This document shows, in pieces, positions 1-64,000 of a DNA stretch of 64,000 nucleotides; within the stretch, counting starts at the first letter, position 1, and each line of letters starts with the position of its first letter. Below the pieces are notes generated by a model. That model was not told where the DNA came from. It ran no database searches and worked only from the letters and a program-made list of their open reading frames with translations. The position numbers and the translations under genes are program-made. Source of the DNA: Actinomycetota bacterium (GTDB lineage Bacteria; Actinomycetota; Actinomycetes; Actinomycetales; Dermatophilaceae); NCBI GenBank assembly GCA_020161845.1, contig JAIUNK010000004.1, positions 62,001 to 126,000 on the forward strand. The letters are read 5' to 3'.

Positions 1-225
1 TGCGACAGCACCGGCTGGCACCGCGCGGACAGCGTGCGCAACAGCTGGATCCAGACCACGTCGTACCGCCCGATCTCGTCCGCCTGCGGGGCGACCACGA
101 CGAAGAACGCCTGGCGGTGGACGGTGAACGGCGTCACCTACCGGTGTTCGGACGGGACGATGTCGATCAAGTACTGGGGGCTCACCTGGTACACCTACCT
201 GACCATCTGCCGCGCTCGCGTCTGA
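1..225 (+). CDS. C-terminal end of an unrecognised protein (5' truncated by window)
   Basis: The reading frame is open from the first base and ends in TGA at 223-225, so only the last 74 residues of a longer protein are visible. The fragment is rich in Trp, Tyr, Thr and Ser and carries four Cys, a composition common in secreted or cell-wall-exposed actinobacterial proteins. I do not recognise a family. The next gene starts 13 bases downstream on the same strand, so the two may be co-transcribed. Real coding is likely because the frame fits directly against the next ribosome binding site, but the function is unknown. Confidence 0.55.
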   Translation, partial: CDSTGWHRADSVRNSWIQTTSYRPISSACGATTTKNAWRWTVNGVTYRCSDGTMSIKYWGLTWYTYLTICRARV

Positions 226-238
226 GGTGGCGGTGTCG

Positions 239-439
239 ATGACCACGGCGGCGCTGTCGTCGCGCGCCTGGCACCCGCTCACGGGGGCCTGGGCGGTCGC
301 CGTTCCGGCGCTGGTCGCGGTGGCCGCCGCCGCGCTGTGGCGAGGCGCCGGTGCCGGTCCGGCGTGGGGCGGGATCGCGTTGACCACCTATCTCGCCATG
401 GGCACGGTGGCCGGGTTTTCCGTCTCCGGCTCCACTTGA
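239..439 (+). CDS. Small membrane protein, possibly the broken N-terminal part of the next gene
   Basis: A 66-residue frame with two hydrophobic segments (about residues 15-32 and 42-60). The ATG at 239 is preceded by a GAGGTGG ribosome binding site overlapping the previous stop codon. It ends in TGA at 437-439. The next membrane-protein frame (from 458) continues in the same phase with no other stop between, so one TGA separates the two. They may be two genes, or one membrane protein of about 256 residues interrupted by a nonsense mutation. I do not recognise the family of this part. Confidence 0.5.
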   Translation: MTTAALSSRAWHPLTGAWAVAVPALVAVAAAALWRGAGAGPAWGGIALTTYLAMGTVAGFSVSGST

Positions 440-457
440 AGCCGCAATTCAGCCTTC

Positions 458-1009
458 GTGCTGAACTCGCCCGTGTGGCGGGGCTGGCCGCAGTACGCGT
501 TCGGGCTTGGGCTCGTCGTGGGTGGAGTGTTGGCCGCGGGGGTGGTCGTGACGGTGGGCTCGCTGGTTCGCCTGATCGCACCGCCCGTGGTGTGGGCCGT
601 GGCGGTCGTCGCCTGGTTCGCGGTGATCGCGGTGCGCGAGGTCGGGCTGATCTCGTTCGGGTTGCCGCAGAACGCGCGGCTGGTGCCGGAGTCCGTCTTC
701 CGGCATGGCCGGTTCTGGGGGCCGTTCGAGTTCGGCCTCGAGATGGGCACGGGGGTGCGCACGTATGTGACCTCGGGCTTGCCGTACGTCGTGGTGCCCG
801 TGCTGGCCTTGCTGGCGGGCTGGGCTCCGGCCCTGGTGGCGGGTGTCGGCTTCGGGCTCGGGCGTGCCCTGATGACGGTGTCGGCCGTGCGGTACGGCCG
901 GGATGCGGAGTGGGATCTGGCCTTCGATGCCTCGGCCGGGGTCATTCGTTTTGTCCTGCTGTCGGCCTTTGCGGCGGCGCTGGGCGTGGCGGTGGTGACG
1001 GCGCTGTAA
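458..1009 (+). CDS. Multi-pass membrane protein next to MauE
   Basis: A 183-residue polytopic membrane protein with about five hydrophobic stretches and a short polar loop near residues 68-100 containing LPQNARLVP and a FEFGLEMGTGVRTY motif. I recall similar motifs in actinobacterial membrane proteins found beside MauE-family genes, and a MauE-like gene lies convergently 15 bases away, which suggests a joint role, perhaps in electron or disulfide transfer; this is inference. The GTG at 458 has no visible ribosome binding site, which weakens this start and supports translation as part of the in-frame upstream segment, or a lost upstream start. Confidence 0.6.
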   Translation: MLNSPVWRGWPQYAFGLGLVVGGVLAAGVVVTVGSLVRLIAPPVVWAVAVVAWFAVIAVREVGLISFGLPQNARLVPESVFRHGRFWGPFEFGLEMGTGVRTYVTSGLPYVVVPVLALLAGWAPALVAGVGFGLGRALMTVSAVRYGRDAEWDLAFDASAGVIRFVLLSAFAAALGVAVVTAL

Positions 1010-1024
1010 TCCGGCGTGTTCCTC

Positions 1025-1561
1025 TCAGCGTTTCGGTGCGAGCAGCTGGGGGAGTAGCCAGGCGATGGCCGCGATGATGGCTGCGGCCGCCAGGGCAGCC
1101 AGTCGGCCAAGGGGCTCGGCGGGGGATGATCCGGCGCCGCCCCCAACCGACAGGCCCGCGGCGAGCCCCGAGGCCAGCGCGGCGATCGTCGCCCGGACAA
1201 TGGCCGGCACCCCGGTCGGGGAATCGTCCCCGAAACACCCACAGGGAGCCCCGGGGCGGCGCCGGAGCAGCACGGTCAGATAGCCGGCGAAGGCGGCGTA
1301 CAGGCCGGCCTGCGCGGCGAACGGCGCCCGCGTGGCCATGTCGAGCACCCAGGTCAGCAGGGCCGCCATGCCAATGATGAGCTGCCCTGGCCCGAGGACG
1401 GCCGCGAGCAGGCGCCGTGGGCGGGGCGCCAGCAGGCGCTGCGCGGCCAGCACGGCGGCCAGGTCGCGGGGTGCCCGCAGATGGGTCGCTCCGGCAGTCA
1501 CGAGCAGCAGCGAACCGGCGAGCGCCACGGCCGCGACGACGTCCGTCCCGGTGAGGACCAT
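1025..1561 (-). CDS. MauE/DoxX-like membrane protein (methylamine utilisation MauE family)
   Basis: A small integral membrane protein with four predicted hydrophobic helices and the CGCFG motif typical of the MauE family. MauE proteins are thought to help form disulfides or mature redox proteins such as methylamine dehydrogenase, but most actinobacterial members have no known substrate. No methylamine dehydrogenase genes are nearby, so a general redox role is more likely. An ATG at 1561 puts the first membrane helix near the N-terminus; a GTG ten codons upstream at 1591 is an alternative, and neither has an obvious ribosome binding site. It converges with the membrane protein ending at 1009. 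Confidence 0.75.
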   Translation of the reverse strand: MVLTGTDVVAAVALAGSLLLVTAGATHLRAPRDLAAVLAAQRLLAPRPRRLLAAVLGPGQLIIGMAALLTWVLDMATRAPFAAQAGLYAAFAGYLTVLLRRRPGAPCGCFGDDSPTGVPAIVRATIAALASGLAAGLSVGGGAGSSPAEPLGRLAALAAAAIIAAIAWLLPQLLAPKR

Positions 1562-1591
1562 GCGATCAGCGTAAGTGTCGTGACCGGACAC

Positions 1592-2303
1592 GATCGGACG
1601 TCAGGTGGGCGATCTGATTTAAAGGATGCCTTATCGCGGATGAATCATCGGTGTTAATGGTTGTACACCCTGCCTGAGCAGGACCGGTGTCGAACCGCCC
1701 GATCTACGGTCCGCGACCCGTGCGGCTGAACCCGTCAAACTAATCGACGAACGGTCACCGTGGGCCTTGATCTGGGCATTTAGTTCCTGCACTATCTGTG
1801 AAGACGCAGCTGGACGATCGTACTGCGCGGTCGAGCCCGCAGTTTGCGTCACGCCTTCTGCTCGATAGCGATGGCAAACCCTCGGAGTGCCCTAGGCGAT
1901 TCTGATGCTCAGTGGCACTCACCGTGAGCCCGCGTGATGCGCGGGTCGTGGTCGGCCGGTCAACGGCGCCCTGCCGACCACGATCCGGCACGGTGCGTGT
2001 GTCGCCGGGCACGAGCGACCCGCCGCCGGACTAAGGGGAACGATTCCACAGTGCGCGGATACGGCGCGTTCGCTCGATTGCCCCGCCAGCATCGCTCCGC
2101 GGACCGCCGGGCGGTCCGCCTCGTCAGCGTGACCCAGCTGCCACCCGATGACGTCACTCGGGCTCGCGCCATCCCCCGCACCCAGGCCGCAGCCGCCGCG
2201 GACGACGGAGCCAGGCGATCCCGGTAGCGGAATCTCTGCGACGGACACAGCGTTGACCTGCACAGCACGTGTCCGACGTTAGGCCCGCAGGAAGTAGACC
2301 CCG
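1592..2303. other. Non-coding stretch, about 0.7 kb
   Basis: No convincing gene on either strand: the open frames here are short and have no recognisable motif. The first half (about 1610-1930) is visibly richer in A and T than its surroundings. Two small hairpins can be drawn: a 5-bp stem at 1670-1683 and a perfect 9-bp stem with a 3-base loop at 2099-2119 (GCGGACCGC / GCGGTCCGC). The stretch must hold the promoter of the stress protein starting at 2304, whose ribosome binding site is GGAAG just upstream. I see no tRNA or riboswitch fold in it. Confidence 0.5.
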
Positions 2304-3236
2304 ATGACCCAGCCCCCAGGACCGGCCCGCATCCCGCTCAGCCGCCTTCAGCTGCAACACCCGATGAGCCTGTCGGTGTTCGAGGACTACGAGCGGGCCC
2401 AGCGCGCCGTCGACTACCTCTCCGACCGGGAGTTCCCGGTCCAGAACGTCATGATCGTCGGCACCGATCTCAAACAGGTGGAGCGCGTCACGGGCCGGCT
2501 CACGTCCGCCCGGGTGTTGGCCTCCGGGGCCGCTTCGGGGGCCTGGATGGGAGCCTTCTTCGGGCTGCTGATGTGGGCTTTCCTGCCCGGGGCCGGGACG
2601 GCCCAGTTCCTCACCGCCGTGCTGGTCGGTGGAGTCTTCGGGATGATCTGGGCCTTGCTGCTCTACCGATTCACCGGCGGCGCTAGGGACTTCACCTCGG
2701 TGACGCAGGTGGTTGCGACCCGGTATGAGGTGCTCGTCGAGGCCAGCCACATCGGCGAGGCCCGCGGTCTGCTGGAGGATCAGCGACGGGGCGTTCCTGC
2801 GGATGCCGGACCTCGGCCGCAATCCGGTGCGGGCCAAGTCCCGCCCGCCGGTCCGGTGCCCCCGGGTGCCGCTGGGCCGGAGCCTCGTGCGCCGATGGCA
2901 CCCGGCGTACCGTCCGCAGGGGGGCCCGCAGCCCCGCCGCCGTACGGGCCGCCGCCCCAGGCCCCGACGGGCGGGCCGCATGACCCGCCGCCGTACCCCG
3001 CGCAGTACGCCCCGGCGAACCGCGCGCCCGAGCCGCCGAAGTACCGCACCTACGGCGAGGCCCTCGACGCCGAGCGGGCCGCTCGCCACGAGTCACCACC
3101 GGCGCCCGATGCTGCCGAGCGGCCGGGTGGGCAGCCGGGCGCGCAGCCGCCTGCGCAGCCGGGCGAGCGGCGGGACGACTCGGCCGCCGAGGACGCCCAT
3201 GACCCACCCGCCCCTCGGGATGGGCACAGCGCCTGA
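2304..3236 (+). CDS. General stress protein 17M-like membrane protein with Pro-rich tail
   Basis: A 310-residue protein. Residues about 20-160 match the actinobacterial general stress protein 17M (YflT-like) fold: a FEDYERAQRAVDYL start, a MIVGTDL strand, then two Gly/Ala-rich membrane helices with a short turn (about 70-115), and a closing domain. From about residue 165 the protein is a long disordered tail dominated by Pro, Gly, Ala and Gln. The tail suggests a cytoplasmic tether or interaction region. It stands alone after a long non-coding stretch. Family assignment is good; the biological role of this family in actinobacteria is poorly defined. Confidence 0.75.
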   Translation: MTQPPGPARIPLSRLQLQHPMSLSVFEDYERAQRAVDYLSDREFPVQNVMIVGTDLKQVERVTGRLTSARVLASGAASGAWMGAFFGLLMWAFLPGAGTAQFLTAVLVGGVFGMIWALLLYRFTGGARDFTSVTQVVATRYEVLVEASHIGEARGLLEDQRRGVPADAGPRPQSGAGQVPPAGPVPPGAAGPEPRAPMAPGVPSAGGPAAPPPYGPPPQAPTGGPHDPPPYPAQYAPANRAPEPPKYRTYGEALDAERAARHESPPAPDAAERPGGQPGAQPPAQPGERRDDSAAEDAHDPPAPRDGHSA

Positions 3237-3260
3237 GCGCCGCCGGGGCCGACGCGCCCC

Positions 3261-3302
3261 AGGACCGCAGCGTCTAGGACCGCAGCGTCTAGGACCGCAG
3301 CC
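3261..3302. repeat. Short tandem repeat, 15-bp unit x 2.7
   Basis: The unit AGGACCGCAGCGTCT occurs twice perfectly (3261-3275, 3276-3290) and then as ten more bases (3291-3300). It lies between the stress-protein gene and the sigma factor gene and could be a polymorphic slippage site. No hairpin or promoter role is apparent. Confidence 0.8.
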
Positions 3303-3374
3303 GCGGGGCAGGTTCCTGCCCGGGACGGCAACCTGGCGCCGGGGCATCCACCTCTGAAGAGGTGAGGAGGGGGT

Positions 3375-3935
3375 ATGGCGGCGGAGCCGGACGGCTTCTC
3401 GGAGTTCGTGACGACGCGCTCCGGCGCGCTGCTGCGCACCGCCTATCTCCTCACCGGTGAGCAGGCCCTGGCCCAGGATCTGCTGCAGGAGGCGTTGGCT
3501 CGGACGTGGCCGCGCTGGTCGGGGATCGGTGTGGGGGCACGGGAGGCGTACGTGCGCACGGTCATGATCCACCTACAGGGCGCCTGGTGGCGGCGCCGAT
3601 GGCGCGGCGAGGTGCCCACCGAGGTGCTGCCCGACCGGCGTCGAGGCTCGGACCCGCTGGCGGGTTCGGCGGGCGGTGTCGGGGCGGTGCCCGGCGGGGA
3701 GTCGGGCGTGCCCGACGGAGGTGTGGACCTCGAGTTGGCCGCGGCCCTGCGCACGTTGCCGGTGGGGCAGCGCCAGGCGGTCGTGCTGCGGTACGCCGAG
3801 GACCTCTCGATCGAGGACTGCGCGGCCGCGCTCGGGTGTTCGACCGGGACCGTGAAGAGTCAGGCCAGCAAGGGCCTCGCCGCGTTGCGACGGGTGTTGG
3901 GGCAGGCGGGTACGACGGCGGAGGTGAGCGGATGA
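3375..3935 (+). CDS. ECF RNA polymerase sigma factor, SigE family
   Basis: A 186-residue ECF sigma factor. Region 2 is seen near residues 10-45 (LRTAYLLTG followed by the DLLQEALARTWPRW helix) and region 4 near residues 118-170, with LPVGQRQAVVLRYAEDLS and a GCSTGTVKSQASKGLAALR recognition helix. A strong GGAGG-type ribosome binding site precedes the ATG. The stop overlaps the start of the next gene by 4 bp (ATGA), so the pair is translationally coupled. That neighbour has one membrane helix and probably acts as the regulator or sensor of this sigma factor. The signal sensed cannot be read from the sequence. Confidence 0.9.
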   Translation: MAAEPDGFSEFVTTRSGALLRTAYLLTGEQALAQDLLQEALARTWPRWSGIGVGAREAYVRTVMIHLQGAWWRRRWRGEVPTEVLPDRRRGSDPLAGSAGGVGAVPGGESGVPDGGVDLELAAALRTLPVGQRQAVVLRYAEDLSIEDCAAALGCSTGTVKSQASKGLAALRRVLGQAGTTAEVSG

Positions 3936-4867
3936 CCACGCGTGACGACGGCCCCGGTCTTGGACCCGGCGACGGTGCCGGCTCCGGCTCCGGCGACGCG
4001 GCGAACGACCCGCTCCTGCGTCGGCTCTCGGATGCGGTCGGGCCGGAGGCGAGCGGTCCGACGACGTACGCCGCGGTGGTCTCCCGGGTCGAGCGGCGGG
4101 CGGGCCGACGGCGGACCGCCCTGTCGGCCGCCGGCGGCATCGCGGCCGTGGCGCTGGTGGCCGGTGGCGGCTTCGTCCTGGGGCGCAGCGGCGGGGCGAG
4201 CACCACCGCCGGGTCCGCCGCCGGCGCCAGCAGCCCCGCAGGTCCGCAGCCCGTCGCCGGGTCGGGCCTGGCTGGGTCGGGCGCCGTCCAGGACGAGTCG
4301 GGAGCCTCCCGGGACGCGTCGGGCGCCGCGCAACCGGCGGGTGGCCCGGCCGGGCGCGCCGCCTGTCCCGACGTGCTCCCTGCGACCGTTCCGGTGGCGA
4401 TGTCGCCGGCTGCCGATCTCGCCGGCCAGCTGGTGGCGGCGCAACCGGATGCGCGGGCGGTGATCTGTGCCTATCCGCTGCCCGGAGGCGGAGCCGGCAC
4501 CGACTATTCGGCGGGCTCGCCCGGCGCAGGCGGTGCCACACCCGCGCCGCTTTCTCCTGGGGGCACGCTGATCGGGACGCGAGAGGTGCTCGCCGAGGCC
4601 TCCTGGCTGACCCGGGTTGCCGGGTTGCCCGCAACCAGCGATTCCGCCGCCTCGGGGCGAGCGACCTGCGATTCGGCGGTGCCGGCGGCGCAACGGGCGG
4701 TCTACCTCATCCAGGTGCAATACGCGGGCGGTGGAAGGTCGTGGCTTCGGGTCGTCGTGGGCGCCTGCGGATCGGCCGCCGACAACGGCATCGTGACCAC
4801 GCGACAGGCTGAGGGACTGGTGTCCGAGGTGCGCACGGCATACGAGCAGGGCACCCCCCTGCGGTAG
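3932..4867 (+). CDS. Single-pass membrane protein coupled to the ECF sigma factor (putative anti-sigma/sensor)
   Basis: A 311-residue protein whose ATG overlaps the stop of the sigma factor. The N-terminal 65 residues are cytoplasmic and polar, followed by one membrane helix (about 68-90), a low-complexity Ala/Gly/Ser linker (about 90-145) and an extracytoplasmic domain with several Cys. This layout is typical of partners of SigE-family ECF factors, but I see no clear zinc-binding anti-sigma HxxxCxxC motif. Anti-sigma or sensor function is therefore inferred from position and topology only. Confidence 0.6.
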   Translation: MTTRDDGPGLGPGDGAGSGSGDAANDPLLRRLSDAVGPEASGPTTYAAVVSRVERRAGRRRTALSAAGGIAAVALVAGGGFVLGRSGGASTTAGSAAGASSPAGPQPVAGSGLAGSGAVQDESGASRDASGAAQPAGGPAGRAACPDVLPATVPVAMSPAADLAGQLVAAQPDARAVICAYPLPGGGAGTDYSAGSPGAGGATPAPLSPGGTLIGTREVLAEASWLTRVAGLPATSDSAASGRATCDSAVPAAQRAVYLIQVQYAGGGRSWLRVVVGACGSAADNGIVTTRQAEGLVSEVRTAYEQGTPLR

Positions 4868-4876
4868 GCGACCCTG

Positions 4877-6400
4877 CTACCGGCCGCTTGCTGCAGCAAG
4901 CAGCCGCGCCATCCACGCCTCGACGTCGCTCGAGGTGCGGGGCAGGTGGTGCGACAGGATCTCGCAGCCGTCCTCGGTGACGAGGATGTCGTCCTCGATC
5001 CGTACGCCGATGCCGCGCAACTCCTCGGGGACGAGCAGGTCGTCGGACTTGAAGTAGAGCCCCGGCTCGACGGTGAGGATCATGCCGGGACGCAGGTCGG
5101 CCTCCAGGTAGTCCTCCCGCAAGGCCAGGGCGCAGTCGTGCACATCGAGGCCGAGGTGGTGGCTGGTGCCGTGCACCATCCAGCGCCGATGCCACTGACC
5201 CTTCTCCGGGTCGAGGGCATCGTCGACGGTGACGCCGTCGGGCAGCATGCCCCAGTCGTGCAGGGTCTGCGCGATGACGCGAATGGCGGCAGCGTGGACG
5301 TCCTTGAACTTCTGGCCGGGCCGCACCGCCGCGATGCCCGCGCATTGGGCGGCGTACACGGCGTCGTACACGCGCCGCTGCGCCGCGCTGAACCGGCCGT
5401 TCGCGGGGAGCGTGCGGGTGATGTCGGCCGTGAAGAGGGAGTCCATCTCGATGCCCGCGTCGAGCAGGACGAGGTCGCCGTCGTGAACATCGCCGGTGTT
5501 CCGCACCCAGTGCAGGGTGTTCGCGTGATCTGCTGCGGCGCAAATGGATTCGTACCCAACGCCGTTGCCCTCGTGGCGGGCGGTGCGGTTGAAGGTGCCC
5601 TCGATCCAGCGTTCCCCCCGACCGCGCCGGATGGCCTCCGGGAGCTCGGCGACCACGGCCTCGAAGGCGGTGGCGGTCGCCGCGCAGGCCTGGCGCATCT
5701 GGTCGGCCTCCCAGGCGTCCTTGGCCAGGCGCATCGTGGACAGGAAGCGGCTCAGTTCCAGGTCGGCCGCGGCAGCTTCGTCCTGCCGCTGTTCGGCGGT
5801 CAGGTCTTGGCGCTCGACGGTGGCACGGATGGCGTCGATCTGTGCCGCGACGTCGGTGTCCGCCTCCCGCAGCACCCTGAGCTGGACCGCGCCGACGTCC
5901 TTGCCGACCTCGTTCTCGAAGGCCGCCAGCTCTCGGGTCTGCAGGCCCAGTTCGGCCTGCGTCGAGGCGAGGGTGGGCCGGCGCCCGACCCAGAACTCGC
6001 CGTACCGGGAGTCGGCGAAGAACTCGTCGGTGTCCCGGCCCGAAGCGGGGCGGAAGTAGAGGATCGCGTCGTGGCCGTTGTCATCGTTGGGCTCCAGGAC
6101 CAACACGGCGTCCGGCTCGCGGTCCGCGCCCAGGCCGGTGAGGTGCGCGAACGCACTATGCGGGCGGAAGGCGTAGTCCGTGTCGTTGCTGCGCACCTTT
6201 AGGCCGCCGGCCGGGATGACGAGCCGCTCTCCGGGGAACTGTTCGGAGAGGCGGCGGCGGCGCTGCGCCGCGTAGTCGGCGACATCGGCCCGCTGCGGCA
6301 GGGGGTCCTCGTGGTCCGCCCAGCCCGTCGCGATGTACGCCCGGAACTCGTCGGTGACGGGGATCCCCCGATGCTCGGCCTTGGTCTGCTTCTCGCTCAC
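4877..6400 (-). CDS. pepP: Xaa-Pro aminopeptidase (M24B, aminopeptidase P)
   Basis: A 507-residue aminopeptidase P that removes N-terminal residues preceding proline. The N-terminal creatinase-like domain contains the substrate-shaping motif NDTDYAFRPHSAF. The C-terminal pita-bread domain carries the dinuclear-metal ligands: LDAGIEMDSLFTADITRT (two Asp), HGTSHHLGLDVHD (His), LTVEPGLYF (Glu) and GVRIEDDILVT (Glu). Length fits the long actinobacterial PepP form. It converges with the sigma-partner gene and diverges from the exporter gene. The start is a GTG with MSEKQTKAEHRG; no upstream alternative is needed. Confidence 0.93.
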   Translation of the reverse strand: MSEKQTKAEHRGIPVTDEFRAYIATGWADHEDPLPQRADVADYAAQRRRRLSEQFPGERLVIPAGGLKVRSNDTDYAFRPHSAFAHLTGLGADREPDAVLVLEPNDDNGHDAILYFRPASGRDTDEFFADSRYGEFWVGRRPTLASTQAELGLQTRELAAFENEVGKDVGAVQLRVLREADTDVAAQIDAIRATVERQDLTAEQRQDEAAAADLELSRFLSTMRLAKDAWEADQMRQACAATATAFEAVVAELPEAIRRGRGERWIEGTFNRTARHEGNGVGYESICAAADHANTLHWVRNTGDVHDGDLVLLDAGIEMDSLFTADITRTLPANGRFSAAQRRVYDAVYAAQCAGIAAVRPGQKFKDVHAAAIRVIAQTLHDWGMLPDGVTVDDALDPEKGQWHRRWMVHGTSHHLGLDVHDCALALREDYLEADLRPGMILTVEPGLYFKSDDLLVPEELRGIGVRIEDDILVTEDGCEILSHHLPRTSSDVEAWMARLLAAASGR

Positions 6401-6680
6401 GACCCCACGATGCCACGAGGCCCTGCCCAGCGCGCAGGTGCCACTGCTGCCGGCGCACCGGAACCGTCCGGCTTGTGGTCCGGCTTGTGGTGCGGGTTTG
6501 CCTCGGCGCCCCCGTGTCGCGGACGCTTGCGGGGTGGGGCGAAACGATCGACAGGGGCCCGATGTTTCCGGAACGGGCGACGTGCAATGGGATCGGGAAG
6601 ACGTGCGAGGGGTGCTGAAAAACGCAGGCGCACAGCGCTTTCCGGCATTGGAGGCGGCCTATCGGGAGTGGCCCGACGAG

Positions 6681-8219
6681 ATGACCACACGGCGGGTCGC
6701 GGCGGAATCGGCGCAGGGCCCACCGGACGACGTACCGATCGCCAACGCTCGCACGGACAAGACCAAGGCGGTCCCCGAGGCTGCGGCGGATCGGCGGGGA
6801 GCCAAACTGGCGGCGCACGGACTGCGACAGCGGCTCCGACGAGCCGTCGAGGGCTCGCCGCCGACCTGGGGAGGCCGCCTCAGCTCCGGTTCGGACGGGG
6901 TTGAGGACGCCCGGGGACGCGCGGTGATCGACCTCGCGATGCGCATTGCGGATGCGATGCTCACCACGGGTTCCTCGGCTGCGGACGTGACGGCGACGGT
7001 GCTGCAGCTGACCGAGGCCTACGGCCTGCGTTCCGTGCACGTGGACGTCACCTATACCTCGATCACCGTCTCGCACCACCGGGGCGCTCACGAGGTGCCG
7101 GTGACGATCATGCGTGTCGTGTCCGGTCGGGTCACCGACTTCGACCGGCTGCAGCGGATCCAACACCTCGTCCGAGATCTCGCGGAGGACCCCATCGCCG
7201 TGGAGGTGGCCCGGGCCCGGTTCACGCAGATCATGCGTAGGCCGCACCCCTACCGAAGGGGCCTGGTCACGGCCGCCAGTGCCGGCCTTGCCGGGGCTAT
7301 CGCGGCCCTGCTCAACGGAAGCGCGCCGGTCATCGGGATCACGGTGCTCACCGCGGCCGCGATTGACCGGGCGCTGTTGTGGGCCGCTGCGCGCGGACTC
7401 GCTGCCTTCTTCGCGCAGATCATCGGGGGCGCCATCCCCACCGCGGTGGCCGTCGCGCTCATGTATGTCCGAGCCAACGACGTGCCGGGATTCGAAACGA
7501 TCTCTCCCTCGCTCGTGGTGACCTCGGCCATCGTCGTGCTGTTGGCCGGCTTGCAGTTGGTCGGCGCCGCCCAAGATGCCATCGACGGGTACTACGTCAC
7601 CGCCACCGGCCGGGCGTTCGAGGTCATGCTGCTCACTCTCGGCGTGGTCGTGGGGATCCTGACCGTGCTCGGCATCGGGCACCGGGTCGGGATGCCCGCC
7701 TACATCGCACCGTCGACGGGGTTCGTGCCCTCCCCGATCCTCCAAGTGGGGCTGGCGGCCCTCGTGTCGGCGACCTTCGCGGTGACCACATATGCCTCCC
7801 CCCGGACCGTCGTCGTCTCGCTCGCGACGGGCGCGCTGGGCTGGTGCGCCTACCTGGTGGCGGCCGTGGCCGGCCTGCCGGTCGTGCCGGCCAGCGGGGC
7901 GGCCGCCTTCGCCGTGGGGTTGGGCGCCCAGGCTCTCGGGCGCGTGTTGCGGGTTCCGGCGCTCGCGATCACCACCGCCGGCATCATCACGTTGCTCCCT
8001 GGGGGAATGGTCTACCGCGGGCTCTACGAATACATGGCACGGGGAACCGACAGCGGCCTGGACGCCCTACTCTCGGCGGGGACCGTGGGGTTGGCCCTCG
8101 CTGCGGGGGTGAGCCTCGGCACGTACGTCGGGCGACCGGTCGGCACGTCGCGCCATTCGGCGACCGAGACGCGAGCGTTGGTCCGAGCGCTCCGACGGCG
8201 GGCCAGGGGCCCGCGATAG
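6681..8219 (+). CDS. thrE: ThrE-family threonine/serine exporter
   Basis: An integral membrane protein of the ThrE family, which exports L-threonine and L-serine in corynebacteria. The soluble N-terminal domain begins with DLAMRIADAMLTTGSSAADV and is followed by about ten membrane helices in two halves (DUF1212 then DUF3815-like), including the GGAIPTAVAVALMYV and LLPGGMVYRGLYEYM helices. The start is uncertain: the frame is open back to 6333, with GTG codons at 6582, 6603 and 6612; I prefer the ATG at 6681 with GGGAG 12 bases upstream because the family begins only about 80 codons later. It is divergent from pepP. Confidence 0.85.
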   Translation: MTTRRVAAESAQGPPDDVPIANARTDKTKAVPEAAADRRGAKLAAHGLRQRLRRAVEGSPPTWGGRLSSGSDGVEDARGRAVIDLAMRIADAMLTTGSSAADVTATVLQLTEAYGLRSVHVDVTYTSITVSHHRGAHEVPVTIMRVVSGRVTDFDRLQRIQHLVRDLAEDPIAVEVARARFTQIMRRPHPYRRGLVTAASAGLAGAIAALLNGSAPVIGITVLTAAAIDRALLWAAARGLAAFFAQIIGGAIPTAVAVALMYVRANDVPGFETISPSLVVTSAIVVLLAGLQLVGAAQDAIDGYYVTATGRAFEVMLLTLGVVVGILTVLGIGHRVGMPAYIAPSTGFVPSPILQVGLAALVSATFAVTTYASPRTVVVSLATGALGWCAYLVAAVAGLPVVPASGAAAFAVGLGAQALGRVLRVPALAITTAGIITLLPGGMVYRGLYEYMARGTDSGLDALLSAGTVGLALAAGVSLGTYVGRPVGTSRHSATETRALVRALRRRARGPR

Positions 8220-8235
8220 GCCAGGGCGCCGACCG

Positions 8236-9381
8236 TCAGGATTCGATGGCCGGGTAGCCCATCTCGTCCAGGGCCGCCCCGAGCCGGGCCACGCAACCGT
8301 CCACGTCGGCCCACTTGTCCAGACCGAACAGTCCGAGCCGGAAGGTCGAGAAGTCGGCGGGCTCGCCGCACATCAGCGGTACGCCGGCGGCGGCCTGCAC
8401 CCCGACCGTCGCGAACTTGGCCCCCGTCTTCATCTGCGGGTCGTCGGTGTAGCAGACCACCACCCCGGGCGCCTCGAACCCCGGCGCCGCGACCGAGGCG
8501 AACCCTCGTGCGGCGAGCAACTCGCGCACCCGGGTGCCCAGCTCCCACTGCTCCTTCGCCAACACGTCGAGCCCCTTCTCGCGGGCCTCCCGCATCACGA
8601 GCGCGTTCTTGGCCAGGGCGTCGGTGGGCATCGTCGCGTGATAGGCGTGCTTGCCCTCGACGTACCCCTCGGCGATCGGCACCCACTTGCGCAGGTCCAT
8701 CGCGAAGCTGTCGCTCGTGGTCTCGTCCAGGACCGCCCGCGCGCGCTCACCGAGCATGACGAAGGCGCCGCACGGGGACCCACTCCAGCCCTTCTGCGGG
8801 GCGGTCACCAGGATGTCGATGCCCAACTCGCGCATGTCGGCCCAGACCGTGCCCGCGGCGATGCAGTCGAGCACGAACAGGCCGCCCACCTCGTGGGTGG
8901 CCGCGGACAGCGCCGCGAGATAGTCGTCGGGAAGGATGATCCCGGAGGCGGTCTCGACATGCGGGGCGAACACCAGGTCCGGCCGATTCGCCCGGATCGC
9001 CGCGACGACCTCCTCGATCGGGGCCGGCGCGAACGGCGCCGTAGGCCCCTCGCCGACCTGGCGCGCCGTGCACACGGTCACCTCGCTGGCCATGCCGCCC
9101 ATCTCCAGGATCTGCGACCATCGGTACGAGAAGAACCCGTTGCGGACCACCAGGCACTTCTTGCCGCGGGCGAACTGGCGGACCACGGCCTCCATGCCGG
9201 TGGTGCCGCTGCCCGGGACGATGCCGACGGTGTGCGCGCCGTACGCCTCCTTGAGGATCGCGATGATCTCCTGCATCACGCCGATGAACTTCTTCGACAT
9301 GTGGTTGAGCGCTCGATCGGTGTAGACCACCGAGAACTCCAGCAGGCCATCAGGGTCGATGTCGGGACGCAGCGCAGTCAT
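8236..9381 (-). CDS. Class V PLP-dependent aminotransferase
   Basis: A 381-residue aminotransferase of the class V fold (alanine-glyoxylate / serine-glyoxylate / 2-aminoethylphosphonate type). The phosphate-binding GSGTTGMEAVVRQF is near residues 58-71, the cofactor Asp lies in FVLDCIAAGTVW and the Schiff-base Lys is in TAPQKGWSGSP, near residue 195. The substrate cannot be fixed from the sequence; an alanine or serine-glyoxylate reaction is plausible. It is tail-to-tail with thrE and divergent from ppc, with about 85 bases in between holding both promoters. Confidence 0.85.
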   Translation of the reverse strand: MTALRPDIDPDGLLEFSVVYTDRALNHMSKKFIGVMQEIIAILKEAYGAHTVGIVPGSGTTGMEAVVRQFARGKKCLVVRNGFFSYRWSQILEMGGMASEVTVCTARQVGEGPTAPFAPAPIEEVVAAIRANRPDLVFAPHVETASGIILPDDYLAALSAATHEVGGLFVLDCIAAGTVWADMRELGIDILVTAPQKGWSGSPCGAFVMLGERARAVLDETTSDSFAMDLRKWVPIAEGYVEGKHAYHATMPTDALAKNALVMREAREKGLDVLAKEQWELGTRVRELLAARGFASVAAPGFEAPGVVVCYTDDPQMKTGAKFATVGVQAAAGVPLMCGEPADFSTFRLGLFGLDKWADVDGCVARLGAALDEMGYPAIES

Positions 9382-9465
9382 GGGGCCAATCTAGTCGGGC
9401 GCTCCGCGGGGCCGTGGGCCGATGGCGGGGCCGACCCGCCGGTGCCCGGTTCCTAAGCTGGCACC

Positions 9466-12219
9466 ATGACCGCCGAGGGCACCCCAGCCGAGCCGACCGA
9501 CGCTGATCCGCACCGTGTTTCATCGCCCGAGGGAGCCGTGCCGCCGAGCGTCGCGGCGGATCTGGCCCTGCTCACCGAACTGCACGCACGGGTGCTGCGG
9601 GAATCGGGCCAGGCCGAGCTGCTCGACGTGATGAGCGCGCTGGTCGAGGCGGCCGGGCGGCGCTCGGACGCCGCCGCGTACGCCCGGGCCGACCAGCTGG
9701 TCCGCACCCTCGACGACACCACGGCCGCCGCGCTGGCCCGGGCCGTCACCGTGCACCTGCATCTGACCAATCTCGCCGATGAGCGGCTGCGGGCCCGGTC
9801 GCTGCGCGCCGAGACGGTGGACTTCGGCACCGGTCTGGAGGAAGGCGCGGTTGCGGCGGCCATCGGCGAGATCGGCCCGTCCGCGGCGGCGCGGATCGCC
9901 GGCCTGCGCATCCATCCCGTCCTCACGGCCCACCCCACCGAGGCCCGCCGTCGGGCCGTGTCGACGGCGCTGGCCCGGATCAGCGAGCAGCTGGACCGGT
10001 ACGACGACCCGTGGTCCGGGGCGCTGGAACGCGACTTCGCGCGCCGCCGGATGCTGGAGGACATCGACATCCTGCAGCGCACCTCCACGCTGCGGCGGAC
10101 CCGCCCGGAGCCCGCCGACGAGGTCAAGACGATCCTGACGGTCTTCGACCAGACCCTGATGCGCGCCGTGCCGCGCCTGTATCGCGCGGTGCACCACGGA
10201 CTCGGCGGCGGGACCGAGGCGCTGCCGCCGGCGTTCGTGCGGTTCGGCAGCTGGGTCGGCGGGGACCGCGACGGCAACCCCTACGTCACCGCCGAGGTCA
10301 CCCGCGCCACCATGGCCGCCCAGGCCGCGCACGCCCTCGCCGCCCTGGCCCGGATCGCCGATCGGATCGCCCGGACACTCACGATGGACGAGGTCAGCAC
10401 GCCGCCCTCGGATGCCCTCGTCGAGGCCCTGGCCAACGACGCGGTGCGGCTCAGTGAGGAGATGGCCCGGATCGTCAAGGACTCCCCGGGCGAACCGCAC
10501 CGGCAGAAGATGCTGGTCATCGTGGCGCGGCTGGAGCTGACCCGCGCGGAGCGGGCCGGCTTCGCCTACCCCGGGCCGGATCAGCTGCTGGCCGACCTGC
10601 GCATGGTGCAGGACAGCCTGACCGCGGCCGGGGACGCCCGGGCAGCGGAGGGGGAACTGCAGCAGCTCATCTGGCTGGTGGAGACCTTCGGCTTCCACCT
10701 GGCCGAGCTCGAGGTGCGGCAACACAGCGCGGTCCACGAGGCCGCCCTGGTCGAGCTGCTCAGCGGCGTCGAGGACGTGGCCGACCCGGTCGCCGCGGCT
10801 CGTGACGCGGCCTACCTGGATCGCCTCGCCACCGCCGGGTGGCCCGCCGGCGTCGCGGGGCGGCACGCCGCCGAGGTCGGCGAGCGCACCGCGGAGGTGC
10901 TGGACACGCTGCGGGTGATGGCCTTCCTGCAGGAACGGTGGGGGCCGCGCTCGTGTGGCCGCTACATCGTCAGCTTCAGCCAGAGCGCCGCCCACCTGGC
11001 CGCGGTACGGGCGCTCGCCCGCCTGGCGCTCGGCGACCGACCGCTGCGCCTGGACGTCGTGCCGCTCTTCGAGACCGGTGCGGACCTGGAGAAGTCCCGG
11101 GACACCCTGACGGACTGGTTCGCGCTGGCCTCCACCCAGGCCTGGCTGAAGACCACCGAGGGTGCCGTCGAGATCATGCTGGGCTATTCCGACTCGGCCA
11201 AGGACGTCGGCCCCGCCAGCGCGACGCTCACCTTGGATGCGGCCCAGCAACGACTGGTCGCGTGGGCGCAGCGACACGACGTACGGCTCACGCTCTTCCA
11301 CGGCCGCGGCGGCTCCCTGGGCCGCGGCGGCGGGCCGCTGCACCGCGCGATCCTGGCCCAGCCCACCGGCTCGGTCGACGGCCGGTTCAAGGTCACCGAG
11401 CAGGGCGAGGTGGTCGCGGCCCGGTACGGCGACGTGCTGGTCGGCCAGCGTCACCTGGAACGGCTCACCAGCGCCGTGCTGCTCACCGACGAGGCGGAGC
11501 GGGCGCGGTTGCGGGGCAAGAGCGGTCGGGCGTACGCCGAGTTGGGTGCGGTGATCGACGCCGCGTCGCGCACGGCCTATCGGCAGCTGGTCACCGCCCC
11601 TGGCATCGCCGATCTGCTGGCCCAGGCCAGCCCGCTGGACGAGCTGGGCGAGCTGCGGCTGGGCTCGCGCCCGTCGCGGCGCAGCGGCGTCGAGTCCGGG
11701 CGTTCGCTGGCGGATCTGCGGGCCATTCCGTGGGTGTTCGCGTGGGCGCAGGCGCGGGTGAACGTGCCGGGGTGGTACGGGCTGGGGACCGGGCTGGCCG
11801 CCGTCGGGGACGTCGCGCGGCTGCGGGCGGCGTACCGGGAGTGGCCGCTGTTCGCCGCCCTGATCGACGTGGCCGAGATGAGCCTGGCCAAGGCCGACCC
11901 GGCGCTCGGGCGGGCGTTCCTGGAGCTGGGTGACGCCCCGGACCTGGTCGAACGGATCATGGCCGAGCACGATCTGACCCGGCACTGGGTGCTTGCCGTG
12001 CTCGACCAACGCGAGCTGCTGGACCGCAAGCCGCACCTCCGGGCGGCCATCGAGATGCGCCGGCCCTACATCGACGCCTTGTCGCACATGCAGATCCGCG
12101 CCCTGCGGATGCTGCACGGCCAGGCGGCGGCCGCCGACGAGGCGCTGGCCGCGCGCTGGCGGACCGTCGTGCTGCTCACCATGAACGGCGCCGCGGCCGG
12201 ACTGCAGAACACCGGCTGA
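9466..12219 (+). CDS. ppc: Phosphoenolpyruvate carboxylase
   Basis: A 917-residue PEP carboxylase that makes oxaloacetate from PEP and bicarbonate, an anaplerotic step. Diagnostic motifs are present in order: LTAHPTEARRR near residue 152 with the catalytic His, FGSWVGGDRDGNP near 258, FHGRGGSLGRGGGP near 612 (active-site loop), the LGSRPSRR motif, RAIPWVFAWAQ near 746, and the conserved C-terminal QNTG. Length is normal. The 3' end overlaps the convergent radical SAM gene by 154 bases, which is unusual and probably reflects loss of the neighbour's own stop codon. Confidence 0.97.
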   Translation: MTAEGTPAEPTDADPHRVSSPEGAVPPSVAADLALLTELHARVLRESGQAELLDVMSALVEAAGRRSDAAAYARADQLVRTLDDTTAAALARAVTVHLHLTNLADERLRARSLRAETVDFGTGLEEGAVAAAIGEIGPSAAARIAGLRIHPVLTAHPTEARRRAVSTALARISEQLDRYDDPWSGALERDFARRRMLEDIDILQRTSTLRRTRPEPADEVKTILTVFDQTLMRAVPRLYRAVHHGLGGGTEALPPAFVRFGSWVGGDRDGNPYVTAEVTRATMAAQAAHALAALARIADRIARTLTMDEVSTPPSDALVEALANDAVRLSEEMARIVKDSPGEPHRQKMLVIVARLELTRAERAGFAYPGPDQLLADLRMVQDSLTAAGDARAAEGELQQLIWLVETFGFHLAELEVRQHSAVHEAALVELLSGVEDVADPVAAARDAAYLDRLATAGWPAGVAGRHAAEVGERTAEVLDTLRVMAFLQERWGPRSCGRYIVSFSQSAAHLAAVRALARLALGDRPLRLDVVPLFETGADLEKSRDTLTDWFALASTQAWLKTTEGAVEIMLGYSDSAKDVGPASATLTLDAAQQRLVAWAQRHDVRLTLFHGRGGSLGRGGGPLHRAILAQPTGSVDGRFKVTEQGEVVAARYGDVLVGQRHLERLTSAVLLTDEAERARLRGKSGRAYAELGAVIDAASRTAYRQLVTAPGIADLLAQASPLDELGELRLGSRPSRRSGVESGRSLADLRAIPWVFAWAQARVNVPGWYGLGTGLAAVGDVARLRAAYREWPLFAALIDVAEMSLAKADPALGRAFLELGDAPDLVERIMAEHDLTRHWVLAVLDQRELLDRKPHLRAAIEMRRPYIDALSHMQIRALRMLHGQAAAADEALAARWRTVVLLTMNGAAAGLQNTG

Positions 12220-13391
12220 ACCGACAGCGGGCGCTCCAGCAGGGCGGAGGCGAGTCGCCAGGTCAGGCCGCCGCTGCTTGAGGCGGGCGCGGCCCAGCCG
12301 GCCCGCCCGCCCTCCCTGGCGTGCTCGGCCAACAGCTGCGCCCACAACGGCTCGATCAACCGATAGGTGACGGCCCGTTCGAGGTCGTGGAACAGGTCGA
12401 GCCCTCGGCCGGTGAGCCCGCGCCGCCCGGCGTACGCCTGCCAGAACGCGTCATAGGCGACGCCCCCGGGGCGGCCGAGGTGCAGCCAGCGCGCCACCGG
12501 GGGCCGCCCCGCGGCGACGGCCGACACATAGGTCTCGACGCCGAAGTGATTGGCGAGAAAGTCCCGGCCGAGGAACGACGCGGCCCCCGCCCCGAGCCCC
12601 ACGAATCGTCGACGCGTGATCGAGCTGTACGAAGGGGAGTCTGGGCGGTTGAACGTCCACACGGACCGGCGTTCATAGCCCCGCTCCCGCGCCAGCCGCG
12701 TCGCCTCGGCGAGGACGTCATGCTCGCGACGCCGCTGATGCCCGCCCTTCCCGAAGGGCGTGAACCCGAAGCGCATGAGGGGGTAGGTCGAGACCTGATG
12801 GACGCCGAGATCCAGGCAGCGCGTGAGGTCCCGCAGGAAGCTCCCCGCGTGACCGTCGTCGTACTCGACGTCGAGGATGAGGTCAGCGTCGACCAGGGCG
12901 AAGCGCTCCAGCGCGGCAGCCAGCGTGGACTCGGCGGCCCGGCCGTCGTGGGGGCGGCGGAGGTGGCGTAGGACGTCGTCCGAGAACGACTGGACTCCGA
13001 CGCTGACCGCGGTGAAGCCGACCTCGCGCAGCGTGTCCAGGAGCCGGCCGGCGGCCGGATCGGGCAGCACCTCGACGGCACGCTCGCCCTGCACCGGCAC
13101 CTCGGCGACGATGGCCGCCAACAGTTCGGGAACGAGGGTCGGGGTGCCGCCCCCGACGTACAACGAGGAGAAGCCGCCCTCCCCGGGCAGCCCCGCCTCG
13201 CGGTAGCCGCGCACCTCGCGCAGGAGGGCCGACGCGTAGCGTTCGGCCTGGCCCGGCCGGGGAATCACCTTGTTGTAGGGGCAGAACGGGCAGATGCTCG
13301 CGCAGAACGGGACGTGGACGTAGGCCCCGGCCGGGGCGTCGAGCAGGGAGCCGACGGCCTCGTAGGTGAGTGTGCGCGTGCGGCGCGCCAT
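12066..13391 (-). CDS. Radical SAM coproporphyrinogen III oxidase-like protein (HemN/HemW family)
   Basis: A 441-residue radical SAM protein. Cys30, Cys34 and Cys37 (CASICPFC) form the CxxxCxxC cluster site after the HVPF segment, and LYVGGGTPT is the SAM-binding glycine motif. Later motifs (GVQSF, the HemN-like YPLMRFG and the SSITRRRFVGLG region) place it in the HemN/HemW group. HemW-type members act in heme trafficking rather than in coproporphyrinogen oxidation; which applies here is unclear. Its last 50 or so codons are antisense to ppc, have an odd Ala/Ser/Cys-rich composition, and probably are not native, so the 3' end may be a read-through extension. Confidence 0.82.
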   Translation of the reverse strand: MARRTRTLTYEAVGSLLDAPAGAYVHVPFCASICPFCPYNKVIPRPGQAERYASALLREVRGYREAGLPGEGGFSSLYVGGGTPTLVPELLAAIVAEVPVQGERAVEVLPDPAAGRLLDTLREVGFTAVSVGVQSFSDDVLRHLRRPHDGRAAESTLAAALERFALVDADLILDVEYDDGHAGSFLRDLTRCLDLGVHQVSTYPLMRFGFTPFGKGGHQRRREHDVLAEATRLARERGYERRSVWTFNRPDSPSYSSITRRRFVGLGAGAASFLGRDFLANHFGVETYVSAVAAGRPPVARWLHLGRPGGVAYDAFWQAYAGRRGLTGRGLDLFHDLERAVTYRLIEPLWAQLLAEHAREGGRAGWAAPASSSGGLTWRLASALLERPLSVQPVFCSPAAAPFMVSSTTVRQRAASASSAAAAWPCSIRRARICMCDKASM

Positions 13392-13488
13392 GGCTACGAC
13401 CTACCCCCGATGGGCGGAATAACCGGAACAACCGGCGCGGGGTCCGGGTGCGGCCCCTGAACCCCGCGCCAGTGATCGGTTGGACGGA

Positions 13489-14883
13489 TCAGAAGTTGAT
13501 CATGTGCCCCGCGATGCCGTGCATGGCCTCCTTGAGGGCCTCACCCAGCGTCGGGTGCGCGAATACGGTGCGGCTGACCTCGTCAGCCGTGAGGTCCCAC
13601 TGCTTGGCGACGTTCGCGGCGGGCAGCAGTTCGGTCACGTCCGGGCCGATCATGTGCACGCCGAGGATCTCGTGGTACTTGGCGTCGGCGACCACCTTGA
13701 CGAACCCGACCCCCTCGCCCAGGCCCTGCGCCTTGCCGTTGGCGGTGAACGGGAAGCTCGCGGTCTTGACCTCGTGGCCGGCGTCCTTGGCCTGCGCCTC
13801 GGAGAGCCCCATCGAGGCGATCTGCGGGTGGCAGTAGGTCGCTCGGGGGATGTTGGCGTAGTCGACCGGCATCGTCTCGGCCCCGGCGATGGTCTCCGCG
13901 GCCACGATGCCCATGGCCTCGGCGACGTGGGCCAGCATCATCTTCGCGGTGCAGTCGCCGATCGCGTAGACGTTGGGGACGTTGGTGCGGCAGTAGTCGT
14001 CGATCTCGATGGCGCCGCGCTCGGTCAGCTGCACGCCGATGTTCTCCAGCCCATATCCCTGCGTGCGCGGCGCGAAGCCGAACGCGGCCAGGAACCGGTC
14101 CGCCTCCAGGACCTGCTGCTCGCCGCCCGCGGCGGGGGAGACGGTGACCTTGACCCCGGACCCGGTGTCCTCGACGTTCTCGACCTTGGTGCCCGTCAGG
14201 ACCTTCACGCCGAGCTTCTTGTAATGCTTGGCCAACTCCTTGGAGACGTCGGCTTCCTCGGTGGGCACCATCCGGTCCAGGAACTCCACAATCGTCACGT
14301 CGACGCCGAAATTGGCCATCACATAGGCGAACTCGACACCGATCGCGCCGGATCCGCCGATGATGACCGACCCCGGCAGGTTCTCGTCGAGGATCTGCTC
14401 CTCGTAGGTGACCACGTTCTTGGACAGCTGAACGCCCATGGTCCGCACGGTCGCACCGGCGGCGATGATGAGGTGGTCGAAGGTGACGGTCTTCTTCTCC
14501 CCGCCATCCGACTCGACCTCCACCGAGGTCGGGCTGGTGATCGTTCCCCAGCCGTCGATCTCGGTGATCTTGTTCTTCTTCATCAGGAAGTGGACGCCCT
14601 TGACGATGCCCGCGCTGACCTGGCGGGAGCGCTTGTGCGTCGGCCCGAAGGACATGGTGGCGTCGCCCTCGATGCCGTATTTGGCCTTCTCGTGGTTGAG
14701 CGTGTGCGCCAGCTCGGCGTTCTTCAGCAGGGCTTTGCTGGGGATGCAGCCCACATTGAGGCAGACCCCACCCCAATACTGCTTCTCCACCACCGCGACT
14801 GATTTGCCGAGCTGCGCAGCCCGGATCGCCGCCACGTAACCGCCCGGGCCGGCGCCCAGGACCACCACATCGAAGTCAGCCAT
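13489..14883 (-). CDS. lpdA: Dihydrolipoyl dehydrogenase (E3)
   Basis: A 464-residue flavoprotein disulfide reductase, the E3 component of 2-oxoacid dehydrogenase complexes. The FAD site [13 protein letters not shown] is at the N-terminus, the redox pair is Cys41 and Cys46 in [16 protein letters not shown], the NAD site is [13 protein letters not shown] near residue 177, and the C-terminal [11 protein letters not shown] segment supplies the catalytic His-Glu. Length is standard. It stands alone, with no E1 or E2 gene in the window, as is common for actinobacterial lpd, and it is divergent from the EamA transporter. Confidence 0.95.
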
Positions 14884-14999
14884 GACGGCAGCCTATCGGG
14901 GCATCCCCCGAGCTGGCGCGACGTCGTCGCAAGCTCCGTTTCGCGTGCCGGGCACGGCCACCCGTCGGGAAGCGTCCGGCCCGCTTGATAGAAGAGACC

Positions 15000-15956
15000 A
15001 TGCTCACCGCACGCGTCCGCGCCCACCTGATGCTCCTGCTCGGGGCGGCGATCTGGGGATTCGCCTTCGTCGCCCAGGTCGTCGGCGCCGAGCACACCGG
15101 GCCGCTGACGTTCAACGGGGTCCGCTTCGCCCTGGGTGCGCTCGCCCTGGTGCCGCTGCTCGCCTGGCTCGATCGCAGCCGCGGCCGGTCGGCGGCGCAG
15201 CGGCGGGTGGCCTGGCGGCGGACGAGGGTGCCGGGCGTGCTGGCGGGGATCGTCCTGTTCGTCGCCGCCTGGTTCCAGCAGGCCGGGCTCGAACTCACCA
15301 CCGCCGGCAAGGGCAGCTTCATCACCGGCCTCTACATCGTCCTCGTCCCGGTCGCCGGCGTGCTCCTGGGCCACCGCACGAGCCGGACCACCTGGGCCGG
15401 GGTGGCGCTCGCGCTCGTCGGGTTGTTCCTGTTGTGCGTCACCGACGCGTTCACCATCGCGACCGGCGACGCTCTCGTGCTCGCCTGCGCGGTCTTCTTC
15501 ACCGGGCACATCCTGCTGATCGACGCGTTCGCGCGGCTCGACGCGTTGCGGTTGTCGATCACCCAGTTCGGCACGTGTGCCGGGCTCAACCTCGCCGCGG
15601 CGGCGGTCGTGGAGCCGGTGCCGTACGCCGGGGTCGGCGCGGCACTGCTGCCCATCCTGTACGGCGGCGTGTTGTCGGTCGGCGTCGGCTACACCCTGCA
15701 GGTGTTCGGCCAGCGCGACGCGTTGCCGGCGCACGCCGCGCTGATCATGTCGATGGAGTCGGTGTTCGGGGTGGTGGGGGGCGCGATGCTGCTGGGGGAG
15801 TCGATGACGGGACGGATGTACGCCGGGTGCGGGCTGATGCTCGGCGGCATCGTGCTCGCCCAACTGGGCACGCCGGCGGGCGGGGCCCCGGTGCCCTCCG
15901 CCGAACCGACCGTGCTGCCGCCACCGGCCCCCGACGTACGGCTGGACCGTTCGTGA
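15000..15956 (+). CDS. EamA/DMT-family permease
   Basis: A 318-residue drug/metabolite transporter with ten hydrophobic helices in two EamA repeats: GAAIWGFAFVAQVVG opens the first and the second ends with the GGAMLLGESMTGRMY and GGIVLAQLG helices. The ATG at 15000 is preceded by an AGAAGAG ribosome binding site, so I prefer it over the TTG five codons upstream. The substrate is unknown; members export amino acids or metabolites. A perfect palindrome begins at the last base of the stop codon. Confidence 0.88.
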   Translation: MLTARVRAHLMLLLGAAIWGFAFVAQVVGAEHTGPLTFNGVRFALGALALVPLLAWLDRSRGRSAAQRRVAWRRTRVPGVLAGIVLFVAAWFQQAGLELTTAGKGSFITGLYIVLVPVAGVLLGHRTSRTTWAGVALALVGLFLLCVTDAFTIATGDALVLACAVFFTGHILLIDAFARLDALRLSITQFGTCAGLNLAAAAVVEPVPYAGVGAALLPILYGGVLSVGVGYTLQVFGQRDALPAHAALIMSMESVFGVVGGAMLLGESMTGRMYAGCGLMLGGIVLAQLGTPAGGAPVPSAEPTVLPPPAPDVRLDRS

Positions 15957-15993
15957 CCTGCACGTTTAGCACCATGGTGCTAAACGTGCAGGT
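15956..15993. repeat. 38-bp perfect palindrome, copy 1
   Basis: Left arm ACCTGCACGTTTAGCACCA is followed directly by its exact reverse complement, so the centre is CCATGG. It starts at the last base of the EamA stop codon. A second copy lies at 61001-61038 with one base different in each arm. Flanks are also alike in both copies: GACCGTTCGT before and GTGAGCGGTCG after. It could fold as a cruciform or RNA hairpin and end transcription, but no U-run follows. A dispersed repeat of the REP/terminator type is my best reading. Confidence 0.85.
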
Positions 15994-16091
15994 GGTGAGC
16001 GGTCGCCAGGGCGCGGAGCGCGCGCGCTTCGTGAGACATCCCACGCGACGCATCGCCGGCCGGTCAGGCGCTGTTCGGGCAGGATGCGCCC

Positions 16092-17144
16092 ATGGCGAAG
16101 GTGATGAGCGGGAACTACTTCGAGGACTTCGAGATCGGCCAGCGGTTGCGGCACGCGACGCCGCGGACGGTCACCGATGGGGATGTGGCGCTGTATCAGG
16201 CGCTGTATGGCTCACGCTTCGCCGTGACGTCCGGGGCGACCTTCACCGCAGCGTGCGGTATGGAGCGGATGCCGCTGGACTCCCTGCTCGTCTTCCACAT
16301 CGTGTTCGGCAAGACCGTGCCGGATGTGTCGATCAACGCCGTGGCCAACCTCGGCTATGCCGGTGGCGTGTTCGGGGTGCCGGTCTTCCCCGGCGACACG
16401 ATCACCGCGACGTCCGAGGTCATCGGTCTCAAGGAGAATTCGAACGGCAAGACGGGGGTCGTCTACGTCCATTCGGTCGGGGTCAACCAGCGCGACGAGG
16501 TCGTGCTCGACTACAACCGCTGGGTCATGGTCAACAAGCGCGACCAGGCCACCCCGGCTCCCGACCCGGTGGTGCCGAAGCTGCCCACCTCGGTGCCGGT
16601 CGATCAGCTGCAGGTGCCGTGGAGCCTGGGCGGGCACGCTTACGACACCGCGTTGTCCGGCTCGCCGTATCTGTGGGACGACTACGAGGTCGGCGAGAAG
16701 ATCGACCACGTGGACGGCAACACCATCGAGGAGGCCGACCACATGATGGCGACCCGCCTCTACCAGAACACCGCCAAGGTGCACTTCAACCAGCACACCG
16801 AGGGCCAGGGCCGCAACGGCCGGCGCATCGTCTACGGCGGCAACATCATCTCCTTCGCGCGGGCGCTGTCCTTCAACGGCCTCGGCAACGCCCTGTCGAT
16901 CGCGGCGATCAACGGTGGCTCGCACACCAACCCCACCTTCGCGGGGCACACGGTCTACGCCTGGTCGGAGGTGCTGGAGAAGTCCGCGATTCCGGGCCAT
17001 GACGACATCGGGGCCCTCAGGCTGCGCACCGTCGCGACGAAGGATCAGCCGTGTGCGGACTTCCCTTACCGCGGTGAAGATGGCAAATACCTGCCCAGCG
17101 TGGTCCTGGACTTCGACTACACGGTGCTGATGCCGCGTCGCTGA
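16092..17144 (+). CDS. MaoC-like double hot-dog hydratase (mesaconyl-CoA hydratase-like)
   Basis: A 350-residue protein with two MaoC/hot-dog domains, about residues 8-165 and 190-345, opening with YFEDFEIGQRLRHATPRTVTDGD and the second with YLWDDYEVGEKIDHVDGNTI. The double-domain architecture and length fit the mesaconyl-CoA (2-methylfumaryl-CoA) hydratase group, which hydrates C4-branched enoyl-CoA esters. No other ethylmalonyl-CoA pathway gene lies nearby, so the exact substrate is open. The start ATG is preceded by a weak purine run. The upstream 98 bases hold the palindromic repeat. Confidence 0.8.
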   Translation: MAKVMSGNYFEDFEIGQRLRHATPRTVTDGDVALYQALYGSRFAVTSGATFTAACGMERMPLDSLLVFHIVFGKTVPDVSINAVANLGYAGGVFGVPVFPGDTITATSEVIGLKENSNGKTGVVYVHSVGVNQRDEVVLDYNRWVMVNKRDQATPAPDPVVPKLPTSVPVDQLQVPWSLGGHAYDTALSGSPYLWDDYEVGEKIDHVDGNTIEEADHMMATRLYQNTAKVHFNQHTEGQGRNGRRIVYGGNIISFARALSFNGLGNALSIAAINGGSHTNPTFAGHTVYAWSEVLEKSAIPGHDDIGALRLRTVATKDQPCADFPYRGEDGKYLPSVVLDFDYTVLMPRR

Positions 17145-17251
17145 GGCCGCCCCGCTGAACCACGCGCCGGACGCCGATGTCTCGGTGCTGAGACAGCTGC
17201 GTGGCGGAGGGCGTCCCAGCAGGTGGGGGAGGATCCCATAGGCTGGAAGGC

Positions 17252-18097
17252 GTGCTTATCGACCTGCACGCGCACAGCACCGCCAGCGACGGCACGGACA
17301 CCCCGGCCGAGCTGGTCGCTGCCGCGGTGGCGGCCGGCCTGGATGTCGTCGCGATCACCGACCACGACAGCACCGACGGCTGGGCCGACGCGACAGAGGC
17401 GGCGCAGCGACACGGCATCCGGCTGGTGCGGGGCATCGAGCTGTCCTGCGCAGCCGGCGGCATCTCGCTGCATGTCCTGGGATATCTGCACGACCCGACG
17501 TACGAGCCCCTCCTGCGCGAAATGGACCACGCGCGCACCAGCCGCACCGAGCGGGCCCGGCGCATCACGGCGAAGCTGGCCGCTGACGTGCCGATCGACT
17601 ATGCCGACGTGCTCGCGCAGGTGCACCAGGGCGCCACGGTGGGCCGCCCCCATATCGCCGACGCGCTCGTGGCCAACGGGATCGTGCGCGATCGGGACGA
17701 GGCGTTCGCGACCTACCTGTACGACGGGTCGCCGTACTACGCCAGGCATTACGCGCCCAGTGCCGTCGACGGGGTGCGGCTCATCCGGGCGGCCGGCGGC
17801 GTGCCGGTGATGGCCCACCCGTTCGCGGCCAAGCGCGGCCGGATCGTCGCCGACGAGGTCATCGAGGAGATGGCGGCGGCGGGCCTGGTCGGGCTGGAGG
17901 CCCACCATCCCGACCACACCGACCAGCAGGAACGGCACGCTCTCGACCTCGCCCGAGCTTTAGGTCTGCTGGTGACGGGATCCAGCGACTACCACGGCAC
18001 CGGCAAGGTCAACCGGCTGGCCGAGCGCACGACGCCGCAGGGTGTCTTCGAGGCCCTCGTGGGCCGGGAGACGGCGAGTCCCCTGGTGGGCGCGTGA
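17252..18097 (+). CDS. PHP-domain phosphoesterase (nucleoside 3',5'-bisphosphate phosphatase / TrpH-YciV family)
   Basis: A 281-residue PHP-domain protein. Metal ligands are visible as DLHAHSTASDGTDTP at the start, ITDHDSTDGW, the GIELSC segment, LGRPHIA-type RPHIADALV, and the C-terminal SDYHGTGK. Family members remove phosphate from nucleoside 3',5'-bisphosphates or degrade short RNA 5' to 3'. I choose the GTG at 17252, preceded by GGAAGG, because the PHP fold begins directly there. The stop overlaps the MarC start by 4 bp (GTGA), so the two are coupled. Confidence 0.88.
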   Translation: MLIDLHAHSTASDGTDTPAELVAAAVAAGLDVVAITDHDSTDGWADATEAAQRHGIRLVRGIELSCAAGGISLHVLGYLHDPTYEPLLREMDHARTSRTERARRITAKLAADVPIDYADVLAQVHQGATVGRPHIADALVANGIVRDRDEAFATYLYDGSPYYARHYAPSAVDGVRLIRAAGGVPVMAHPFAAKRGRIVADEVIEEMAAAGLVGLEAHHPDHTDQQERHALDLARALGLLVTGSSDYHGTGKVNRLAERTTPQGVFEALVGRETASPLVGA

Positions 18098-18702
18098 GCC
18101 TGGACGCCGGGTTCTTCGGCTCGGTCTTCGTCAGCCTCCTGGTGATCCTCGATCCGCCGGGGGCGCTGCCGGTGTTCCTCGGGCTGACCAAGGCCTACAA
18201 GAAGCAGCAGCGTCAGGCCGTCGCCGCCCGCGCCTCGGTGGTGGCGTTCGGGGTGCTGCTCACCTTCGCGCTGGTCGGGGAGCAGGTCCTGCAATACCTG
18301 AAGATCTCCGTGCCCGCCCTGCAGATCTCCGGTGGTCTCCTGCTGCTGCTCATCGGACTGGAACTGCTGATGGGCAAGGAGGAGGCCGGCGCCGAGCTGG
18401 CGCGCAGCAACATCGCGCTGGTGCCGCTGGCCGTCCCGCTGTTCGCCGGGCCCGGTGTCATCGTCACGATCATGGTCTCGATGCAGCGCGCCGACACCCT
18501 CGGACAGCGCGCCTCGATCATCCTCGCCCTGGCCGCGGCCATGGCGGTGGTCTACCTGTCGATGCGCTACGCCGGCGCCATCCACCGGGTGCTGCGCGAG
18601 GGCGGCACGACCCTGGTGAGTCGCATCGCCGGCCTGCTGTGCGCGGCCATCGCCGTGCAGATGATGGCCAACGGGGTGATCGGCTTCGTCCGCACCATCT
18701 GA
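18094..18702 (+). CDS. MarC-family membrane protein
   Basis: A 202-residue protein with six hydrophobic helices: FFGSVFVSLLVILDPPGALP opens it, then LLLLIGLELLMG, the NIALVPLAVPLFAGPG segment typical of MarC, and IAVQMMANGVIGFVR at the end. The family was named for an antibiotic-resistance locus, but it is not shown to be a drug pump and its role is unknown. It starts on a GTG inside the stop codon of the PHP gene. Confidence 0.9.
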   Translation: MSLDAGFFGSVFVSLLVILDPPGALPVFLGLTKAYKKQQRQAVAARASVVAFGVLLTFALVGEQVLQYLKISVPALQISGGLLLLLIGLELLMGKEEAGAELARSNIALVPLAVPLFAGPGVIVTIMVSMQRADTLGQRASIILALAAAMAVVYLSMRYAGAIHRVLREGGTTLVSRIAGLLCAAIAVQMMANGVIGFVRTI

Positions 18703-18785
18703 GGCATCCCTTGCGGCGGCTCGCGGGTATCCACAGCCCGCGGCGCCTCCCACCTCGCGCGGCGGCCGATGGTTAGCCTGCGGAG

Positions 18786-19688
18786 GTGGCTACACCGTCG
18801 GGGACGCAGGCTGAATTTGCGGGGCTGCCGCGGCGCCTCTTCGCCGCCAGCCCCAGCCGGATGCTGACGTGGTTGGACTGCCCCCGGCAATACCGGTTGC
18901 GCTATCTCGACGTCCCCCGGCCGGCGCCCCGACCGCAACGCGCGCACACCACCGTCGGCACCGTCACCCACAACGTGCTCCGCGACTTCTGGGACTTGTC
19001 GCCCGATGACCGCACCCCGCAACGGGTCTCGGACATCGTCGACGCGCAATGGGTGCCCGTGGGGTTCCGGGACGCCGAGCAGGCGCAGCGATGGCGCGAG
19101 CGGGTCCGGTGGCAGGTGCTGGCCTACCTGCGGTCGTTGGGTGAGCAGCGGCAGGGCCGTCCGGTCGGCACCGAACGGACCGTGGCGTTCACCTCAGACC
19201 GGATGGCCTTCTCGGGCCGCGTCGACCGTCTCGACAATCGCGACGGAGAGCTGGTCGTCGTGGACTACAAGACGGGCCGCCGGGCCCCGACCGAGCAGGA
19301 CGCGAGGTCCTCACTCGCGCTCGCCCTGTATGCCGTCGGCGCCGCTCGCGTCTTCCGTCCTCCGTGCACCCGGGTCGAGCTGCACCACGTGCCGACCGGC
19401 ACCGTCCGCGCCCACCAGCACACCGCGGAGTCGTTGGCGCGCAAGGTCGCCGAGGCCGATTCGATCGTGCGGGACCTGGTGGCGGCGCAGACGGAGTACG
19501 CCGCCCACGGCGCGGATTCCGCGCTGTTCGCTGCCCGGCTCTCCCCGTTGTGTGCCTGGTGCGAGGTGCGGGCGCATTGCCCCGAGGGGTCGGCGTACGG
19601 CCCCGAGAAGAGCGACTGGGCCGGGCTGCCCGGCGAGGACGACGTCGTTCCCGACGACGGCCCGAGAGAACGCGACCGCGACGAGTGA
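18786..19688 (+). CDS. RecB-family PD-(D/E)XK nuclease with Fe-S cysteines
   Basis: A 300-residue stand-alone nuclease domain. The N-terminal MLTWLDCPRQYRLRYL supplies one Cys, the VVVDYKTGRRAP motif (near residue 158) is the PD-(D/E)XK active centre, and LCAWCEVRAHC near residue 258 supplies three more Cys. The one-plus-three Cys layout is the 4Fe-4S clamp seen in AddB/AdnA/Cas4-type nucleases. Its partner helicase is not adjacent; AdnAB, encoded 5 kb away, carries its own nuclease domains. The gene overlaps nothing and converges with the DEAD-box helicase, leaving one base between stops. Confidence 0.85.
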   Translation: MATPSGTQAEFAGLPRRLFAASPSRMLTWLDCPRQYRLRYLDVPRPAPRPQRAHTTVGTVTHNVLRDFWDLSPDDRTPQRVSDIVDAQWVPVGFRDAEQAQRWRERVRWQVLAYLRSLGEQRQGRPVGTERTVAFTSDRMAFSGRVDRLDNRDGELVVVDYKTGRRAPTEQDARSSLALALYAVGAARVFRPPCTRVELHHVPTGTVRAHQHTAESLARKVAEADSIVRDLVAAQTEYAAHGADSALFAARLSPLCAWCEVRAHCPEGSAYGPEKSDWAGLPGEDDVVPDDGPRERDRDE

Positions 19689-19689
19689 C

Positions 19690-21309
19690 CTACTCGGCGG
19701 CGGCGCCCCCGCGGGTGCGGCGCCGCTTGCGGCGCGGCTTGGCGTCCCCGTCCCTGTCCCTGTCCCTGTCCCTGTCATGCTTGCCGTGCTCGCGGCCGGA
19801 GTCCTTGCCAGCCGAGTGCTCCTTGCCGGATGAGTGCTCCTTGCCGCCCTCGCGCCCGGAGCGTCGGCCGGCACCCGACGTACCCTCGCCGCGCCGACCC
19901 GCACCGCGCCCGCTCTTGCCCTTCCCCGCGCGCGCGCCGGTCTCGCCGAGGTCCTCGATCTCCTCGGCGTCCAGACCGGCTCGCACGCGGGCGGCCCGGG
20001 GGAGTCGGCCGGTGACGGAGGGGTCGATGTCGAGGTCGGTGTAGAGGTGCTCGCTGCTGGAATACGTCTCGACCGGCTCGGGGATGCCCAGGTCGAGGGC
20101 CTTGTTGATGAGCCCCCAGCGGGGCAGATCGTCCCAGTCGACCAGGGTGATCGCGACGCCGGTCTGGCCGGCGCGTCCGGTGCGCCCGGTGCGGTGCAGA
20201 TAGGTCTTCTCGTCCTCGGGGCACTGGTAGTTGACCACGTGGGTGACGTTCTCCACGTCGATGCCGCGGGCCGCGACATCGGTCGCCACCAGGACGTCGA
20301 CCTTGCCGTTGCGGAAGGCGCGCATCGCCTGCTCGCGGGCGCCCTGGCCGAGGTCGCCGTGCAGCGCCGCCGCCGCGAAACCGCGATCGGTCAGCTCCTC
20401 GGCCACCTTGGCGGCCGTCCGCTTGGTGCGGGTGAACACGATGGTCAGGCCGCGGCCCGAGGCCTGCAGCACCCGGCTGAGCAGCTCGACCTTGTCCATC
20501 GCGTGCGCCCGGAAGACGAACTGCTCGATGGCCTGCACCGTGCTGCCCTCGTCGCCGACCGCCATCGCACGGATGTGGGTGGGCTGGGTCATGTACCGCC
20601 GGGCCAACGCGACGACCGCGCCCGGCATGGTGGCCGAGAACAGCATGGTCTGCCGCGATGTCGGGGTCTCGGCGAGGATCTTCTCCACGTCGGGCAGGAA
20701 GCCCAGGTCGAGCATCTCGTCGGCCTCGTCCAGCACCACGGTGCGCACCGAGTGCAGATTGAGGTGGCGCTGCTGGTTCAGGTCGATCAGTCGCCCCGGC
20801 GTACCGACGACCACCTCGACACCCCTGCTGAGCGCGTCGACTTGGGGCTCGAACGCCCTTCCGCCATAGATGCATTCGACGCGGATGCCGCGGCGTTTGC
20901 CGGCCCGGGTGAGGTCGCTGGCGACCTGTACGGCGAGTTCGCGGGTGGGGACGACCACCAAGGCCTGGGGCCGACCCGGATAGTCCTGGTCGGCGAAGCC
21001 GTCGTCGCCGGGGGCGACGACCTTGTCCAACAGCGGTACGCCGAAGCCCAGCGTCTTGCCCGTGCCGGTCTTGGCCTGGCCGATGATGTCGTGGCCGCCC
21101 AGCGCGACGGGCAGGGTCATTGCCTGGATGGGGAAGGGGGTCACGATGCCGTGGTCCGCGAGCGCGGCCACGATGTCGTCGTGAACCCCGAAGCTGCCGA
21201 AGGTCAGCTCGGGGGCGACGGTGGGGTTCTCGCCGGCGTCGATGGTGGGCAGGTCGTGGTCGACGTCCACCGAGACGGAGGGCAGAGTGGTGGTCACAGA
21301 AGTGGTCAT
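19690..21309 (-). CDS. DEAD-box RNA helicase, RhlE-like
   Basis: A 539-residue DEAD-box RNA helicase. Motifs in order: Q-motif region GIVTPFPIQ, AKTGTGKT (Walker A), PTREL, TPGRL, VLDEADEML, FSATMPG, and HRTGRTGRAG. The last 100 or so residues form a basic, Gly/Arg/Lys-rich tail with a run of RD dipeptides, ending in PRRKRRRTRGG, suited to RNA binding. It matches Rv3211-type RhlE in position relative to DUF3107 and TetR. The tail contains a hexanucleotide slippage repeat. Confidence 0.92.
   Translation of the reverse strand: MTTSVTTTLPSVSVDVDHDLPTIDAGENPTVAPELTFGSFGVHDDIVAALADHGIVTPFPIQAMTLPVALGGHDIIGQAKTGTGKTLGFGVPLLDKVVAPGDDGFADQDYPGRPQALVVVPTRELAVQVASDLTRAGKRRGIRVECIYGGRAFEPQVDALSRGVEVVVGTPGRLIDLNQQRHLNLHSVRTVVLDEADEMLDLGFLPDVEKILAETPTSRQTMLFSATMPGAVVALARRYMTQPTHIRAMAVGDEGSTVQAIEQFVFRAHAMDKVELLSRVLQASGRGLTIVFTRTKRTAAKVAEELTDRGFAAAALHGDLGQGAREQAMRAFRNGKVDVLVATDVAARGIDVENVTHVVNYQCPEDEKTYLHRTGRTGRAGQTGVAITLVDWDDLPRWGLINKALDLGIPEPVETYSSSEHLYTDLDIDPSVTGRLPRAARVRAGLDAEEIEDLGETGARAGKGKSGRGAGRRGEGTSGAGRRSGREGGKEHSSGKEHSAGKDSGREHGKHDRDRDRDRDGDAKPRRKRRRTRGGAAAE
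19751..19774. repeat. Hexanucleotide tandem repeat inside the helicase tail
   Basis: Four perfect TCCCTG units on the plus strand, coding for Arg-Asp dipeptides in the helicase C-terminal tail on the minus strand. Gain or loss of units would stay in frame and only change tail length. Confidence 0.85.
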
Positions 21310-21541
21310 AGCGTCTCTCGATCGGGCCCGCGGCGAGGCGTCGTGCGGCTCACGGTGGTACGGCGTCGTACGGCGTCACGCCTGGGCGTAATGCGGAGCC
21401 GATCGGAGGTCTTCTGGTGCGCGCTTTCACCCAGCGCGGACGGGTTGTCGTGCCGATCGGGCACCGAATGTCCTGTTCATGGTAACCCGTGTCGGGCGAA
21501 GGCCTCGGGAGGTCCCCCGCCGGCTCGGTACGGACACGACC

Positions 21542-21573
21542 GTGGGGCCCCAGGCGAGTGCCTGGAGCCCCAC
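21542..21573 (-). terminator. Hairpin downstream of the GlsB-like gene
   Basis: A 14-bp stem with one mismatch and a 4-base loop (GTGGGGCCCCAGGC / GCCTGGAGCCCCAC) lies 28 bases past the stop of the minus-strand GlsB-like gene. The following minus-strand sequence is only mildly T-rich, so terminator strength is uncertain. Confidence 0.55.
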
Positions 21574-21601
21574 TCCGTCGCGCCGAGGCGCTGCAGCCGG
21601 C

Positions 21602-21877
21602 TCAGCGCGTGATGCTGCTGCGGCCGGTGAGCCGCCCGTAGAGAACGATCAGGCCGGCGGCGACGATGGCGCCGCCCAGCAGGCCGATCCACGGGATGCC
21701 GCCGCTGGCGTTGTCGTACCCGAACAGGGTCGACAGCAGCCAGCCACCGATCACGGCGCCGAGGATGCCCAGCACGATGGTGAGCGGCAGGGAGACGTTC
21801 TGGCGACCCGGTAGCAGGAGGCGTCCGAGCGCGCCCACGATCAGGCCGACGACCAGGTAATAGAGGATGGCCATCAT
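21602..21877 (-). CDS. GlsB/YeaQ/YmgE-family stress membrane protein
   Basis: A 91-residue protein with three membrane helices and the Gly-rich pattern of the transglycosylase-associated (YeaQ/YmgE/GlsB) family: GLIVGALGRLLLPG, ILGILGAVIGGWLL and GLLGGAIVAAGLIVL. These are small stress-induced membrane proteins of unknown activity. I start at ATG 21877, with AGGAG seven bases upstream, rather than the longer open frame. It stands alone between the helicase and DUF3107. Confidence 0.9.
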   Translation of the reverse strand: MMAILYYLVVGLIVGALGRLLLPGRQNVSLPLTIVLGILGAVIGGWLLSTLFGYDNASGGIPWIGLLGGAIVAAGLIVLYGRLTGRSSITR

Positions 21878-22070
21878 GATGTTGCTCCTTTGAAGTGGTG
21901 GTGTGGAGTCAACAACTCCGTCCAGGACCGTTCTACCCGCGCTTTCGCGATTGACGCGCACGGGATGGGTATTTGCGCCTCCTCCGCCATGAGCGGCCGC
22001 AGCCTTGCGACGGGCGGGTCTCGTCCGCGATCAGCGGTACGACGTACGGTCCGTTGCGACGAGCGTCAGG

Positions 22071-22295
22071 TCAGAGCTTTCCGAAGCCGACGCCGCCCTT
22101 GCGCGGCGCGCCGATCTCGACGTAGCCGATCGCGGCGCCGTTGACGCAGACCACAGCGCCCTTGGTGTCCGTCAGCCGCAACATCGCGCCGGACGAGGTC
22201 GCCTTGGCGACCTGCTGCTCGATCTCGTCGGGGCTCTGCTCGGATTCCAGAGTGAGTTCGCGGGTGCAGTGCTGCACGCCGATGCGGATCTCCAC
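22071..22295 (-). CDS. DUF3107 family protein
   Basis: A 74-residue protein that matches DUF3107 over its whole length, from VEIRIGVQHCTREL to GAPRKGGVGFGKL. The GTG start at 22295 has a good AAAGGAA ribosome binding site. The family is widespread in actinobacteria beside TetR and RhlE genes (Rv3208A/TB9.4 in M. tuberculosis, recalled from memory). Its function is unknown. Confidence 0.9.
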   Translation of the reverse strand: MEIRIGVQHCTRELTLESEQSPDEIEQQVAKATSSGAMLRLTDTKGAVVCVNGAAIGYVEIGAPRKGGVGFGKL

Positions 22296-22423
22296 GCTCG
22301 TCGTTCCTTTCGGTGGGTGAATGCGCGTCCAGTATCGCTCGACGCGGGACGCGTGCCTGCGCGGCAACGCTGGTGAGGGCCGGCGGGATTCCCGTGGCTG
22401 CGACGGAGCAGTTGGTGCCGGGG

Positions 22424-23089
22424 TCAGGGGGTTTCGGCGCGGGTGAAGAGGGCGTCGACCTCGGCGTAGCTCAGCGGCAAGCGCTTGACGCCCTTGAACG
22501 CGAGCGCTGCGACGAGAGCCGACGCGCGCTGGCGGGGGATCGTCTCGCCGTGCGCCTGCCAGAACCGGGCCGACTGCTGGGCCATGCCGACCATTGCCGT
22601 CGCGAGCAGCCGGGACTCGTCCAGGGTGAACTCGGTGTTCTCCTGCATCAGCGGCGCGATCGCGGCGGACACCGCGGACTCGACCCGATCCAGGCGCTCC
22701 CGCACCGCCGCGTCGTTGACGAGGTCGGACTCGAAGACGAGCCGATACGGGGTGCGCTCGCGCGAGACGAACTCGAAGTAGGCGTCCATCGTCGCCGCGA
22801 CGCGCTCGGCGTCGGTGGTCGCCGTCTGCAGCGCCGCCAGCACGGCAGCGGTCAGTTGCTCGTTCGCGTCGTCGAGCAGCGCGAGGTAGAGCTCCATCTT
22901 GCCGGGGAAGTGCTGGTAGAGGACGGGCTTGCTGACCCCGGCCCGGTCGGCGATCTCGTCCATCGCGGCCGCGTGATATCCCGACGAGACGAAGACCTCC
23001 TGTGCGGCCTCCAGCAATTGGGCACGGCGGGCCTGTCGGCTGAGTCGGGCGCCGCGCCCCGCGGGGGAGGAATCGGAGTGGGTCGTCAC
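22424..23089 (-). CDS. TetR-family transcriptional regulator
   Basis: A 221-residue regulator. The N-terminal helix-turn-helix (about residues 18-65) shows the TetR pattern: QLLEAAQEVFVSSGYHAA, then MDEIADRAGVSKPVLYQHF and PGKMELYLALL. The C-terminal domain is a helical ligand-binding and dimerisation module. It lies where Rv3208 does in M. tuberculosis. It is divergent from moeZ with 81 bases between the start codons, so it may regulate moeZ and itself. The ligand is unknown. Confidence 0.92.
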   Translation of the reverse strand: MTTHSDSSPAGRGARLSRQARRAQLLEAAQEVFVSSGYHAAAMDEIADRAGVSKPVLYQHFPGKMELYLALLDDANEQLTAAVLAALQTATTDAERVAATMDAYFEFVSRERTPYRLVFESDLVNDAAVRERLDRVESAVSAAIAPLMQENTEFTLDESRLLATAMVGMAQQSARFWQAHGETIPRQRASALVAALAFKGVKRLPLSYAEVDALFTRAETP

Positions 23090-23170
23090 GTCGCTCCTTC
23101 GGCGGTGCGGCTGGGCGAGGCAGCGGGGGGCGGCTCGGGTGCCGACATCCTAGCCAGTAACCTCGCCGCC

Positions 23171-24391
23171 ATGGAGACCTGGCGAAACGGTGTCGACGAG
23201 GTGGCGGCCGTCCCCGGGGTGGTTTCGGGGGCTGACCTGTCGGCGGCGCAGCGCGAACGGTACGCCCGGCACCTGCTCCTGCCCGGCGTCGGTGCCGAGG
23301 GGCAGCAGCGGCTGGCCGCGGCGCGCGTGCTCGTCGTGGGCGCCGGCGGCCTGGGCAGCCCGGTCCTGACGTATCTGGCGGCTGCCGGGGTGGGCACGCT
23401 CGGCATCGTCGATGACGACGCGGTCGACCTGAGCAACCTGCAACGCCAGGTCGTGCATGCGACGAGCGACCTGGGGCGTCCGAAGGTGGACTCGGCCGGC
23501 GATCGGGTCGCTGCGGTCAACCCGTGGGTCCGCGTCGAGCGGCACGCCCTGCGGCTGCGGGCGGACACGGCGGCGGAGCTGGTCCGGTCGTACGACGTGA
23601 TCGTCGACGCCACCGACAACTTCCCCACCCGATATCTGCTCTCCGACGCTTGCGTGCTGGTCGGGCGACCGCTGGTGTGGGGCGCGGTGGCGCGCTTCGA
23701 CGGCCAGGTCAGCGTGTGGTGGCCGGGACGCGGACCGTGTTATCGGTGCGTCTTCCCGCGTCCGCCCGCTCCGGGCGCGGTGCCCTCGTGCGCCGAGGGC
23801 GGGGTTCTGGGTGTGCTGCCCGGCGTGATCGGGACGCTGCAGGCCACCGAGGTGCTCAAGATCTTGCTCGGGCTGGGTGAGCCCTTGGTGGGGCGGATGC
23901 TGGTGTACGACGCCCTGGCCGCGCGGGTCGGGGAGGTGCGCATCGGCGCGAACCCCGCGTGCCCGGCCTGTGCCCCAGGGGTCACCCCGGTCGTGGTCGA
24001 CCTCGACGAGGTCTGCGCGGTGCGGCCAGGGGAGCCGATGGGTGTCGTGGCGCCGACGGAGCTGCCCGAGGTCTCCCCGAGCGCCGCCGCCGCGTGGCTC
24101 GCCGGGAACACGCCCCCGGTCCTGCTCGACGTCCGGGAGGCCGCGGAGCGAGACATCGTCACATTGCCGGCGGGACGGGCGGCGTGGGTGCCGCTGGGAC
24201 TGTTGCGCGAGAGGGCTGCCATTCCGGACGTGCCGCTGGAGGCCGACGTACTGGTGTACTGCCGGTCCGGGGTCCGCTCGGCCGAGGCGGTGGCCCTGCT
24301 GCGGGCGGTCGGGTATGCCGGCGCGAGGAATCTCGCCGGCGGCGTCCTGGGGTGGCGCGCCGAGGTGGACCCCAGTCTTCCGGCGTACTGA
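23171..24391 (+). CDS. moeZ: Adenylyltransferase/sulfurtransferase MoeZ (ThiF/MoeB plus rhodanese)
   Basis: A 406-residue E1-like enzyme. The ThiF/MoeB domain has the ATP motif VLVVGAGGLGSPV near residue 55, the VDLSNLQRQ segment, the DATDNFPTRYL motif and two CxxC zinc pairs (CYRC near residue 193 and CPAC near 265). A C-terminal rhodanese domain has the active-site Cys in VYCRSGVRS near residue 365. MoeZ activates and sulfurylates the C-terminus of ubiquitin-like sulfur carriers for molybdopterin, thiamine or cysteine synthesis. I use the ATG at 23171, since the frame upstream is antisense to tetR. A moaE gene lies 25 kb away. Confidence 0.93.
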   Translation: METWRNGVDEVAAVPGVVSGADLSAAQRERYARHLLLPGVGAEGQQRLAAARVLVVGAGGLGSPVLTYLAAAGVGTLGIVDDDAVDLSNLQRQVVHATSDLGRPKVDSAGDRVAAVNPWVRVERHALRLRADTAAELVRSYDVIVDATDNFPTRYLLSDACVLVGRPLVWGAVARFDGQVSVWWPGRGPCYRCVFPRPPAPGAVPSCAEGGVLGVLPGVIGTLQATEVLKILLGLGEPLVGRMLVYDALAARVGEVRIGANPACPACAPGVTPVVVDLDEVCAVRPGEPMGVVAPTELPEVSPSAAAAWLAGNTPPVLLDVREAAERDIVTLPAGRAAWVPLGLLRERAAIPDVPLEADVLVYCRSGVRSAEAVALLRAVGYAGARNLAGGVLGWRAEVDPSLPAY

Positions 24392-24482
24392 ATCCGTGTG
24401 GTGCGGGACCCGGTCCTGGGACGCGTTCTGAGCCGGATGGGCAGGTCATAGCGTTGTCGGTGCCCGGTGGTGGAATCGGTCC

Positions 24483-27400
24483 ATGGTCCTCCTGACGCGT
24501 CCGCCCGCGCGCGGCCCAGATCCGGCGGGGTCTCGGGATGGGCGACCGGGGCGCGATGTGGGTGCCGCCCTGCCGCCGCTGGACGCCTCCCAGGCCGCCG
24601 CGGTTGGCCACCGGGGCGGCCCAGCGCTGGTCCTCGGGGCTCCGGGCACGGGCAAGACCACCGTGGCGGTAGCCGCCGTGCTGAGCCGGGTGTCCGACGG
24701 GGCGGCGCCCGATCAATGCCTGGTGCTGTCCCGATCCCGGGTGGCCGCCGCGGCGAGGAGGGACCAGATCTCGGCGGCGCTCGGCGCGACCGCGACCGTG
24801 CCGGCCGCACGAACGGCCTCCTCACTGGCTTACGGCATTCTGCGCCGGCGGGCGGCCCTGGCCGGGCTCCCCGCGCCGACGCTGCTCAGCGGCCCGGAAC
24901 AGGACGCGATCCTGCGCGAACTGCTCGCCGGCCACACCGCGGGGGACGCGCCGGCACCGGGTTGGCCGGTCGAGCTCGCGCCCGCGTTGCACACCCGCGG
25001 GTTTCGAGGCGAGCTGCGGGACCTCCTGATGCGGGTCGCGGAGTGCGGCCTGATCCCCGAAGAGCTCGCTGATCTGGGCCACCGCCACGGTCGGCCGGAG
25101 TGGGTGGCCGCGGCTCGGGTCGCCGCGGAATACGAGGCGGTGACGGCTCTCGGTCGGCCCGGCGGTCTCGATCCGGCGGCGCTCCTCGCCGCGGCGGCGG
25201 ACGCGCTGGATGAGGATCCGGGGCTGCTGGCCGAGACCCTGCCTGGGCTGTCCCTGGTGGTGGTCGACGACGCGCAGGACCTGACGCTGCCCGGCGCCCG
25301 CCTCGTCGCCGCGCTCACGCGTTCCGGGGCCGATCTGCTGCTCGCCGGTGACCCCGACGCCGGGACGCAGGGCTTTCGGGGCGGTGATCCGAGGCTGTTC
25401 CTTCAGCTCCGCGAGCATGCCCCGCGCTATCTCCTGGAGCGACGCTGGCGACAGGGTCCGGAACTGGCTGCGGTCACGAGTCGGGTCGCGGCCCGGATCG
25501 GCACGATCGGCGGGACGGCACACCGGGCGGCGCTCTCCCGCCCAGGCTCCGCCCCCCGTGGCGGCGCCGTTCGAGTGGTGTTGGCCGCCTCACCTGCCCA
25601 AGAGGCGCGGCATGTCGCGGAGCATCTGCGCCGGGCGCACCTGCTCGACGGCGTCGCCTGGTCGGACATGGCGGTGGTGGTCCGAGGACGGAGTCGCACC
25701 GCGACGCTGCGCCGGGTGCTGGCCGGCGCCGGCGTACCGCTCGTGCTGCCGGGGGCGCAGGTGCCCCTGCGCGACGAACCCGTCGTTACCGCGCTGCTGC
25801 AGCTTCTGCACATCAGCCTGTCGGCCGCGGCCGGACGGCCGGCGGTCAGCGCCACCGACGTCCTGGATCTGCTCGCCTCGCCGGTCGGCGGGGTCGACGC
25901 GGCCGGCTTGCGCAGGCTCCGCCGGGGGATCCGCGCCGCCGAGGCGAGCGAGGCCGCTGTGGCCGCTGAGGGGGTTGCACGACGCACGGTCGACGTCGCG
26001 TTGGTGGCGGGCCTGCTCGGGGACGGGACGCTGGACCGGTTGGGGCCGGAGGGCGAGCCCGTCCGGCGCCTCGCGCGTGCCGTGGCGGCCGGGGTCGCGG
26101 CGGCGCCCCGCCGGGGCGCCCGGTGGGCCAGCGGCGTCACCGCCGAGACGGTGCTGTGGGCGCTCTGGTCGGCCTTGGGCCTGGCCGAACCGTGGCGACT
26201 GGCGGCTCTCGACGGCGGTGCGGGGGCCGCTCGCGCGGACCGCGAACTCGACGCCGTGGTGGCCCTGTTCGAGGCAGCGGCGACCTATGTCGACCGGCTG
26301 CCGGGGCGAGGCCCGGACGGTTTCCTGGAGCAGGTGGCGGGTCAGGACGTCGCTGGCGACATGCTGGCCGACAGGTCACCGACCGCGGACGCGGTCACCC
26401 TCACCACGCCGGCGGGGGCGGCCGGGGAGGAATGGGCCGTGGTGGCGGTCTGCGGGGTCCAGGACGGCGTGTGGCCGGACCTGCGCCTGCGCGGGTCGAT
26501 CCTGCGGTCGACGGAGCTGGTCGATGTGTTGGCCGGCCGGCCAGCAGGTCCCCGTGAGGCCCTGGCGGCGGTACGGCACGACGAGGCCCGGCTGTTCCAT
26601 GTGGCGGTGAGCCGAGCCAGTCGACAGCTTCTGGTGACCGCCACGCTCAACGAGGATGAGCAGCCGTCGGCCTATCTCGATCTGATCGACAACGGCAGTA
26701 CGGTCGCCGGCGATGCCGGGCTTGGCTCGGCCGCCCCGGCAGGGCTTCCGAACGCCGGCGCGGTGCGCCCGGAGGCCCGGGCGGTCAGCCCCGTCCTGGA
26801 GGTGATGACCACGGCGGGGGTCGTCGCGAGATTGCGACGCGAACTCGCTGCGACCCGCGATCCCGCGCGAGCGGCGGCGGTGGCGCGCCGCCTAGCGCTG
26901 CTCGCCGCCGAGGGGGTGCCGGGCGCCGACCCGGCGGACTGGTGGGCGCTGGTCAGCGCCAGCGATGACCGGCCGCGGCGTGCCCCGGACGCGACGGTGC
27001 GGGTGTCGCCCTCACGAGTCGAAACCTTCGGGAACTGTCCGCTGCGCTGGTTGCTCCAGACGGCCGGGGCGGACAAGCCCCGCGCCGGGGGTGCCGCCGT
27101 AGGCACGCTCGTGCACGCCATCGTGGCGGAGTTCGACAATTCCGACGTGGGGGCGATGCAGGCCGCGTTGGACGAGCGCTGGCCGGAGCTGGGCCTGCCC
27201 GCGGGGTGGCTCTCGGAGCGAGGCCTGATGCAGGCGCGGGAGATGCTGGCGCGGGTGGCCCGCTACGACGCGGCGGCCCGGGCGCAGGGCTGGGAGGCCG
27301 CCGGGCACGAGGTGGACCTCGCCGCGGTCGTGGGTCGGGCCGAGGTGCACGGACGGATCGACCGGCTCGAACGGGATGCCGCAGGTCGCCTCCGGGTCAT

Positions 27401-27860
27401 CGACCTCAAGACCGGCGCGAGCAAGCCACGCGGCGCCGACCTGCCGCGCCATCCCCAACTCGGCGCCTACCAGGTGCTGGTGTCCGCAGCCGAGGCCTCT
27501 GACGGCCCCCGCCCGGAGCCCTCCGACGGCACCCGGCCGAACGACACCGGCAGCCCGAACGACAGCTGCAGCCCAAACGAGACTGGCAGCCCGACCGACA
27601 CCGATTGCTCGGCCGCCCCGGCCGGATCGGCGGGGGCGGGGTTGCTTCAGGTGGGCAAGGCCGCGGCGAGGACGACCGTGGATCTGCAGCTGCAGCCCCC
27701 GCTGAGTGCCGACGAGGACCCCGGCTGGGCGCAGCGCCTCCTCGCCGAGACCGCCGAGGGGATGGCCGGCGCGACGTACGAAGCCCGCGTGGGCGACTGG
27801 TGCCGCACGTGCACCGGCCGCACCTGCTGCCCGGTCAGCGGCGACGGCGAGGCGATCTGA
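24483..27860 (+). CDS. adnA: AdnA subunit of the AdnAB helicase-nuclease
   Basis: A 1125-residue subunit of the heterodimeric AdnAB motor, which resects DNA double-strand breaks in actinobacteria. The UvrD-like motor has Walker A LGAPGTGKTT (residues 51-60) and motif II VVVDDAQDL near 257, where Asp-Asp replaces the usual Asp-Glu, as I recall from mycobacterial AdnA. The C-terminal RecB-type nuclease shows VIDLKTGASKP, a QLGAYQ motif, and Fe-S Cys in FGNCPLRW and WCRTCTGRTCC. Between the last two lies a low-complexity linker with four 6-residue repeats. The stop is one base from the adnB start. Confidence 0.94.
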   Translation: MVLLTRPPARGPDPAGSRDGRPGRDVGAALPPLDASQAAAVGHRGGPALVLGAPGTGKTTVAVAAVLSRVSDGAAPDQCLVLSRSRVAAAARRDQISAALGATATVPAARTASSLAYGILRRRAALAGLPAPTLLSGPEQDAILRELLAGHTAGDAPAPGWPVELAPALHTRGFRGELRDLLMRVAECGLIPEELADLGHRHGRPEWVAAARVAAEYEAVTALGRPGGLDPAALLAAAADALDEDPGLLAETLPGLSLVVVDDAQDLTLPGARLVAALTRSGADLLLAGDPDAGTQGFRGGDPRLFLQLREHAPRYLLERRWRQGPELAAVTSRVAARIGTIGGTAHRAALSRPGSAPRGGAVRVVLAASPAQEARHVAEHLRRAHLLDGVAWSDMAVVVRGRSRTATLRRVLAGAGVPLVLPGAQVPLRDEPVVTALLQLLHISLSAAAGRPAVSATDVLDLLASPVGGVDAAGLRRLRRGIRAAEASEAAVAAEGVARRTVDVALVAGLLGDGTLDRLGPEGEPVRRLARAVAAGVAAAPRRGARWASGVTAETVLWALWSALGLAEPWRLAALDGGAGAARADRELDAVVALFEAAATYVDRLPGRGPDGFLEQVAGQDVAGDMLADRSPTADAVTLTTPAGAAGEEWAVVAVCGVQDGVWPDLRLRGSILRSTELVDVLAGRPAGPREALAAVRHDEARLFHVAVSRASRQLLVTATLNEDEQPSAYLDLIDNGSTVAGDAGLGSAAPAGLPNAGAVRPEARAVSPVLEVMTTAGVVARLRRELAATRDPARAAAVARRLALLAAEGVPGADPADWWALVSASDDRPRRAPDATVRVSPSRVETFGNCPLRWLLQTAGADKPRAGGAAVGTLVHAIVAEFDNSDVGAMQAALDERWPELGLPAGWLSERGLMQAREMLARVARYDAAARAQGWEAAGHEVDLAAVVGRAEVHGRIDRLERDAAGRLRVIDLKTGASKPRGADLPRHPQLGAYQVLVSAAEASDGPRPEPSDGTRPNDTGSPNDSCSPNETGSPTDTDCSAAPAGSAGAGLLQVGKAAARTTVDLQLQPPLSADEDPGWAQRLLAETAEGMAGATYEARVGDWCRTCTGRTCCPVSGDGEAI
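27537..27608. repeat. 18-bp degenerate coding repeat in the adnA nuclease linker
   Basis: Four in-frame 6-residue units (PNDTGS, PNDSCS, PNETGS, PTDTDC) inserted between the nuclease QxxxY motif and the three C-terminal Fe-S cysteines. Codon use is less GC-rich than in the surrounding gene. It looks like a slippage-born flexible linker and is unlikely to be a domain. Confidence 0.7.
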
Positions 27861-27861
27861 G

Positions 27862-30800
27862 ATGCGCTACGACGCGGCGCAGATCGCTGAAGTGCTCGGG
27901 CGTCCCGCCCCGACGCCGGAGCAGCGGGCCGTCATCGAGGCCCCGCTGACCAGCATGCTCGTCGTCGCCGGCGCCGGCTCGGGCAAGACCGAGACCATGG
28001 CGGCCAGGGTGGTGTGGCTGGTGGCCAACGGCTACCTGGCCCCACCGGACGTGCTCGGTCTGACCTTTACCCGCAAGGGCGCCGGTGAGCTCGCCACGCG
28101 GATCGCCGGCCGACTGCGCGCGCTGACCGACGCCGGACTCTGGGCGCCCCCCGACGACGACCCCTGCGCCGGCGACGCGGCGGCCACCGTATCCACCTAC
28201 CACGCCTACGCCGGCCGCATCGTCGCCGACCACGGCCTGCGACTCGGGATCGAGCCGGACGCGAGGCTGCTCACCGAGGCGGCGGCCTGGCAGTTGGCGC
28301 ACGAGGTAGTGCTCGCCTACGACGGCCCGATGGACCGGGTGAGCCACGCCGAGTCGACCGTGACCAAGGCCGTCGTCACGCTCTCCGGCGAATTGGCCGA
28401 GCACCTGCGCACCGTCGAGGAGCTGACCGACTATTACGCGGCGTTCGAGGCGCACGTGCACGCGCTGCCCACCGGGCCGACCCGGGCCAAGGGGCTGCCG
28501 AAGCAGGTGCGCGAGCTGCTCGAGGTCGTGGCCGCCCGCCGGCAGCTCGCGCCGCTGGTGGCGGCGTACGCCCAGCTCAAGCGGGAGCGCGGCTGCCTCG
28601 ACTTCGCCGACCAGGTAGCCCTGGCGGCACGCCTGGCGCGGGACGTGCCGGAGGTGGCCCGGCAGGAACGGGAGCGCTACCGGGTGATCCTGCTGGACGA
28701 GTTCCAGGACACCAGCGAAGCCCAGCTGGTGCTGCTCCGGTCCCTGTTCGCCGACCCGGCCGGGGGCGCGCCGATCCCGGTCATCGCGGTTGGCGATCCG
28801 CATCAGTCGATCTACGGCTGGCGCGGCGCGAGCGCCACGACGCTGGCCCGGTTCCCCCGGCTGTTCGATCCCGCCCCGGACGGCGCCCAGGTGCGGCATC
28901 TGTCGGTGAGCTGGCGCAACGACGAGGCCGTGCTCGCGGTGGCCAACCGGATCGCTGCGCCGCTGAGCGCGGCGGCGCCAATCCTGGTCCGCCGCTTGCA
29001 GCCCGCACCCGGTGTCGGAACCGGGGTCGTGGAGGTGGCCCGGTGCGCGTCGATGGCCGCCGAGGCCGCGCACCTCGCGGATCGGATCGCGCGGGAGTGG
29101 TACGCCGAGGGCGGGCGGCCCACCGGGATCTCTGCGGCGGTGCTGTGCCGGCGGCGGGCGCAGTTCGTTCCCGTGGTCGAGGCCCTGCGCGCTCGAGACC
29201 TTCCCGTGGAGGTGATCGGCCTGGGCGGCCTGCTCGCGATGCCCGAGGTTCGCGACGTCGTCGCGCTGCTGTCGGTGGCTGCCGACCCGGCCCGCGGAGA
29301 TCACCTGATGCGGCTGCTCACCGGGCCCGCCTACCGGCTGGGCGTCGCGGATCTCGATGGGCTGGCGGCCTGGTCGCGGGCCTTGTCGCGGCGCGAGCGG
29401 CACCCCGGCGTGCCCTCCGCGGAGGCGGCGCACGCCGAGCCCACCAGTCAGGACGATCCACCAAGCCTCGCCGAGGATGACGCGCCGAGCCTTGCCGAGG
29501 CGCTGGACCGGCTGCCCCCGCCCGGCTGGGTCGGTCCCGACGGAGAACGGCTCGGTGACGTGGCTCGTGTCCGGCTGCGTTCCCTGGCCGGCTGCATCGC
29601 GCGGCTGCGGTCCATGGTGGGTGTCCCGCTCGCCGAGATCTGCGTGGAGGCCGAACGGTTGCTGCGCCTCGACGTCGAGCTGCTGGCCCGCCCCGACGTA
29701 CCGGCCGAGGCCGCCCGGGTGCACCTGGACGCCTTCGCCGACGCGGCGGCGTCCTTCGCGGCCGCCGCCGATCGCCCCACGATGGCTGCCTTTCTGGCCT
29801 GGCTCGAGGTGGCGCTGGATGAGGAACGAGGCCTGGAGACCCCGGCGGCCATCGTGTCCGCTGACGCGGTGCAGGTGCTGACCGTGCACGCGGCCAAGGG
29901 CCTGGAGTGGGACGTCGTGGCCGTGCCCGGACTGGTCGAAGGAGCCTTTCCCAGCACGTCCGCGGGCGGCTCGAGCTACGACGAGAAGACCGCGACCTGG
30001 ACCGTCTCGCCCCCTCGGGACAAGGGCTGGTGCGTGGGGCTGGAGCGGCTGCCGTACGACCTGCGCGGCGACGCCGACGGGCTGCCGCTGCTGCGCTGGC
30101 GCGGCGTCCCCGATCTCACCGCGCTCGATCGGGAGCTCACCGCGACGTACGAGGCCGGCGGCGCCCGCACGGTGGCCGAGGAGCGGCGGCTGGCCTACGT
30201 GGCCTTCACCCGGGCCCGGCATCTCGCCGTCCTCAGCGCGCCGGTCTGGACCGAGGCCACCACCCCTCGGGTGACCAGCCGGTTCCTCACCGAGATCCTG
30301 ACCGGAGCAACCTCGGACGCCGCGGCGCCGGACGAGGCGGGCACCCGGCCGCTGGTCGGGCCGTGGGTCGATATGCCGGTGCCGGGGCCGCAGGGGGCGC
30401 GGCCCGCGGGGGATGGACGGGCCACCTCCGCGATCTGGCCGCACGACCCCCTGGCGGCACGCCGCGCCCTGGTGGAACCCGGCGCGCGGGTGTGGGCCGC
30501 CGAGGTGGCCGCGCTGCCCACGAACCCGGCGGACGCGCTGCGGCTGCTCGAGGCCGAGGTCGTAGCGGGCGCGGGCGCGGGGGACCAGGACGACCTGGAA
30601 CTGCTCGCTGTGCTGCGCGAACGCCGGGCGCGCCGCTCGTCGGGGCCGGTAGCGGTCGACCTCCCGGCGCACCTGTCGACCTCGTCGCTGGTGGCGCTGT
30701 ATGCCGACGAACGTGCGTACGCCGAGCGGCTGCGGCGCCCGATGCCTGCTCCTCCGGCGACGCGGGCCCGAGCCGGGACGGCGTTCCACGCCTGGGTCGA

Positions 30801-31245
30801 GCAGCATTTCCAGCGAGCAGCCATCGTGGACCTGGACGATCTGCCGGGCAGCGGCGACGAACCCGACGTGTTGGACCTCGCGGACGCCAAGGAACGTTTC
30901 CTGGCGAGCAGTTGGGCGGCCCGGGAACCGGTCGAGGTCGAGCTCGCGCTGGAGACTCACCTCGCGGGCGTGGCGATCCGCGGCCGCATCGACGCGGTCT
31001 TCCGCGACGGCGAGGGGGTCGTGGTCGTCGACTGGAAGACCGGTCGGCCGCCGACGGGCGAGCGGGCCCGCGCCGCCGCCGTACAGCTGGCGGTCTATCG
31101 GCTCGCCTACTCCCGACTGCGAAACCTTCCACCGCAGCGGGTGCGCGCCGCGTTCTACTACGTCGGGACCGGGCAGACCGTCTATCCCGAACTCCCGGAG
31201 CTGGCCGAATTGGAGGCGATCGTGCGCGGCGGGGAGGTCGAATGA
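27862..31245 (+). CDS. adnB: AdnB subunit of the AdnAB helicase-nuclease
   Basis: A 1127-residue partner of AdnA. The motor has Walker A VVAGAGSGKTETM near residue 35, LTFTRKGAGELATR (motif Ia), motif II VILLDEFQDTSEAQ near 277, GDPHQSIYGWRGA (motif III), VLTVHAAKGLEWD and VAFTRARHLAVL. The C-terminal nuclease has FHAWVEQHF and VVVDWKTGRPP with a YRLAYSRL-type Tyr motif, and no Fe-S Cys cluster, as expected for AdnB. The ATG follows the adnA stop by one base. Together they load at DNA ends and degrade the 5' strand; AdnB is reported to be the main translocase. Confidence 0.95.
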   Translation: MRYDAAQIAEVLGRPAPTPEQRAVIEAPLTSMLVVAGAGSGKTETMAARVVWLVANGYLAPPDVLGLTFTRKGAGELATRIAGRLRALTDAGLWAPPDDDPCAGDAAATVSTYHAYAGRIVADHGLRLGIEPDARLLTEAAAWQLAHEVVLAYDGPMDRVSHAESTVTKAVVTLSGELAEHLRTVEELTDYYAAFEAHVHALPTGPTRAKGLPKQVRELLEVVAARRQLAPLVAAYAQLKRERGCLDFADQVALAARLARDVPEVARQERERYRVILLDEFQDTSEAQLVLLRSLFADPAGGAPIPVIAVGDPHQSIYGWRGASATTLARFPRLFDPAPDGAQVRHLSVSWRNDEAVLAVANRIAAPLSAAAPILVRRLQPAPGVGTGVVEVARCASMAAEAAHLADRIAREWYAEGGRPTGISAAVLCRRRAQFVPVVEALRARDLPVEVIGLGGLLAMPEVRDVVALLSVAADPARGDHLMRLLTGPAYRLGVADLDGLAAWSRALSRRERHPGVPSAEAAHAEPTSQDDPPSLAEDDAPSLAEALDRLPPPGWVGPDGERLGDVARVRLRSLAGCIARLRSMVGVPLAEICVEAERLLRLDVELLARPDVPAEAARVHLDAFADAAASFAAAADRPTMAAFLAWLEVALDEERGLETPAAIVSADAVQVLTVHAAKGLEWDVVAVPGLVEGAFPSTSAGGSSYDEKTATWTVSPPRDKGWCVGLERLPYDLRGDADGLPLLRWRGVPDLTALDRELTATYEAGGARTVAEERRLAYVAFTRARHLAVLSAPVWTEATTPRVTSRFLTEILTGATSDAAAPDEAGTRPLVGPWVDMPVPGPQGARPAGDGRATSAIWPHDPLAARRALVEPGARVWAAEVAALPTNPADALRLLEAEVVAGAGAGDQDDLELLAVLRERRARRSSGPVAVDLPAHLSTSSLVALYADERAYAERLRRPMPAPPATRARAGTAFHAWVEQHFQRAAIVDLDDLPGSGDEPDVLDLADAKERFLASSWAAREPVEVELALETHLAGVAIRGRIDAVFRDGEGVVVVDWKTGRPPTGERARAAAVQLAVYRLAYSRLRNLPPQRVRAAFYYVGTGQTVYPELPELAELEAIVRGGEVE

Positions 31246-31329
31246 TCCGGCCGGGCACCGACGGCCGGGAGCCGCCTGATCGTAGGGTCGAGGCACCAGT
31301 GCGGGGCGAGCCAGGGACAGGGGCGGGCG

Positions 31330-32262
31330 ATGGGCGGGCGGGTAGCGGTGCGGGGCAAGGTTGCCGCGGTGACCGGGGCGGGGTCGGGGATCGGCCGCGC
31401 GTTGGTCGTCGAGCTGGCGCGCCGGGACGCCCGGGTGTCGGGATGTGACACCGATGCCGAGGGTCTCGCCGCGACGGCCGCGCTCGTGCCCGGCATGCAC
31501 ACCGCGGTCGTCGACGTGAGCCAGCGGGCGGCGATGTTCGCGTACGCCGAGGCGGTGCGCAGCCATTTCGGGGTGGTGCACCAGGTCTACAACAACGCCG
31601 GGATCGCGTTCAGCCAGCCCGTCGCCGAGTCCTCCTGGGAGGACTACGAGCGGGTGTTCCGGGTCAACCTGAACGGGGTGATCCACGGGACTCAGGCGTT
31701 CCTTCCGCACCTGGTGGCCTCCGGTGACGGCCACGTCGTGAACCTGTCCAGCCTGAACGGCGTGCTCGCCCAGGCGGGGATGTCGCACTATTGCACGGCC
31801 AAATTCGCGGTCCGCGGGTTCACCGAGACGCTGGCCCTGGAGCTGCGCCGCGACGGCCTGCCGGTGGCCGCCAGCGTCGTGCACCCGGGCGGGGTAGGCA
31901 CGGCCATCGCCGACAACGCGATGCGGCTCGCCCAAGCGGCCGGGCACCAGGTCGGGCCGACCCACGACCGCAACCGCCATCTCTACAACGAGAAGGTGCT
32001 GCGCATGGACCCCGCGAAGGCGGCCCGCATCATCGTCGACGGCGTCGAGGCCGGCCGCCCGCGGATCCTCGTCGGCGGGGACGCGATCCTCGCCGACGCG
32101 CTGGTCAGGCTCGCCCCCGCCCGGGTCGGCGACGTCACGCTGTGGCTGGAGCGCCGACTGACCCGATCGGTCGAGCCGACCGGGCGAGCAGCGCCGGTGG
32201 CGGACGTGACCGCGGGGAGCACGCAGGGCCCGATCCCCTCCCAGCAGGGGGATCGCCGGTGA
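31330..32262 (+). CDS. Short-chain dehydrogenase/reductase
   Basis: A 310-residue classical SDR. The cofactor motif is TGAGSGIG near residue 17, followed by the NNAGIAF strand-4 motif, the catalytic Ser in NLSSLNG, and YCTAK as the YxxxK pair near residue 154. An Asp in CDTDAEG after strand 2 suggests NAD preference. Substrate is unknown. The GTGA overlap with comB (4 bp) makes the two one transcription unit; the start lies about 85 bases after adnB. Confidence 0.9.
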   Translation: MGGRVAVRGKVAAVTGAGSGIGRALVVELARRDARVSGCDTDAEGLAATAALVPGMHTAVVDVSQRAAMFAYAEAVRSHFGVVHQVYNNAGIAFSQPVAESSWEDYERVFRVNLNGVIHGTQAFLPHLVASGDGHVVNLSSLNGVLAQAGMSHYCTAKFAVRGFTETLALELRRDGLPVAASVVHPGGVGTAIADNAMRLAQAAGHQVGPTHDRNRHLYNEKVLRMDPAKAARIIVDGVEAGRPRILVGGDAILADALVRLAPARVGDVTLWLERRLTRSVEPTGRAAPVADVTAGSTQGPIPSQQGDRR

Positions 32263-33053
32263 CGCTGGTCGTCACCCATCTGGACGAGCTCGGGGCCGTC
32301 GGGGTCGCCGACCCGGCCGCCAGGGGCGTCGATAACCGCGCTCGACCCGACCTCAGTGGATATGCCGCGGCCGTCGTCATCGACGTCGTCCGCGCGTTCA
32401 CGGTGGCGCCCTGGTGCCTGGCCCGCGGCGCGGAGCGAGTTCTGCTGGCCCGGGACGCCGACGCGGCTCTGGCCGCCCGGGTCGAGCGATTCCCGCAGGC
32501 GCTGCTCCTGCGGGACGGACGCCCCGACCCACGGTTCGACCTGCCGAACGCCCCAGGCCGGATCGCAGGGGAGGACCTCACCGGCCGTACCATCGTCCAG
32601 ACCACCGGCAACGGCACACGCGGCGCCCACGCGGTCGCCGGGGTCCCCATCATTTTGTGCGCTTCGTTCGTCACGGCCCGCGCGACGGCAGCGGTGCTGG
32701 CCGGGACCGCCGGGTCCGTCCTGTGCGTTCCCACCGAGGGTGATGAGGACGTCGCCCTCGCCGACTACCTCGCGGCACTCCTTGATGGCGGTGGCACCGC
32801 CGACGCCGAGCCTTATCTCCGCCGGGTCCGGGACTCCCCTGCGGGGCAGGAGTGCCTGACACGCGGCGCCGACCCCGCCTATCCCGGGGTACACCCAGAC
32901 GACCTGGACCGTTGTCTTCAGGTCGACGCCTTCGACCATGCCCTGCAGGCCATCCCCGATGGGCAACTGCTCGCCCTCGTGCCGGTTGGGCCCTCGGCGT
33001 CCCTCTCGTCTCGAGATCCAAGGCGCGGCACGACACGGGCCGATGGGACCTGA
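32259..33053 (+). CDS. comB: ComB-like 2-phosphosulfolactate phosphatase with a foreign C-terminal tail
   Basis: A ComB-family phosphatase (2-phosphosulfolactate to sulfolactate, coenzyme M route in archaea; bacterial role less clear). The IDVVRAFTVA motif near residue 35, QTTGNGTRGA and CVPTEGDEDVALADYLAALL are family features. The GTG start lies inside the stop of the SDR gene. The normal end of the protein lies near residue 240 (GQLLALV); the frame then runs 24 codons into unrelated DNA (from 32981). A second copy of the 3' end, with a natural-looking TGA, lies at 33809-33918 beyond a toxin-antitoxin pair. The tail is therefore probably a result of that insertion. Confidence 0.85.
   Translation: MTLVVTHLDELGAVGVADPAARGVDNRARPDLSGYAAAVVIDVVRAFTVAPWCLARGAERVLLARDADAALAARVERFPQALLLRDGRPDPRFDLPNAPGRIAGEDLTGRTIVQTTGNGTRGAHAVAGVPIILCASFVTARATAAVLAGTAGSVLCVPTEGDEDVALADYLAALLDGGGTADAEPYLRRVRDSPAGQECLTRGADPAYPGVHPDDLDRCLQVDAFDHALQAIPDGQLLALVPVGPSASLSSRDPRRGTTRADGT
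32881..32980. repeat. 100-bp direct repeat, copy A (within comB 3' end)
   Basis: This stretch matches 33809-33908 base for base without gaps except for nine substitutions (91% identity). Eight of the nine are synonymous in the comB frame and one changes Asp to Ala. Sequences before and after the repeat do not match. The two copies enclose an AbrB/RelE-type toxin-antitoxin pair. Confidence 0.92.
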
Positions 33054-33144
33054 GAAACAGGAGCACCCCTGAGCGAGGTGCCAGGCGGCGTATTGCGTCT
33101 TTGCCGTATTGCGGCTTTGCTGCTGCCCTTCTAGGCTCTTGGGC

Positions 33145-33453
33145 ATGGGTTTTCATGGCTATGTCGGTGTTCAGGGACGCGGCGTGGTGGCATTGCCTGC
33201 CGAGGTGCGTCGTCGTCTGCACCTGGATCAACCCGGGGCTCAGGTCGAGATCACCGAGCGGGAGGACGGCGTCCTGGAACTGCGGCCATCGTTGCCGATC
33301 CCCGCTGATCAGCACTGGTTCTGGACTCAACGTTGGCAGGACCGCGAGCGCGAGGTTGACCAGCACGTCGCCGCGGGCGACTTGACCGTCCACTGCGACG
33401 GCTCGGCTCTTCTGGAGCACCTGGAGGCGCTGGAGGACGCCGAGCCCTCGTGA
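33145..33453 (+). CDS. AbrB/SpoVT-type antitoxin
   Basis: A 102-residue antitoxin. The N-terminal AbrB swapped-hairpin DNA-binding domain (about residues 1-48) reads VGVQGRGVVALPAEVRRRLHL, then PGAQVEITEREDGVLELRP. The C-terminal part has WFWTQRWQDREREVDQ, the usual toxin-binding segment in this antitoxin group. It overlaps the toxin start by 4 bp (GTGA). Two direct copies of CGTATTGCG (33089 and 33105) lie just upstream and could be an autoregulatory operator. Confidence 0.85.
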   Translation: MGFHGYVGVQGRGVVALPAEVRRRLHLDQPGAQVEITEREDGVLELRPSLPIPADQHWFWTQRWQDREREVDQHVAAGDLTVHCDGSALLEHLEALEDAEPS

Positions 33454-33761
33454 AATTCGAGACCACCCCAGCCTTCGATGCCGACTATCGCCGCCTCAGA
33501 CCGGAGCATCGGGCAGAGTTTCGGCGGGTGCTGCGACAAAAGTTCATTCCTGCCTGCGACGAGTTGGCCAGAGACCCTGCCGCATCGTGGCCGAAATCGT
33601 TGCGCGTCAAGGCGGTACGCGGTGCGCTCGGCGTGTTGGAAATGACGTGGTCGTTCGCGAGCCCCGACGGGCGAGCCACCTTCGAACTCGTCACGGTCGA
33701 GGGAGATCTGCGTTGTCGCTGGCGCCGCATCGGCGACCATGGCGTCTTCCGGCAGCCATGA
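33450..33761 (+). CDS. RelE/ParE-like toxin
   Basis: A 103-residue basic protein of the RelE/ParE fold: MKFETTPAFDADYRRLRPEHR at the N-terminus, the central WPKSLRVKAVRGALGVLEMTW strand pair and a C-terminal LRCRWRRIGDHGVF. Such toxins cleave mRNA on the ribosome or poison gyrase; which applies cannot be told here. It starts on a GTG inside the antitoxin stop. The pair sits between the two copies of the comB 3' end, so it likely arrived as a cassette. Confidence 0.82.
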   Translation: MKFETTPAFDADYRRLRPEHRAEFRRVLRQKFIPACDELARDPAASWPKSLRVKAVRGALGVLEMTWSFASPDGRATFELVTVEGDLRCRWRRIGDHGVFRQP

Positions 33762-33807
33762 CGCCGATCAGGATCACGTAGTCCCTACCCGGCCCCCCGT
33801 CGGCATC

Positions 33808-33918
33808 AATCCCGGGGTGCATCCGGACGACCTGGCCCGCTGTCTCCAGGTCGATGCCTTCGACCATGCCCTGCAGGCCATCCCCGACGGGCAACTCCTC
33901 GCCCTCGTCACACGCTGA
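33808..33918 (+). pseudogene. comB: Detached 3' end of a comB gene
   Basis: A reading frame without a start codon that encodes the ComB C-terminus NPGVHPDDLARCLQVDAF and onward, ending GQLLALVTR and TGA at 33916-33918. It is 91% identical over 100 bases to the comB end at 32881-32980, with mostly synonymous changes. It looks like the original or a donor-derived comB terminus separated from its gene by the toxin-antitoxin cassette. Confidence 0.85.
33809..33908. repeat. 100-bp direct repeat, copy B
   Basis: The partner of 32881-32980, offset by exactly 928 bases, 91% identical. It closes the toxin-antitoxin cassette and contains the detached comB end. Confidence 0.92.
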
Positions 33919-34022
33919 CGACGCAGCGGCGAGCCGGCGCCCGAACAGTCACCGGGTCACCGCCTAGTCTGGGCAGGCCTCATCCGCTGAGGCGATCCGT
34001 CAGGACGGGGCGAGGAGCACGG

Positions 34023-35264
34023 GTGGGCGAAGGTCCCGGGGGCAGCCGCGCCGATCCGTCGTTTCGCCGGTTGTGGGCCGCATTCGTGCTGGCCCAGGCG
34101 GGTTCGGCGGTCGGCGCGGTGGCCGTCCCGCTCATCGCGATCCGCGAACTCGGCTGGGACCAGGCCACGATCGCCCTGCTCGCCACCGTTGCGGCGGTCG
34201 TGCAGGTGATGGCCGCTGTCCCGGCCGGCCATCTCGCGGAGTTCCGACGCAAGCGCCCCGTGATGGTCGCTGCGGATCTGATCCGAGCAGTCAGCACATT
34301 AGCCGTGGCCGGTCTGTTCCTGCTCGGCGCTCTGCACGTCACCGCGCTCATGGGGGTGCTCGCCCTGAACGCGGCCATGCAGGTGCTCTTCGCCAGCGCC
34401 TCGGCCGCCCACACCAAGGATCTGCTCCGGCCGGAGCATCGCGCCGACGGGCTGGGCAAGCTGCAGACCGCCGCCTGGGCGTCCATGATCACCGGGCCGG
34501 TCGTGGCCGGAGCGATCGCGGCCGTCAGCTCACCCGTGGTGCTGCTGTTCGTCAATGCAGCCGCCTTTCTGGGCAGCGCGGCGCTCATCCGCACCATCCC
34601 CACCCCGGAGAACCCGCCGCCCGCTAGGACCGGTGAGGCGAGCGGGCTCGCGGGTGCCGCCGCGGGACTGCGCCATCTCCTGACCGACCCGGTGTTGCGC
34701 AGACTCTTCATCAGCTGGGTCCTCTTCGCCGGCGCCGTGGCCGCGCTCACGCCCGTCACCGCGGTTTTTGCCCTGCAGGACCTGCGCCTCACCGAGGGCG
34801 AGTACGGGCTGCTGATGGGCCTGCCCTCGCTCGGCGGGCTGGCCGGGTCCTGGTTGACCGGGGCTGTGACCCGGCGCTGGGGTCTCGGTCCCACCCTGTG
34901 GTGGGGGAGCCTGCTCCGCATACCGTGGTATCTGCTCTACCCGCTCACCCCGCGGGGCGGGGGCATGGCGGGCTTGGTGGTGCTGATGGTGGCCTTCACC
35001 GGGGTGCTCTTTTTCTCCGCAATGACGAACTCGGCCATCAGCGCGCTCCGGATGGACCACACCCCCGATCGGCTCATGGCGCGGGCGAGCGCCGCCTGGA
35101 CGATGGCCACCATGGCGGCCGGCCCGGTGCTGATCCCCGGGCTCGGCCTGGTCATGCAGCTGGCCGGGGCGCGGACGGCGCTGTGGGCGATAGCCGGGAT
35201 CGTCGCCACCTCATCGCTGGTCCTCCCGGCTCACCGGCTGCGGTCGGGCCGCCAGTGGCGATGA
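34023..35264 (+). CDS. Major facilitator superfamily transporter
   Basis: A 413-residue permease with about twelve hydrophobic helices in two halves. FRRLWAAFVLAQAGSAVGAVAVPLIA is the first helix region and FRRKRPVMVAADLIRA is the MFS cytoplasmic loop 2-3 motif. It belongs to the MFS_3 / macrolide-efflux-like group, whose substrates are rarely known. The start is a GTG at 34023. It is close to the WhiB7 region, but nothing in the sequence proves drug efflux. Confidence 0.85.
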   Translation: MGEGPGGSRADPSFRRLWAAFVLAQAGSAVGAVAVPLIAIRELGWDQATIALLATVAAVVQVMAAVPAGHLAEFRRKRPVMVAADLIRAVSTLAVAGLFLLGALHVTALMGVLALNAAMQVLFASASAAHTKDLLRPEHRADGLGKLQTAAWASMITGPVVAGAIAAVSSPVVLLFVNAAAFLGSAALIRTIPTPENPPPARTGEASGLAGAAAGLRHLLTDPVLRRLFISWVLFAGAVAALTPVTAVFALQDLRLTEGEYGLLMGLPSLGGLAGSWLTGAVTRRWGLGPTLWWGSLLRIPWYLLYPLTPRGGGMAGLVVLMVAFTGVLFFSAMTNSAISALRMDHTPDRLMARASAAWTMATMAAGPVLIPGLGLVMQLAGARTALWAIAGIVATSSLVLPAHRLRSGRQWR

Positions 35265-35288
35265 GCCGTCGCGAGCGTGCGCTTGATC

Positions 35289-36419
35289 TCAACCCCGGCC
35301 GGGCTCGCCCGGACGGTCAGTGTCGGCGCCGCTCGGGTCGGTGCCGCTCGGGTCGTCGACTCCCGGTTCGGTTACCTCCAAGGCCGCGGCCGGCGCCGCG
35401 GATCCACCCTGGTAGATCCGGTCGTCGCGGGTCGGCCCGGCCGGCCAGACGTGCACTGCAGGGTCGGGTAGCACCGGCGCGGGCGGCGTGTCCGGGTCGC
35501 CGACCTCGACGTCGAGGCGGCGCAACGCATGCGTTGCTGCGGCCGTGGCCTGCCGGTCCCGAGCCGACGTGGCGACCAGGAAATCCTCGAGCAGGCGCAA
35601 CTCCGCGACGAGCCCGGCGCGCCACGCGATGTCCGGATCGGGGTGCTCGATGCGACTCATCGCGTAGGCCTCCAGCACCGTATCCACGGCCTGCGTGGAC
35701 GCGCCGGAGACCAGCGCCGCGAAGTCCTCAGCAGGATCGCCGACCTTGGCGTCCTCCCAGCCCAGGACGCCGCGCACCCGCCCGCTGGCGATGTCGTCCG
35801 GGGCCTCGAACTCGACCAGCACGTCGGCGGCCTCGAGCCGCCCGTGGGTCGGCGTCGGCGCGAACCGCCACCGCGAGACGTCGTCGAGGAGCCGCTCCCA
35901 GCGCGCCAGCAGGCCGACCGGCACGACGCCGGACGCGGCGCCCCGGTCGAGGTTGACCAGGTGGCGGCGACGGCACTCATCGGCGGTATAACCGGGGAGC
36001 GCAGCCTCCTCGAAGAGCCGACGATCCACGTTGTGCACGCTCGCGATGGCCCGGCCGAGCTCGCCGGCCAGACCGGGCCCGCCCGGCAGCCCCGCGAACG
36101 CGAGCGGGGACCCGTTGATCAGCGGATAGACCATGGCCCGCCGCCCGTCGCGCAGGGCGGCGAAACCTTTGGGCGCCGGCACGGCAAACGCCACCCGCCG
36201 CGTCAGCAGCCCGAGCAGGGTGACCGAACCCTCCTGCTGCCCACCCGCCACGGCGTCCACCGGCAGGCGCGCGACCCAGCGCCGATGCTCCGGATCCTGC
36301 ACGACGGCCACGGTGAACCGGTCGCCGGGACGGTCCGCGAGCAGCTCGACGCGGGCCGGCCGCAGCCCCGGGACGGCGGCGCTCGCGAGGGCGGCCAGCA
36401 CCAGAGCGTCGGAGTTCAC
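35289..36419 (-). CDS. Aminoglycoside/macrolide phosphotransferase-fold protein with lost catalytic residues
   Basis: A 376-residue protein with the bilobal APH kinase fold. The N-lobe has a RWVARLPV strand and the VYPLINGSPL hinge region. The catalytic loop reads THGRLEAADVLVEFE (191-205), where the usual HGDLxxxN would have Asp instead of Arg194 and Asn instead of Asp199. The metal motif reads VLGWEDAKVGDPAEDF (218-233), where Gly replaces the Asp of IDWxxA. It probably cannot phosphorylate as a normal APH. The C-terminal 70 residues are disordered and acidic. It diverges from nudC. The GTG start is at 36419. Confidence 0.8.
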   Translation of the reverse strand: MNSDALVLAALASAAVPGLRPARVELLADRPGDRFTVAVVQDPEHRRWVARLPVDAVAGGQQEGSVTLLGLLTRRVAFAVPAPKGFAALRDGRRAMVYPLINGSPLAFAGLPGGPGLAGELGRAIASVHNVDRRLFEEAALPGYTADECRRRHLVNLDRGAASGVVPVGLLARWERLLDDVSRWRFAPTPTHGRLEAADVLVEFEAPDDIASGRVRGVLGWEDAKVGDPAEDFAALVSGASTQAVDTVLEAYAMSRIEHPDPDIAWRAGLVAELRLLEDFLVATSARDRQATAAATHALRRLDVEVGDPDTPPAPVLPDPAVHVWPAGPTRDDRIYQGGSAAPAAALEVTEPGVDDPSGTDPSGADTDRPGEPGRG

Positions 36420-36509
36420 GGCCCCACCGTACGGCCTTCGCGTCCGCCGCGGTGCGCGATCCCCCGGCCGCCCTCGCCGGCTCCGGGGCGGGTGCCTACC
36501 CTGACAGCT

Positions 36510-37448
36510 ATGTCCGCTGACGCCGCTGAAACCCGCCGTCCGCTGGACCGTCGCGCCGACGAACGGCGTACCGAGGATCTGCTGGCCAGCATCCTGGCGG
36601 ACCCGGCCACGCGCGTGCTCGACCTGGCCCTGGACCGCCTTCCCGCCGTCGCCGGCCCAGGTCCTGGCCGCACGCAGCGGCTGGCGTGGCGGCCCGCCAC
36701 GGACCTCGACGCCCGCAGCCCGGCGCCCTACGCCTTCCTGGGACGTGACGAGGCCGGCACGGCGTACGCCGCGGCCATGCACCCCGCGGCGCCGCCCGAT
36801 GCGGACTGGGCCGGGCTGCGCGAGATCGGCGCCTGGCTCGACGAGCGGGATCAGGAGGCCGCGATGACGGCCGTCGGGCTGGCGCGGTGGCACGCCCGCA
36901 ACGGTCACTGCCCCGGCTGCGGCACGGCGACCGGGCTCACCGCCGCGGGGTGGGCACGGCGGTGCCCGGCGGAAGGCACCGAGCACTTCCCGCGGACCGA
37001 TCCGGCCGTCATCGTCGCCGTCGTCGACCCGGCGGACCGGCTGCTCCTGGCTCGCGGACCGACGTTCACCCAGGGCTGGGCGTCGGTGCTCGCCGGGTTC
37101 GTGGAACCGGGGGAGACGTTGGAGGGCGCGGTCGTGCGGGAGATGGCCGAGGAGGTCGGGTTGACGGTGACGGAGGTGACGTACGTCGGGAGCCAGCCCT
37201 GGCCCTTCCCCGCCTCGATCATGCTCGGATTCACCGCCCGGGCCACGAGCGCGGCGCTGAATCTCGACCCCGACGAGATCGCCGAAGCACGGTGGTACCA
37301 CCGTGCAGAGCTCGCCGCCGACCTCGCGGCCGGGCGGTTGGGCATCCCCGGACGGCTGTCGATCGCGCGGCGGTTGATCGAAGGATGGTACGGCGGGCCG
37401 TTGCGGCAGCGTCGTGAGGTCGGCACGATCCGCACCGACGCGGGCTGA
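36510..37448 (+). CDS. nudC: NADH pyrophosphatase NudC
   Basis: A 312-residue Nudix hydrolase that splits NAD(H) into NMN(H) and AMP and can remove NAD caps from RNA. The zinc motif is CPGCGTATGLTAAGWARRC near residue 132, the Nudix box is GFVEPGETLEGAVVREMAEEV near 195, and the NudC-specific SQPWPFPAS follows near 228. The start ATG at 36510 is the first in frame after the divergent gene. It lies in the NudC-mycoredoxin-UvrD2-WhiB7 order seen in mycobacteria. Confidence 0.94.
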   Translation: MSADAAETRRPLDRRADERRTEDLLASILADPATRVLDLALDRLPAVAGPGPGRTQRLAWRPATDLDARSPAPYAFLGRDEAGTAYAAAMHPAAPPDADWAGLREIGAWLDERDQEAAMTAVGLARWHARNGHCPGCGTATGLTAAGWARRCPAEGTEHFPRTDPAVIVAVVDPADRLLLARGPTFTQGWASVLAGFVEPGETLEGAVVREMAEEVGLTVTEVTYVGSQPWPFPASIMLGFTARATSAALNLDPDEIAEARWYHRAELAADLAAGRLGIPGRLSIARRLIEGWYGGPLRQRREVGTIRTDAG

Positions 37449-37473
37449 GCCGCGACGCGCGCGGCCGGCTCGT

Positions 37474-37734
37474 TCAGGCCAGGCGGGCCGCGACCTGCGC
37501 GACCGCGGGATTGGTCAGGGTGGTGCCGTCGGCGAACAGCACCGTGGGCACGACCCGGTTGCCGCCGTTGACGCTCTCGACATATCGGGCCGCAGCCGGG
37601 TCGGTGTCCACGTCCACCACGTCGTGCTCGATGCCGGCCTCCTGCAGCCCCAGCCGCAACCGGTGACAGTAGGGGCACCAGGTGGTGGCGTAGACGACGA
37701 CGGTGCCGGGTGCGGGGGCGTGCGGGGCGGCCAT
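37474..37734 (-). CDS. mrx1: Mycoredoxin (glutaredoxin-like)
   Basis: An 86-residue thioredoxin-fold protein with TTWCPYC (Cys20 and Cys23), the RVVPTVLFADG cis-Pro segment and a C-terminal TNPAVAQVAARL helix. This matches mycoredoxin-1, which reduces mycothiol-mixed disulfides, so mycothiol is expected in this organism. It converges with nudC and diverges from uvrD2 (86 bases apart), as in M. tuberculosis Rv3198A. Confidence 0.93.
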   Translation of the reverse strand: MAAPHAPAPGTVVVYATTWCPYCHRLRLGLQEAGIEHDVVDVDTDPAAARYVESVNGGNRVVPTVLFADGTTLTNPAVAQVAARLA

Positions 37735-37819
37735 GAAGCCCAGTCTGCCGCAGCCCAGCGGGCTGCCCCGGTTGCTGCGGGTCAGGCGCTGTCGGTGGCG
37801 TCTGGGAGGATGCCAGGCG

Positions 37820-40156
37820 ATGGACGAGGGGACACCGAGAATGGACGACGGGACAGCGGGGCGCGGGCGATTCGACGGCGTCGGCGGTGGTGCGCCGATC
37901 CGCGACGCCGATGCGGTGCTGGCCGGGCTCGACCCCCAGCAGCGCGAGGTCGCCCGTTCGCCGCTGGGTCCCATGTGCGTCCTGGCCGGCGCGGGCACAG
38001 GCAAGACTCGGGCGATCACCCACCGCATCGCCTACGGCGTGCATTCCGGGGCCTACCAGCCCGGTCGGGTCCTCGCGGTGACGTTCACCGCGCGGGCCGC
38101 GGGGGAGATGCGCACCCGGCTGCGGGGGTTGGGTGTCGGTGGGGTGCAGGCGCGCACCTTTCACGCCGCGGCGCTGCGCCAGCTCAGCTTCTTCTGGCCC
38201 CGCACCATCGGCGGTGCCCCGCCGCGGCTGCAGCCCGCCAAGGCGGGGCTTGTCGCCCGGGCGGGCTCCCGGCTCGGGCTGGAGCTGGACCGCGCCGCCG
38301 TCCGAGACCTGGCGGCCGAGGTGGAGTGGGCCAAGGTCAGCGGGCTCACGCCGGAGACCTACGCCGCAGCGGCGCGGACTGCGCAGCGCGATCCCGCCGG
38401 GCTGGACCCCACGGCGATGGCGCGGCTGCTCGACGCCTACGAGACGGTCAAGACCGGCGAGGGGGTCATCGACTTCGAGGACGTCCTGCTCATCATGTGC
38501 GGGATCCTCGCCGACCGCCCCGATGTGGCCGGGCAGGTCCGAGAGCAATACCGGCACTTCGTCGTCGACGAATACCAGGACGTCAACGCCGTGCAGCAGC
38601 GGCTGCTGGAGCTCTGGCTCGGCGACCGCGAGGACGTCTGCGTCGTCGGCGACCCCAGCCAGACCATCTACACGTTCACCGGCGCCACGCCGCGGCATCT
38701 GCTGGAGTTTCCGCGTCGGCACCCGGCGGCGCAGGTGGTGCGACTGGTGCGCAACTATCGCTCGACCCCGCAGGTCGTGGGGCTGGCCAACCTGGTGCTG
38801 CGGCAGCAGCGCGCCGCGCTGCCCGGGGCGCCCGAGCCGCTGCACCTGCAGGCCCAGGCGGCGCCGGGTCCGGTGCCCGTGCTCACGGCGTACGACGACG
38901 AGGACGCGGAGGCGGCCGGCGTCGCGACGGCGATCGGCGCCCTGGTCGCGTCCGGGACGCCGGCCAGCGAGATCGCGGTCCTGTTCCGCACCAACGGCCA
39001 GTCCGCGGGGTTCGAGGCCGCGCTGGCGGCGGCCGGCATCCCCTACCTGATTCGCGGCGGGGAACGGTTCTTCCAACGCGAGGAAGTGCGCCAGGCCCGC
39101 GACCTGCTGCGGGCGGCGGCCCTGTCGGACGACGGCAGCGTCCCGCTGCCGGACCTGACCCGCGATGTGGTGGCCGGGATGGGCTGGCTGCCAACCCCGC
39201 CGGCCTCCGGCGGGGCGGTGCGGGAGAAATGGGAATCGGTGGCGGCCCTGGTCCGGCTCGCGGACGACCTCGCCGTCGCGGCGCCGCAGGCCCGGCTCCG
39301 CGACCTCGTCGGGGAACTCGCCGAGCGGGCCGCCGCGCAGCACGCGCCCACCGTCGCAGGCGTCACGTTGGCCTCGCTGCACGCCGCCAAGGGTCTGGAG
39401 TGGGACGTGGTGTTCCTCGTCGGCTGCAGCGACGGCTACCTGCCGATCACGATGGCCGAGGGCCCCGACGCGATCGAGGAAGAGCGTCGGCTCATGTATG
39501 TGGGCCTCACCCGCGCCCGCCGCGAACTGCGGCTGACCTGGGCCGGGGCGCGTCAGGCCGGGGGCCGGGCCACTCGGCGACCGTCGCGCTTCCTGGACGG
39601 CGCCGCCGCGGTGTTGGGCGAGGGGGCCCGCTCCCAGCCGAAGACCCGGGGCGGAAGCGGGGGTGAGCGGGGTCGGTCCGGCTCGCGCGGCCCGGCCAAG
39701 CCGTTGCCCTGCCGCACCTGTGGCGTCGAGCTGACGACGGCGGCGGCCCGCAAGATCGGGCGGTGTGCGGACTGCCCCCCGACGTACGACGAGGCGACCT
39801 TCGAGCGGCTGCGCGCCTGGCGGCTCGAGGTCGCCCAGCGGGACCGGGTCCCGGCGTACGTCGTGTTCACCGACGCCACCCTGGTCGCCATCGCCGAGTC
39901 CGAACCGGCGGACCAGGCCGCGCTCGGGCGCATCTCGGGGGTCGGGGCGCGCAAGCTGGAGCGGTACGGCGCCGCGGTGCTCGCCCTCGTCGGCGGCGCC
40001 GCGGTCGCGGATCTGCTCGCCGAGCCGACGGAAGCGACCGAGCGAACAGGCGCGACCGAGCCGACGGAGGCGACCGAGCGAACAGGCGCGACCGAGCCGA
40101 CGGAGGCGACCGAGCCCGCTCTGCGCGGGTCCGGCGAATCCGCTGGTCAAAAATAG
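37820..40156 (+). CDS. uvrD2: ATP-dependent DNA helicase UvrD2
   Basis: A 778-residue SF1A helicase. Walker A is LAGAGTGKTRAI near residue 55, motif II FVVDEYQDVNAVQQ near 248, motif III GDPSQTIYTFTGA, and late motifs LASLHAAKGLEWDVVF and YVGLTRARRELRL. After the motor come a tetracysteine CRTCGVELTTAAARKIGRC segment near residue 632 and an HRDC domain (FERLRAWRLEVAQ to ISGVGARKLERYG), the layout of mycobacterial UvrD2. The end holds 12-residue Thr/Glu repeats. The start may be ATG 37820 or 37841. Confidence 0.94.
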   Translation: MDEGTPRMDDGTAGRGRFDGVGGGAPIRDADAVLAGLDPQQREVARSPLGPMCVLAGAGTGKTRAITHRIAYGVHSGAYQPGRVLAVTFTARAAGEMRTRLRGLGVGGVQARTFHAAALRQLSFFWPRTIGGAPPRLQPAKAGLVARAGSRLGLELDRAAVRDLAAEVEWAKVSGLTPETYAAAARTAQRDPAGLDPTAMARLLDAYETVKTGEGVIDFEDVLLIMCGILADRPDVAGQVREQYRHFVVDEYQDVNAVQQRLLELWLGDREDVCVVGDPSQTIYTFTGATPRHLLEFPRRHPAAQVVRLVRNYRSTPQVVGLANLVLRQQRAALPGAPEPLHLQAQAAPGPVPVLTAYDDEDAEAAGVATAIGALVASGTPASEIAVLFRTNGQSAGFEAALAAAGIPYLIRGGERFFQREEVRQARDLLRAAALSDDGSVPLPDLTRDVVAGMGWLPTPPASGGAVREKWESVAALVRLADDLAVAAPQARLRDLVGELAERAAAQHAPTVAGVTLASLHAAKGLEWDVVFLVGCSDGYLPITMAEGPDAIEEERRLMYVGLTRARRELRLTWAGARQAGGRATRRPSRFLDGAAAVLGEGARSQPKTRGGSGGERGRSGSRGPAKPLPCRTCGVELTTAAARKIGRCADCPPTYDEATFERLRAWRLEVAQRDRVPAYVVFTDATLVAIAESEPADQAALGRISGVGARKLERYGAAVLALVGGAAVADLLAEPTEATERTGATEPTEATERTGATEPTEATEPALRGSGESAGQK
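40022..40114. repeat. 36-bp coding tandem repeat at the uvrD2 3' end
   Basis: Two full units (40022-40057, 40058-40093) and a 21-base third copy, coding for EPTEATERTGAT. The units differ at one base. It forms a polar, disordered tail after the HRDC domain. Confidence 0.88.
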
Positions 40157-40187
40157 TTTGGCGGTTCTCCGGGGCTGCCTTTACCCT
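40147..40187 (+). promoter_or_regulatory. Probable whiB7 promoter with AT-rich WhiB7 box
   Basis: TTGGCG (40158-40163) and TACCCT (40182-40187) are spaced by 18 bases, suiting a SigA promoter. The run TCAAAAATAGT (40147-40157) touches the -35 element. In mycobacteria WhiB7 binds an AT-rich stretch just upstream of the -35 through its AT-hook and activates its own promoter with SigA; the arrangement here fits that. The predicted start leaves a leader of nearly 400 bases before whiB7. Confidence 0.65.
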
Positions 40188-40250
40188 GGATCCAGTCTGG
40201 TGGACCGCTCCTGGTCCACGCGCGCATACGTCGGGAAGGAGGGCGCAGTC

Positions 40251-40475
40251 ATGGCGAGCACAATCTTTGCGAACTCCGGTGTGACCCTGACCCCCGCCGT
40301 CCTCACGGGGTATGGCGCAGCCATCGGCATGATTTCCGGCGCTCTCGGCTCCGAGGCCGAACTGTGCCCGGGCGATGCCCGTCGTGGCCGCGTGGCCACC
40401 GCTGTCGTCTCCGGTGACGACGCCCTTTTCCACCTCCCGTCCAGCGTGCGCGACCGCGGAGAGCCCATGAACTGA
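40251..40475 (+). CDS. Leader ORF upstream of whiB7
   Basis: A 74-codon frame with a very strong ribosome binding site (GGAAGGAGG), starting MASTIFANSGVTLTPAV and ending in TGA at 473-475 past 40 kb, 20 bases before a terminator-like hairpin. I do not recognise the peptide. Its place between the probable whiB7 promoter and whiB7 matches the upstream ORFs reported in whiB7/wblC leaders, where ribosome stalling by antibiotics releases transcription. It is longer than the leader peptides I recall, so it could also encode an independent small protein. Confidence 0.65.
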   Translation: MASTIFANSGVTLTPAVLTGYGAAIGMISGALGSEAELCPGDARRGRVATAVVSGDDALFHLPSSVRDRGEPMN

Positions 40476-40494
40476 TCTTTGATCGGGCTCTTAC

Positions 40495-40557
40495 GGCCGC
40501 GGCACCCAGACGGGTCCCGCGGCCTCTTTGTTGCTCACGAGGCGCCGGTCGCGGGAC
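40495..40557 (+). promoter_or_regulatory. Attenuator: terminator and competing hairpin before whiB7
   Basis: GGCCGCGG (40495-40502) pairs with CCGCGGCC (40517-40524), followed by TCTTTGTT (40525-40532): a Rho-independent terminator. The overlapping GTCCCGCG (40514-40521) can instead pair with CGCGGGAC (40550-40557), which would break the terminator. Such mutually exclusive stems, 20 bases after a leader ORF, fit transcription attenuation controlled by translation of the leader. Confidence 0.7.
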
Positions 40558-40584
40558 GAGCACCAGACCAGGAGCACCACCCTC

Positions 40585-40878
40585 ATGAGCATCATGGCCA
40601 CCCGCCAGGATTCCCGGAGCGAGCGCCAGCTCGACCAGCCCCCGATGCTGCCCTGCCAGGTCGACGACGGCCGGCTGTGGTTCGCCGAACATCCGGACGA
40701 CGTCGAAGCCGCCAAGGCCGCGTGCCTGACCTGCCCGCTCCAGCAGGAATGCCTGCAAGGCGCGCTGGAGCGCGCTGAGCCGTGGGGCGTCTGGGGCGGA
40801 CAGCTGTTCATCGCGGGGGAGATCGTCGCCCGCAAGCGTCCGCGCGGTCGACCTCGCAAGGACAGCGTTGCGGCGTGA
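40585..40878 (+). CDS. whiB7: WhiB7 transcriptional regulator
   Basis: A 97-residue WhiB protein. The four Fe-S ligands are Cys24, Cys47, Cys50 and Cys56; GVWGG is at 68-72; a C-terminal AT-hook KRPRGRPRK (84-92) marks the WhiB7 branch. WhiB7 binds SigA and switches on intrinsic resistance genes after ribosome-targeting antibiotics. GGAGC 10 bases before the ATG is the ribosome binding site. It follows uvrD2 on the same strand, as in relatives, and its leader carries an attenuator. Targets probably include transporters elsewhere. Confidence 0.95.
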   Translation: MSIMATRQDSRSERQLDQPPMLPCQVDDGRLWFAEHPDDVEAAKAACLTCPLQQECLQGALERAEPWGVWGGQLFIAGEIVARKRPRGRPRKDSVAA

Positions 40879-41051
40879 GGCGGGACCGGACCGGTCCCGC
40901 CTCACCGCCGGCACGCCGCAAGCTGGAGCCCGGCATCGAAGTCTTCAGACCCGTGGGGAGATTCGCCGCCGCCCCAAGTTGGTCACTCGTCCGAGTGAGT
41001 GCGAATTGTCGTCAACCACCGGACTTTCGTCAAGCGTTTTGGGCAGCAAAT

Positions 41052-41081
41052 TTGTCTTCTCTTTACCGTAGAGGTACGGTA
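41052..41081 (+). promoter_or_regulatory. Promoter with overlapping inverted repeat
   Basis: TTGTCT (41052-41057) and TACGGT (41075-41080) are 17 bases apart. The -10 lies in a perfect inverted repeat TACCGT-N6-ACGGTA (41064-41081), a likely operator. It serves the 54-residue gene at 41159, whose leader would be about 70 bases. AT-rich sequence (AGCAAAT) abuts the -35, so WhiB7 control is possible but unproven. Confidence 0.55.
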
Positions 41082-41158
41082 GAGGCATCCACCTGGTGCC
41101 CCTCCCCAGTCCGACTGGGTCGATTCCGCACGCCCCGATGCCCATGGAAGGGACTTTG

Positions 41159-41323
41159 ATGTCCAAGAACGCCTCCCTGCTGACCCTCGACCGTCTTCGT
41201 CTGGCCGTCTCCCGCGTGGAGAACGCGAAGAAGCGCAGCTTGACGCTTGACGACCAGGATGTCGCGACCGTCGACAACGTCTTCCAGGCCACGATCCGCC
41301 GCGATGTGATGGGGCTGCGCTAA
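41159..41323 (+). CDS. Small uncharacterised protein, 54 residues
   Basis: A short frame starting MSKNASLLTLDRLRLAVSRV and ending FQATIRRDVMGLR, predicted largely helical and charged. The ATG at 41159 is preceded by GGAAGGGAC; an ATG seven codons upstream is an alternative. A good promoter with an inverted repeat lies 80 bases upstream, and a hairpin follows the stop, so this is an independent small gene. I do not recognise the family. Its position between whiB7 and the ABC1 kinase gene suggests a stress link. Confidence 0.65.
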   Translation: MSKNASLLTLDRLRLAVSRVENAKKRSLTLDDQDVATVDNVFQATIRRDVMGLR

Positions 41324-41360
41324 GCCACACCACTCCGCCCCGCGCGTGCGCGTGAGGTCG

Positions 41361-41394
41361 CCCCGGCCCGCGCGTCCGCGTCAGCGGGCCGGGC
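41361..41394. terminator. GC-rich hairpin between convergent genes
   Basis: CCGGCCCGC (41363-41371) pairs with GCGGGCCGG (41384-41392). It lies between the 54-residue gene and the end of the minus-strand ABC1 gene (stop at 41381-41383), where a shared terminator is expected. No T-run follows on either strand. Confidence 0.45.
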
Positions 41395-42769
41395 GGCGGC
41401 CGGGGGAGCGGCGCTCGTCGGCGGGAATCAGCTCATCGGAAGCGACCCGCACGTCCCACTCGGGATCCAGCGACGGCAGCCAGCTATAGGCGATCTCCGC
41501 CGCCGGGACCGTCCCGCCGAGCTGGCACAACACCCCGAGTCCGCCCGCCCAGACGCGGTGGATCAACAGGTATTCCGGCGGCAGGTTGAGCCGTAGCCCC
41601 AGCCCGAAATGCTCTTGTCGCGGGTCGCGGAGCCGCTCGGCCTGGCCGCCCATCCACTGCCGAGTGAACGTGAAGCTGTCTTGAGCAATGGGTTCGGTGA
41701 ACGGGCGCAGGAAATCCAACAGCGCCTCGGCGTCCACGTCCACCCCACGGCGGACGAAGCCCTCCCGGCTCAGCACGTCCAGGACCCCGCCGGCGTCCTC
41801 CTCGACGGCATAGCGCAACGCCTGCCCGATCGCGGTCGGCAGCCCGTCGGGCAGCACCGCCACGGCGCCGAAGTCCATCACGCCCAGCCGTCCGTCGGGC
41901 AGGATGCGGAAGTTGCCGGGATGCGGATCGGCGTGCAGCAACCGGGCCAGCTGCGGACCCGAGAACAGGAACTCCAGGTAGCGATCCGAGGCGTGGTCGC
42001 GCTCGCTCGGCGTACCGTTCGTCACGACGTCCCCCAACGGGCGTCCACCGACCCACTCGCTGACCAACACGGTGTTCTGCTGGAACACGACGTCGGGCGC
42101 ACACACGCTCTCGTCGTCCGCGAAGACCCGGGCGAAGACGCGCTGGCGCCGGGCCTCCAACGCGTAGTCCAATTCCTCCGCGAGCCGCCCCTCGAACTCG
42201 CGCACCAGCGGCCCCAGGTCGAGACCCGGGATCCAGCCGGCGGTCACCCGCAGCACCTGCGAGAGGCGGCGGAAGTCGCCGAGCAGGGCCACTCCCGCGC
42301 CCGGGTATTGCAGCTTGACCGCGACGTCGCGCCCGTCGTGCCAGACCCCGCGGTGCACCTGACCGATCGAGGCGGCCGCGACCGGGTGCATGTCGAACTC
42401 TGCGAAATTGCTGCGCCACCGCGCCCCGAGTTCGTCCGTGAGCAGCTTCTCGACGCTGCGGGTCGGCATCGGTGGCGCCGACTCCTGCAGCCGGTTCAGC
42501 GTTGCCCGGTAGGGCCCCACGAGATCTTCGGGTAGTGCCGGTTCGAGCACGGACAGGGCCTGACCGACCTTCATCGCGCCGCCCTTGAGCTCACCGAGCA
42601 CCTGGAAGAGCTGCTGCGCCGTCCGCTGCTGCAGCTCCAGGGCCACCTGTTCGGCGGGCTGGCCGCCGATGCGCTTGCCCACCCCGAGCGCCGCTCGGCC
42701 GGCCGCGGCCAGCGGCAGACCGGCGAGTTTGGCGGTGCGGGTGATGGCCCGCCGGGGCAGTTCGGTCAC
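41381..42769 (-). CDS. ABC1/UbiB-family atypical kinase
   Basis: A 462-residue AarF/UbiB-type atypical kinase. Family signatures are KVGQALSV (KxGQ, near residue 58), the Ala-rich AAASIGQVHRG loop near 121, the VKLQYPG strand with the ATP Lys, ADPHPGNFRI catalytic loop near 275 and VMDFGAVAVLP. These proteins act in lipid or quinone metabolism; Rv3197, the M. tuberculosis counterpart by position, has been linked to macrolide resistance and WhiB7. It starts on a GTG overlapping the stop of the ThiF-like gene by 4 bp, so both are one operon. Confidence 0.9.
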   Translation of the reverse strand: MTELPRRAITRTAKLAGLPLAAAGRAALGVGKRIGGQPAEQVALELQQRTAQQLFQVLGELKGGAMKVGQALSVLEPALPEDLVGPYRATLNRLQESAPPMPTRSVEKLLTDELGARWRSNFAEFDMHPVAAASIGQVHRGVWHDGRDVAVKLQYPGAGVALLGDFRRLSQVLRVTAGWIPGLDLGPLVREFEGRLAEELDYALEARRQRVFARVFADDESVCAPDVVFQQNTVLVSEWVGGRPLGDVVTNGTPSERDHASDRYLEFLFSGPQLARLLHADPHPGNFRILPDGRLGVMDFGAVAVLPDGLPTAIGQALRYAVEEDAGGVLDVLSREGFVRRGVDVDAEALLDFLRPFTEPIAQDSFTFTRQWMGGQAERLRDPRQEHFGLGLRLNLPPEYLLIHRVWAGGLGVLCQLGGTVPAAEIAYSWLPSLDPEWDVRVASDELIPADERRSPGRRPAR

Positions 42770-43374
42770 AGCCCCATTGTGACCCCGAGGTCGTGGCCGT
42801 CGCATCGCGGGTGCGGCGACCAGCTCCGCGGCACGATCCGCGGGTCGGGCGGGCGGATCTCGAAGCTGAGGTCGGGCAGGTAGCGCCGATGCAGCACGAG
42901 GTTGCGCGCGAGCATCGCCGTCACCCCGGCGCCGAGGGTGACCAGGACGTCGTCGGGGGTCCGTTCGTACGTCGTGAGCCGCCTCGCGCGATGCGCGGGC
43001 GGGGCGAGCCGCCAGGCGTCCTGGCGGTGCAGGGTCACGCAGCGCAGGCACGTCGAGCCCGGAACCACGACGGGTCCGATGCTGACGTGCCGTCGATCGT
43101 GCTCCACCAGGACGTGCGGGATGCCCAGGGCACGCCAGGTCGCCCAGCGCTCGGTGGCGGTGGCGTCGGGGCCCGACAGGACGACGAGGTCCGGGATCGC
43201 GTCTGGGTCGCCCGCCCGCAGCGCCAGATCCACACCGTCCGCGGCGGTCTGACCGATCTCCAAGCGCATTCCCGAGCGGTGCAGCAGCCCGGACAACACC
43301 GTGACCAGGCCGTCGCTGCCGTCGAGAACGACCAGGCCGGTGCTGCGTAGTGTCGAGGCTGGTGCGGAAGTCAT
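42766..43374 (-). CDS. ThiF/TOMM cyclodehydratase-like fragment protein
   Basis: A 202-residue protein resembling the carrier part of ThiF/YcaO-partner (TOMM leader-binding) proteins: VVVPGSTCLRCVTLHRQDAW is the characteristic CxxC segment, and a second Cys-containing HPRCDGH is at the end. It lacks the ATP-binding GxGGxG motif of an active ThiF, so it is probably a non-catalytic carrier or binding protein. No YcaO or precursor peptide gene is nearby. It is coupled by GTGA overlap to the ABC1 kinase gene downstream. Confidence 0.6.
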   Translation of the reverse strand: MTSAPASTLRSTGLVVLDGSDGLVTVLSGLLHRSGMRLEIGQTAADGVDLALRAGDPDAIPDLVVLSGPDATATERWATWRALGIPHVLVEHDRRHVSIGPVVVPGSTCLRCVTLHRQDAWRLAPPAHRARRLTTYERTPDDVLVTLGAGVTAMLARNLVLHRRYLPDLSFEIRPPDPRIVPRSWSPHPRCDGHDLGVTMGL

Positions 43375-43613
43375 GAGGGTGGGTCCTTCGAGGCGCCGGA
43401 CGGAACCCGGCCAGTCTGCCGCGCGCGATCGCCCGCATCGTCGTCATCCACAGGGTCGACCCCGACAGGTTGGGGTGTGGACGCGCGCATCGCGTCGTCG
43501 GTGCCGGCGGGCCTGGCGGAAACGGGGGCTGCGCGACGGGGGGTGCGCGACGGGGGCGGCCCGGCACTGATGCCGAACCGCCCCCGACCGTGCTGCGAGG
43601 GACGCGCCTGGTG

Positions 43614-43772
43614 TCAGGCCTTGCCGAGGATCCGGTTGAGGTTGGTGCCGCACTCGGGGCACTTGCCCTTGGCCATCCGGCGGCCGTTCGTCTCGACGAT
43701 GTCGCCCTCTGCGTCGCGCTTGGCCTTGCACTTGACGCAGTAGAAGTCGCCCTTGTAGGTCTCGCTGGCCAT
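43614..43772 (-). CDS. DUF5679-like zinc-ribbon protein, 52 residues
   Basis: A small protein, MASETYKGDFYCVKCKAKRD onward, ending CPECGTNLNRILGKA. CVKC and CPEC form a four-Cys zinc ribbon, matching the DUF5679 family of actinobacterial small proteins. An AAGGAGAG ribosome binding site precedes the ATG. Function is unknown. It sits between the ThiF-like gene and the divergent enoyl-CoA hydratase, a place where M. tuberculosis also has a small gene (Rv3196A, from memory). Confidence 0.88.
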   Translation of the reverse strand: MASETYKGDFYCVKCKAKRDAEGDIVETNGRRMAKGKCPECGTNLNRILGKA

Positions 43773-43983
43773 GTCCCTCTCCTTGTCGTTCCGCCCCGGC
43801 GGGGGCCCGGGCCGCTGTCACGATAGGCGAGCGGGGCGACCGTACCCGGGAAGCGAGGCGGTTATGCCAATCGGCGCGTCGTGGCCATGGGCGACTGCGG
43901 GTCGCCTGGAGGTCGCGCCGGCCAGGGTGTGCGGATGCTGCGGGAGCGGTCGGATGTCGTAGGGCTGGCCTAGGCTGCCGAGC

Positions 43984-44808
43984 ATGAGCGAGACACCGTG
44001 GTGGGAGGCGGCGTACCAGCACCTGCGCGTCGAGCGGCGCGTGAGCTCGGGGCGTCACGTCGCGGTCCTGACCCTTGACCAGCCCGACAAGCGCAATGCG
44101 ATGAGCGATGAGATGACGGCGTCCTGGGGGCGGGCGGCGCGGCTCCTCGCCGACGACCCCCAGCTCGCGGCCGTCGTGATCACCGGCGCCGGGAGCGCCT
44201 TCTGCTCCGGGGGCGACCTGTCCTGGCTGGCCGGCGAGCCGGACGCGACCGTCCACGACCTGCGCCTGAAGATGCTGCGCTTCTACCGGACCTGGCTCGC
44301 CGTGCCGACGCTGGAGGTCCCGACGATCGCCGCGATCAATGGCGCGGCCATCGGGGCCGGGTTGGCGGTCGCGCTGGCTTGCGACCTGCGCTTCATCGCC
44401 CGGACGGCCAAGGTCGGGGTGCCCTTCACGGCGCTGGGCCTGCACCCGGGGATGGCCACCACCTGGTCGCTGCCGCAGGTCGTGGGCATCGCCGCGGCCC
44501 GCGACCTGTTGTTGACCGGACGCCTGGTGGGCGGGGAGGAAGCGGCCCAGCTCGGCCTGGCGAGCCGAGCCGCGGAAGCCGCGGAGGTGTTGCCCCTGGC
44601 CCTGGAGGCCGCGGACCGCATCGCGGCCGCCGCCCCGATCGCCACCCGACTCACGCTGCGGGCCCTGCGCGATGGCGGCCACGCCTCGTTCGAGCAAGCC
44701 GTCGAGTGGGAGGGCCTGGCCCAGGCCGTGACCATGACCACGAGTGACCTGCAGGAGGGCCTGCGGGCGGCGGGAGAGCGGCGCGCCCCGCAGTTCGATG
44801 GCCGCTGA
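43984..44808 (+). CDS. Enoyl-CoA hydratase/isomerase
   Basis: A 274-residue crotonase-fold protein. The oxyanion-hole segments are GSAFCSGGDLSWL near residue 72 and AINGAAIGAGLAVALACDLRF near 118; the HPGMATTWSLP loop is present but the first catalytic Glu position has Ala (in GAAIGAGL), so an isomerase or hydrolase-like activity is as likely as hydration. The ATG follows a GCCGAGC context. It overlaps the next gene by 11 bases. Confidence 0.88.
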   Translation: MSETPWWEAAYQHLRVERRVSSGRHVAVLTLDQPDKRNAMSDEMTASWGRAARLLADDPQLAAVVITGAGSAFCSGGDLSWLAGEPDATVHDLRLKMLRFYRTWLAVPTLEVPTIAAINGAAIGAGLAVALACDLRFIARTAKVGVPFTALGLHPGMATTWSLPQVVGIAAARDLLLTGRLVGGEEAAQLGLASRAAEAAEVLPLALEAADRIAAAAPIATRLTLRALRDGGHASFEQAVEWEGLAQAVTMTTSDLQEGLRAAGERRAPQFDGR

Positions 44809-45385
44809 CGGCAGCAACCCCGGGACGGCACAGTTTCCGGTGCGGGTCACCCGGTCCGCCCGGCGACGACGCACGGTCTCGGCCCGGTTCGACGCGGGCA
44901 CGCTCGTGGTCTCCATCCCGGCCGGGTTCACCCCCGCGCAGGAGCGGGAGTGGGTCGAGAAGATGCGCGGCCGGATGCTGCGCCGAGGCTCCGGCACCCG
45001 CGCGTCCGACGCGACGCTGGCCCGGCGGGCGGCCGAGTTGTCGCGCGACTACCTGGGCGGACGGGCCGTGCCGGTCTCGGTCCGCTGGGTCGACAATCAA
45101 GCCAGCCGGTGGGGTTCGGCCACGCCCGCGCACGGCACGATCCGGATCAGCCGCGCGGTGGCGGCGATGCCGGCGTACGTGCGCGATTACGTCCTGTTGC
45201 ACGAGCTGGCGCACCTGATCGAGCCCGGCCACACCCCGCGCTTCTGGGGGTTGCTGGGGCGGTACGAGCGGCTGGAGCGGGCGCGGGGCTACCTGGCCGG
45301 GTACGCCGCAGCGCGCGGGCTCCCCGACGCCGGGGACGACGCGGACGATTCCGGGGAAGACGCCGGGGACGACGCCGACGTCTGA
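44798..45385 (+). CDS. YgjP/DUF45-type zinc metallopeptidase
   Basis: A 195-residue protein with the YgjP-like fold: VRVTRSARRRRTVSARFD at the start, RWGSATPAHGTIRISRAV, then LLHELAHLIEPGH, the zinc HExxH with a third His six residues on. The C-terminus is acidic and repetitive (GDDADD). I choose the ATG at 44798, which overlaps the crotonase stop, because the family domain starts soon after. Substrate is unknown. Confidence 0.85.
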   Translation: MAADGSNPGTAQFPVRVTRSARRRRTVSARFDAGTLVVSIPAGFTPAQEREWVEKMRGRMLRRGSGTRASDATLARRAAELSRDYLGGRAVPVSVRWVDNQASRWGSATPAHGTIRISRAVAAMPAYVRDYVLLHELAHLIEPGHTPRFWGLLGRYERLERARGYLAGYAAARGLPDAGDDADDSGEDAGDDADV

Positions 45386-45392
45386 CTGGGCC

Positions 45393-46226
45393 TCACCACA
45401 GGATGGTCAGGACGGCGATCAGAGCCGAGAAGCCGATCTCGCCGAGCCCGACGTACAACGGTTTGACCCGCCGCCCGGCCATCACCTTCGCCCGCGCCGT
45501 GAGCAGCAGGAACAGCACCACCAGCCCGACCCGGGTCGCGGCCCCGACGGGCACCCCGACCAGCCCCGAGAGGGCCCAGAACACCGCCCACCCGGCGTGG
45601 TAGCCCACGGAGGCCCGGTGGTAGGCCGGGTTGGTCCGCTCCCGGATCACGGTCTTGACATACAGCGCCGTGCCGAAGAAATACGCGAACAGGGCCACGA
45701 CCACCCACGCCATCTGCTGCCACTGCGCGAGCGAGCCCAGCGGGTCCAGCCCGTCGCGCCCGGGCCCGGCCTGGAACATCACCCCCGCGACGAGGCAGGC
45801 CGCCAGGATCGTCACCGCGTCGTTGAGCAGGGACCGCTCCCGGCGCCGCCAGGTCAAGAAGCCCGCGACCAGCCCGAGCGGCAGGTAAGCCGACAACCAC
45901 ACCAGCAGCGCCGGATGCGCGACGAGGGCGACAATCCCGCACAGGGCGGCCAGGCCGCCGTACGTGAGCACCGGCCGCAGGTACCGCCGGCGGTCCCGCG
46001 CGCGGACGGCGAGCCCGGCGGCGTTGACGGCGCCGTACGCCGTGAGCACGCCCACCGCCAGCACCAGCTGGAGCCCGTCGAACCCGCCGCGTACCGCGCC
46101 GACCACGGCCGGCACCAGCAGCATCGCCCAGGCCCCGTGTTGCCGCGGCAGCCACTGCGCCCCCGGGGTGCGCCGCGCGGGCCGGGGTGTGCGCGGCCGC
46201 GAGGAACCGGTCGTCGCGGCGCTCAT
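45393..46226 (-). CDS. YwiC-like membrane protein
   Basis: A 277-residue membrane protein with about eight helices. QWLPRQHGAWAMLLVPAVVG near residue 24 is the YwiC-family signature, and RRERSLLNDAVTILAA follows after four helices. In Bacillus ywiC lies near nitrate respiration genes, but no function is known. The start overlaps the stop of the Nudix gene (ATGA), so both are coupled. Confidence 0.88.
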   Translation of the reverse strand: MSAATTGSSRPRTPRPARRTPGAQWLPRQHGAWAMLLVPAVVGAVRGGFDGLQLVLAVGVLTAYGAVNAAGLAVRARDRRRYLRPVLTYGGLAALCGIVALVAHPALLVWLSAYLPLGLVAGFLTWRRRERSLLNDAVTILAACLVAGVMFQAGPGRDGLDPLGSLAQWQQMAWVVVALFAYFFGTALYVKTVIRERTNPAYHRASVGYHAGWAVFWALSGLVGVPVGAATRVGLVVLFLLLTARAKVMAGRRVKPLYVGLGEIGFSALIAVLTILW

Positions 46227-46825
46227 CGGGGTCCCCCCGCCACCGGGCCGGCCAGCAGTTCCGGCAGCGCCAGCCGTGCTGCCGCGAGGAGGCCGCCGAG
46301 ATCGTCGGCGGTTCCGGGCGGCAGGGCGTCGAGGTCGAACCAACGCACGTCGTACGATTCGGGGCTCACCAGCGGTACGGCGTCCGCCGCCGCCACCGCG
46401 GCATAGCGCACGTCGAGATGCTCCCGGCAGGTGCCGAACGCCCCGGGCAGGGCGTGCCGGTCCAGGTGCACCGGCCGCGCACTGAGCGCCAGGTCGGTGA
46501 GCCCGGACTCCTCGCGCAGCTCCCGCTCGGCGGCGGCCCGCAGCGAGGCGTCGCCGGGTTCGATGTGCCCACCGAACTGGTACCACGCGTCGGCCTTGCG
46601 GTGATGGGTCAACAACACCCGGCGGCCGCTCGGATCGAGCACCGCGACCCCCACGGTCAGATGCGCGGGCGGTCCGAACCGGCTTATCGCGTCGGCACGG
46701 TCCGTCAGCGCGGCCAGGAACTCCGCCTGCAGCCGGGCCTGCTGCGGCCCAGTGGCTGGATAGTCGGTCACGGTCCGGATCGCGTCGGCGCGCGCCGCAG
46801 CCGCCTCCGCCTCAAGGGCCCCCAC
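46223..46825 (-). CDS. Nudix hydrolase
   Basis: A Nudix-fold protein of about 200 residues. The box reads GGHIEPGDASLRAAAERELR then EESGL near residue 86, with Asp in place of the first Glu, common in actinobacterial members. The GTG at 46825 lies 11 bases after the end of the DUF2342 gene and is my choice; the frame continues upstream into that gene, and no clear ribosome binding site helps. Substrate is unknown. Confidence 0.8.
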   Translation of the reverse strand: MGALEAEAAAARADAIRTVTDYPATGPQQARLQAEFLAALTDRADAISRFGPPAHLTVGVAVLDPSGRRVLLTHHRKADAWYQFGGHIEPGDASLRAAAERELREESGLTDLALSARPVHLDRHALPGAFGTCREHLDVRYAAVAAADAVPLVSPESYDVRWFDLDALPPGTADDLGGLLAAARLALPELLAGPVAGGPR

Positions 46826-46836
46826 GGCCGACGCGG

Positions 46837-48417
46837 TCAGGCGGACGGGGCCGAGGGCCCCGACGAGCCGGCACCGTCCGAGTCCTGCGGCCCGCCGCCG
46901 GAGGGCCGGTTGCGGGGCCACGGACCGCCGTCGATCGGGCCGTCCTCCTCGGTGGCGCGCTGCTGCTCCTGCGTGTAGGAGCTGCGGTCCGCGCTGGCCA
47001 GGATCTGCTCCAGCGCGGCGTCGATCTCGCTGCCCAGGCCGCCGAGCCCGTCGTCCACGCCGGGCCCCCCACGGGACCGCTCGACATAGCCGAGCACATC
47101 GTCCAGATCCGCCGCCGTCGGGGCCACGTCCGGATGCGCCCAGGCCGCGTCCCGAACCGCCGCGCCCCCCGCGCTCTCCAGCGCCGAGAACAGGTTCGCC
47201 GCATCACGCAGCCGGCGGGGCCGCAGCTGCAGCCCGACCAGATTGCCGAAGATCGCCTCCGCGGGGCCACCGCTCGCGCGGCGTCGACGTACGGCCTCCG
47301 CCAGCGCCCCGACCTGCGGCAGCCGCCCCTCGCTCGCCTTGCCCGCGACCACGTCGACCCAACCCTCCACGAGCGCCAGCAGGGTCTCCAAGCGCACCAG
47401 CGCGGCCTTCTGCGCGGCGCTGGGTTCGGGGGAGAACAACGTGTCGGCCAGGGCCTGCTGCATCTGCTCGGGGGTGCTGGCGGTCATCTCGCTCAGCTTG
47501 CGTTCGATGCCGTCGGTGTCGATGCGGATGTCCCGGGCGTAGGCCTGCACCGTGCCCAGCAGCTGCGGGCCGAGCCACGGCACGTCCGCGAACAGGGCGA
47601 CCCGGGCGCTTTCGCGCAACGCGAGGTAGAGGCGCACCTGCGCGACGTCGAGTTCCAGGCCTTGGGCGAAGGCCGCGACATTGGCCGGGATCAGCGCCAC
47701 GACCGGACTGCTCAACAGGGGCAGACCGACCTCGGTCGCGGAGACCACATCGCCGGCCAGCGCGCCGACCGCCTGCCCGATCTGCGCCCCGAACATCGAA
47801 CTGCTCATCCGGCCGATCATCGGCTCGAACTGCTTCATCATCCCGCCGAGATCCAGGCCCGGTGGGAGCCCCGGCAGGGCGGGCATGTCGCCGGAGCTGA
47901 ACTGCTCCATCTGACCGCGCATCGCCTGGCCCACGGCGGCGTTCACGCCGGTGGCGACCGGCGCGACGACCGTGGTCCAGACCGGCATCGTGTGCGTCAC
48001 CCATTCCGCCCGGCTCCACGCCGCCGCGCTCGCCTCCGGGGCCTCGAACGCGGTCACGTCGGCGAGCCACAGGTTCGCGACGTGCACCGCTTCGGCGATC
48101 TCGCGCCGCTGCGCCTCGGTGACGACGGCATCGCCGGCGCCGGCCACCGTCTTGCGCGCCACGTCTTCACACAGCTCGCGGTTGATCCCGTCGGTCGGCG
48201 CGGCCTCGAAGAGCGCCTTGAGCTGGGCCGCCAAGGCACCCATCATGGCGGGATTGGCCTGGTCCAGACCCATCGAGCGCATCGCGTCGGCCATCGCCGG
48301 GTGGTAGGCGTCGCCCAGCAGCTGCTTGAACAGCTCGGCGAAGTCCGGTTCGTCGTCGCGCGGGCGGGGGGTATCGGACACGGTCGCTCCTGACGCACCT
48401 GAGAAGATGTCTGTCAC
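46837..48417 (-). CDS. DUF2342 zinc-dependent metalloprotease-like protein
   Basis: A 526-residue protein of the DUF2342 family (Rv3195-like). It has the family's LWLADVTAFEAP segment, QIGQAVGALAGDVVSATEVG, and the LLALVEGWVDVVAGKAS helix, where other members carry their metal-binding residues; here Trp sits where related F420-associated members have His, so activity is doubtful. The N- and C-termini are polar and disordered. I use the GTG at 48417. It is divergent from moaE by 65 bases. Confidence 0.8.
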   Translation of the reverse strand: MTDIFSGASGATVSDTPRPRDDEPDFAELFKQLLGDAYHPAMADAMRSMGLDQANPAMMGALAAQLKALFEAAPTDGINRELCEDVARKTVAGAGDAVVTEAQRREIAEAVHVANLWLADVTAFEAPEASAAAWSRAEWVTHTMPVWTTVVAPVATGVNAAVGQAMRGQMEQFSSGDMPALPGLPPGLDLGGMMKQFEPMIGRMSSSMFGAQIGQAVGALAGDVVSATEVGLPLLSSPVVALIPANVAAFAQGLELDVAQVRLYLALRESARVALFADVPWLGPQLLGTVQAYARDIRIDTDGIERKLSEMTASTPEQMQQALADTLFSPEPSAAQKAALVRLETLLALVEGWVDVVAGKASEGRLPQVGALAEAVRRRRASGGPAEAIFGNLVGLQLRPRRLRDAANLFSALESAGGAAVRDAAWAHPDVAPTAADLDDVLGYVERSRGGPGVDDGLGGLGSEIDAALEQILASADRSSYTQEQQRATEEDGPIDGGPWPRNRPSGGGPQDSDGAGSSGPSAPSA

Positions 48418-48482
48418 CAGATAACCACCTTCCCGCCCGCGGCGTTCCCGCGAGGCCCCGACCAGGGGGGAGCCGCAGGCCC

Positions 48483-48935
48483 GTGGCAGAGCCCGCATCG
48501 GTCGACGCGCCCCGGCCGGCCCGCGTCGTGCACGCCGTCGTCGGACCGGCCCCGTCGCTGGCCGCCGCCGTCGCCGCCGTCGCCGATCCTCGCGCCGGCT
48601 GCGTCGCCACCTTCCTCGGCGTGGTCCGCGACCACGATCACGGCCGGTCCGTGCGCCGTTTGGAGTACTCGGCCCACCCCAGCGCCACCGACCGGCTCCG
48701 CGCGCTGGCCCAGGAGGTGGCCGAGGCCGAGGGGCTGGTCGCCATCGCCGTCCAGCACGCCACCGGTGACCTCGCGATCGGGGACATCGCCGTGGTCGCG
48801 GCGGTGGCCGCCGAGCACCGGGCGCAGGCGTTCGCCGCCTGCCACCTGCTCGTCGACCGCCTCAAGGCCGAGGTGCCGATCTGGAAGCACCAGCTCTTCG
48901 CCGACGGCGACGACGAATGGGTGGGGGTGCCGTGA
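48483..48935 (+). CDS. moaE: Molybdopterin synthase catalytic subunit MoaE
   Basis: A 150-residue MoaE. Motifs: GCVATFLGVVRDHDHGRSVRRLEY in the N-terminal half, HATGDLAIGDIAV, and KAEVPIWKHQLF with the catalytic Lys. MoaE inserts sulfur from MoaD into precursor Z to make molybdopterin. No moaD is in the window; moeZ at 23 kb would activate MoaD. The start is a GTG. It overlaps the PDZ protease gene by 4 bp. Confidence 0.93.
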   Translation: MAEPASVDAPRPARVVHAVVGPAPSLAAAVAAVADPRAGCVATFLGVVRDHDHGRSVRRLEYSAHPSATDRLRALAQEVAEAEGLVAIAVQHATGDLAIGDIAVVAAVAAEHRAQAFAACHLLVDRLKAEVPIWKHQLFADGDDEWVGVP

Positions 48936-50167
48936 CCGGCGCCCCGCCATCGGGCTATCCGCCGCCGTCGGGCTACCCCCCGCCGTCGGGCATCCCCGTG
49001 CCGCCGGGCTACCCGCCGCCGTCCGGAATCCCCGTGCCCCCGGGCTACCCGCCCCAGCCCCCGGGCTACTCGCCACCGCCGGCAGCCCAGCCCCCGGGCT
49101 GGGGGCAACGGCTGGATCAGTACGGATTCACCCGGCGCGTCCGACGCCGGCTGGCCGGGCTGCTCGTCGTCGTGGCCGTCGCCGTCGCCGGGTCGCTCGT
49201 CCACCCGGCGTACGTCATCTTCCGCCCCGGGCCCGTCATCGACACCCTCGGCAAGCTGGACGGCACGCCGGTCATCGAGGTCAAGGGGACGCAGACCTAC
49301 GAGACCAGCGGCGACCTCTACTTCACCACCGTCGCCGTCTACGGCGGTCCGGAACGAGAGATCAACCTCTGGGACTACCTGTGGGCGCTGGTGCAGCCGG
49401 GCTCGGACATTCGGCCGCTGGAGGAGGTCTATCCCCCGAATGTCACCCGGCAGCAGATCCAGGAGCAGACCACCGTGCAGATGGCCAGCGCCCAGGAAGA
49501 GGCCAAGGCGGTGGCGATGCGGGCCGTCGGCAAACAGGTCACCCAGACGATTTCGATCGCGGGGGTGCGTGCCGGCGGACCCGCCGACGGGAAGCTGCGC
49601 ACCGGTGACGAGATCGTCTCCCTCGGCGGTACGCCGATCGCCAGCGTCACCGACCTGCGGGACAAGATCCAGGCGGCACCAGCGGGTGGCAGCCTGGCCC
49701 TGGTCGTCAAGCGCGACGGGGCGCAGGTGCCCGTCGAGGTGGGCACCATCGAGGCCGACGGTCGACGGGTGATCGGCGTGGGTCTGAAGGTGGACTTACA
49801 CTATCCGGTGGATGTAACCATCCACGCCGGCCAGATCGGCGGCCCGTCGGCCGGGTTGATGTTCAGTCTCGGTCTGTACGACCTGTTGACCCCCGGGCCC
49901 CTGACCGGCGGCGCCAAGATCGCGGGCACCGGCACCATCGCTGACGACGGTGCGGTCGGCCCGATCGGCGGGATCGCCCACAAGATGTCCGGGGCGCGCG
50001 AGGGGAACAAGGCGGACTGGTTCCTGGCGCCGGCCGACAACTGCACCGACGTCCGCGACCACGTGCCGGCGGGGTTGCACGTGGTCAAGGTGGACACGTT
50101 CGACCAGGCCAAACGCGCCGTCGAGGCGATCGCCGCCGGCCGGGGCGAGAGCCTGCCCGGCTGCTGA
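48932..50167 (+). CDS. PDZ-domain Lon-like serine protease (YlbL family)
   Basis: A 411-residue membrane-anchored protease. A Pro/Gly/Tyr-rich repeat tail (residues 1-55) is cytoplasmic, one helix follows (about 73-92), then a PDZ domain (about 205-285; GGPADGKLRTGDEIVSLGG) and a Lon-type Ser-Lys dyad: Ser in GGPSAGLMFSLG and Lys in GGIAHKMSGA. It matches Rv3194c by position. Such proteins degrade or regulate envelope proteins. GTG start overlaps the moaE stop. Confidence 0.9.
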   Translation: MTGAPPSGYPPPSGYPPPSGIPVPPGYPPPSGIPVPPGYPPQPPGYSPPPAAQPPGWGQRLDQYGFTRRVRRRLAGLLVVVAVAVAGSLVHPAYVIFRPGPVIDTLGKLDGTPVIEVKGTQTYETSGDLYFTTVAVYGGPEREINLWDYLWALVQPGSDIRPLEEVYPPNVTRQQIQEQTTVQMASAQEEAKAVAMRAVGKQVTQTISIAGVRAGGPADGKLRTGDEIVSLGGTPIASVTDLRDKIQAAPAGGSLALVVKRDGAQVPVEVGTIEADGRRVIGVGLKVDLHYPVDVTIHAGQIGGPSAGLMFSLGLYDLLTPGPLTGGAKIAGTGTIADDGAVGPIGGIAHKMSGAREGNKADWFLAPADNCTDVRDHVPAGLHVVKVDTFDQAKRAVEAIAAGRGESLPGC

Positions 50168-50360
50168 GGGCGGCCGCGACGTACGACGCCCCCGAGGCTC
50201 CGAACGGAGCGTTGAGGTGGCTGGGACCCCACTGGCGCACCGATCGGAGTGCGAGGGGAGCCCGAGGCGGGCGGGTGGCGGGTCCCGCGGGGCTGGCGGG
50301 TGGCGGGTTGTGCAGGGCGCGGTGCGGTGCGCCGTGCGCCGTGCGGTACGCCGTACGCGG

Positions 50361-50900
50361 TCAGTCCTCCAGCGTCGCCGCGAGCGCCGCGACCAGGTCC
50401 GGGGCGATGTCCTTGCCGATGGCGACCTGGTCGTCGGAGTCGTGGGCGCGTTGCCGCAGCAGGGCCGTCGAGTCGCCGTCGCGGGTGACGGCCACGACCA
50501 GCCGCACCTCGACCCGGTCCGGGTGCGCGGCCAGCATCCGAGCGGCCTCCTCCGGGTCGTCGGGCAGGTCGGCCTCGGCCTCGGGCGGCACGACCAGCCG
50601 CTCGACGACCAGCGCCGCACCGGCGACATCCGGTGGCCAGGCGAGCATGCCCAGGAAGTCCTCCAGCGGATCGGTCGGCGGCAGACCGTCCTGTTCGATC
50701 GCCGAGAGGGCGTCGGCCGGGTCGGCGCCGGGATCGCGGCCGAGCTGCTGCGCCAACGCGGGTTCGGCGGCCAATAGCGCGGCCGTCTCGACGAGGGCAA
50801 AGAGACGAACCGGCTGGTCCCAGCCGGCGGCAGCGACATAACGCTCGGTCTCGATCGCGCACTGGACCAGCGGGGGATGGATGTGCTGCAGGGAGGTCAC
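50361..50900 (-). CDS. PPA1309 family protein
   Basis: A 179-residue acidic protein of the PPA1309 family, a conserved actinobacterial group of unknown function; LPPTDPLEDFLGMLAWPPDVAG and VRLVVAVTRDGDSTALLR are recognisable. GTG at 50900 gives the usual N-terminus VTSLQHIHPPL; an ATG eight codons upstream is possible. It converges with the PDZ protease gene and diverges from the UPF0182 gene. Confidence 0.85.
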   Translation of the reverse strand: MTSLQHIHPPLVQCAIETERYVAAAGWDQPVRLFALVETAALLAAEPALAQQLGRDPGADPADALSAIEQDGLPPTDPLEDFLGMLAWPPDVAGAALVVERLVVPPEAEADLPDDPEEAARMLAAHPDRVEVRLVVAVTRDGDSTALLRQRAHDSDDQVAIGKDIAPDLVAALAATLED

Positions 50901-51129
50901 GCCCCCATCGTGCCCGATGGGCACCCGCCGGCGAACGCGGCCGCCGGGACCATCGGGACCCGGCAGTTCGGTGGGTGCGTGGGAAACTCAGGACAGCGCA
51001 GGTACGTTGGACCGCACAGGCAGGGTCGCCCGGAGACTTCTGAGCGGACCGGCCGGCGGCCCCCGACCCGCGGCGGGCTGCCGAAAACGCGGCAGTGTCG
51101 CGCGAGCTCCGATCAGGACGGCGGTAGGC

Positions 51130-54100
51130 GTGAGTCAGCAAGGCTTCGACGACCAACGGGACGACGACAAGCCCGGCGAGGGCTCGTCCGGCAAGCCCGG
51201 GGACGACGCGGCAGGCGGTCGCGGCCCCAGTGGGCCCGCCGGCCCAGGGCGATCCGGCGGATCGGCCGGTCCCGGTGGCCCGGGTGGCACTTCGGGTCCC
51301 GGTGGCCCGGGCGGCCCAGGTGGACCGGCTGACCCCGGGGGATCCGGCGGCAAGGGCGGAGTCGGCCCGGGCGACGGATTCCCGTTCGGGCTCGGCGGAT
51401 TCGCCGGGCGGTTCGGGGCGGCGCGCGGCGAGGGCGGAGCATCCGGCCCCGGTGGCGCCGGCGGGCCCCGCGGTGGCGGTCCCGGCGGACCCCGTGGTGG
51501 CGGGCCGGGCGGCCCGGGCGGTGGTCGGCCGGGCGGGCCAGGCGGCGGACCCCGGGGATTCGGCGGGTTCCCGTTCGGCACACCACGCCCAGGTGGCCCA
51601 CGACGTACCGAACGCCCGAAGCTGTCCCCGCTCGCGGTGACCATGGTCGTCCTGGCGATCGTCGTTTCCTTGGTGAGCCTGGGTTCCTACCTGTGGACCC
51701 AGGTCATGTGGTACGACTCGGTCGGCTACGGCAGCGTGTTCTGGACCCAGCTCGGCGCGCAGATCGGGCTGTTCTTCGCCGGGCTGGTCGCGGCGGCCGC
51801 GATCATCGGGTCGGGCCTGATCATCGGCTATCGCACCCGGCCCATCTATGCCCCCGCCACGCAGGCGGAGCAGGCCCTGGATCGGTATCGGCAGATGCTC
51901 GATCCGGTACGCCGGGTGGGCACGATTGTGGTGCCCCTGGTGCTGGGCCTGTTCGCGGGGCTCGCGGCGTCGAGCCAGTGGAAGACCCTGCTGTTGTTCG
52001 CCAATGGCACCGACTTCGGCCGCCAGGACCCGACCTTCGGCAAGGACATCGGTTTCTTCGTCTTCGACCTGCCCTGGTATGCGTTCGTGGAGTCCTTCTT
52101 CACGATGACGCTCGTGCTGGCGATCATCGCCGCCATCGTCACGCACTACGTCTACGGCGGCCTGGCCGTCGGCGCCGGCGGGATCCGCACGACGCCGGCC
52201 GCGCGGGTGCACCTGTCGGTGCTGGCGGCCGTGTTCGTGCTGGTCCGGGCGATCGGCTACTGGCTGGACCGTTACCAGCTGTCGGTCGAATCGGCCGGTC
52301 GGATCACCGGCATGCAATACACCGAGGCCAACGCGGTGCTGTGGACCAAGGGCGTCCTGGCCGTGGCCGCGGTGCTGTGTGCGCTGCTGTTCCTGTCGAC
52401 GATCTGGACCCACACCTGGCGGTGGCCGGTCATCGGCGTGGTCAGCCTCGTGCTGGTGTCGCTGGTCGTGGGCAGCCTCTACCCGGCGGCGATCCAGAGC
52501 TTCCGGGTCAAGCCGAGCGAGCAGGCGTTGGAAGCGCCCTATCTGGCGCACAACATCGAAGCGACGCGCGCCGCCTTCGGGCTCGACACCATCAACAAGG
52601 ATCCGTACGACGCGAAGAAGACCCCCGAAGCCGGCGGGCTCTCCGCGGACTCGGCCACGATCCCCGGCATCCGGGTGGTCGACCCGCTGATCGTGCAGCC
52701 GACATTCCAGCAGCTGCAGGGTCTGCGCCGGTACTACGAGTTCCCCGACGTGCTCGACGTCGACCGCTACCGGATCAAGGGCGCCACCCAGGACACCGTG
52801 ATCGCGGCCCGCGAGCTGGACCTCAACAACACGCCGTCGCGCAGCTGGGTCAACGACCACACGGTCTATACCCACGGCTACGGCATCGTTGCGGCGTACG
52901 GCACCCAGCGCGACAGTCGCGGCGAGCCGATCTTCTTCGCCCGCGACATCCCCGTGCAGGGCGAGCTGGCCGCCTTCGAGCCGCGCATCTACTTCGGCGA
53001 GACGACCAGCAACTACTCGATCGTCGGCGCGCCGGACGGCGAGGCACCGCGCGAGATCGACTACCAGTCCGACCAGGGCCAGGAGGTCCGCACCACGTTC
53101 AACGGCGCGGGCGGGGTGAAGATGGACAACGTCTTCAAGCGGCTGGCCTATGCGACGGTCTACCGCGAATACAACATCATGCTGTCCGACCAGGTCGGCG
53201 ACTATTCGACGATGCTGGATCACCGCACCCCCAAGGAGCGGGTCGAGCGCGCCGCGCCGTGGCTGACCCTGGACGGCAACCCCTACCCCTCGGTCGTGGA
53301 CGGCCGGGTGCAGTGGATCATCGACGGCTACACGACCAGTGCGAACTACCCCTACAGCCAGCTGCAGGCCATCGACAGCGCGACGACGGATGCAGTGACC
53401 CGCACCCGGCAGTCGGTGCAGGAGATCCGCGCCGGTCAGGTCAACTACATCCGCAACTCGGTCAAGGCGACCGTGGACGCCTACGACGGCTCGATCAAGC
53501 TCTACAGCTGGGACGACCAGGACCCGGTCCTGAAGGCCTGGTCGTCGGCGTTCGGCGGGACCGTGCGGCCGATGAGCGAGATCTCCGGCGACCTGATGAG
53601 CCACCTGCGCTACCCCGAGGACCTGTTCAAGGTGCAACGGGAGCTGCTGAGTCGCTATCACGTCACGGACGCCAACGCGTTCTACTCCGGTGGCGACTAC
53701 TGGAAGGTGCCGCAGGAGCCGACCTCGGACGTGCGCTCCGGCCAGCCGCCGTACTACCTGTCCATCGCCATGCCCGACCAGAAGGATCCCGCGTTCTCGC
53801 TGACCACGTCGTTCACGCCGGCCGGTGAGAACCGCCAGTTCCTGACGGGCTTCCTCGCGGTCGACTCCGACGCGGGCGACCAACCCGGCGTACGGCGTGC
53901 GGGGTACGGGAAGATGCGGCTGTTGGAGTTGCCCGGCAACACCAACGTGATGGGTCCGGCGCAGGTGCAGAACCAGATCTCGACGAGCAACCAGAACTCG
54001 ACCGACTTCCAGTTGACGTTGAGCCAGTTCCTCAACTTGAACAACCAGTCGGGCTCGCGGGTGCAGAAGGGCAACCTGCTGACCCTGCCCGTGGGCGGCG

Positions 54101-54594
54101 GTCTGCTCTACGTCCAGCCGATCTATGTCAGTGGCCAGTCCGGCACGTCGTACCCGCTCAACCAGGCCATCGTCGTCTCCTTCGGCGAGAAGCTGGCCTG
54201 GGGCGCTAACCTCGGCTCGGCGCTGAATCAGTTGTTCGGTGGCAACGCGGGCGCACCCACTCAGGGGGGCACGCCGACTCCGGGGGGCACGCCGACGCCG
54301 GGCGGTACGCCGCAGGCGCCGACCGACGCCGTCGCCGAGCTGAAGGCGGCGATCGAGGAGGCCCAGAAGCAATACACGGCGGGCCAGGAGGCGCTCAAAA
54401 CGGGTGACTTCGCCAAGTACGGCGAGACCCAGAAGGCGCTCCAGGCGGCGATCGACAAGGCGGCACGGTTGTCGGGTCAGGTGCCGGCGAGCAGTACGCC
54501 GAGCGCCGGTGCCACCCCATCTCCGGGCGCCACCTCGGCCCCGGGCGCCACGCCGACGCCCGGTGCCACCCCCGCTCCGGCGCCCTCAAACTGA
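51130..54594 (+). CDS. UPF0182 family membrane protein
   Basis: A 1154-residue protein. Residues about 30-160 are a Gly/Pro-rich, collagen-like stretch, after which about seven membrane helices (from SPLAVTMVVLAIVVSLVSLG) precede a large extracytoplasmic domain (about 480-1030), typical of UPF0182 (Rv3193c-like). The end is a Thr/Pro/Gly linker and a charged helix (LKAAIEEAQKQYTAGQEAL). The function is unknown. The Gly-rich N-terminus is longer than in the relatives I recall. GTG start. Confidence 0.9.
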   Translation: MSQQGFDDQRDDDKPGEGSSGKPGDDAAGGRGPSGPAGPGRSGGSAGPGGPGGTSGPGGPGGPGGPADPGGSGGKGGVGPGDGFPFGLGGFAGRFGAARGEGGASGPGGAGGPRGGGPGGPRGGGPGGPGGGRPGGPGGGPRGFGGFPFGTPRPGGPRRTERPKLSPLAVTMVVLAIVVSLVSLGSYLWTQVMWYDSVGYGSVFWTQLGAQIGLFFAGLVAAAAIIGSGLIIGYRTRPIYAPATQAEQALDRYRQMLDPVRRVGTIVVPLVLGLFAGLAASSQWKTLLLFANGTDFGRQDPTFGKDIGFFVFDLPWYAFVESFFTMTLVLAIIAAIVTHYVYGGLAVGAGGIRTTPAARVHLSVLAAVFVLVRAIGYWLDRYQLSVESAGRITGMQYTEANAVLWTKGVLAVAAVLCALLFLSTIWTHTWRWPVIGVVSLVLVSLVVGSLYPAAIQSFRVKPSEQALEAPYLAHNIEATRAAFGLDTINKDPYDAKKTPEAGGLSADSATIPGIRVVDPLIVQPTFQQLQGLRRYYEFPDVLDVDRYRIKGATQDTVIAARELDLNNTPSRSWVNDHTVYTHGYGIVAAYGTQRDSRGEPIFFARDIPVQGELAAFEPRIYFGETTSNYSIVGAPDGEAPREIDYQSDQGQEVRTTFNGAGGVKMDNVFKRLAYATVYREYNIMLSDQVGDYSTMLDHRTPKERVERAAPWLTLDGNPYPSVVDGRVQWIIDGYTTSANYPYSQLQAIDSATTDAVTRTRQSVQEIRAGQVNYIRNSVKATVDAYDGSIKLYSWDDQDPVLKAWSSAFGGTVRPMSEISGDLMSHLRYPEDLFKVQRELLSRYHVTDANAFYSGGDYWKVPQEPTSDVRSGQPPYYLSIAMPDQKDPAFSLTTSFTPAGENRQFLTGFLAVDSDAGDQPGVRRAGYGKMRLLELPGNTNVMGPAQVQNQISTSNQNSTDFQLTLSQFLNLNNQSGSRVQKGNLLTLPVGGGLLYVQPIYVSGQSGTSYPLNQAIVVSFGEKLAWGANLGSALNQLFGGNAGAPTQGGTPTPGGTPTPGGTPQAPTDAVAELKAAIEEAQKQYTAGQEALKTGDFAKYGETQKALQAAIDKAARLSGQVPASSTPSAGATPSPGATSAPGATPTPGATPAPAPSN

Positions 54595-54610
54595 GTGGGC
54601 CGCCGGTGAT

Positions 54611-54639
54611 TTGGACGCTCGGTCCGCGACAGGTAGACT
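54611..54639 (+). promoter_or_regulatory. Promoter of the initiator tRNA gene
   Basis: TTGGAC (54611-54616) and TAGACT (54634-54639) are 17 bases apart, close to the SigA consensus. Transcription would begin about 10 bases before the tRNA. Confidence 0.8.
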
Positions 54640-54653
54640 GAACTCACTACCGA

Positions 54654-54730
54654 CGCGGGGTGGAGCAGCTCGGTAGCTCGCCGGGCTCATAACCCGGAGG
54701 TCGCAGGTTCAAATCCTGCCCCCGCTACCA
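54654..54730 (+). tRNA. tRNA-fMet (CAT), initiator
   Basis: A 77-base cloverleaf with encoded CCA. The anticodon loop CTCATAA has anticodon CAT, flanked by CCGGG/CCCGG with the three G-C pairs typical of initiator tRNA. The first acceptor position is C opposed by T, a mismatch also typical of initiators. The T-loop reads GGTTCAAATCC. Confidence 0.97.
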
Positions 54731-54734
54731 AGAA

Positions 54735-54774
54735 CGCTGAGAGGCCCGGACCACAAGGTCCGGGCCTCTCAGCG
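54735..54774 (+). terminator. Strong hairpin after tRNA-fMet
   Basis: CGCTGAGAGGCCCGGACC and its exact reverse complement enclose a 4-base ACAA loop: an 18-bp stem starting five bases past the tRNA. The T-run is weak, but the stem is very stable. Confidence 0.88.
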
Positions 54775-54816
54775 TGTGGCCTTCCTCGTGTCGCGTCCCC
54801 CTGGCCGGCGGGGCTT

Positions 54817-55164
54817 CTAGAGCACGAGATGCAGTCGCAGTGCGTCATCGAGGCGGGCCATCAGCGCGTCCGGAACGCGTCCGGCCGGACCCGCAAGGCG
54901 CGAGACGTCGATGGACCGGACCTGCTCGGCCTGGGCCTTGGAGTCCCGGTCGAGCCCGCATGCCGCGGCGGGGAGCAGGACCTGGAAGGACAGGATCCGC
55001 GTGGTGTTGCTCGTGAGCGGGACGACGGTCACCGTTCCGCGGCCCCGGGTCGTGCTCGCCTGGGTGTGGGCGTCTCGCCCGACGATCACGACGGGGCGCG
55101 TTTTGGCGGCCTCGCTGCCAACCGCCGGATCGAGCCGGGCCCAGACGATGTCACCACGCCGCAT
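54817..55164 (-). CDS. MazF/PemK-type toxin
   Basis: A 115-residue endoribonuclease toxin of the MazF fold: MRRGDIVWARLDPAVGSEA with KTRPVVIVGRD, then TVVPLTSNT and the RSIDVSRL motif. MazF toxins cut single-stranded RNA at short sequences. I use the ATG at 55164, which overlaps the antitoxin stop by 14 bases; an ATG six codons upstream is possible. Antitoxin upstream, toxin downstream is the normal order. Confidence 0.88.
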   Translation of the reverse strand: MRRGDIVWARLDPAVGSEAAKTRPVVIVGRDAHTQASTTRGRGTVTVVPLTSNTTRILSFQVLLPAAACGLDRDSKAQAEQVRSIDVSRLAGPAGRVPDALMARLDDALRLHLVL

Positions 55165-55378
55165 GGCGCAGGCCATCGACATCCGTGGTGCTCCACGCAG
55201 CGGCGTCGCCGGACGACTCCCACTCGTCGGCGGCGAGTTCGTATTCCGCGCGCAACCGCGCCTCTCTGAGCAGCTCGACGGCCTGGTGCACGACCGCGGA
55301 CCGGCCCGTGCGGGACTCGGCAGCGATGGTGTCCAGAAGCTCCACGTCGCTGTCGGGCAGACTCACACTCACCTTCAT
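55151..55378 (-). CDS. Ribbon-helix-helix antitoxin
   Basis: A 75-residue antitoxin. The N-terminal RHH motif reads KVSVSLPDSDVELLDTIA then RTGRSAVVHQAVELL; the acidic C-terminus (DEWESSGDAAAW) would block the toxin. The ATG has a GGAAGTGAAG ribosome binding site. It starts the minus-strand pair and diverges from ndh. Confidence 0.88.
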   Translation of the reverse strand: MKVSVSLPDSDVELLDTIAAESRTGRSAVVHQAVELLREARLRAEYELAADEWESSGDAAAWSTTDVDGLRHAAW

Positions 55379-55472
55379 ACTCGTGATGCTACTTCACTTC
55401 CTACCATCGATCCAGGTGGCGCCGACGACCCCGGGGAGGCGGCCGCACGCGACGTGAGAGAGGGTGGGGCGC

Positions 55473-56996
55473 ATGAGGAAGCATCCGCGCGAGGGGCATC
55501 GGGTGGTCATCATCGGCTCGGGGTTCGGCGGGCTGTTCGCCGCGAAGCATCTGCGGGGCGCCGACGTCGACGTGACCCTGATCGCCGAGAGCCCGACGCA
55601 CCTGTTCCAGCCGCTGCTCTACCAGGTCGCCACCGGCATCCTGTCCGAGGGCCAGATCGCCCCGGCCACCCGCTCGATCCTGCGGCGCCAGCGCAACGCG
55701 ACCGTCCTGCAGGGCCTGGTCACGGACATCGACGTCGCCGCGCGCGGGGTGACCTCGCGGTTCCACGACAAGCAGACCCGTACGCCGTACGACTTCCTGA
55801 TCCTCGCCGCCGGCGCCGGCCAGAGCTATTTCGGGCGGGACGACTTCGCGACGTACGCGCCCGGCATGAAGACCCTCGATGACGCCCTGGAGCTGCGCAG
55901 CCGCATCTTCGGCGCGTTCGAGCTGGCCGAGTTGGAGGAGGACCCCGCGGCCCGGGCCCGGCTGCTGACCTTCGTCGTCGTCGGCGCCGGCCCCACCGGC
56001 GTGGAGATGGCCGGGCAGATCCGGGAGCTGGCCAGCACCACGCTGGCCGGCAACTTCCGCAACATCGACCCCGGCACGGCCCGGGTGCTGCTGGTCGACG
56101 GCGCCGCCCAGGTGCTGCCCGCGTTCGGCGACAAGCTCGGCGCGATCACCCGCCGCGAGCTGACCAAGCTCGGCGTCGAGGTGCGCCTCGGCGTCATGGT
56201 GACCGATCTGGACGCCACCGGCGTCGAACTGACCAGCAAGGACGGCACGGTCGAGCGGATTGAGAGCCTGTGCAAGGTGTGGGCCGCCGGAGTCGCGGGC
56301 AACCCGCTCGGCGCCCACGTCGCCGAGCAGACCGGTGCCGAGGTCGAGCGCTCCGGTCGCGTCAAAGTCGGCCCGGACCTGACGCTGCCGGGTCATCCCG
56401 AGGTGTTCGTCATCGGCGACCTGATGGCGGTCGAGGGGGTGCCGGGGGTGGCTCAGGGGGCGATCCAGTCCGCGCAGTACGCCGCGGCGCGCATCACCGA
56501 GGAGGTCGCCGCGCCCCGCGCTGACGCGCCGCTGGCACTCGACGTACCCGCCGCCGACGTACCCGCCGCCGATGCACCCGCCGCCGCCGTCGCACCCGAC
56601 GTACCCCCCGCCCGCCCGCCGTTCGTCTACCGCGACAAGGGGTCGATGGCGACGATCAGCAAGTACCAGGCGGTGGTCTCGGTCGGCCGGATCCGGTTGT
56701 GGGGATTCCCGGCCTGGGTCGCCTGGTTGGTGCTGCACCTGCTCTACATCACCGGCTTCAAGCAGCAGATCACGACGCTGTTGCGCTGGTTCATCACCTT
56801 CATCGGCAGTGGGCGCGCCGAACGGGCCACCACCAACCAACAGATGGTCGGCCGGCTCGCGATGAGTCGGCTGGGTTCGCGGACCAGCGGGCGGCTGATG
56901 CGCGGCGAACCCATCGACGTTTCCCGAGGCGAGACGGACCCGCCGGGGCCCGCGGTCGCCGGCGAGGACCCGGTGGGGAGCGGGCCACGCGGCTAG
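55473..56996 (+). CDS. ndh: Type II NADH dehydrogenase (NDH-2)
   Basis: A 507-residue FAD flavoprotein that passes electrons from NADH to menaquinone without pumping protons. Motifs: VVIIGSGFGGLFAAKHL (FAD), TFVVVGAGPTGVEMAG near residue 172 (NADH), PGHPEVFVIGDLM near 305 (FAD), and an amphipathic/hydrophobic C-terminus (LWGFPAWVAWLVLHLLYITG) that anchors it to the membrane. An Ala/Pro/Asp-rich insert (about 352-378) with repeats AADVPAADAP precedes this anchor. ATG at 55473 is preferred over GTG 55464. Confidence 0.92.
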   Translation: MRKHPREGHRVVIIGSGFGGLFAAKHLRGADVDVTLIAESPTHLFQPLLYQVATGILSEGQIAPATRSILRRQRNATVLQGLVTDIDVAARGVTSRFHDKQTRTPYDFLILAAGAGQSYFGRDDFATYAPGMKTLDDALELRSRIFGAFELAELEEDPAARARLLTFVVVGAGPTGVEMAGQIRELASTTLAGNFRNIDPGTARVLLVDGAAQVLPAFGDKLGAITRRELTKLGVEVRLGVMVTDLDATGVELTSKDGTVERIESLCKVWAAGVAGNPLGAHVAEQTGAEVERSGRVKVGPDLTLPGHPEVFVIGDLMAVEGVPGVAQGAIQSAQYAAARITEEVAAPRADAPLALDVPAADVPAADAPAAAVAPDVPPARPPFVYRDKGSMATISKYQAVVSVGRIRLWGFPAWVAWLVLHLLYITGFKQQITTLLRWFITFIGSGRAERATTNQQMVGRLAMSRLGSRTSGRLMRGEPIDVSRGETDPPGPAVAGEDPVGSGPRG

Positions 56997-57005
56997 GGTG
57001 GGGCA

Positions 57006-58364
57006 ATGCCCCTTGCGTACGACATCGTGGACCGAACCTTGGCCAACGGTCTGCGGGTCGTCGTCAACGAGGACCACAGCGTCCCCGTGGTCGCCGTCAA
57101 TCTCTGGGTCGGCGTCGGCTCCCGCCACGAACGACCCGGCAAGACCGGGTTCGCGCACCTCTTCGAGCACCTGATGTTCCAGGGCTCGCGGCACGTCGCC
57201 AGCGGAGAGCACTTCGCCGCCCTGATGGCGCACGGCGGCCGGCTCAACGCCACGACCTGGTTCGACCGCACCAACTACTTCGACACGGTGCCCAAGGGCG
57301 CCTTCGAGCTGGCCCTGTGGATGGAGGCCGACCGGCACGGCTGGCTGCTGGACGCGGTCACCCAGGAGAACCTCGACAACCAGCGCGACGTGGTCAAGGA
57401 GGAGAAGCGCCAGCGCTACGACAACGCGCCGTACGGCAACGCCCTCAACAACCTCTACGCCCTGGTGTTTCCGCCGGGGCACCCCTACCACCACCCCACG
57501 ATCGGCTCGATGGCGGACCTGGACGCCGCGACGCTGGAGGACGTGCACGCGTTCTTCCGGCACTGGTACACCCCGGCGAACACCGTGCTGTCGATCGCCG
57601 GGGATGTCGGGGTGCCCGAGGCCTATCTGGCCGTCGAGAAATACTTCGGCCCCATCCCCGCCGGACCCGCCCCGGACCGGCAGCCGACCCCGCCGCTGCT
57701 GCCGTCGAAGGCCCCGGCCCATCTGTCCCGGGTGGAGGACGTCCCGTCCGGCCGGCTCTACATCGGCTTCCGCCTGCCCGAGGACAACACGGCCGACTAT
57801 CTGGCGGCGGCCAGCGCGATGGACTGTCTCGGCGGGCTGACCACCTCGCGGCTGGAGCGGGCGCTGGTGCGCACCGAGGAGCTGGCCGACTACGTCTCGG
57901 CGGGCTCGCTCGGCCTGGCCGACGGGGTCTCCCTGGGCTTCCTGGTGCTGCAGGCCGCCGAGGGCGTCGAGCTCGCCCGGCTGGAGGAGCGGGCCTGTGC
58001 GCTCATCGACGCCTTCGCCGACACCGGCCCGACGGCGGTGGACATGGAGGCGGTGCTGGCCCAGACCGAACGCAGCTGGCTCTCGGGGCTGGCCTCGCTG
58101 GAGGAGCGTGCGGACGCCATCGGGCACTACACCTGCCTGTATGACGATCCGCACGCCATCAACACCTATCTCGACCGGCTCGGCGCGGTCAGCGCCGACC
58201 AGGTCCAGCAGGCGGCCAGCGAATGGCTGCGCGCACAGCACCGCTCCGTGGTCGCCATCGGGGCCCGCGGCGACGAGGTCTCGGTCGAGGACGAGGTCGA
58301 GGCTCAGGCGGAGGCCCGGGCCTCCGGCTCGCGGCGCGCCGCGGGTGCGGAGGGGGCGGCATGA
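57006..58364 (+). CDS. M16 zinc peptidase, catalytic subunit
   Basis: A 452-residue M16-family metallopeptidase. HLFEH (51-55) is the inverted zinc motif HxxEH, and the third ligand Glu lies in VVKEEKRQRYDN about 75 residues on. The C-terminal half is the second M16 domain. It ends in ATGA overlap with a sister gene lacking the zinc motif, so the two likely form the heterodimer known in bacterial M16B peptidases. ATG start at the end of the ndh region. Confidence 0.92.
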   Translation: MPLAYDIVDRTLANGLRVVVNEDHSVPVVAVNLWVGVGSRHERPGKTGFAHLFEHLMFQGSRHVASGEHFAALMAHGGRLNATTWFDRTNYFDTVPKGAFELALWMEADRHGWLLDAVTQENLDNQRDVVKEEKRQRYDNAPYGNALNNLYALVFPPGHPYHHPTIGSMADLDAATLEDVHAFFRHWYTPANTVLSIAGDVGVPEAYLAVEKYFGPIPAGPAPDRQPTPPLLPSKAPAHLSRVEDVPSGRLYIGFRLPEDNTADYLAAASAMDCLGGLTTSRLERALVRTEELADYVSAGSLGLADGVSLGFLVLQAAEGVELARLEERACALIDAFADTGPTAVDMEAVLAQTERSWLSGLASLEERADAIGHYTCLYDDPHAINTYLDRLGAVSADQVQQAASEWLRAQHRSVVAIGARGDEVSVEDEVEAQAEARASGSRRAAGAEGAA

Positions 58365-59713
58365 CGCCCAAGGGTCCGCGCCGACCCGGCGTACGACCCG
58401 CGCCGCCCTGGTCCTTTCCCGTCCCGACGGTGACCGAACTGGACAACGGGCTGCGGGTGGTCGTCTACGACACTCCGGGCCAGCACGTCTGGTCGCTGCG
58501 GCTCGCGCTGCAGGCGCCGCTGGCCGGCGAGCCGGTCGACCTGGAAGGCGTCGGCACGATCATGGCGCGGACGCTGGACGAGGGCAGCGAGAACTACGAC
58601 GTCGAGCAGATGGCCGAACTGCTCGAACGCCGCGGCGTCGCCCTGGGCGCCGGGGTGGGGGAGCGGGGTCTCGTCGTCGAGATCGACGTGACCCGCCGCC
58701 AGGTCACCGGTGCGCTGGAGCTGTTGGCCGAGGCGGTGCTCCGGCCCACCTTCCCCGAGGCCCAGGTGCGCCGCCACATCAGAACCCGGCTCGCCGAGAT
58801 CGACCAGGAGCGCACCCACCCGGGGCAGCGGGCGGCCATCGCGTTCGCCGCGGCGTTCTATCCGGCGACCGACCGGCTCAGCCGTCCCACCGGTGGCACC
58901 GCGGCCACCGTCGAACGGATCACCCGCGAGGCGGTCGCCGCCTATCACGCCGAGGTGGTCCGGCCAGGCGGCTCCGTCTTGACGGTCGCCGGCGACATCG
59001 GCGCCGTCGATGTCGTGGGCGAGGTCGAGCACGCGCTGCGCGGCTGGACGCGCGGCAGCCTGCCGGTGCCGCCGGCGGCGCAGCGGCCGCGGGTCAAGCG
59101 GTCCAGCATCGTGCTGGTGGATCGGCCGGGCAGCGTGCAGAGCGAGATCTATGTGGGCTGTCCCGGTCCGGGCCGCAACGTGCCCGGCGGGTGGGCGCCG
59201 TTCCCCGTGCTCGGCTACCTCATGGGAGGCAGCCCGCAGGCGCGCCTCGACGCCGTCCTGCGGGAGGAGAAGGGCTACACGTACGGCGTACGGTGCGGCT
59301 TCCGGCCCCGGCGCGACGGTGGGCTGTTCATCGCCAGCGGATCCGTGCGCACCGAGGTGACCGCCGAGTCGCTCGGCCTGCTGCTCGACATCCTCGAAGC
59401 CGGCCGGGACGGGTTCGGCGAGGCGGAGACCGCCGGGGGCGTCGACTTCCTGTGCCACACGGCGCCCGGCCGGTATGCGACCGCCGACACCGTCGCCGAC
59501 GAGGCCGCCCAGCGGGCCCTGGAGGGGCTGACCACGGAGCACACCACGCGGGTGTTGCAGGACATGCGCGAGCTGACCCCGAAGCGGCTGCGCAAGGCCT
59601 ACCGGGACTGGATCGACGGCACCTGGACCAGCGTGGTCGTCGGCGATGCCAGCGTGCTGAAGAAGTCGCTGCGCAAGCTCGACCGGGGCGAGGTGACCGT
59701 TCTGCCCTGTTGA
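58361..59713 (+). CDS. M16 peptidase-like non-catalytic subunit
   Basis: A 450-residue M16 homologue without HxxEH; the corresponding place reads IMARTLDEGS. The substrate-binding KGYTYGVRCGF motif of the second subunit is kept. It is coupled to the catalytic M16 gene by 4-bp overlap. Together they should form one active protease clamp. Confidence 0.92.
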   Translation: MTPKGPRRPGVRPAPPWSFPVPTVTELDNGLRVVVYDTPGQHVWSLRLALQAPLAGEPVDLEGVGTIMARTLDEGSENYDVEQMAELLERRGVALGAGVGERGLVVEIDVTRRQVTGALELLAEAVLRPTFPEAQVRRHIRTRLAEIDQERTHPGQRAAIAFAAAFYPATDRLSRPTGGTAATVERITREAVAAYHAEVVRPGGSVLTVAGDIGAVDVVGEVEHALRGWTRGSLPVPPAAQRPRVKRSSIVLVDRPGSVQSEIYVGCPGPGRNVPGGWAPFPVLGYLMGGSPQARLDAVLREEKGYTYGVRCGFRPRRDGGLFIASGSVRTEVTAESLGLLLDILEAGRDGFGEAETAGGVDFLCHTAPGRYATADTVADEAAQRALEGLTTEHTTRVLQDMRELTPKRLRKAYRDWIDGTWTSVVVGDASVLKKSLRKLDRGEVTVLPC

Positions 59714-59756
59714 GGGGCGAACAAACCGGTTGAGTCGGCGTGCCAGACTTGCCCAT

Positions 59757-60971
59757 ATGCGCAGGATTCGACAGAGCGACAAGCTGAAGCACGTCCGGTA
59801 CGACGTGCGGGGACCGATCCTCACCGAGGCGCAGCGCCTCGAGGCCGAGGGTCACAAGATCCTCAAGCTCAACATCGGCAACCCGGCCCCGTTCGGCTTC
59901 GAGGCCCCCGAGTCGATCCTCGCCGACATGATCCATCACCTGCCCAATGCGCAGGGCTACAGCGACGGGCGCGGCATCTATTCGGCGCGCACGGCCGTGG
60001 CGCAGTACTACCAGAGCCGCGGATTGAAGGACTGCGCCGTCGAGGACGTGATCATCGGCAACGGCGTCTCCGAGCTCATCACGATGGTGCTGCAGGCCTT
60101 CGTCGACGACGGCAACGAGATTCTCGTGCCCGCGCCGGACTACCCGTTGTGGACCGCCGCGGTGAGCCTGTCCGGCGGCACCCCGGTGCACTACCGCTGC
60201 GACGAGGCCAACGGCTGGAACCCCGACCTCGCCGACATTGAGGCCAAGATCACCGAGCACACCTGGGCGCTGGTCATCATCAACCCGAACAACCCGACCG
60301 GTGCGGTCTACAGCGAGAAGACGCTGCGCGGCCTGGTGGACATCGCCCGCAGGCACCAGCTGGTGGTCTTCGCCGACGAGATCTACGAGAAGATCCTCTT
60401 CGACGACGCGGTGCACCATCATGCGGCGACATTCTGCGGCGACGACGTGCTGTGCCTGACCTTCAGCGGGCTGTCGAAGGCCTATCGGGTCTGCGGCTAT
60501 CGCGCCGGCTGGGTGATGATCAGCGGCCCCAAGGAGGTCGCCGAGGACTTCCTCGAGGGGCTGGTGCTGCTGGCGAACATGCGGATGTGCGCCAACGTGC
60601 CGGCGCAGCACGCGATCCAGACCGCGCTCGGCGGCTACCAGTCGATCAACGAGCTGATCGTGCCGGGCGGCCGGTTCTACGACCAGAGCAAATTGGCGTG
60701 GAAGCTGCTCAACGACATCCCCGGGGTGTCCTGCGTGCAGCCGCACGGCGCGATGTATTGCTTCCCGCGCCTGGACCCCGAGGTCTACCCCATCGAGAAC
60801 GACGAGGAGTTCGTGCTCGACCTGCTGCGGGCCAAGAAGATCCTCGTGACGCACGGCACGGGGTTCAACTGGTTCGAGCCGGACCACTTCCGACTCGTCA
60901 CCCTGCCCAGCGAAGACGTCCTGGCCGAGGCCATCGGCCGGATCGGTGACTTCCTGGCGACCCGCCGCTGA
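59757..60971 (+). CDS. AlaA-like alanine aminotransferase
   Basis: A 404-residue fold-type I aminotransferase. IGNPAPFGFEAPESI at the start, NPNNPTGAVYS, the cofactor Asp-Tyr in VVFADEIYEKIL and the Schiff-base Lys in FSGLSKAYRVCGYRAGW are as in E. coli AlaA/AlaB-type pyruvate aminotransferases. It likely makes alanine from pyruvate and glutamate. I start at ATG 59757. The palindrome copy 2 lies 30 bases past its stop. Confidence 0.9.
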   Translation: MRRIRQSDKLKHVRYDVRGPILTEAQRLEAEGHKILKLNIGNPAPFGFEAPESILADMIHHLPNAQGYSDGRGIYSARTAVAQYYQSRGLKDCAVEDVIIGNGVSELITMVLQAFVDDGNEILVPAPDYPLWTAAVSLSGGTPVHYRCDEANGWNPDLADIEAKITEHTWALVIINPNNPTGAVYSEKTLRGLVDIARRHQLVVFADEIYEKILFDDAVHHHAATFCGDDVLCLTFSGLSKAYRVCGYRAGWVMISGPKEVAEDFLEGLVLLANMRMCANVPAQHAIQTALGGYQSINELIVPGGRFYDQSKLAWKLLNDIPGVSCVQPHGAMYCFPRLDPEVYPIENDEEFVLDLLRAKKILVTHGTGFNWFEPDHFRLVTLPSEDVLAEAIGRIGDFLATRR

Positions 60972-61000
60972 CGCGGTTATCCACAGGGCGACCGTTCGTC

Positions 61001-61038
61001 ACCTGCACTTTTAGCACCATGGTGCTAAAAGTGCAGGT
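61001..61038. repeat. 38-bp perfect palindrome, copy 2
   Basis: Left arm ACCTGCACTTTTAGCACCA and its exact reverse complement. Compared with 15956-15993, the ninth base of the arm is T instead of G, and the matching base of the other arm is A instead of C, so pairing is kept. It lies between the convergent aminotransferase and HisN-like genes, where it could act as a two-way terminator. Confidence 0.85.
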
Positions 61039-61083
61039 CGTGAGCGGTCGCTTCGGTGGTGCGCAGTGGGCTCGGCGTCGGGA

Positions 61084-61875
61084 TCACTCCGCCGGCGGGG
61101 CCAGGCGGGCCAAGACTTCGTCGTGCAGGGCGCCGTTCGTGGCGAGGGCGCCCGGCCCCCACGGGCCGGGCCGCCCCTCCAGGGAGGTGAACTGGCCGCC
61201 GGCCTCGGTCACGATCGGCACCAGCGCGGCCATGTCATACAACGCCAGCTCCGGTTCGCAGGCGATGTCGACGGCGCCGTCGGCCACCAGCATGTAGGAC
61301 CAGAAGTCCCCGAACGCCCGGGTCCGCCAGCAGGACTCCATGAGGTCCAGGAACCCCGGTCCACGGCCGACCTCCCGCCAGCCGTCCAGGCTGGAATACG
61401 ACAACGATGCGTCCTCAATGGCTGTCACGGCGCTGACCTGCAGCGGTGTCGAGCTGGCGAGGCTGCGCCCGGTCCGGGCGCCGGTGCCCTTGGCCGCCCA
61501 CCAGCGCCGGTTCAGGGCCGGCGCGGCCACGACGCCCACGACGGGATCGTCGCCGTCGACGAGCGCGATCAGGGTCGCCCACACCGGAACCCCGCGCACG
61601 AAGTTCTTCGTGCCGTCGATCGGGTCGATGATCCAGCGGCGGGGGGAGTGGCCGGTGTCGGGGAACTCCTCCCCGACCACGCCGTCGCGGGGTCGGGTCC
61701 GGCCCAGCTGCATCCGGATCAGTTCCTCGACCGATCGATCGGCATCGCTGACCGGGGTGAGGTCGGGCTTGGTCTCGACGTGCAGGTCGACGGCCCGGAA
61801 GCGCTCCATCGTCACGCGCTCGGCGGCGTCCGCTAGGACGTGAGCGAGGCGCAGGTCGTCGTCGTACGTCGGCAT
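61084..61875 (-). CDS. hisN: Histidinol-phosphatase HisN-like / inositol monophosphatase family
   Basis: A 263-residue metal-dependent phosphatase. Motifs: TPVSDADRSVEELI, GEEFPDTG near residue 69, IDPIDGTKNFVRG near 87, and a C-terminal YDMAALVPIVTEAGG. It belongs to the HisN/inositol monophosphatase family; the GEEFPDTG form is usual in actinobacterial HisN, so histidinol phosphate is the likely substrate. The ATG at 61875 gives the standard N-terminus MPTYDDDLRLAHVLAD. Confidence 0.88.
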   Translation of the reverse strand: MPTYDDDLRLAHVLADAAERVTMERFRAVDLHVETKPDLTPVSDADRSVEELIRMQLGRTRPRDGVVGEEFPDTGHSPRRWIIDPIDGTKNFVRGVPVWATLIALVDGDDPVVGVVAAPALNRRWWAAKGTGARTGRSLASSTPLQVSAVTAIEDASLSYSSLDGWREVGRGPGFLDLMESCWRTRAFGDFWSYMLVADGAVDIACEPELALYDMAALVPIVTEAGGQFTSLEGRPGPWGPGALATNGALHDEVLARLAPPAE

Positions 61876-61978
61876 GAGGCCCAACGTATCCCCTAATCGG
61901 CGCCGGGCATCGCGGGCGCGGCTGCCGGGCCCGCGCGTCGAAGACCGCAGATCCTGGCCGCCGCGCGATGATGGGGTC

Positions 61979-62461
61979 GTGTTCGACACCGTCCTCGGCC
62001 TGCCCGCCCACCCCCTGTTCGTGCACGGCGCCGTCGTGCTGCTGCCGCTGATGGCGCTGATCAGCGCCATCGTGGCGTGGCGGCCCCCGTGGTGGCCGCG
62101 CCTGGCCGCGCCGGTCGCCGCCGCGAACGCCCTGGTCCTGGTGTTGGTCTGGGTCGCCAAGGAGAGCGGGGAGAAGCTGGAGCATCGCGTCGACCGCACC
62201 CCGGCGGTTCACGAGCACGCCGAACTGGGCGACCTGCTGCCGCTGGCAGCGTTCGTGCTGCTGGCGTGTTCGCTGGTCCCGGCGTACCTCGCCTGGCGCG
62301 CCCGGCGCGACCGTACGACGAGTGCGGTGCTCGCCCCGCGCGGGCTGGCACTCGCCACCGCGGTCGTGACCACGCTCGTCGCCCTCGGCGTGCTGATCCT
62401 GACGCTCCAGGTCGGCCACACCGGCGCGGTCGCCGTCTGGGGCGATGTCATCAAGGCCTGA
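61979..62461 (+). CDS. DUF2231-like membrane protein
   Basis: A 160-residue protein with four helices. LGLPAHPLFVHGAVVLLPLM at the N-terminus carries the conserved His pattern of DUF2231, and a second His pair lies in PAVHEHAELGDLLPL. Such membrane proteins may bind heme, but the function is unknown. GTG start at 61979. It is divergent from hisN. Confidence 0.85.
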   Translation: MFDTVLGLPAHPLFVHGAVVLLPLMALISAIVAWRPPWWPRLAAPVAAANALVLVLVWVAKESGEKLEHRVDRTPAVHEHAELGDLLPLAAFVLLACSLVPAYLAWRARRDRTTSAVLAPRGLALATAVVTTLVALGVLILTLQVGHTGAVAVWGDVIKA

Positions 62462-62608
62462 CCGGAGGGACCTCCGGGGCCTCCCGCGGGGACCGACCGG
62501 GCCGGTTCGGTCTGGCCCGTCCTGACCAATTCCGCGCGAAACGACCGCCGGTGACCTGCCCGTATGGTGCCATGGCAGCACAAGGGGCAGGTGGACAGGA
62601 GTGCGGAC

Positions 62609-63652
62609 GTGACGATTCGCGTGGTCCAGTGGGGGCTCGGCGCGATGGGCAGTGGCATGGCCAGGCTCATGCTGGACAAGCCGGGCCTGAGGCTCGTGGG
62701 TGCGGTCGATGCGCGGCCCGACCTCGCGGGACGCGACCTGGGTGAGGTGCTCGGGCTGGGCCGCCGCCTCGACGTACCCGTCAGCAGCGATCCCGCGACC
62801 GTCCTGCACGCCGACGCCGACGCCGTCGATGTCGTGGTCATCGCGACCACGTCGTGGGTCGCACAGCAGCTTCCCGACCTGCGGCGGATTCTGCAGGCCG
62901 GGATCAACGTCGTGTCGATCGCGGAGGAGATGGCGGCGCCGGAGGCCCAGCATCCCGATATCGCGGCCGAACTCGACGCCCTCGCGAGAAAGCACGGCGT
63001 CTCGATCGTCGGTGTCGGCGTCAACCCCGGCTTCGTCCTCGACCTGCTCGTCGTGACCCTCACGGTGGGCAGCCACGAGGTGACGCGCATCGAGGCCTCC
63101 CGGGTGAACGACCTGAGCCCCTACGGGCCGACCGTGATGGCCAGCCAGGGGGTCGGCACCAGCCCCGAGGCGTTCGCCGCGGGGGTCGCGGACGGCTCGA
63201 TCGTCGGCCACGTCGGCTTCCCCGAATCGATCGCGCTGATCAGCGACGCCCTCGGACTCGGCGTCGATCGCATCGAGCAGCATCGCGAACCCATCGTCAG
63301 CGCGGTCCGCCGTGAGACGCCGTACGTCGTGGTCGAGCCCGGCATGGTCGCGGGCTGCGCGCACACCGCGGTCGCCTATCGCGGCGATCGGGAGGTCATC
63401 CGGCTCAGCCACCCCCAGCAGGTACTTCCCGAGCTGGCGGGCCAGCCGACCGGCGACTACATCACCATCCACGGCACGCCGGAGATCCGGATGAGCACCG
63501 GTCCGGAGATTGCCGGCGGCGTCGCCACGATCGGCATGGCCGTCAACACGATCCCGCGCATCGTCGCCGCCACGCCGGGCCTCAAGCGCATCATCGACCT
63601 GCCGGCGCCGGCCGCCCTGATGGGCGAGCGGGCCTACGAGCGCAGGGTGTGA
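62609..63652 (+). CDS. ord: 2,4-diaminopentanoate dehydrogenase
   Basis: A 347-residue NAD(P)-dependent amino-acid dehydrogenase of the dihydrodipicolinate reductase fold: VVQWGLGAMGSGMARLML near the start is the dinucleotide site, with VVIATTSW and GVGVNPGFVLDLL later. It deaminates 2,4-diaminopentanoate to 2-amino-4-oxopentanoate in ornithine degradation. The GTG at 62609 has AGGAG nine bases upstream. Tight linkage (the next start lies next to its stop) to OrtA and OrtB supports the assignment. Confidence 0.9.
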   Translation: MTIRVVQWGLGAMGSGMARLMLDKPGLRLVGAVDARPDLAGRDLGEVLGLGRRLDVPVSSDPATVLHADADAVDVVVIATTSWVAQQLPDLRRILQAGINVVSIAEEMAAPEAQHPDIAAELDALARKHGVSIVGVGVNPGFVLDLLVVTLTVGSHEVTRIEASRVNDLSPYGPTVMASQGVGTSPEAFAAGVADGSIVGHVGFPESIALISDALGLGVDRIEQHREPIVSAVRRETPYVVVEPGMVAGCAHTAVAYRGDREVIRLSHPQQVLPELAGQPTGDYITIHGTPEIRMSTGPEIAGGVATIGMAVNTIPRIVAATPGLKRIIDLPAPAALMGERAYERRV

Positions 63653-63657
63653 TCCGC

Positions 63658-63963
63658 ATGACGACCATCCCCGCCGGGACGTGGGTCGAGATCGAACAGG
63701 TGGTACTCACCCCCGAGCAGCGGGCCCCCGGCATCCCCGCCGACACCGCGGCGACCCCGCTGATGCTGTGGGTCGACGGGTTCCTCGATGCCGATGCGCG
63801 GCTCGGCGAGAAGGTCGCGATCCGCACCCTGATCGGGCGCCGGCTCGTGGGCCGGTTGGTGCGGGTCAACCCCGGCTATACGCACAGCTTCGGCGAGACC
63901 GTGCCGGAGTTGCTGACGATCGGTACGCCGCACGAGCCGGCCACCCCGGAGGCGACGCGATGA
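63658..63963 (+). CDS. ortA: 2-amino-4-oxopentanoate thiolase subunit OrtA
   Basis: A 101-residue protein matching OrtA: GTWVEIEQVVLTPEQRAPGI, LMLWVDGFL and the LVGRLVRVNPGYTHSFG segment. OrtA and OrtB form the thiolase that splits 2-amino-4-oxopentanoate with CoA into acetyl-CoA and alanine. ATG 63658 follows the dehydrogenase stop; GTG 63649 overlapping that stop is an alternative start. Its own stop overlaps the ortB start. Confidence 0.9.
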   Translation: MTTIPAGTWVEIEQVVLTPEQRAPGIPADTAATPLMLWVDGFLDADARLGEKVAIRTLIGRRLVGRLVRVNPGYTHSFGETVPELLTIGTPHEPATPEATR

Positions 63964-64000
63964 ACGACGCGGTGACCGCTGTGGATCACTCGTACGCCGC
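63960..64000 (+). CDS. ortB: Start of OrtB (2-amino-4-oxopentanoate thiolase beta subunit), cut by window end
   Basis: Only the first 13 codons (MNDAVTAVDHSYA) are visible, starting on an ATG that overlaps the ortA stop (ATGA). Identity rests on its position and the short SYA motif near the expected OrtB N-terminus. Further ornithine genes (aminomutase OraS/OraE, racemase) would be expected just downstream. Confidence 0.7.
   Translation, partial: MNDAVTAVDHSYA

Follow-up and report, generated by a model that had tools for sequence, protein, structure and literature searches.

How does a toxin-antitoxin pair come to lie between two unlike copies of the 3' end of one metabolic gene? The question is raised by a comB-like gene of the 2-phosphosulfolactate phosphatase family in the stretch of 64,000 nucleotides analyzed here, hereafter the window (Table 1). 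A repeat search of the window returned two direct repeats of 100 nt each, 91% identical and ungapped, with the two full genes of the pair between them, and when the window was compared with itself at E<=1e-6, no other direct repeats lay within 6 kb of each other. Outside the two copies identity falls to 23 of 48 positions upstream and 14 of 48 downstream. Read in the comB frame, the copies differ at nine positions, eight of them synonymous third-position changes and one non-synonymous (D to A). An earlier note on this DNA had reported these repeats, and their coordinates, identity and synonymous excess proved exact.

The comB gene and its two ends

The two ends of comB are finished differently. 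The present frame extends 24 codons beyond copy 1 into a run-on whose GC content by codon position (0.64/0.80/0.68) is unlike that of local coding DNA. Copy 2 ends with LALVTR followed by a stop, resembling the stop of comB relatives; the nearest relatives found, from Pseudactinotalea (protein 68% and 63% identical), end with LLAVATR and LLAVHAR. The comB running 24 codons past copy 1 and the natural-looking stop after copy 2, as described earlier, are both confirmed, and homologues end at the position of the latter. The 59-codon open frame that holds copy 2 is probably a relic. It had also been suggested that the gene end was restored. This does not hold, because the comB body is joined to copy 1 without the natural last codons and stop, and a complete gene end was therefore not regained. 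Copies 1 and 2 are equally far from the Pseudactinotalea genes (69/96 each to L003, 57/75 each to L004), so these relatives cannot polarize the changes between them, and the tree of both copies suggested in the earlier note would not separate the alternatives.

Table 1. Features of the comB locus, in window coordinates.
Feature	Position	Strand	Basis or remark
Short-chain dehydrogenase (SDR), upstream neighbor	31330..32262	+	PF00106 E 1.6e-47; unmatched in the congener stretches next to UvrD (L056-L058)
comB-like gene, 2-phosphosulfolactate phosphatase family	32259..33053	+	PF04029 E 1.5e-24; homologues end at the copy 2 stop position
Copy 1 of comB 3' end	32881..32980	+	In frame with comB body; repeat search, codon analysis
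Unrelated run-on closing the present comB frame	32981..33053	+	GC by codon position resembles non-coding DNA
Tandem 16-bp direct repeat, one mismatch	33089..33120	+	Just upstream of antitoxin; read from sequence
AbrB/MazE-type antitoxin	33145..33453	+	PF04014 24.4 bits (cut-off 24.7), TIGR01439 28.1 bits (cut-off 28.3)
Putative toxin, predicted RelE-superfamily fold	33450..33761	+	Overlaps antitoxin stop
59-codon open frame holding copy 2 and natural-looking stop	33739..33918	+	ORF list; stop position as in relatives
Copy 2 of comB 3' end	33809..33908	+	Detached from any comB body; repeat search
MFS transporter, downstream neighbor	34023..35264	+	PF07690 E 3.9e-34; no match in L056-L058

comB is patchily distributed. 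It was found in 6 of 186 genomes of the family, 4 of 396 of the order and 25 of 394 of the class, each count including the genome studied here. Comparison with viral contigs confirmed no comB relative, and plasmid relatives were at most 52% identical. Two members of the family (G153 and G164) hold nothing but broken comB pieces, and a third (G094) has a lone comB end. The latter (L119, 5956-6099) covers about 35-47 codons without a comB body and sits between frames that, by sequence reading, are macro-domain-like and peptidase-like.

Selection and codon usage in the two ends

The differences between copies 1 and 2 carry a clear signature of selection. Over 24.2 synonymous and 71.8 non-synonymous sites, dS is 0.44 and dN 0.014, and the chance that a random mutation in the 100-bp end is synonymous is 0.23-0.31. 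The probability of at most one non-synonymous change is 5e-5 to 5e-4 (2.5e-4) if an unselected copy took all nine changes, 0.0025 for a 7:2 split, which is our own expectation for one drifting and one selected copy, and 0.023 for a 5:4 split; the low count becomes likely (P 0.48 or more) only with at least seven changes on the selected copy. Because so few non-synonymous changes are improbable under drift (P ~0.0003-0.02), both ends probably diverged for the most part as selected, functional comB. The earlier note had reached the same view in proposing two lineages. Such a history favors two lineages or two paralogues over a local duplication followed by drift.

The latter scenario has published counterparts. 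Restriction-modification genes have been found inserted with target duplications of ~100 bp (Nobusato, 2000 and Furuta, 2010, as cited in passages of PMC3874152), and the comB locus resembles these insertions in having a two-gene addiction-type unit with no recombinase of its own between direct repeats of ~100 bp. A native insertion of the pair with a long target duplication and later drift would leave repeats of this size, and the published duplications are the closest match in size that was found in print. However, the repeats of restriction-modification insertions are described as one duplicated target (PMC3874152), whereas the comB ends, at dS 0.44, bear the signature of purifying selection. 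Drift predicts mostly non-synonymous changes, and that eight of the nine are synonymous is statistical evidence against two copies of one target, unless it was the selected copy that received most of the changes. We hold this origin to be very unlikely.

Two former tandem comB paralogues, with the pair replacing the end of the first selected copy and the body of the second, would account for selection on both ends without any foreign comB. But no tandem comB pair was present in the comB match lists of family, order and class genomes, the second comB of G724 lies on a separate contig, and the two comB pieces in G153, as in G164, overlap and are parts of one broken gene. A tandem origin is thus improbable.

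It was proposed in the earlier note that the second end had come with the cassette. Codon usage points, weakly, the other way. With the UvrD genes of the window as reference, copy 1 has a codon adaptation of 0.52, close to the antitoxin (0.51) and toxin (0.47), and copy 2 one of 0.66, close to the comB body (0.63). When the SDR and MFS genes were added to the reference, copy 1 remained at 0.52 and copy 2 rose to 0.69, while the first four 96-bp blocks of comB scored 0.66-0.72 and the last two 0.55-0.56. Copy 2 therefore fits the 5' part of the comB body, and copy 1 is nearer to the pair and to the low 3' third of comB. The signal is weak, as copy 1 falls within the range of the comB body, where 7 of 177 windows score equally low; 140 of the 177 score no higher than copy 2. 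The fall in adaptation begins at ~32643 (permutation p 0.036, for a split point picked post hoc, after seeing the data); the corresponding split in the control Pseudactinotalea genes gives p 0.45 (L003) and 0.16 (L004), with no clear drop. The codon evidence spans 32 codons, and five of the eight synonymous differences favor copy 2, three copy 1. Since copy 1 resembles the toxin-antitoxin genes and copy 2 the 5' comB body, we lean weakly toward a copy 1 that arrived with the pair and a resident copy 2.

The accessory block and the origin of the locus

The SDR-comB-toxin-antitoxin-MFS block is missing between the same flanking genes in all three congeners (G001-G003). These genomes retain the UvrD and phosphotransferase neighbors, whose matched parts lie ~0.4-0.8 kb apart, and the intervening stretches gave no match to SDR, comB, toxin, antitoxin or MFS. 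Because of this absence and of the patchy distribution of comB, the whole block is accessory, by gain here or loss in the congeners. As the entire surrounding block is missing there, the comB event cannot be viewed against an empty site, and the genomes searched yielded neither a donor nor a recipient nor an empty comB site. A Pfam scan of 11 proteins encoded between 27706 and 40156 revealed no integrase or recombinase.

An assembly artefact or a mixture of strains might be suspected, as the assembly consists of 82 contigs, is larger than those of the three congeners and has a contamination estimate of 4.4%. However, the window sits on a 213-kb contig that matches the congeners on both sides of the block, and the repeats differ at nine sites with two full genes between them, so that we give this explanation hardly any weight.

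Relatives of the pair reside on mobile DNA. On a Mycolicibacterium plasmid, a toxin 72% identical to that of the window is paired with an AbrB-type partner and adjoins a site-specific integrase gene, and two further relatives are located on phage contigs; a search of 50,697 phage records did not return the toxin itself.

The explanation to which we give about an even chance of being right is that the locus is a scar, left when foreign DNA bearing comB and the toxin-antitoxin pair entered by ordinary recombination through one homologous and one illegitimate junction. It is favored because of the synonymous pattern, the codon usage, the relatives of the pair on mobile DNA, the absence of the block in congeners and a published precedent. 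We infer the donor, the side that was homologous and the role of copy 2 as resident end; the two diverged ends themselves are directly observed, as are their selection signature, the intact frames of the pair and the lack of the block in congeners. The donor DNA, from another comB-bearing lineage, would have carried the toxin-antitoxin pair behind a comB 3' part and recombined into the resident comB. Its left join would have formed through homologous comB sequence, and its right join would have been illegitimate, attaching the foreign end at a point ~100 bp short of the stop of the resident comB. The last 100 bp of the resident gene would then have been orphaned as copy 2, while the surviving comB would end in the run-on, which may be the donor's own odd ending or the product of a second event. 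Such a route would not require an integrase.

The precedent is the combination of one homologous and one illegitimate junction with orphan 3' ends that was proposed for effector and Rhs loci (passages of PMC5361080). As in the homology-facilitated illegitimate recombination of T6SS effector-immunity and Rhs loci, the old 3' end would be orphaned downstream. The comB locus differs from those loci (PMC5361080) in its toxin-antitoxin cargo, in the metabolic nature of the gene and in being a single case. Text searches of the literature returned no report of a toxin-antitoxin pair between diverged comB ends. If read as such a scar, the locus records how a free toxin-antitoxin pair that brings no recombinase may enter a chromosome, and the selection signature is what separates arrival with foreign homologous DNA from a local target duplication.

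The toxin-antitoxin pair and other toxin loci

Both reading frames of the pair are intact. The antitoxin gene, with a DNA-binding domain whose AbrB/MazE match falls just below cut-off, lies directly upstream of the toxin gene, and the frames overlap at 33450-33453. No Pfam model matched the toxin at E<=1. With a predicted RelE-like fold and an overlapping upstream antitoxin, the pair has the features tested for a type II toxin-antitoxin system, and what had been described as an AbrB/RelE-like pair is accordingly an AbrB/MazE-type antitoxin with a toxin of predicted RelE fold. The tandem 16-bp repeat in front of the antitoxin is a possible operator; a sigma-70 promoter scan gave nothing. A terminator-like hairpin is present on the minus strand at 33062-33082.

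YhaV is a RelE-superfamily toxin and the partner of the AbrB-type antitoxin PrlF. The pair shares this combination of domain types, and antitoxin relatives from phage give PF15937 (PrlF) matches of 22.2 and 21.4 bits, below the cut-off of 32, but the lack of a Pfam match for the toxin sets the two apart. In the phage contigs L158 (4121-4923) and L159 (3543-4370), the antitoxin and toxin frames are divergent and form no operon.

Some integrative elements enter gene 3' ends and restore them. The comB locus is like these in that a duplicated gene 3' end flanks the cargo, and unlike them in that no integrase was found there and the end was not restored. A toxin-antitoxin unit with its own comB end that entered the comB 3' end, by site-specific or single-crossover recombination and possibly as a 928-bp circle recombined in trans, would explain the 928-bp period of the repeats and their ungapped alignment at a gene end. 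Such a cassette might recur elsewhere. Repeats between the two flanks were scored first in 18 toxin loci, the window among them, and then in 20 more, 37 besides the window. The first set came from 22 oriented loci, of which L048, L054, L079 and L081 were left out because their genes were truncated or flanks were missing; L047 has only 293 bp of upstream flank. In the second set, 13 of 20 antitoxins had no similarity match and their start was placed 330 bp upstream, two phage loci had the antitoxin on the other strand, and L174 and L176 overlap.

None of the 37 loci showed a duplicated gene end, and no credible comB was found near the 22 other toxin loci searched (best E 0.082). Recurrence of the same pair at comB in other genomes, for which the earlier note had proposed a test, finds no support in these loci. 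When the flanks of the 18 loci were compared by tblastx, only the window (79.9 bits) exceeded the best cross-locus value (62.0). Flank scores of at least 44 were otherwise reached by L049, L053, L047, L174-L176 and L163, and most of these were rejected as parallels. The 18-base core of the 42-bp repeats of L049 and L053 is present 24 and 29 times in their genomes (<=1 mismatch; reversed control 0), the 37-bp repeat of L047 occurs at 21 genome places (<=2 mismatches; control 0), and the repeats of L174 and L175 are copies of the toxin locus itself, L176 overlapping L174. L076 scored 41, with repeats >1.2 kb from the pair. At L053 (6116-6876), a second toxin-antitoxin-like pair, by eye presumably ribbon-helix-helix and BrnT-like, adjoins the AbrB/RelE pair and is encoded on the other strand. 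In G020, a repeat spaced at 28 bp is present both in short tandem arrays and in scattered copies (pattern matches in C49, C64 and C121).

The L163 locus (G562) is suggestive as a possible parallel case. Its toxin is 48% identical to that of the window, its antitoxin gives a weak Phd/YefM match (E 0.028), and the pair is flanked by 38-bp, 84%-identical repeats upstream of a gene named pta from sequence reading; a relative 97% identical over pta (G697) lacks the pair. However, a further 219 bp between the left flank and the left site copy are unplaced and fit a simple cassette poorly, and three other congeners have a different reading frame at the site. The L163 score of 46 was unreached in 500 shuffles, a lenient test because the scores of L047 and L076 were unreached as well. 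Although L163 favors an integrative cassette, the missing gene-end recurrence, the lack of comB elsewhere, the repeats at two other sites being genome-wide and the extra bases of L163 all weigh against it, in addition to the unrestored end and the lack of an integrase, and we consider it unlikely. A broader conjecture, that an actinobacterial RelE-type toxin-antitoxin family moves without an integrase, carrying a diverged copy of the target flank and settling recurrently between unlike target copies (the comB end here, upstream of pta in L163), appears rather remote. Should the pta case be confirmed, movement of such pairs by flanking homology becomes testable; otherwise the comB locus is one instance of ordinary recombination.

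The L163 antitoxin (1217-1504) and that of the window accompany toxins of one family and differ in DNA-binding type. The window antitoxin and two phage relatives are of the AbrB/MazE type, that of L163 is weakly Phd/YefM-like, and their C-terminal parts are similar. Different DNA-binding types that share C-terminal similarity suggest domain swapping among these antitoxins. A close antitoxin relative (83% over 86 residues) is found in L160 (G128; 3067-4990 in toxin-antitoxin orientation), where the toxin matches only in its first 21 residues. This relative begins ~0.2 kb after a CRISPR-like array with at least 22 exact repeat cores at ~72-nt spacing, as judged by eye and by pattern count.
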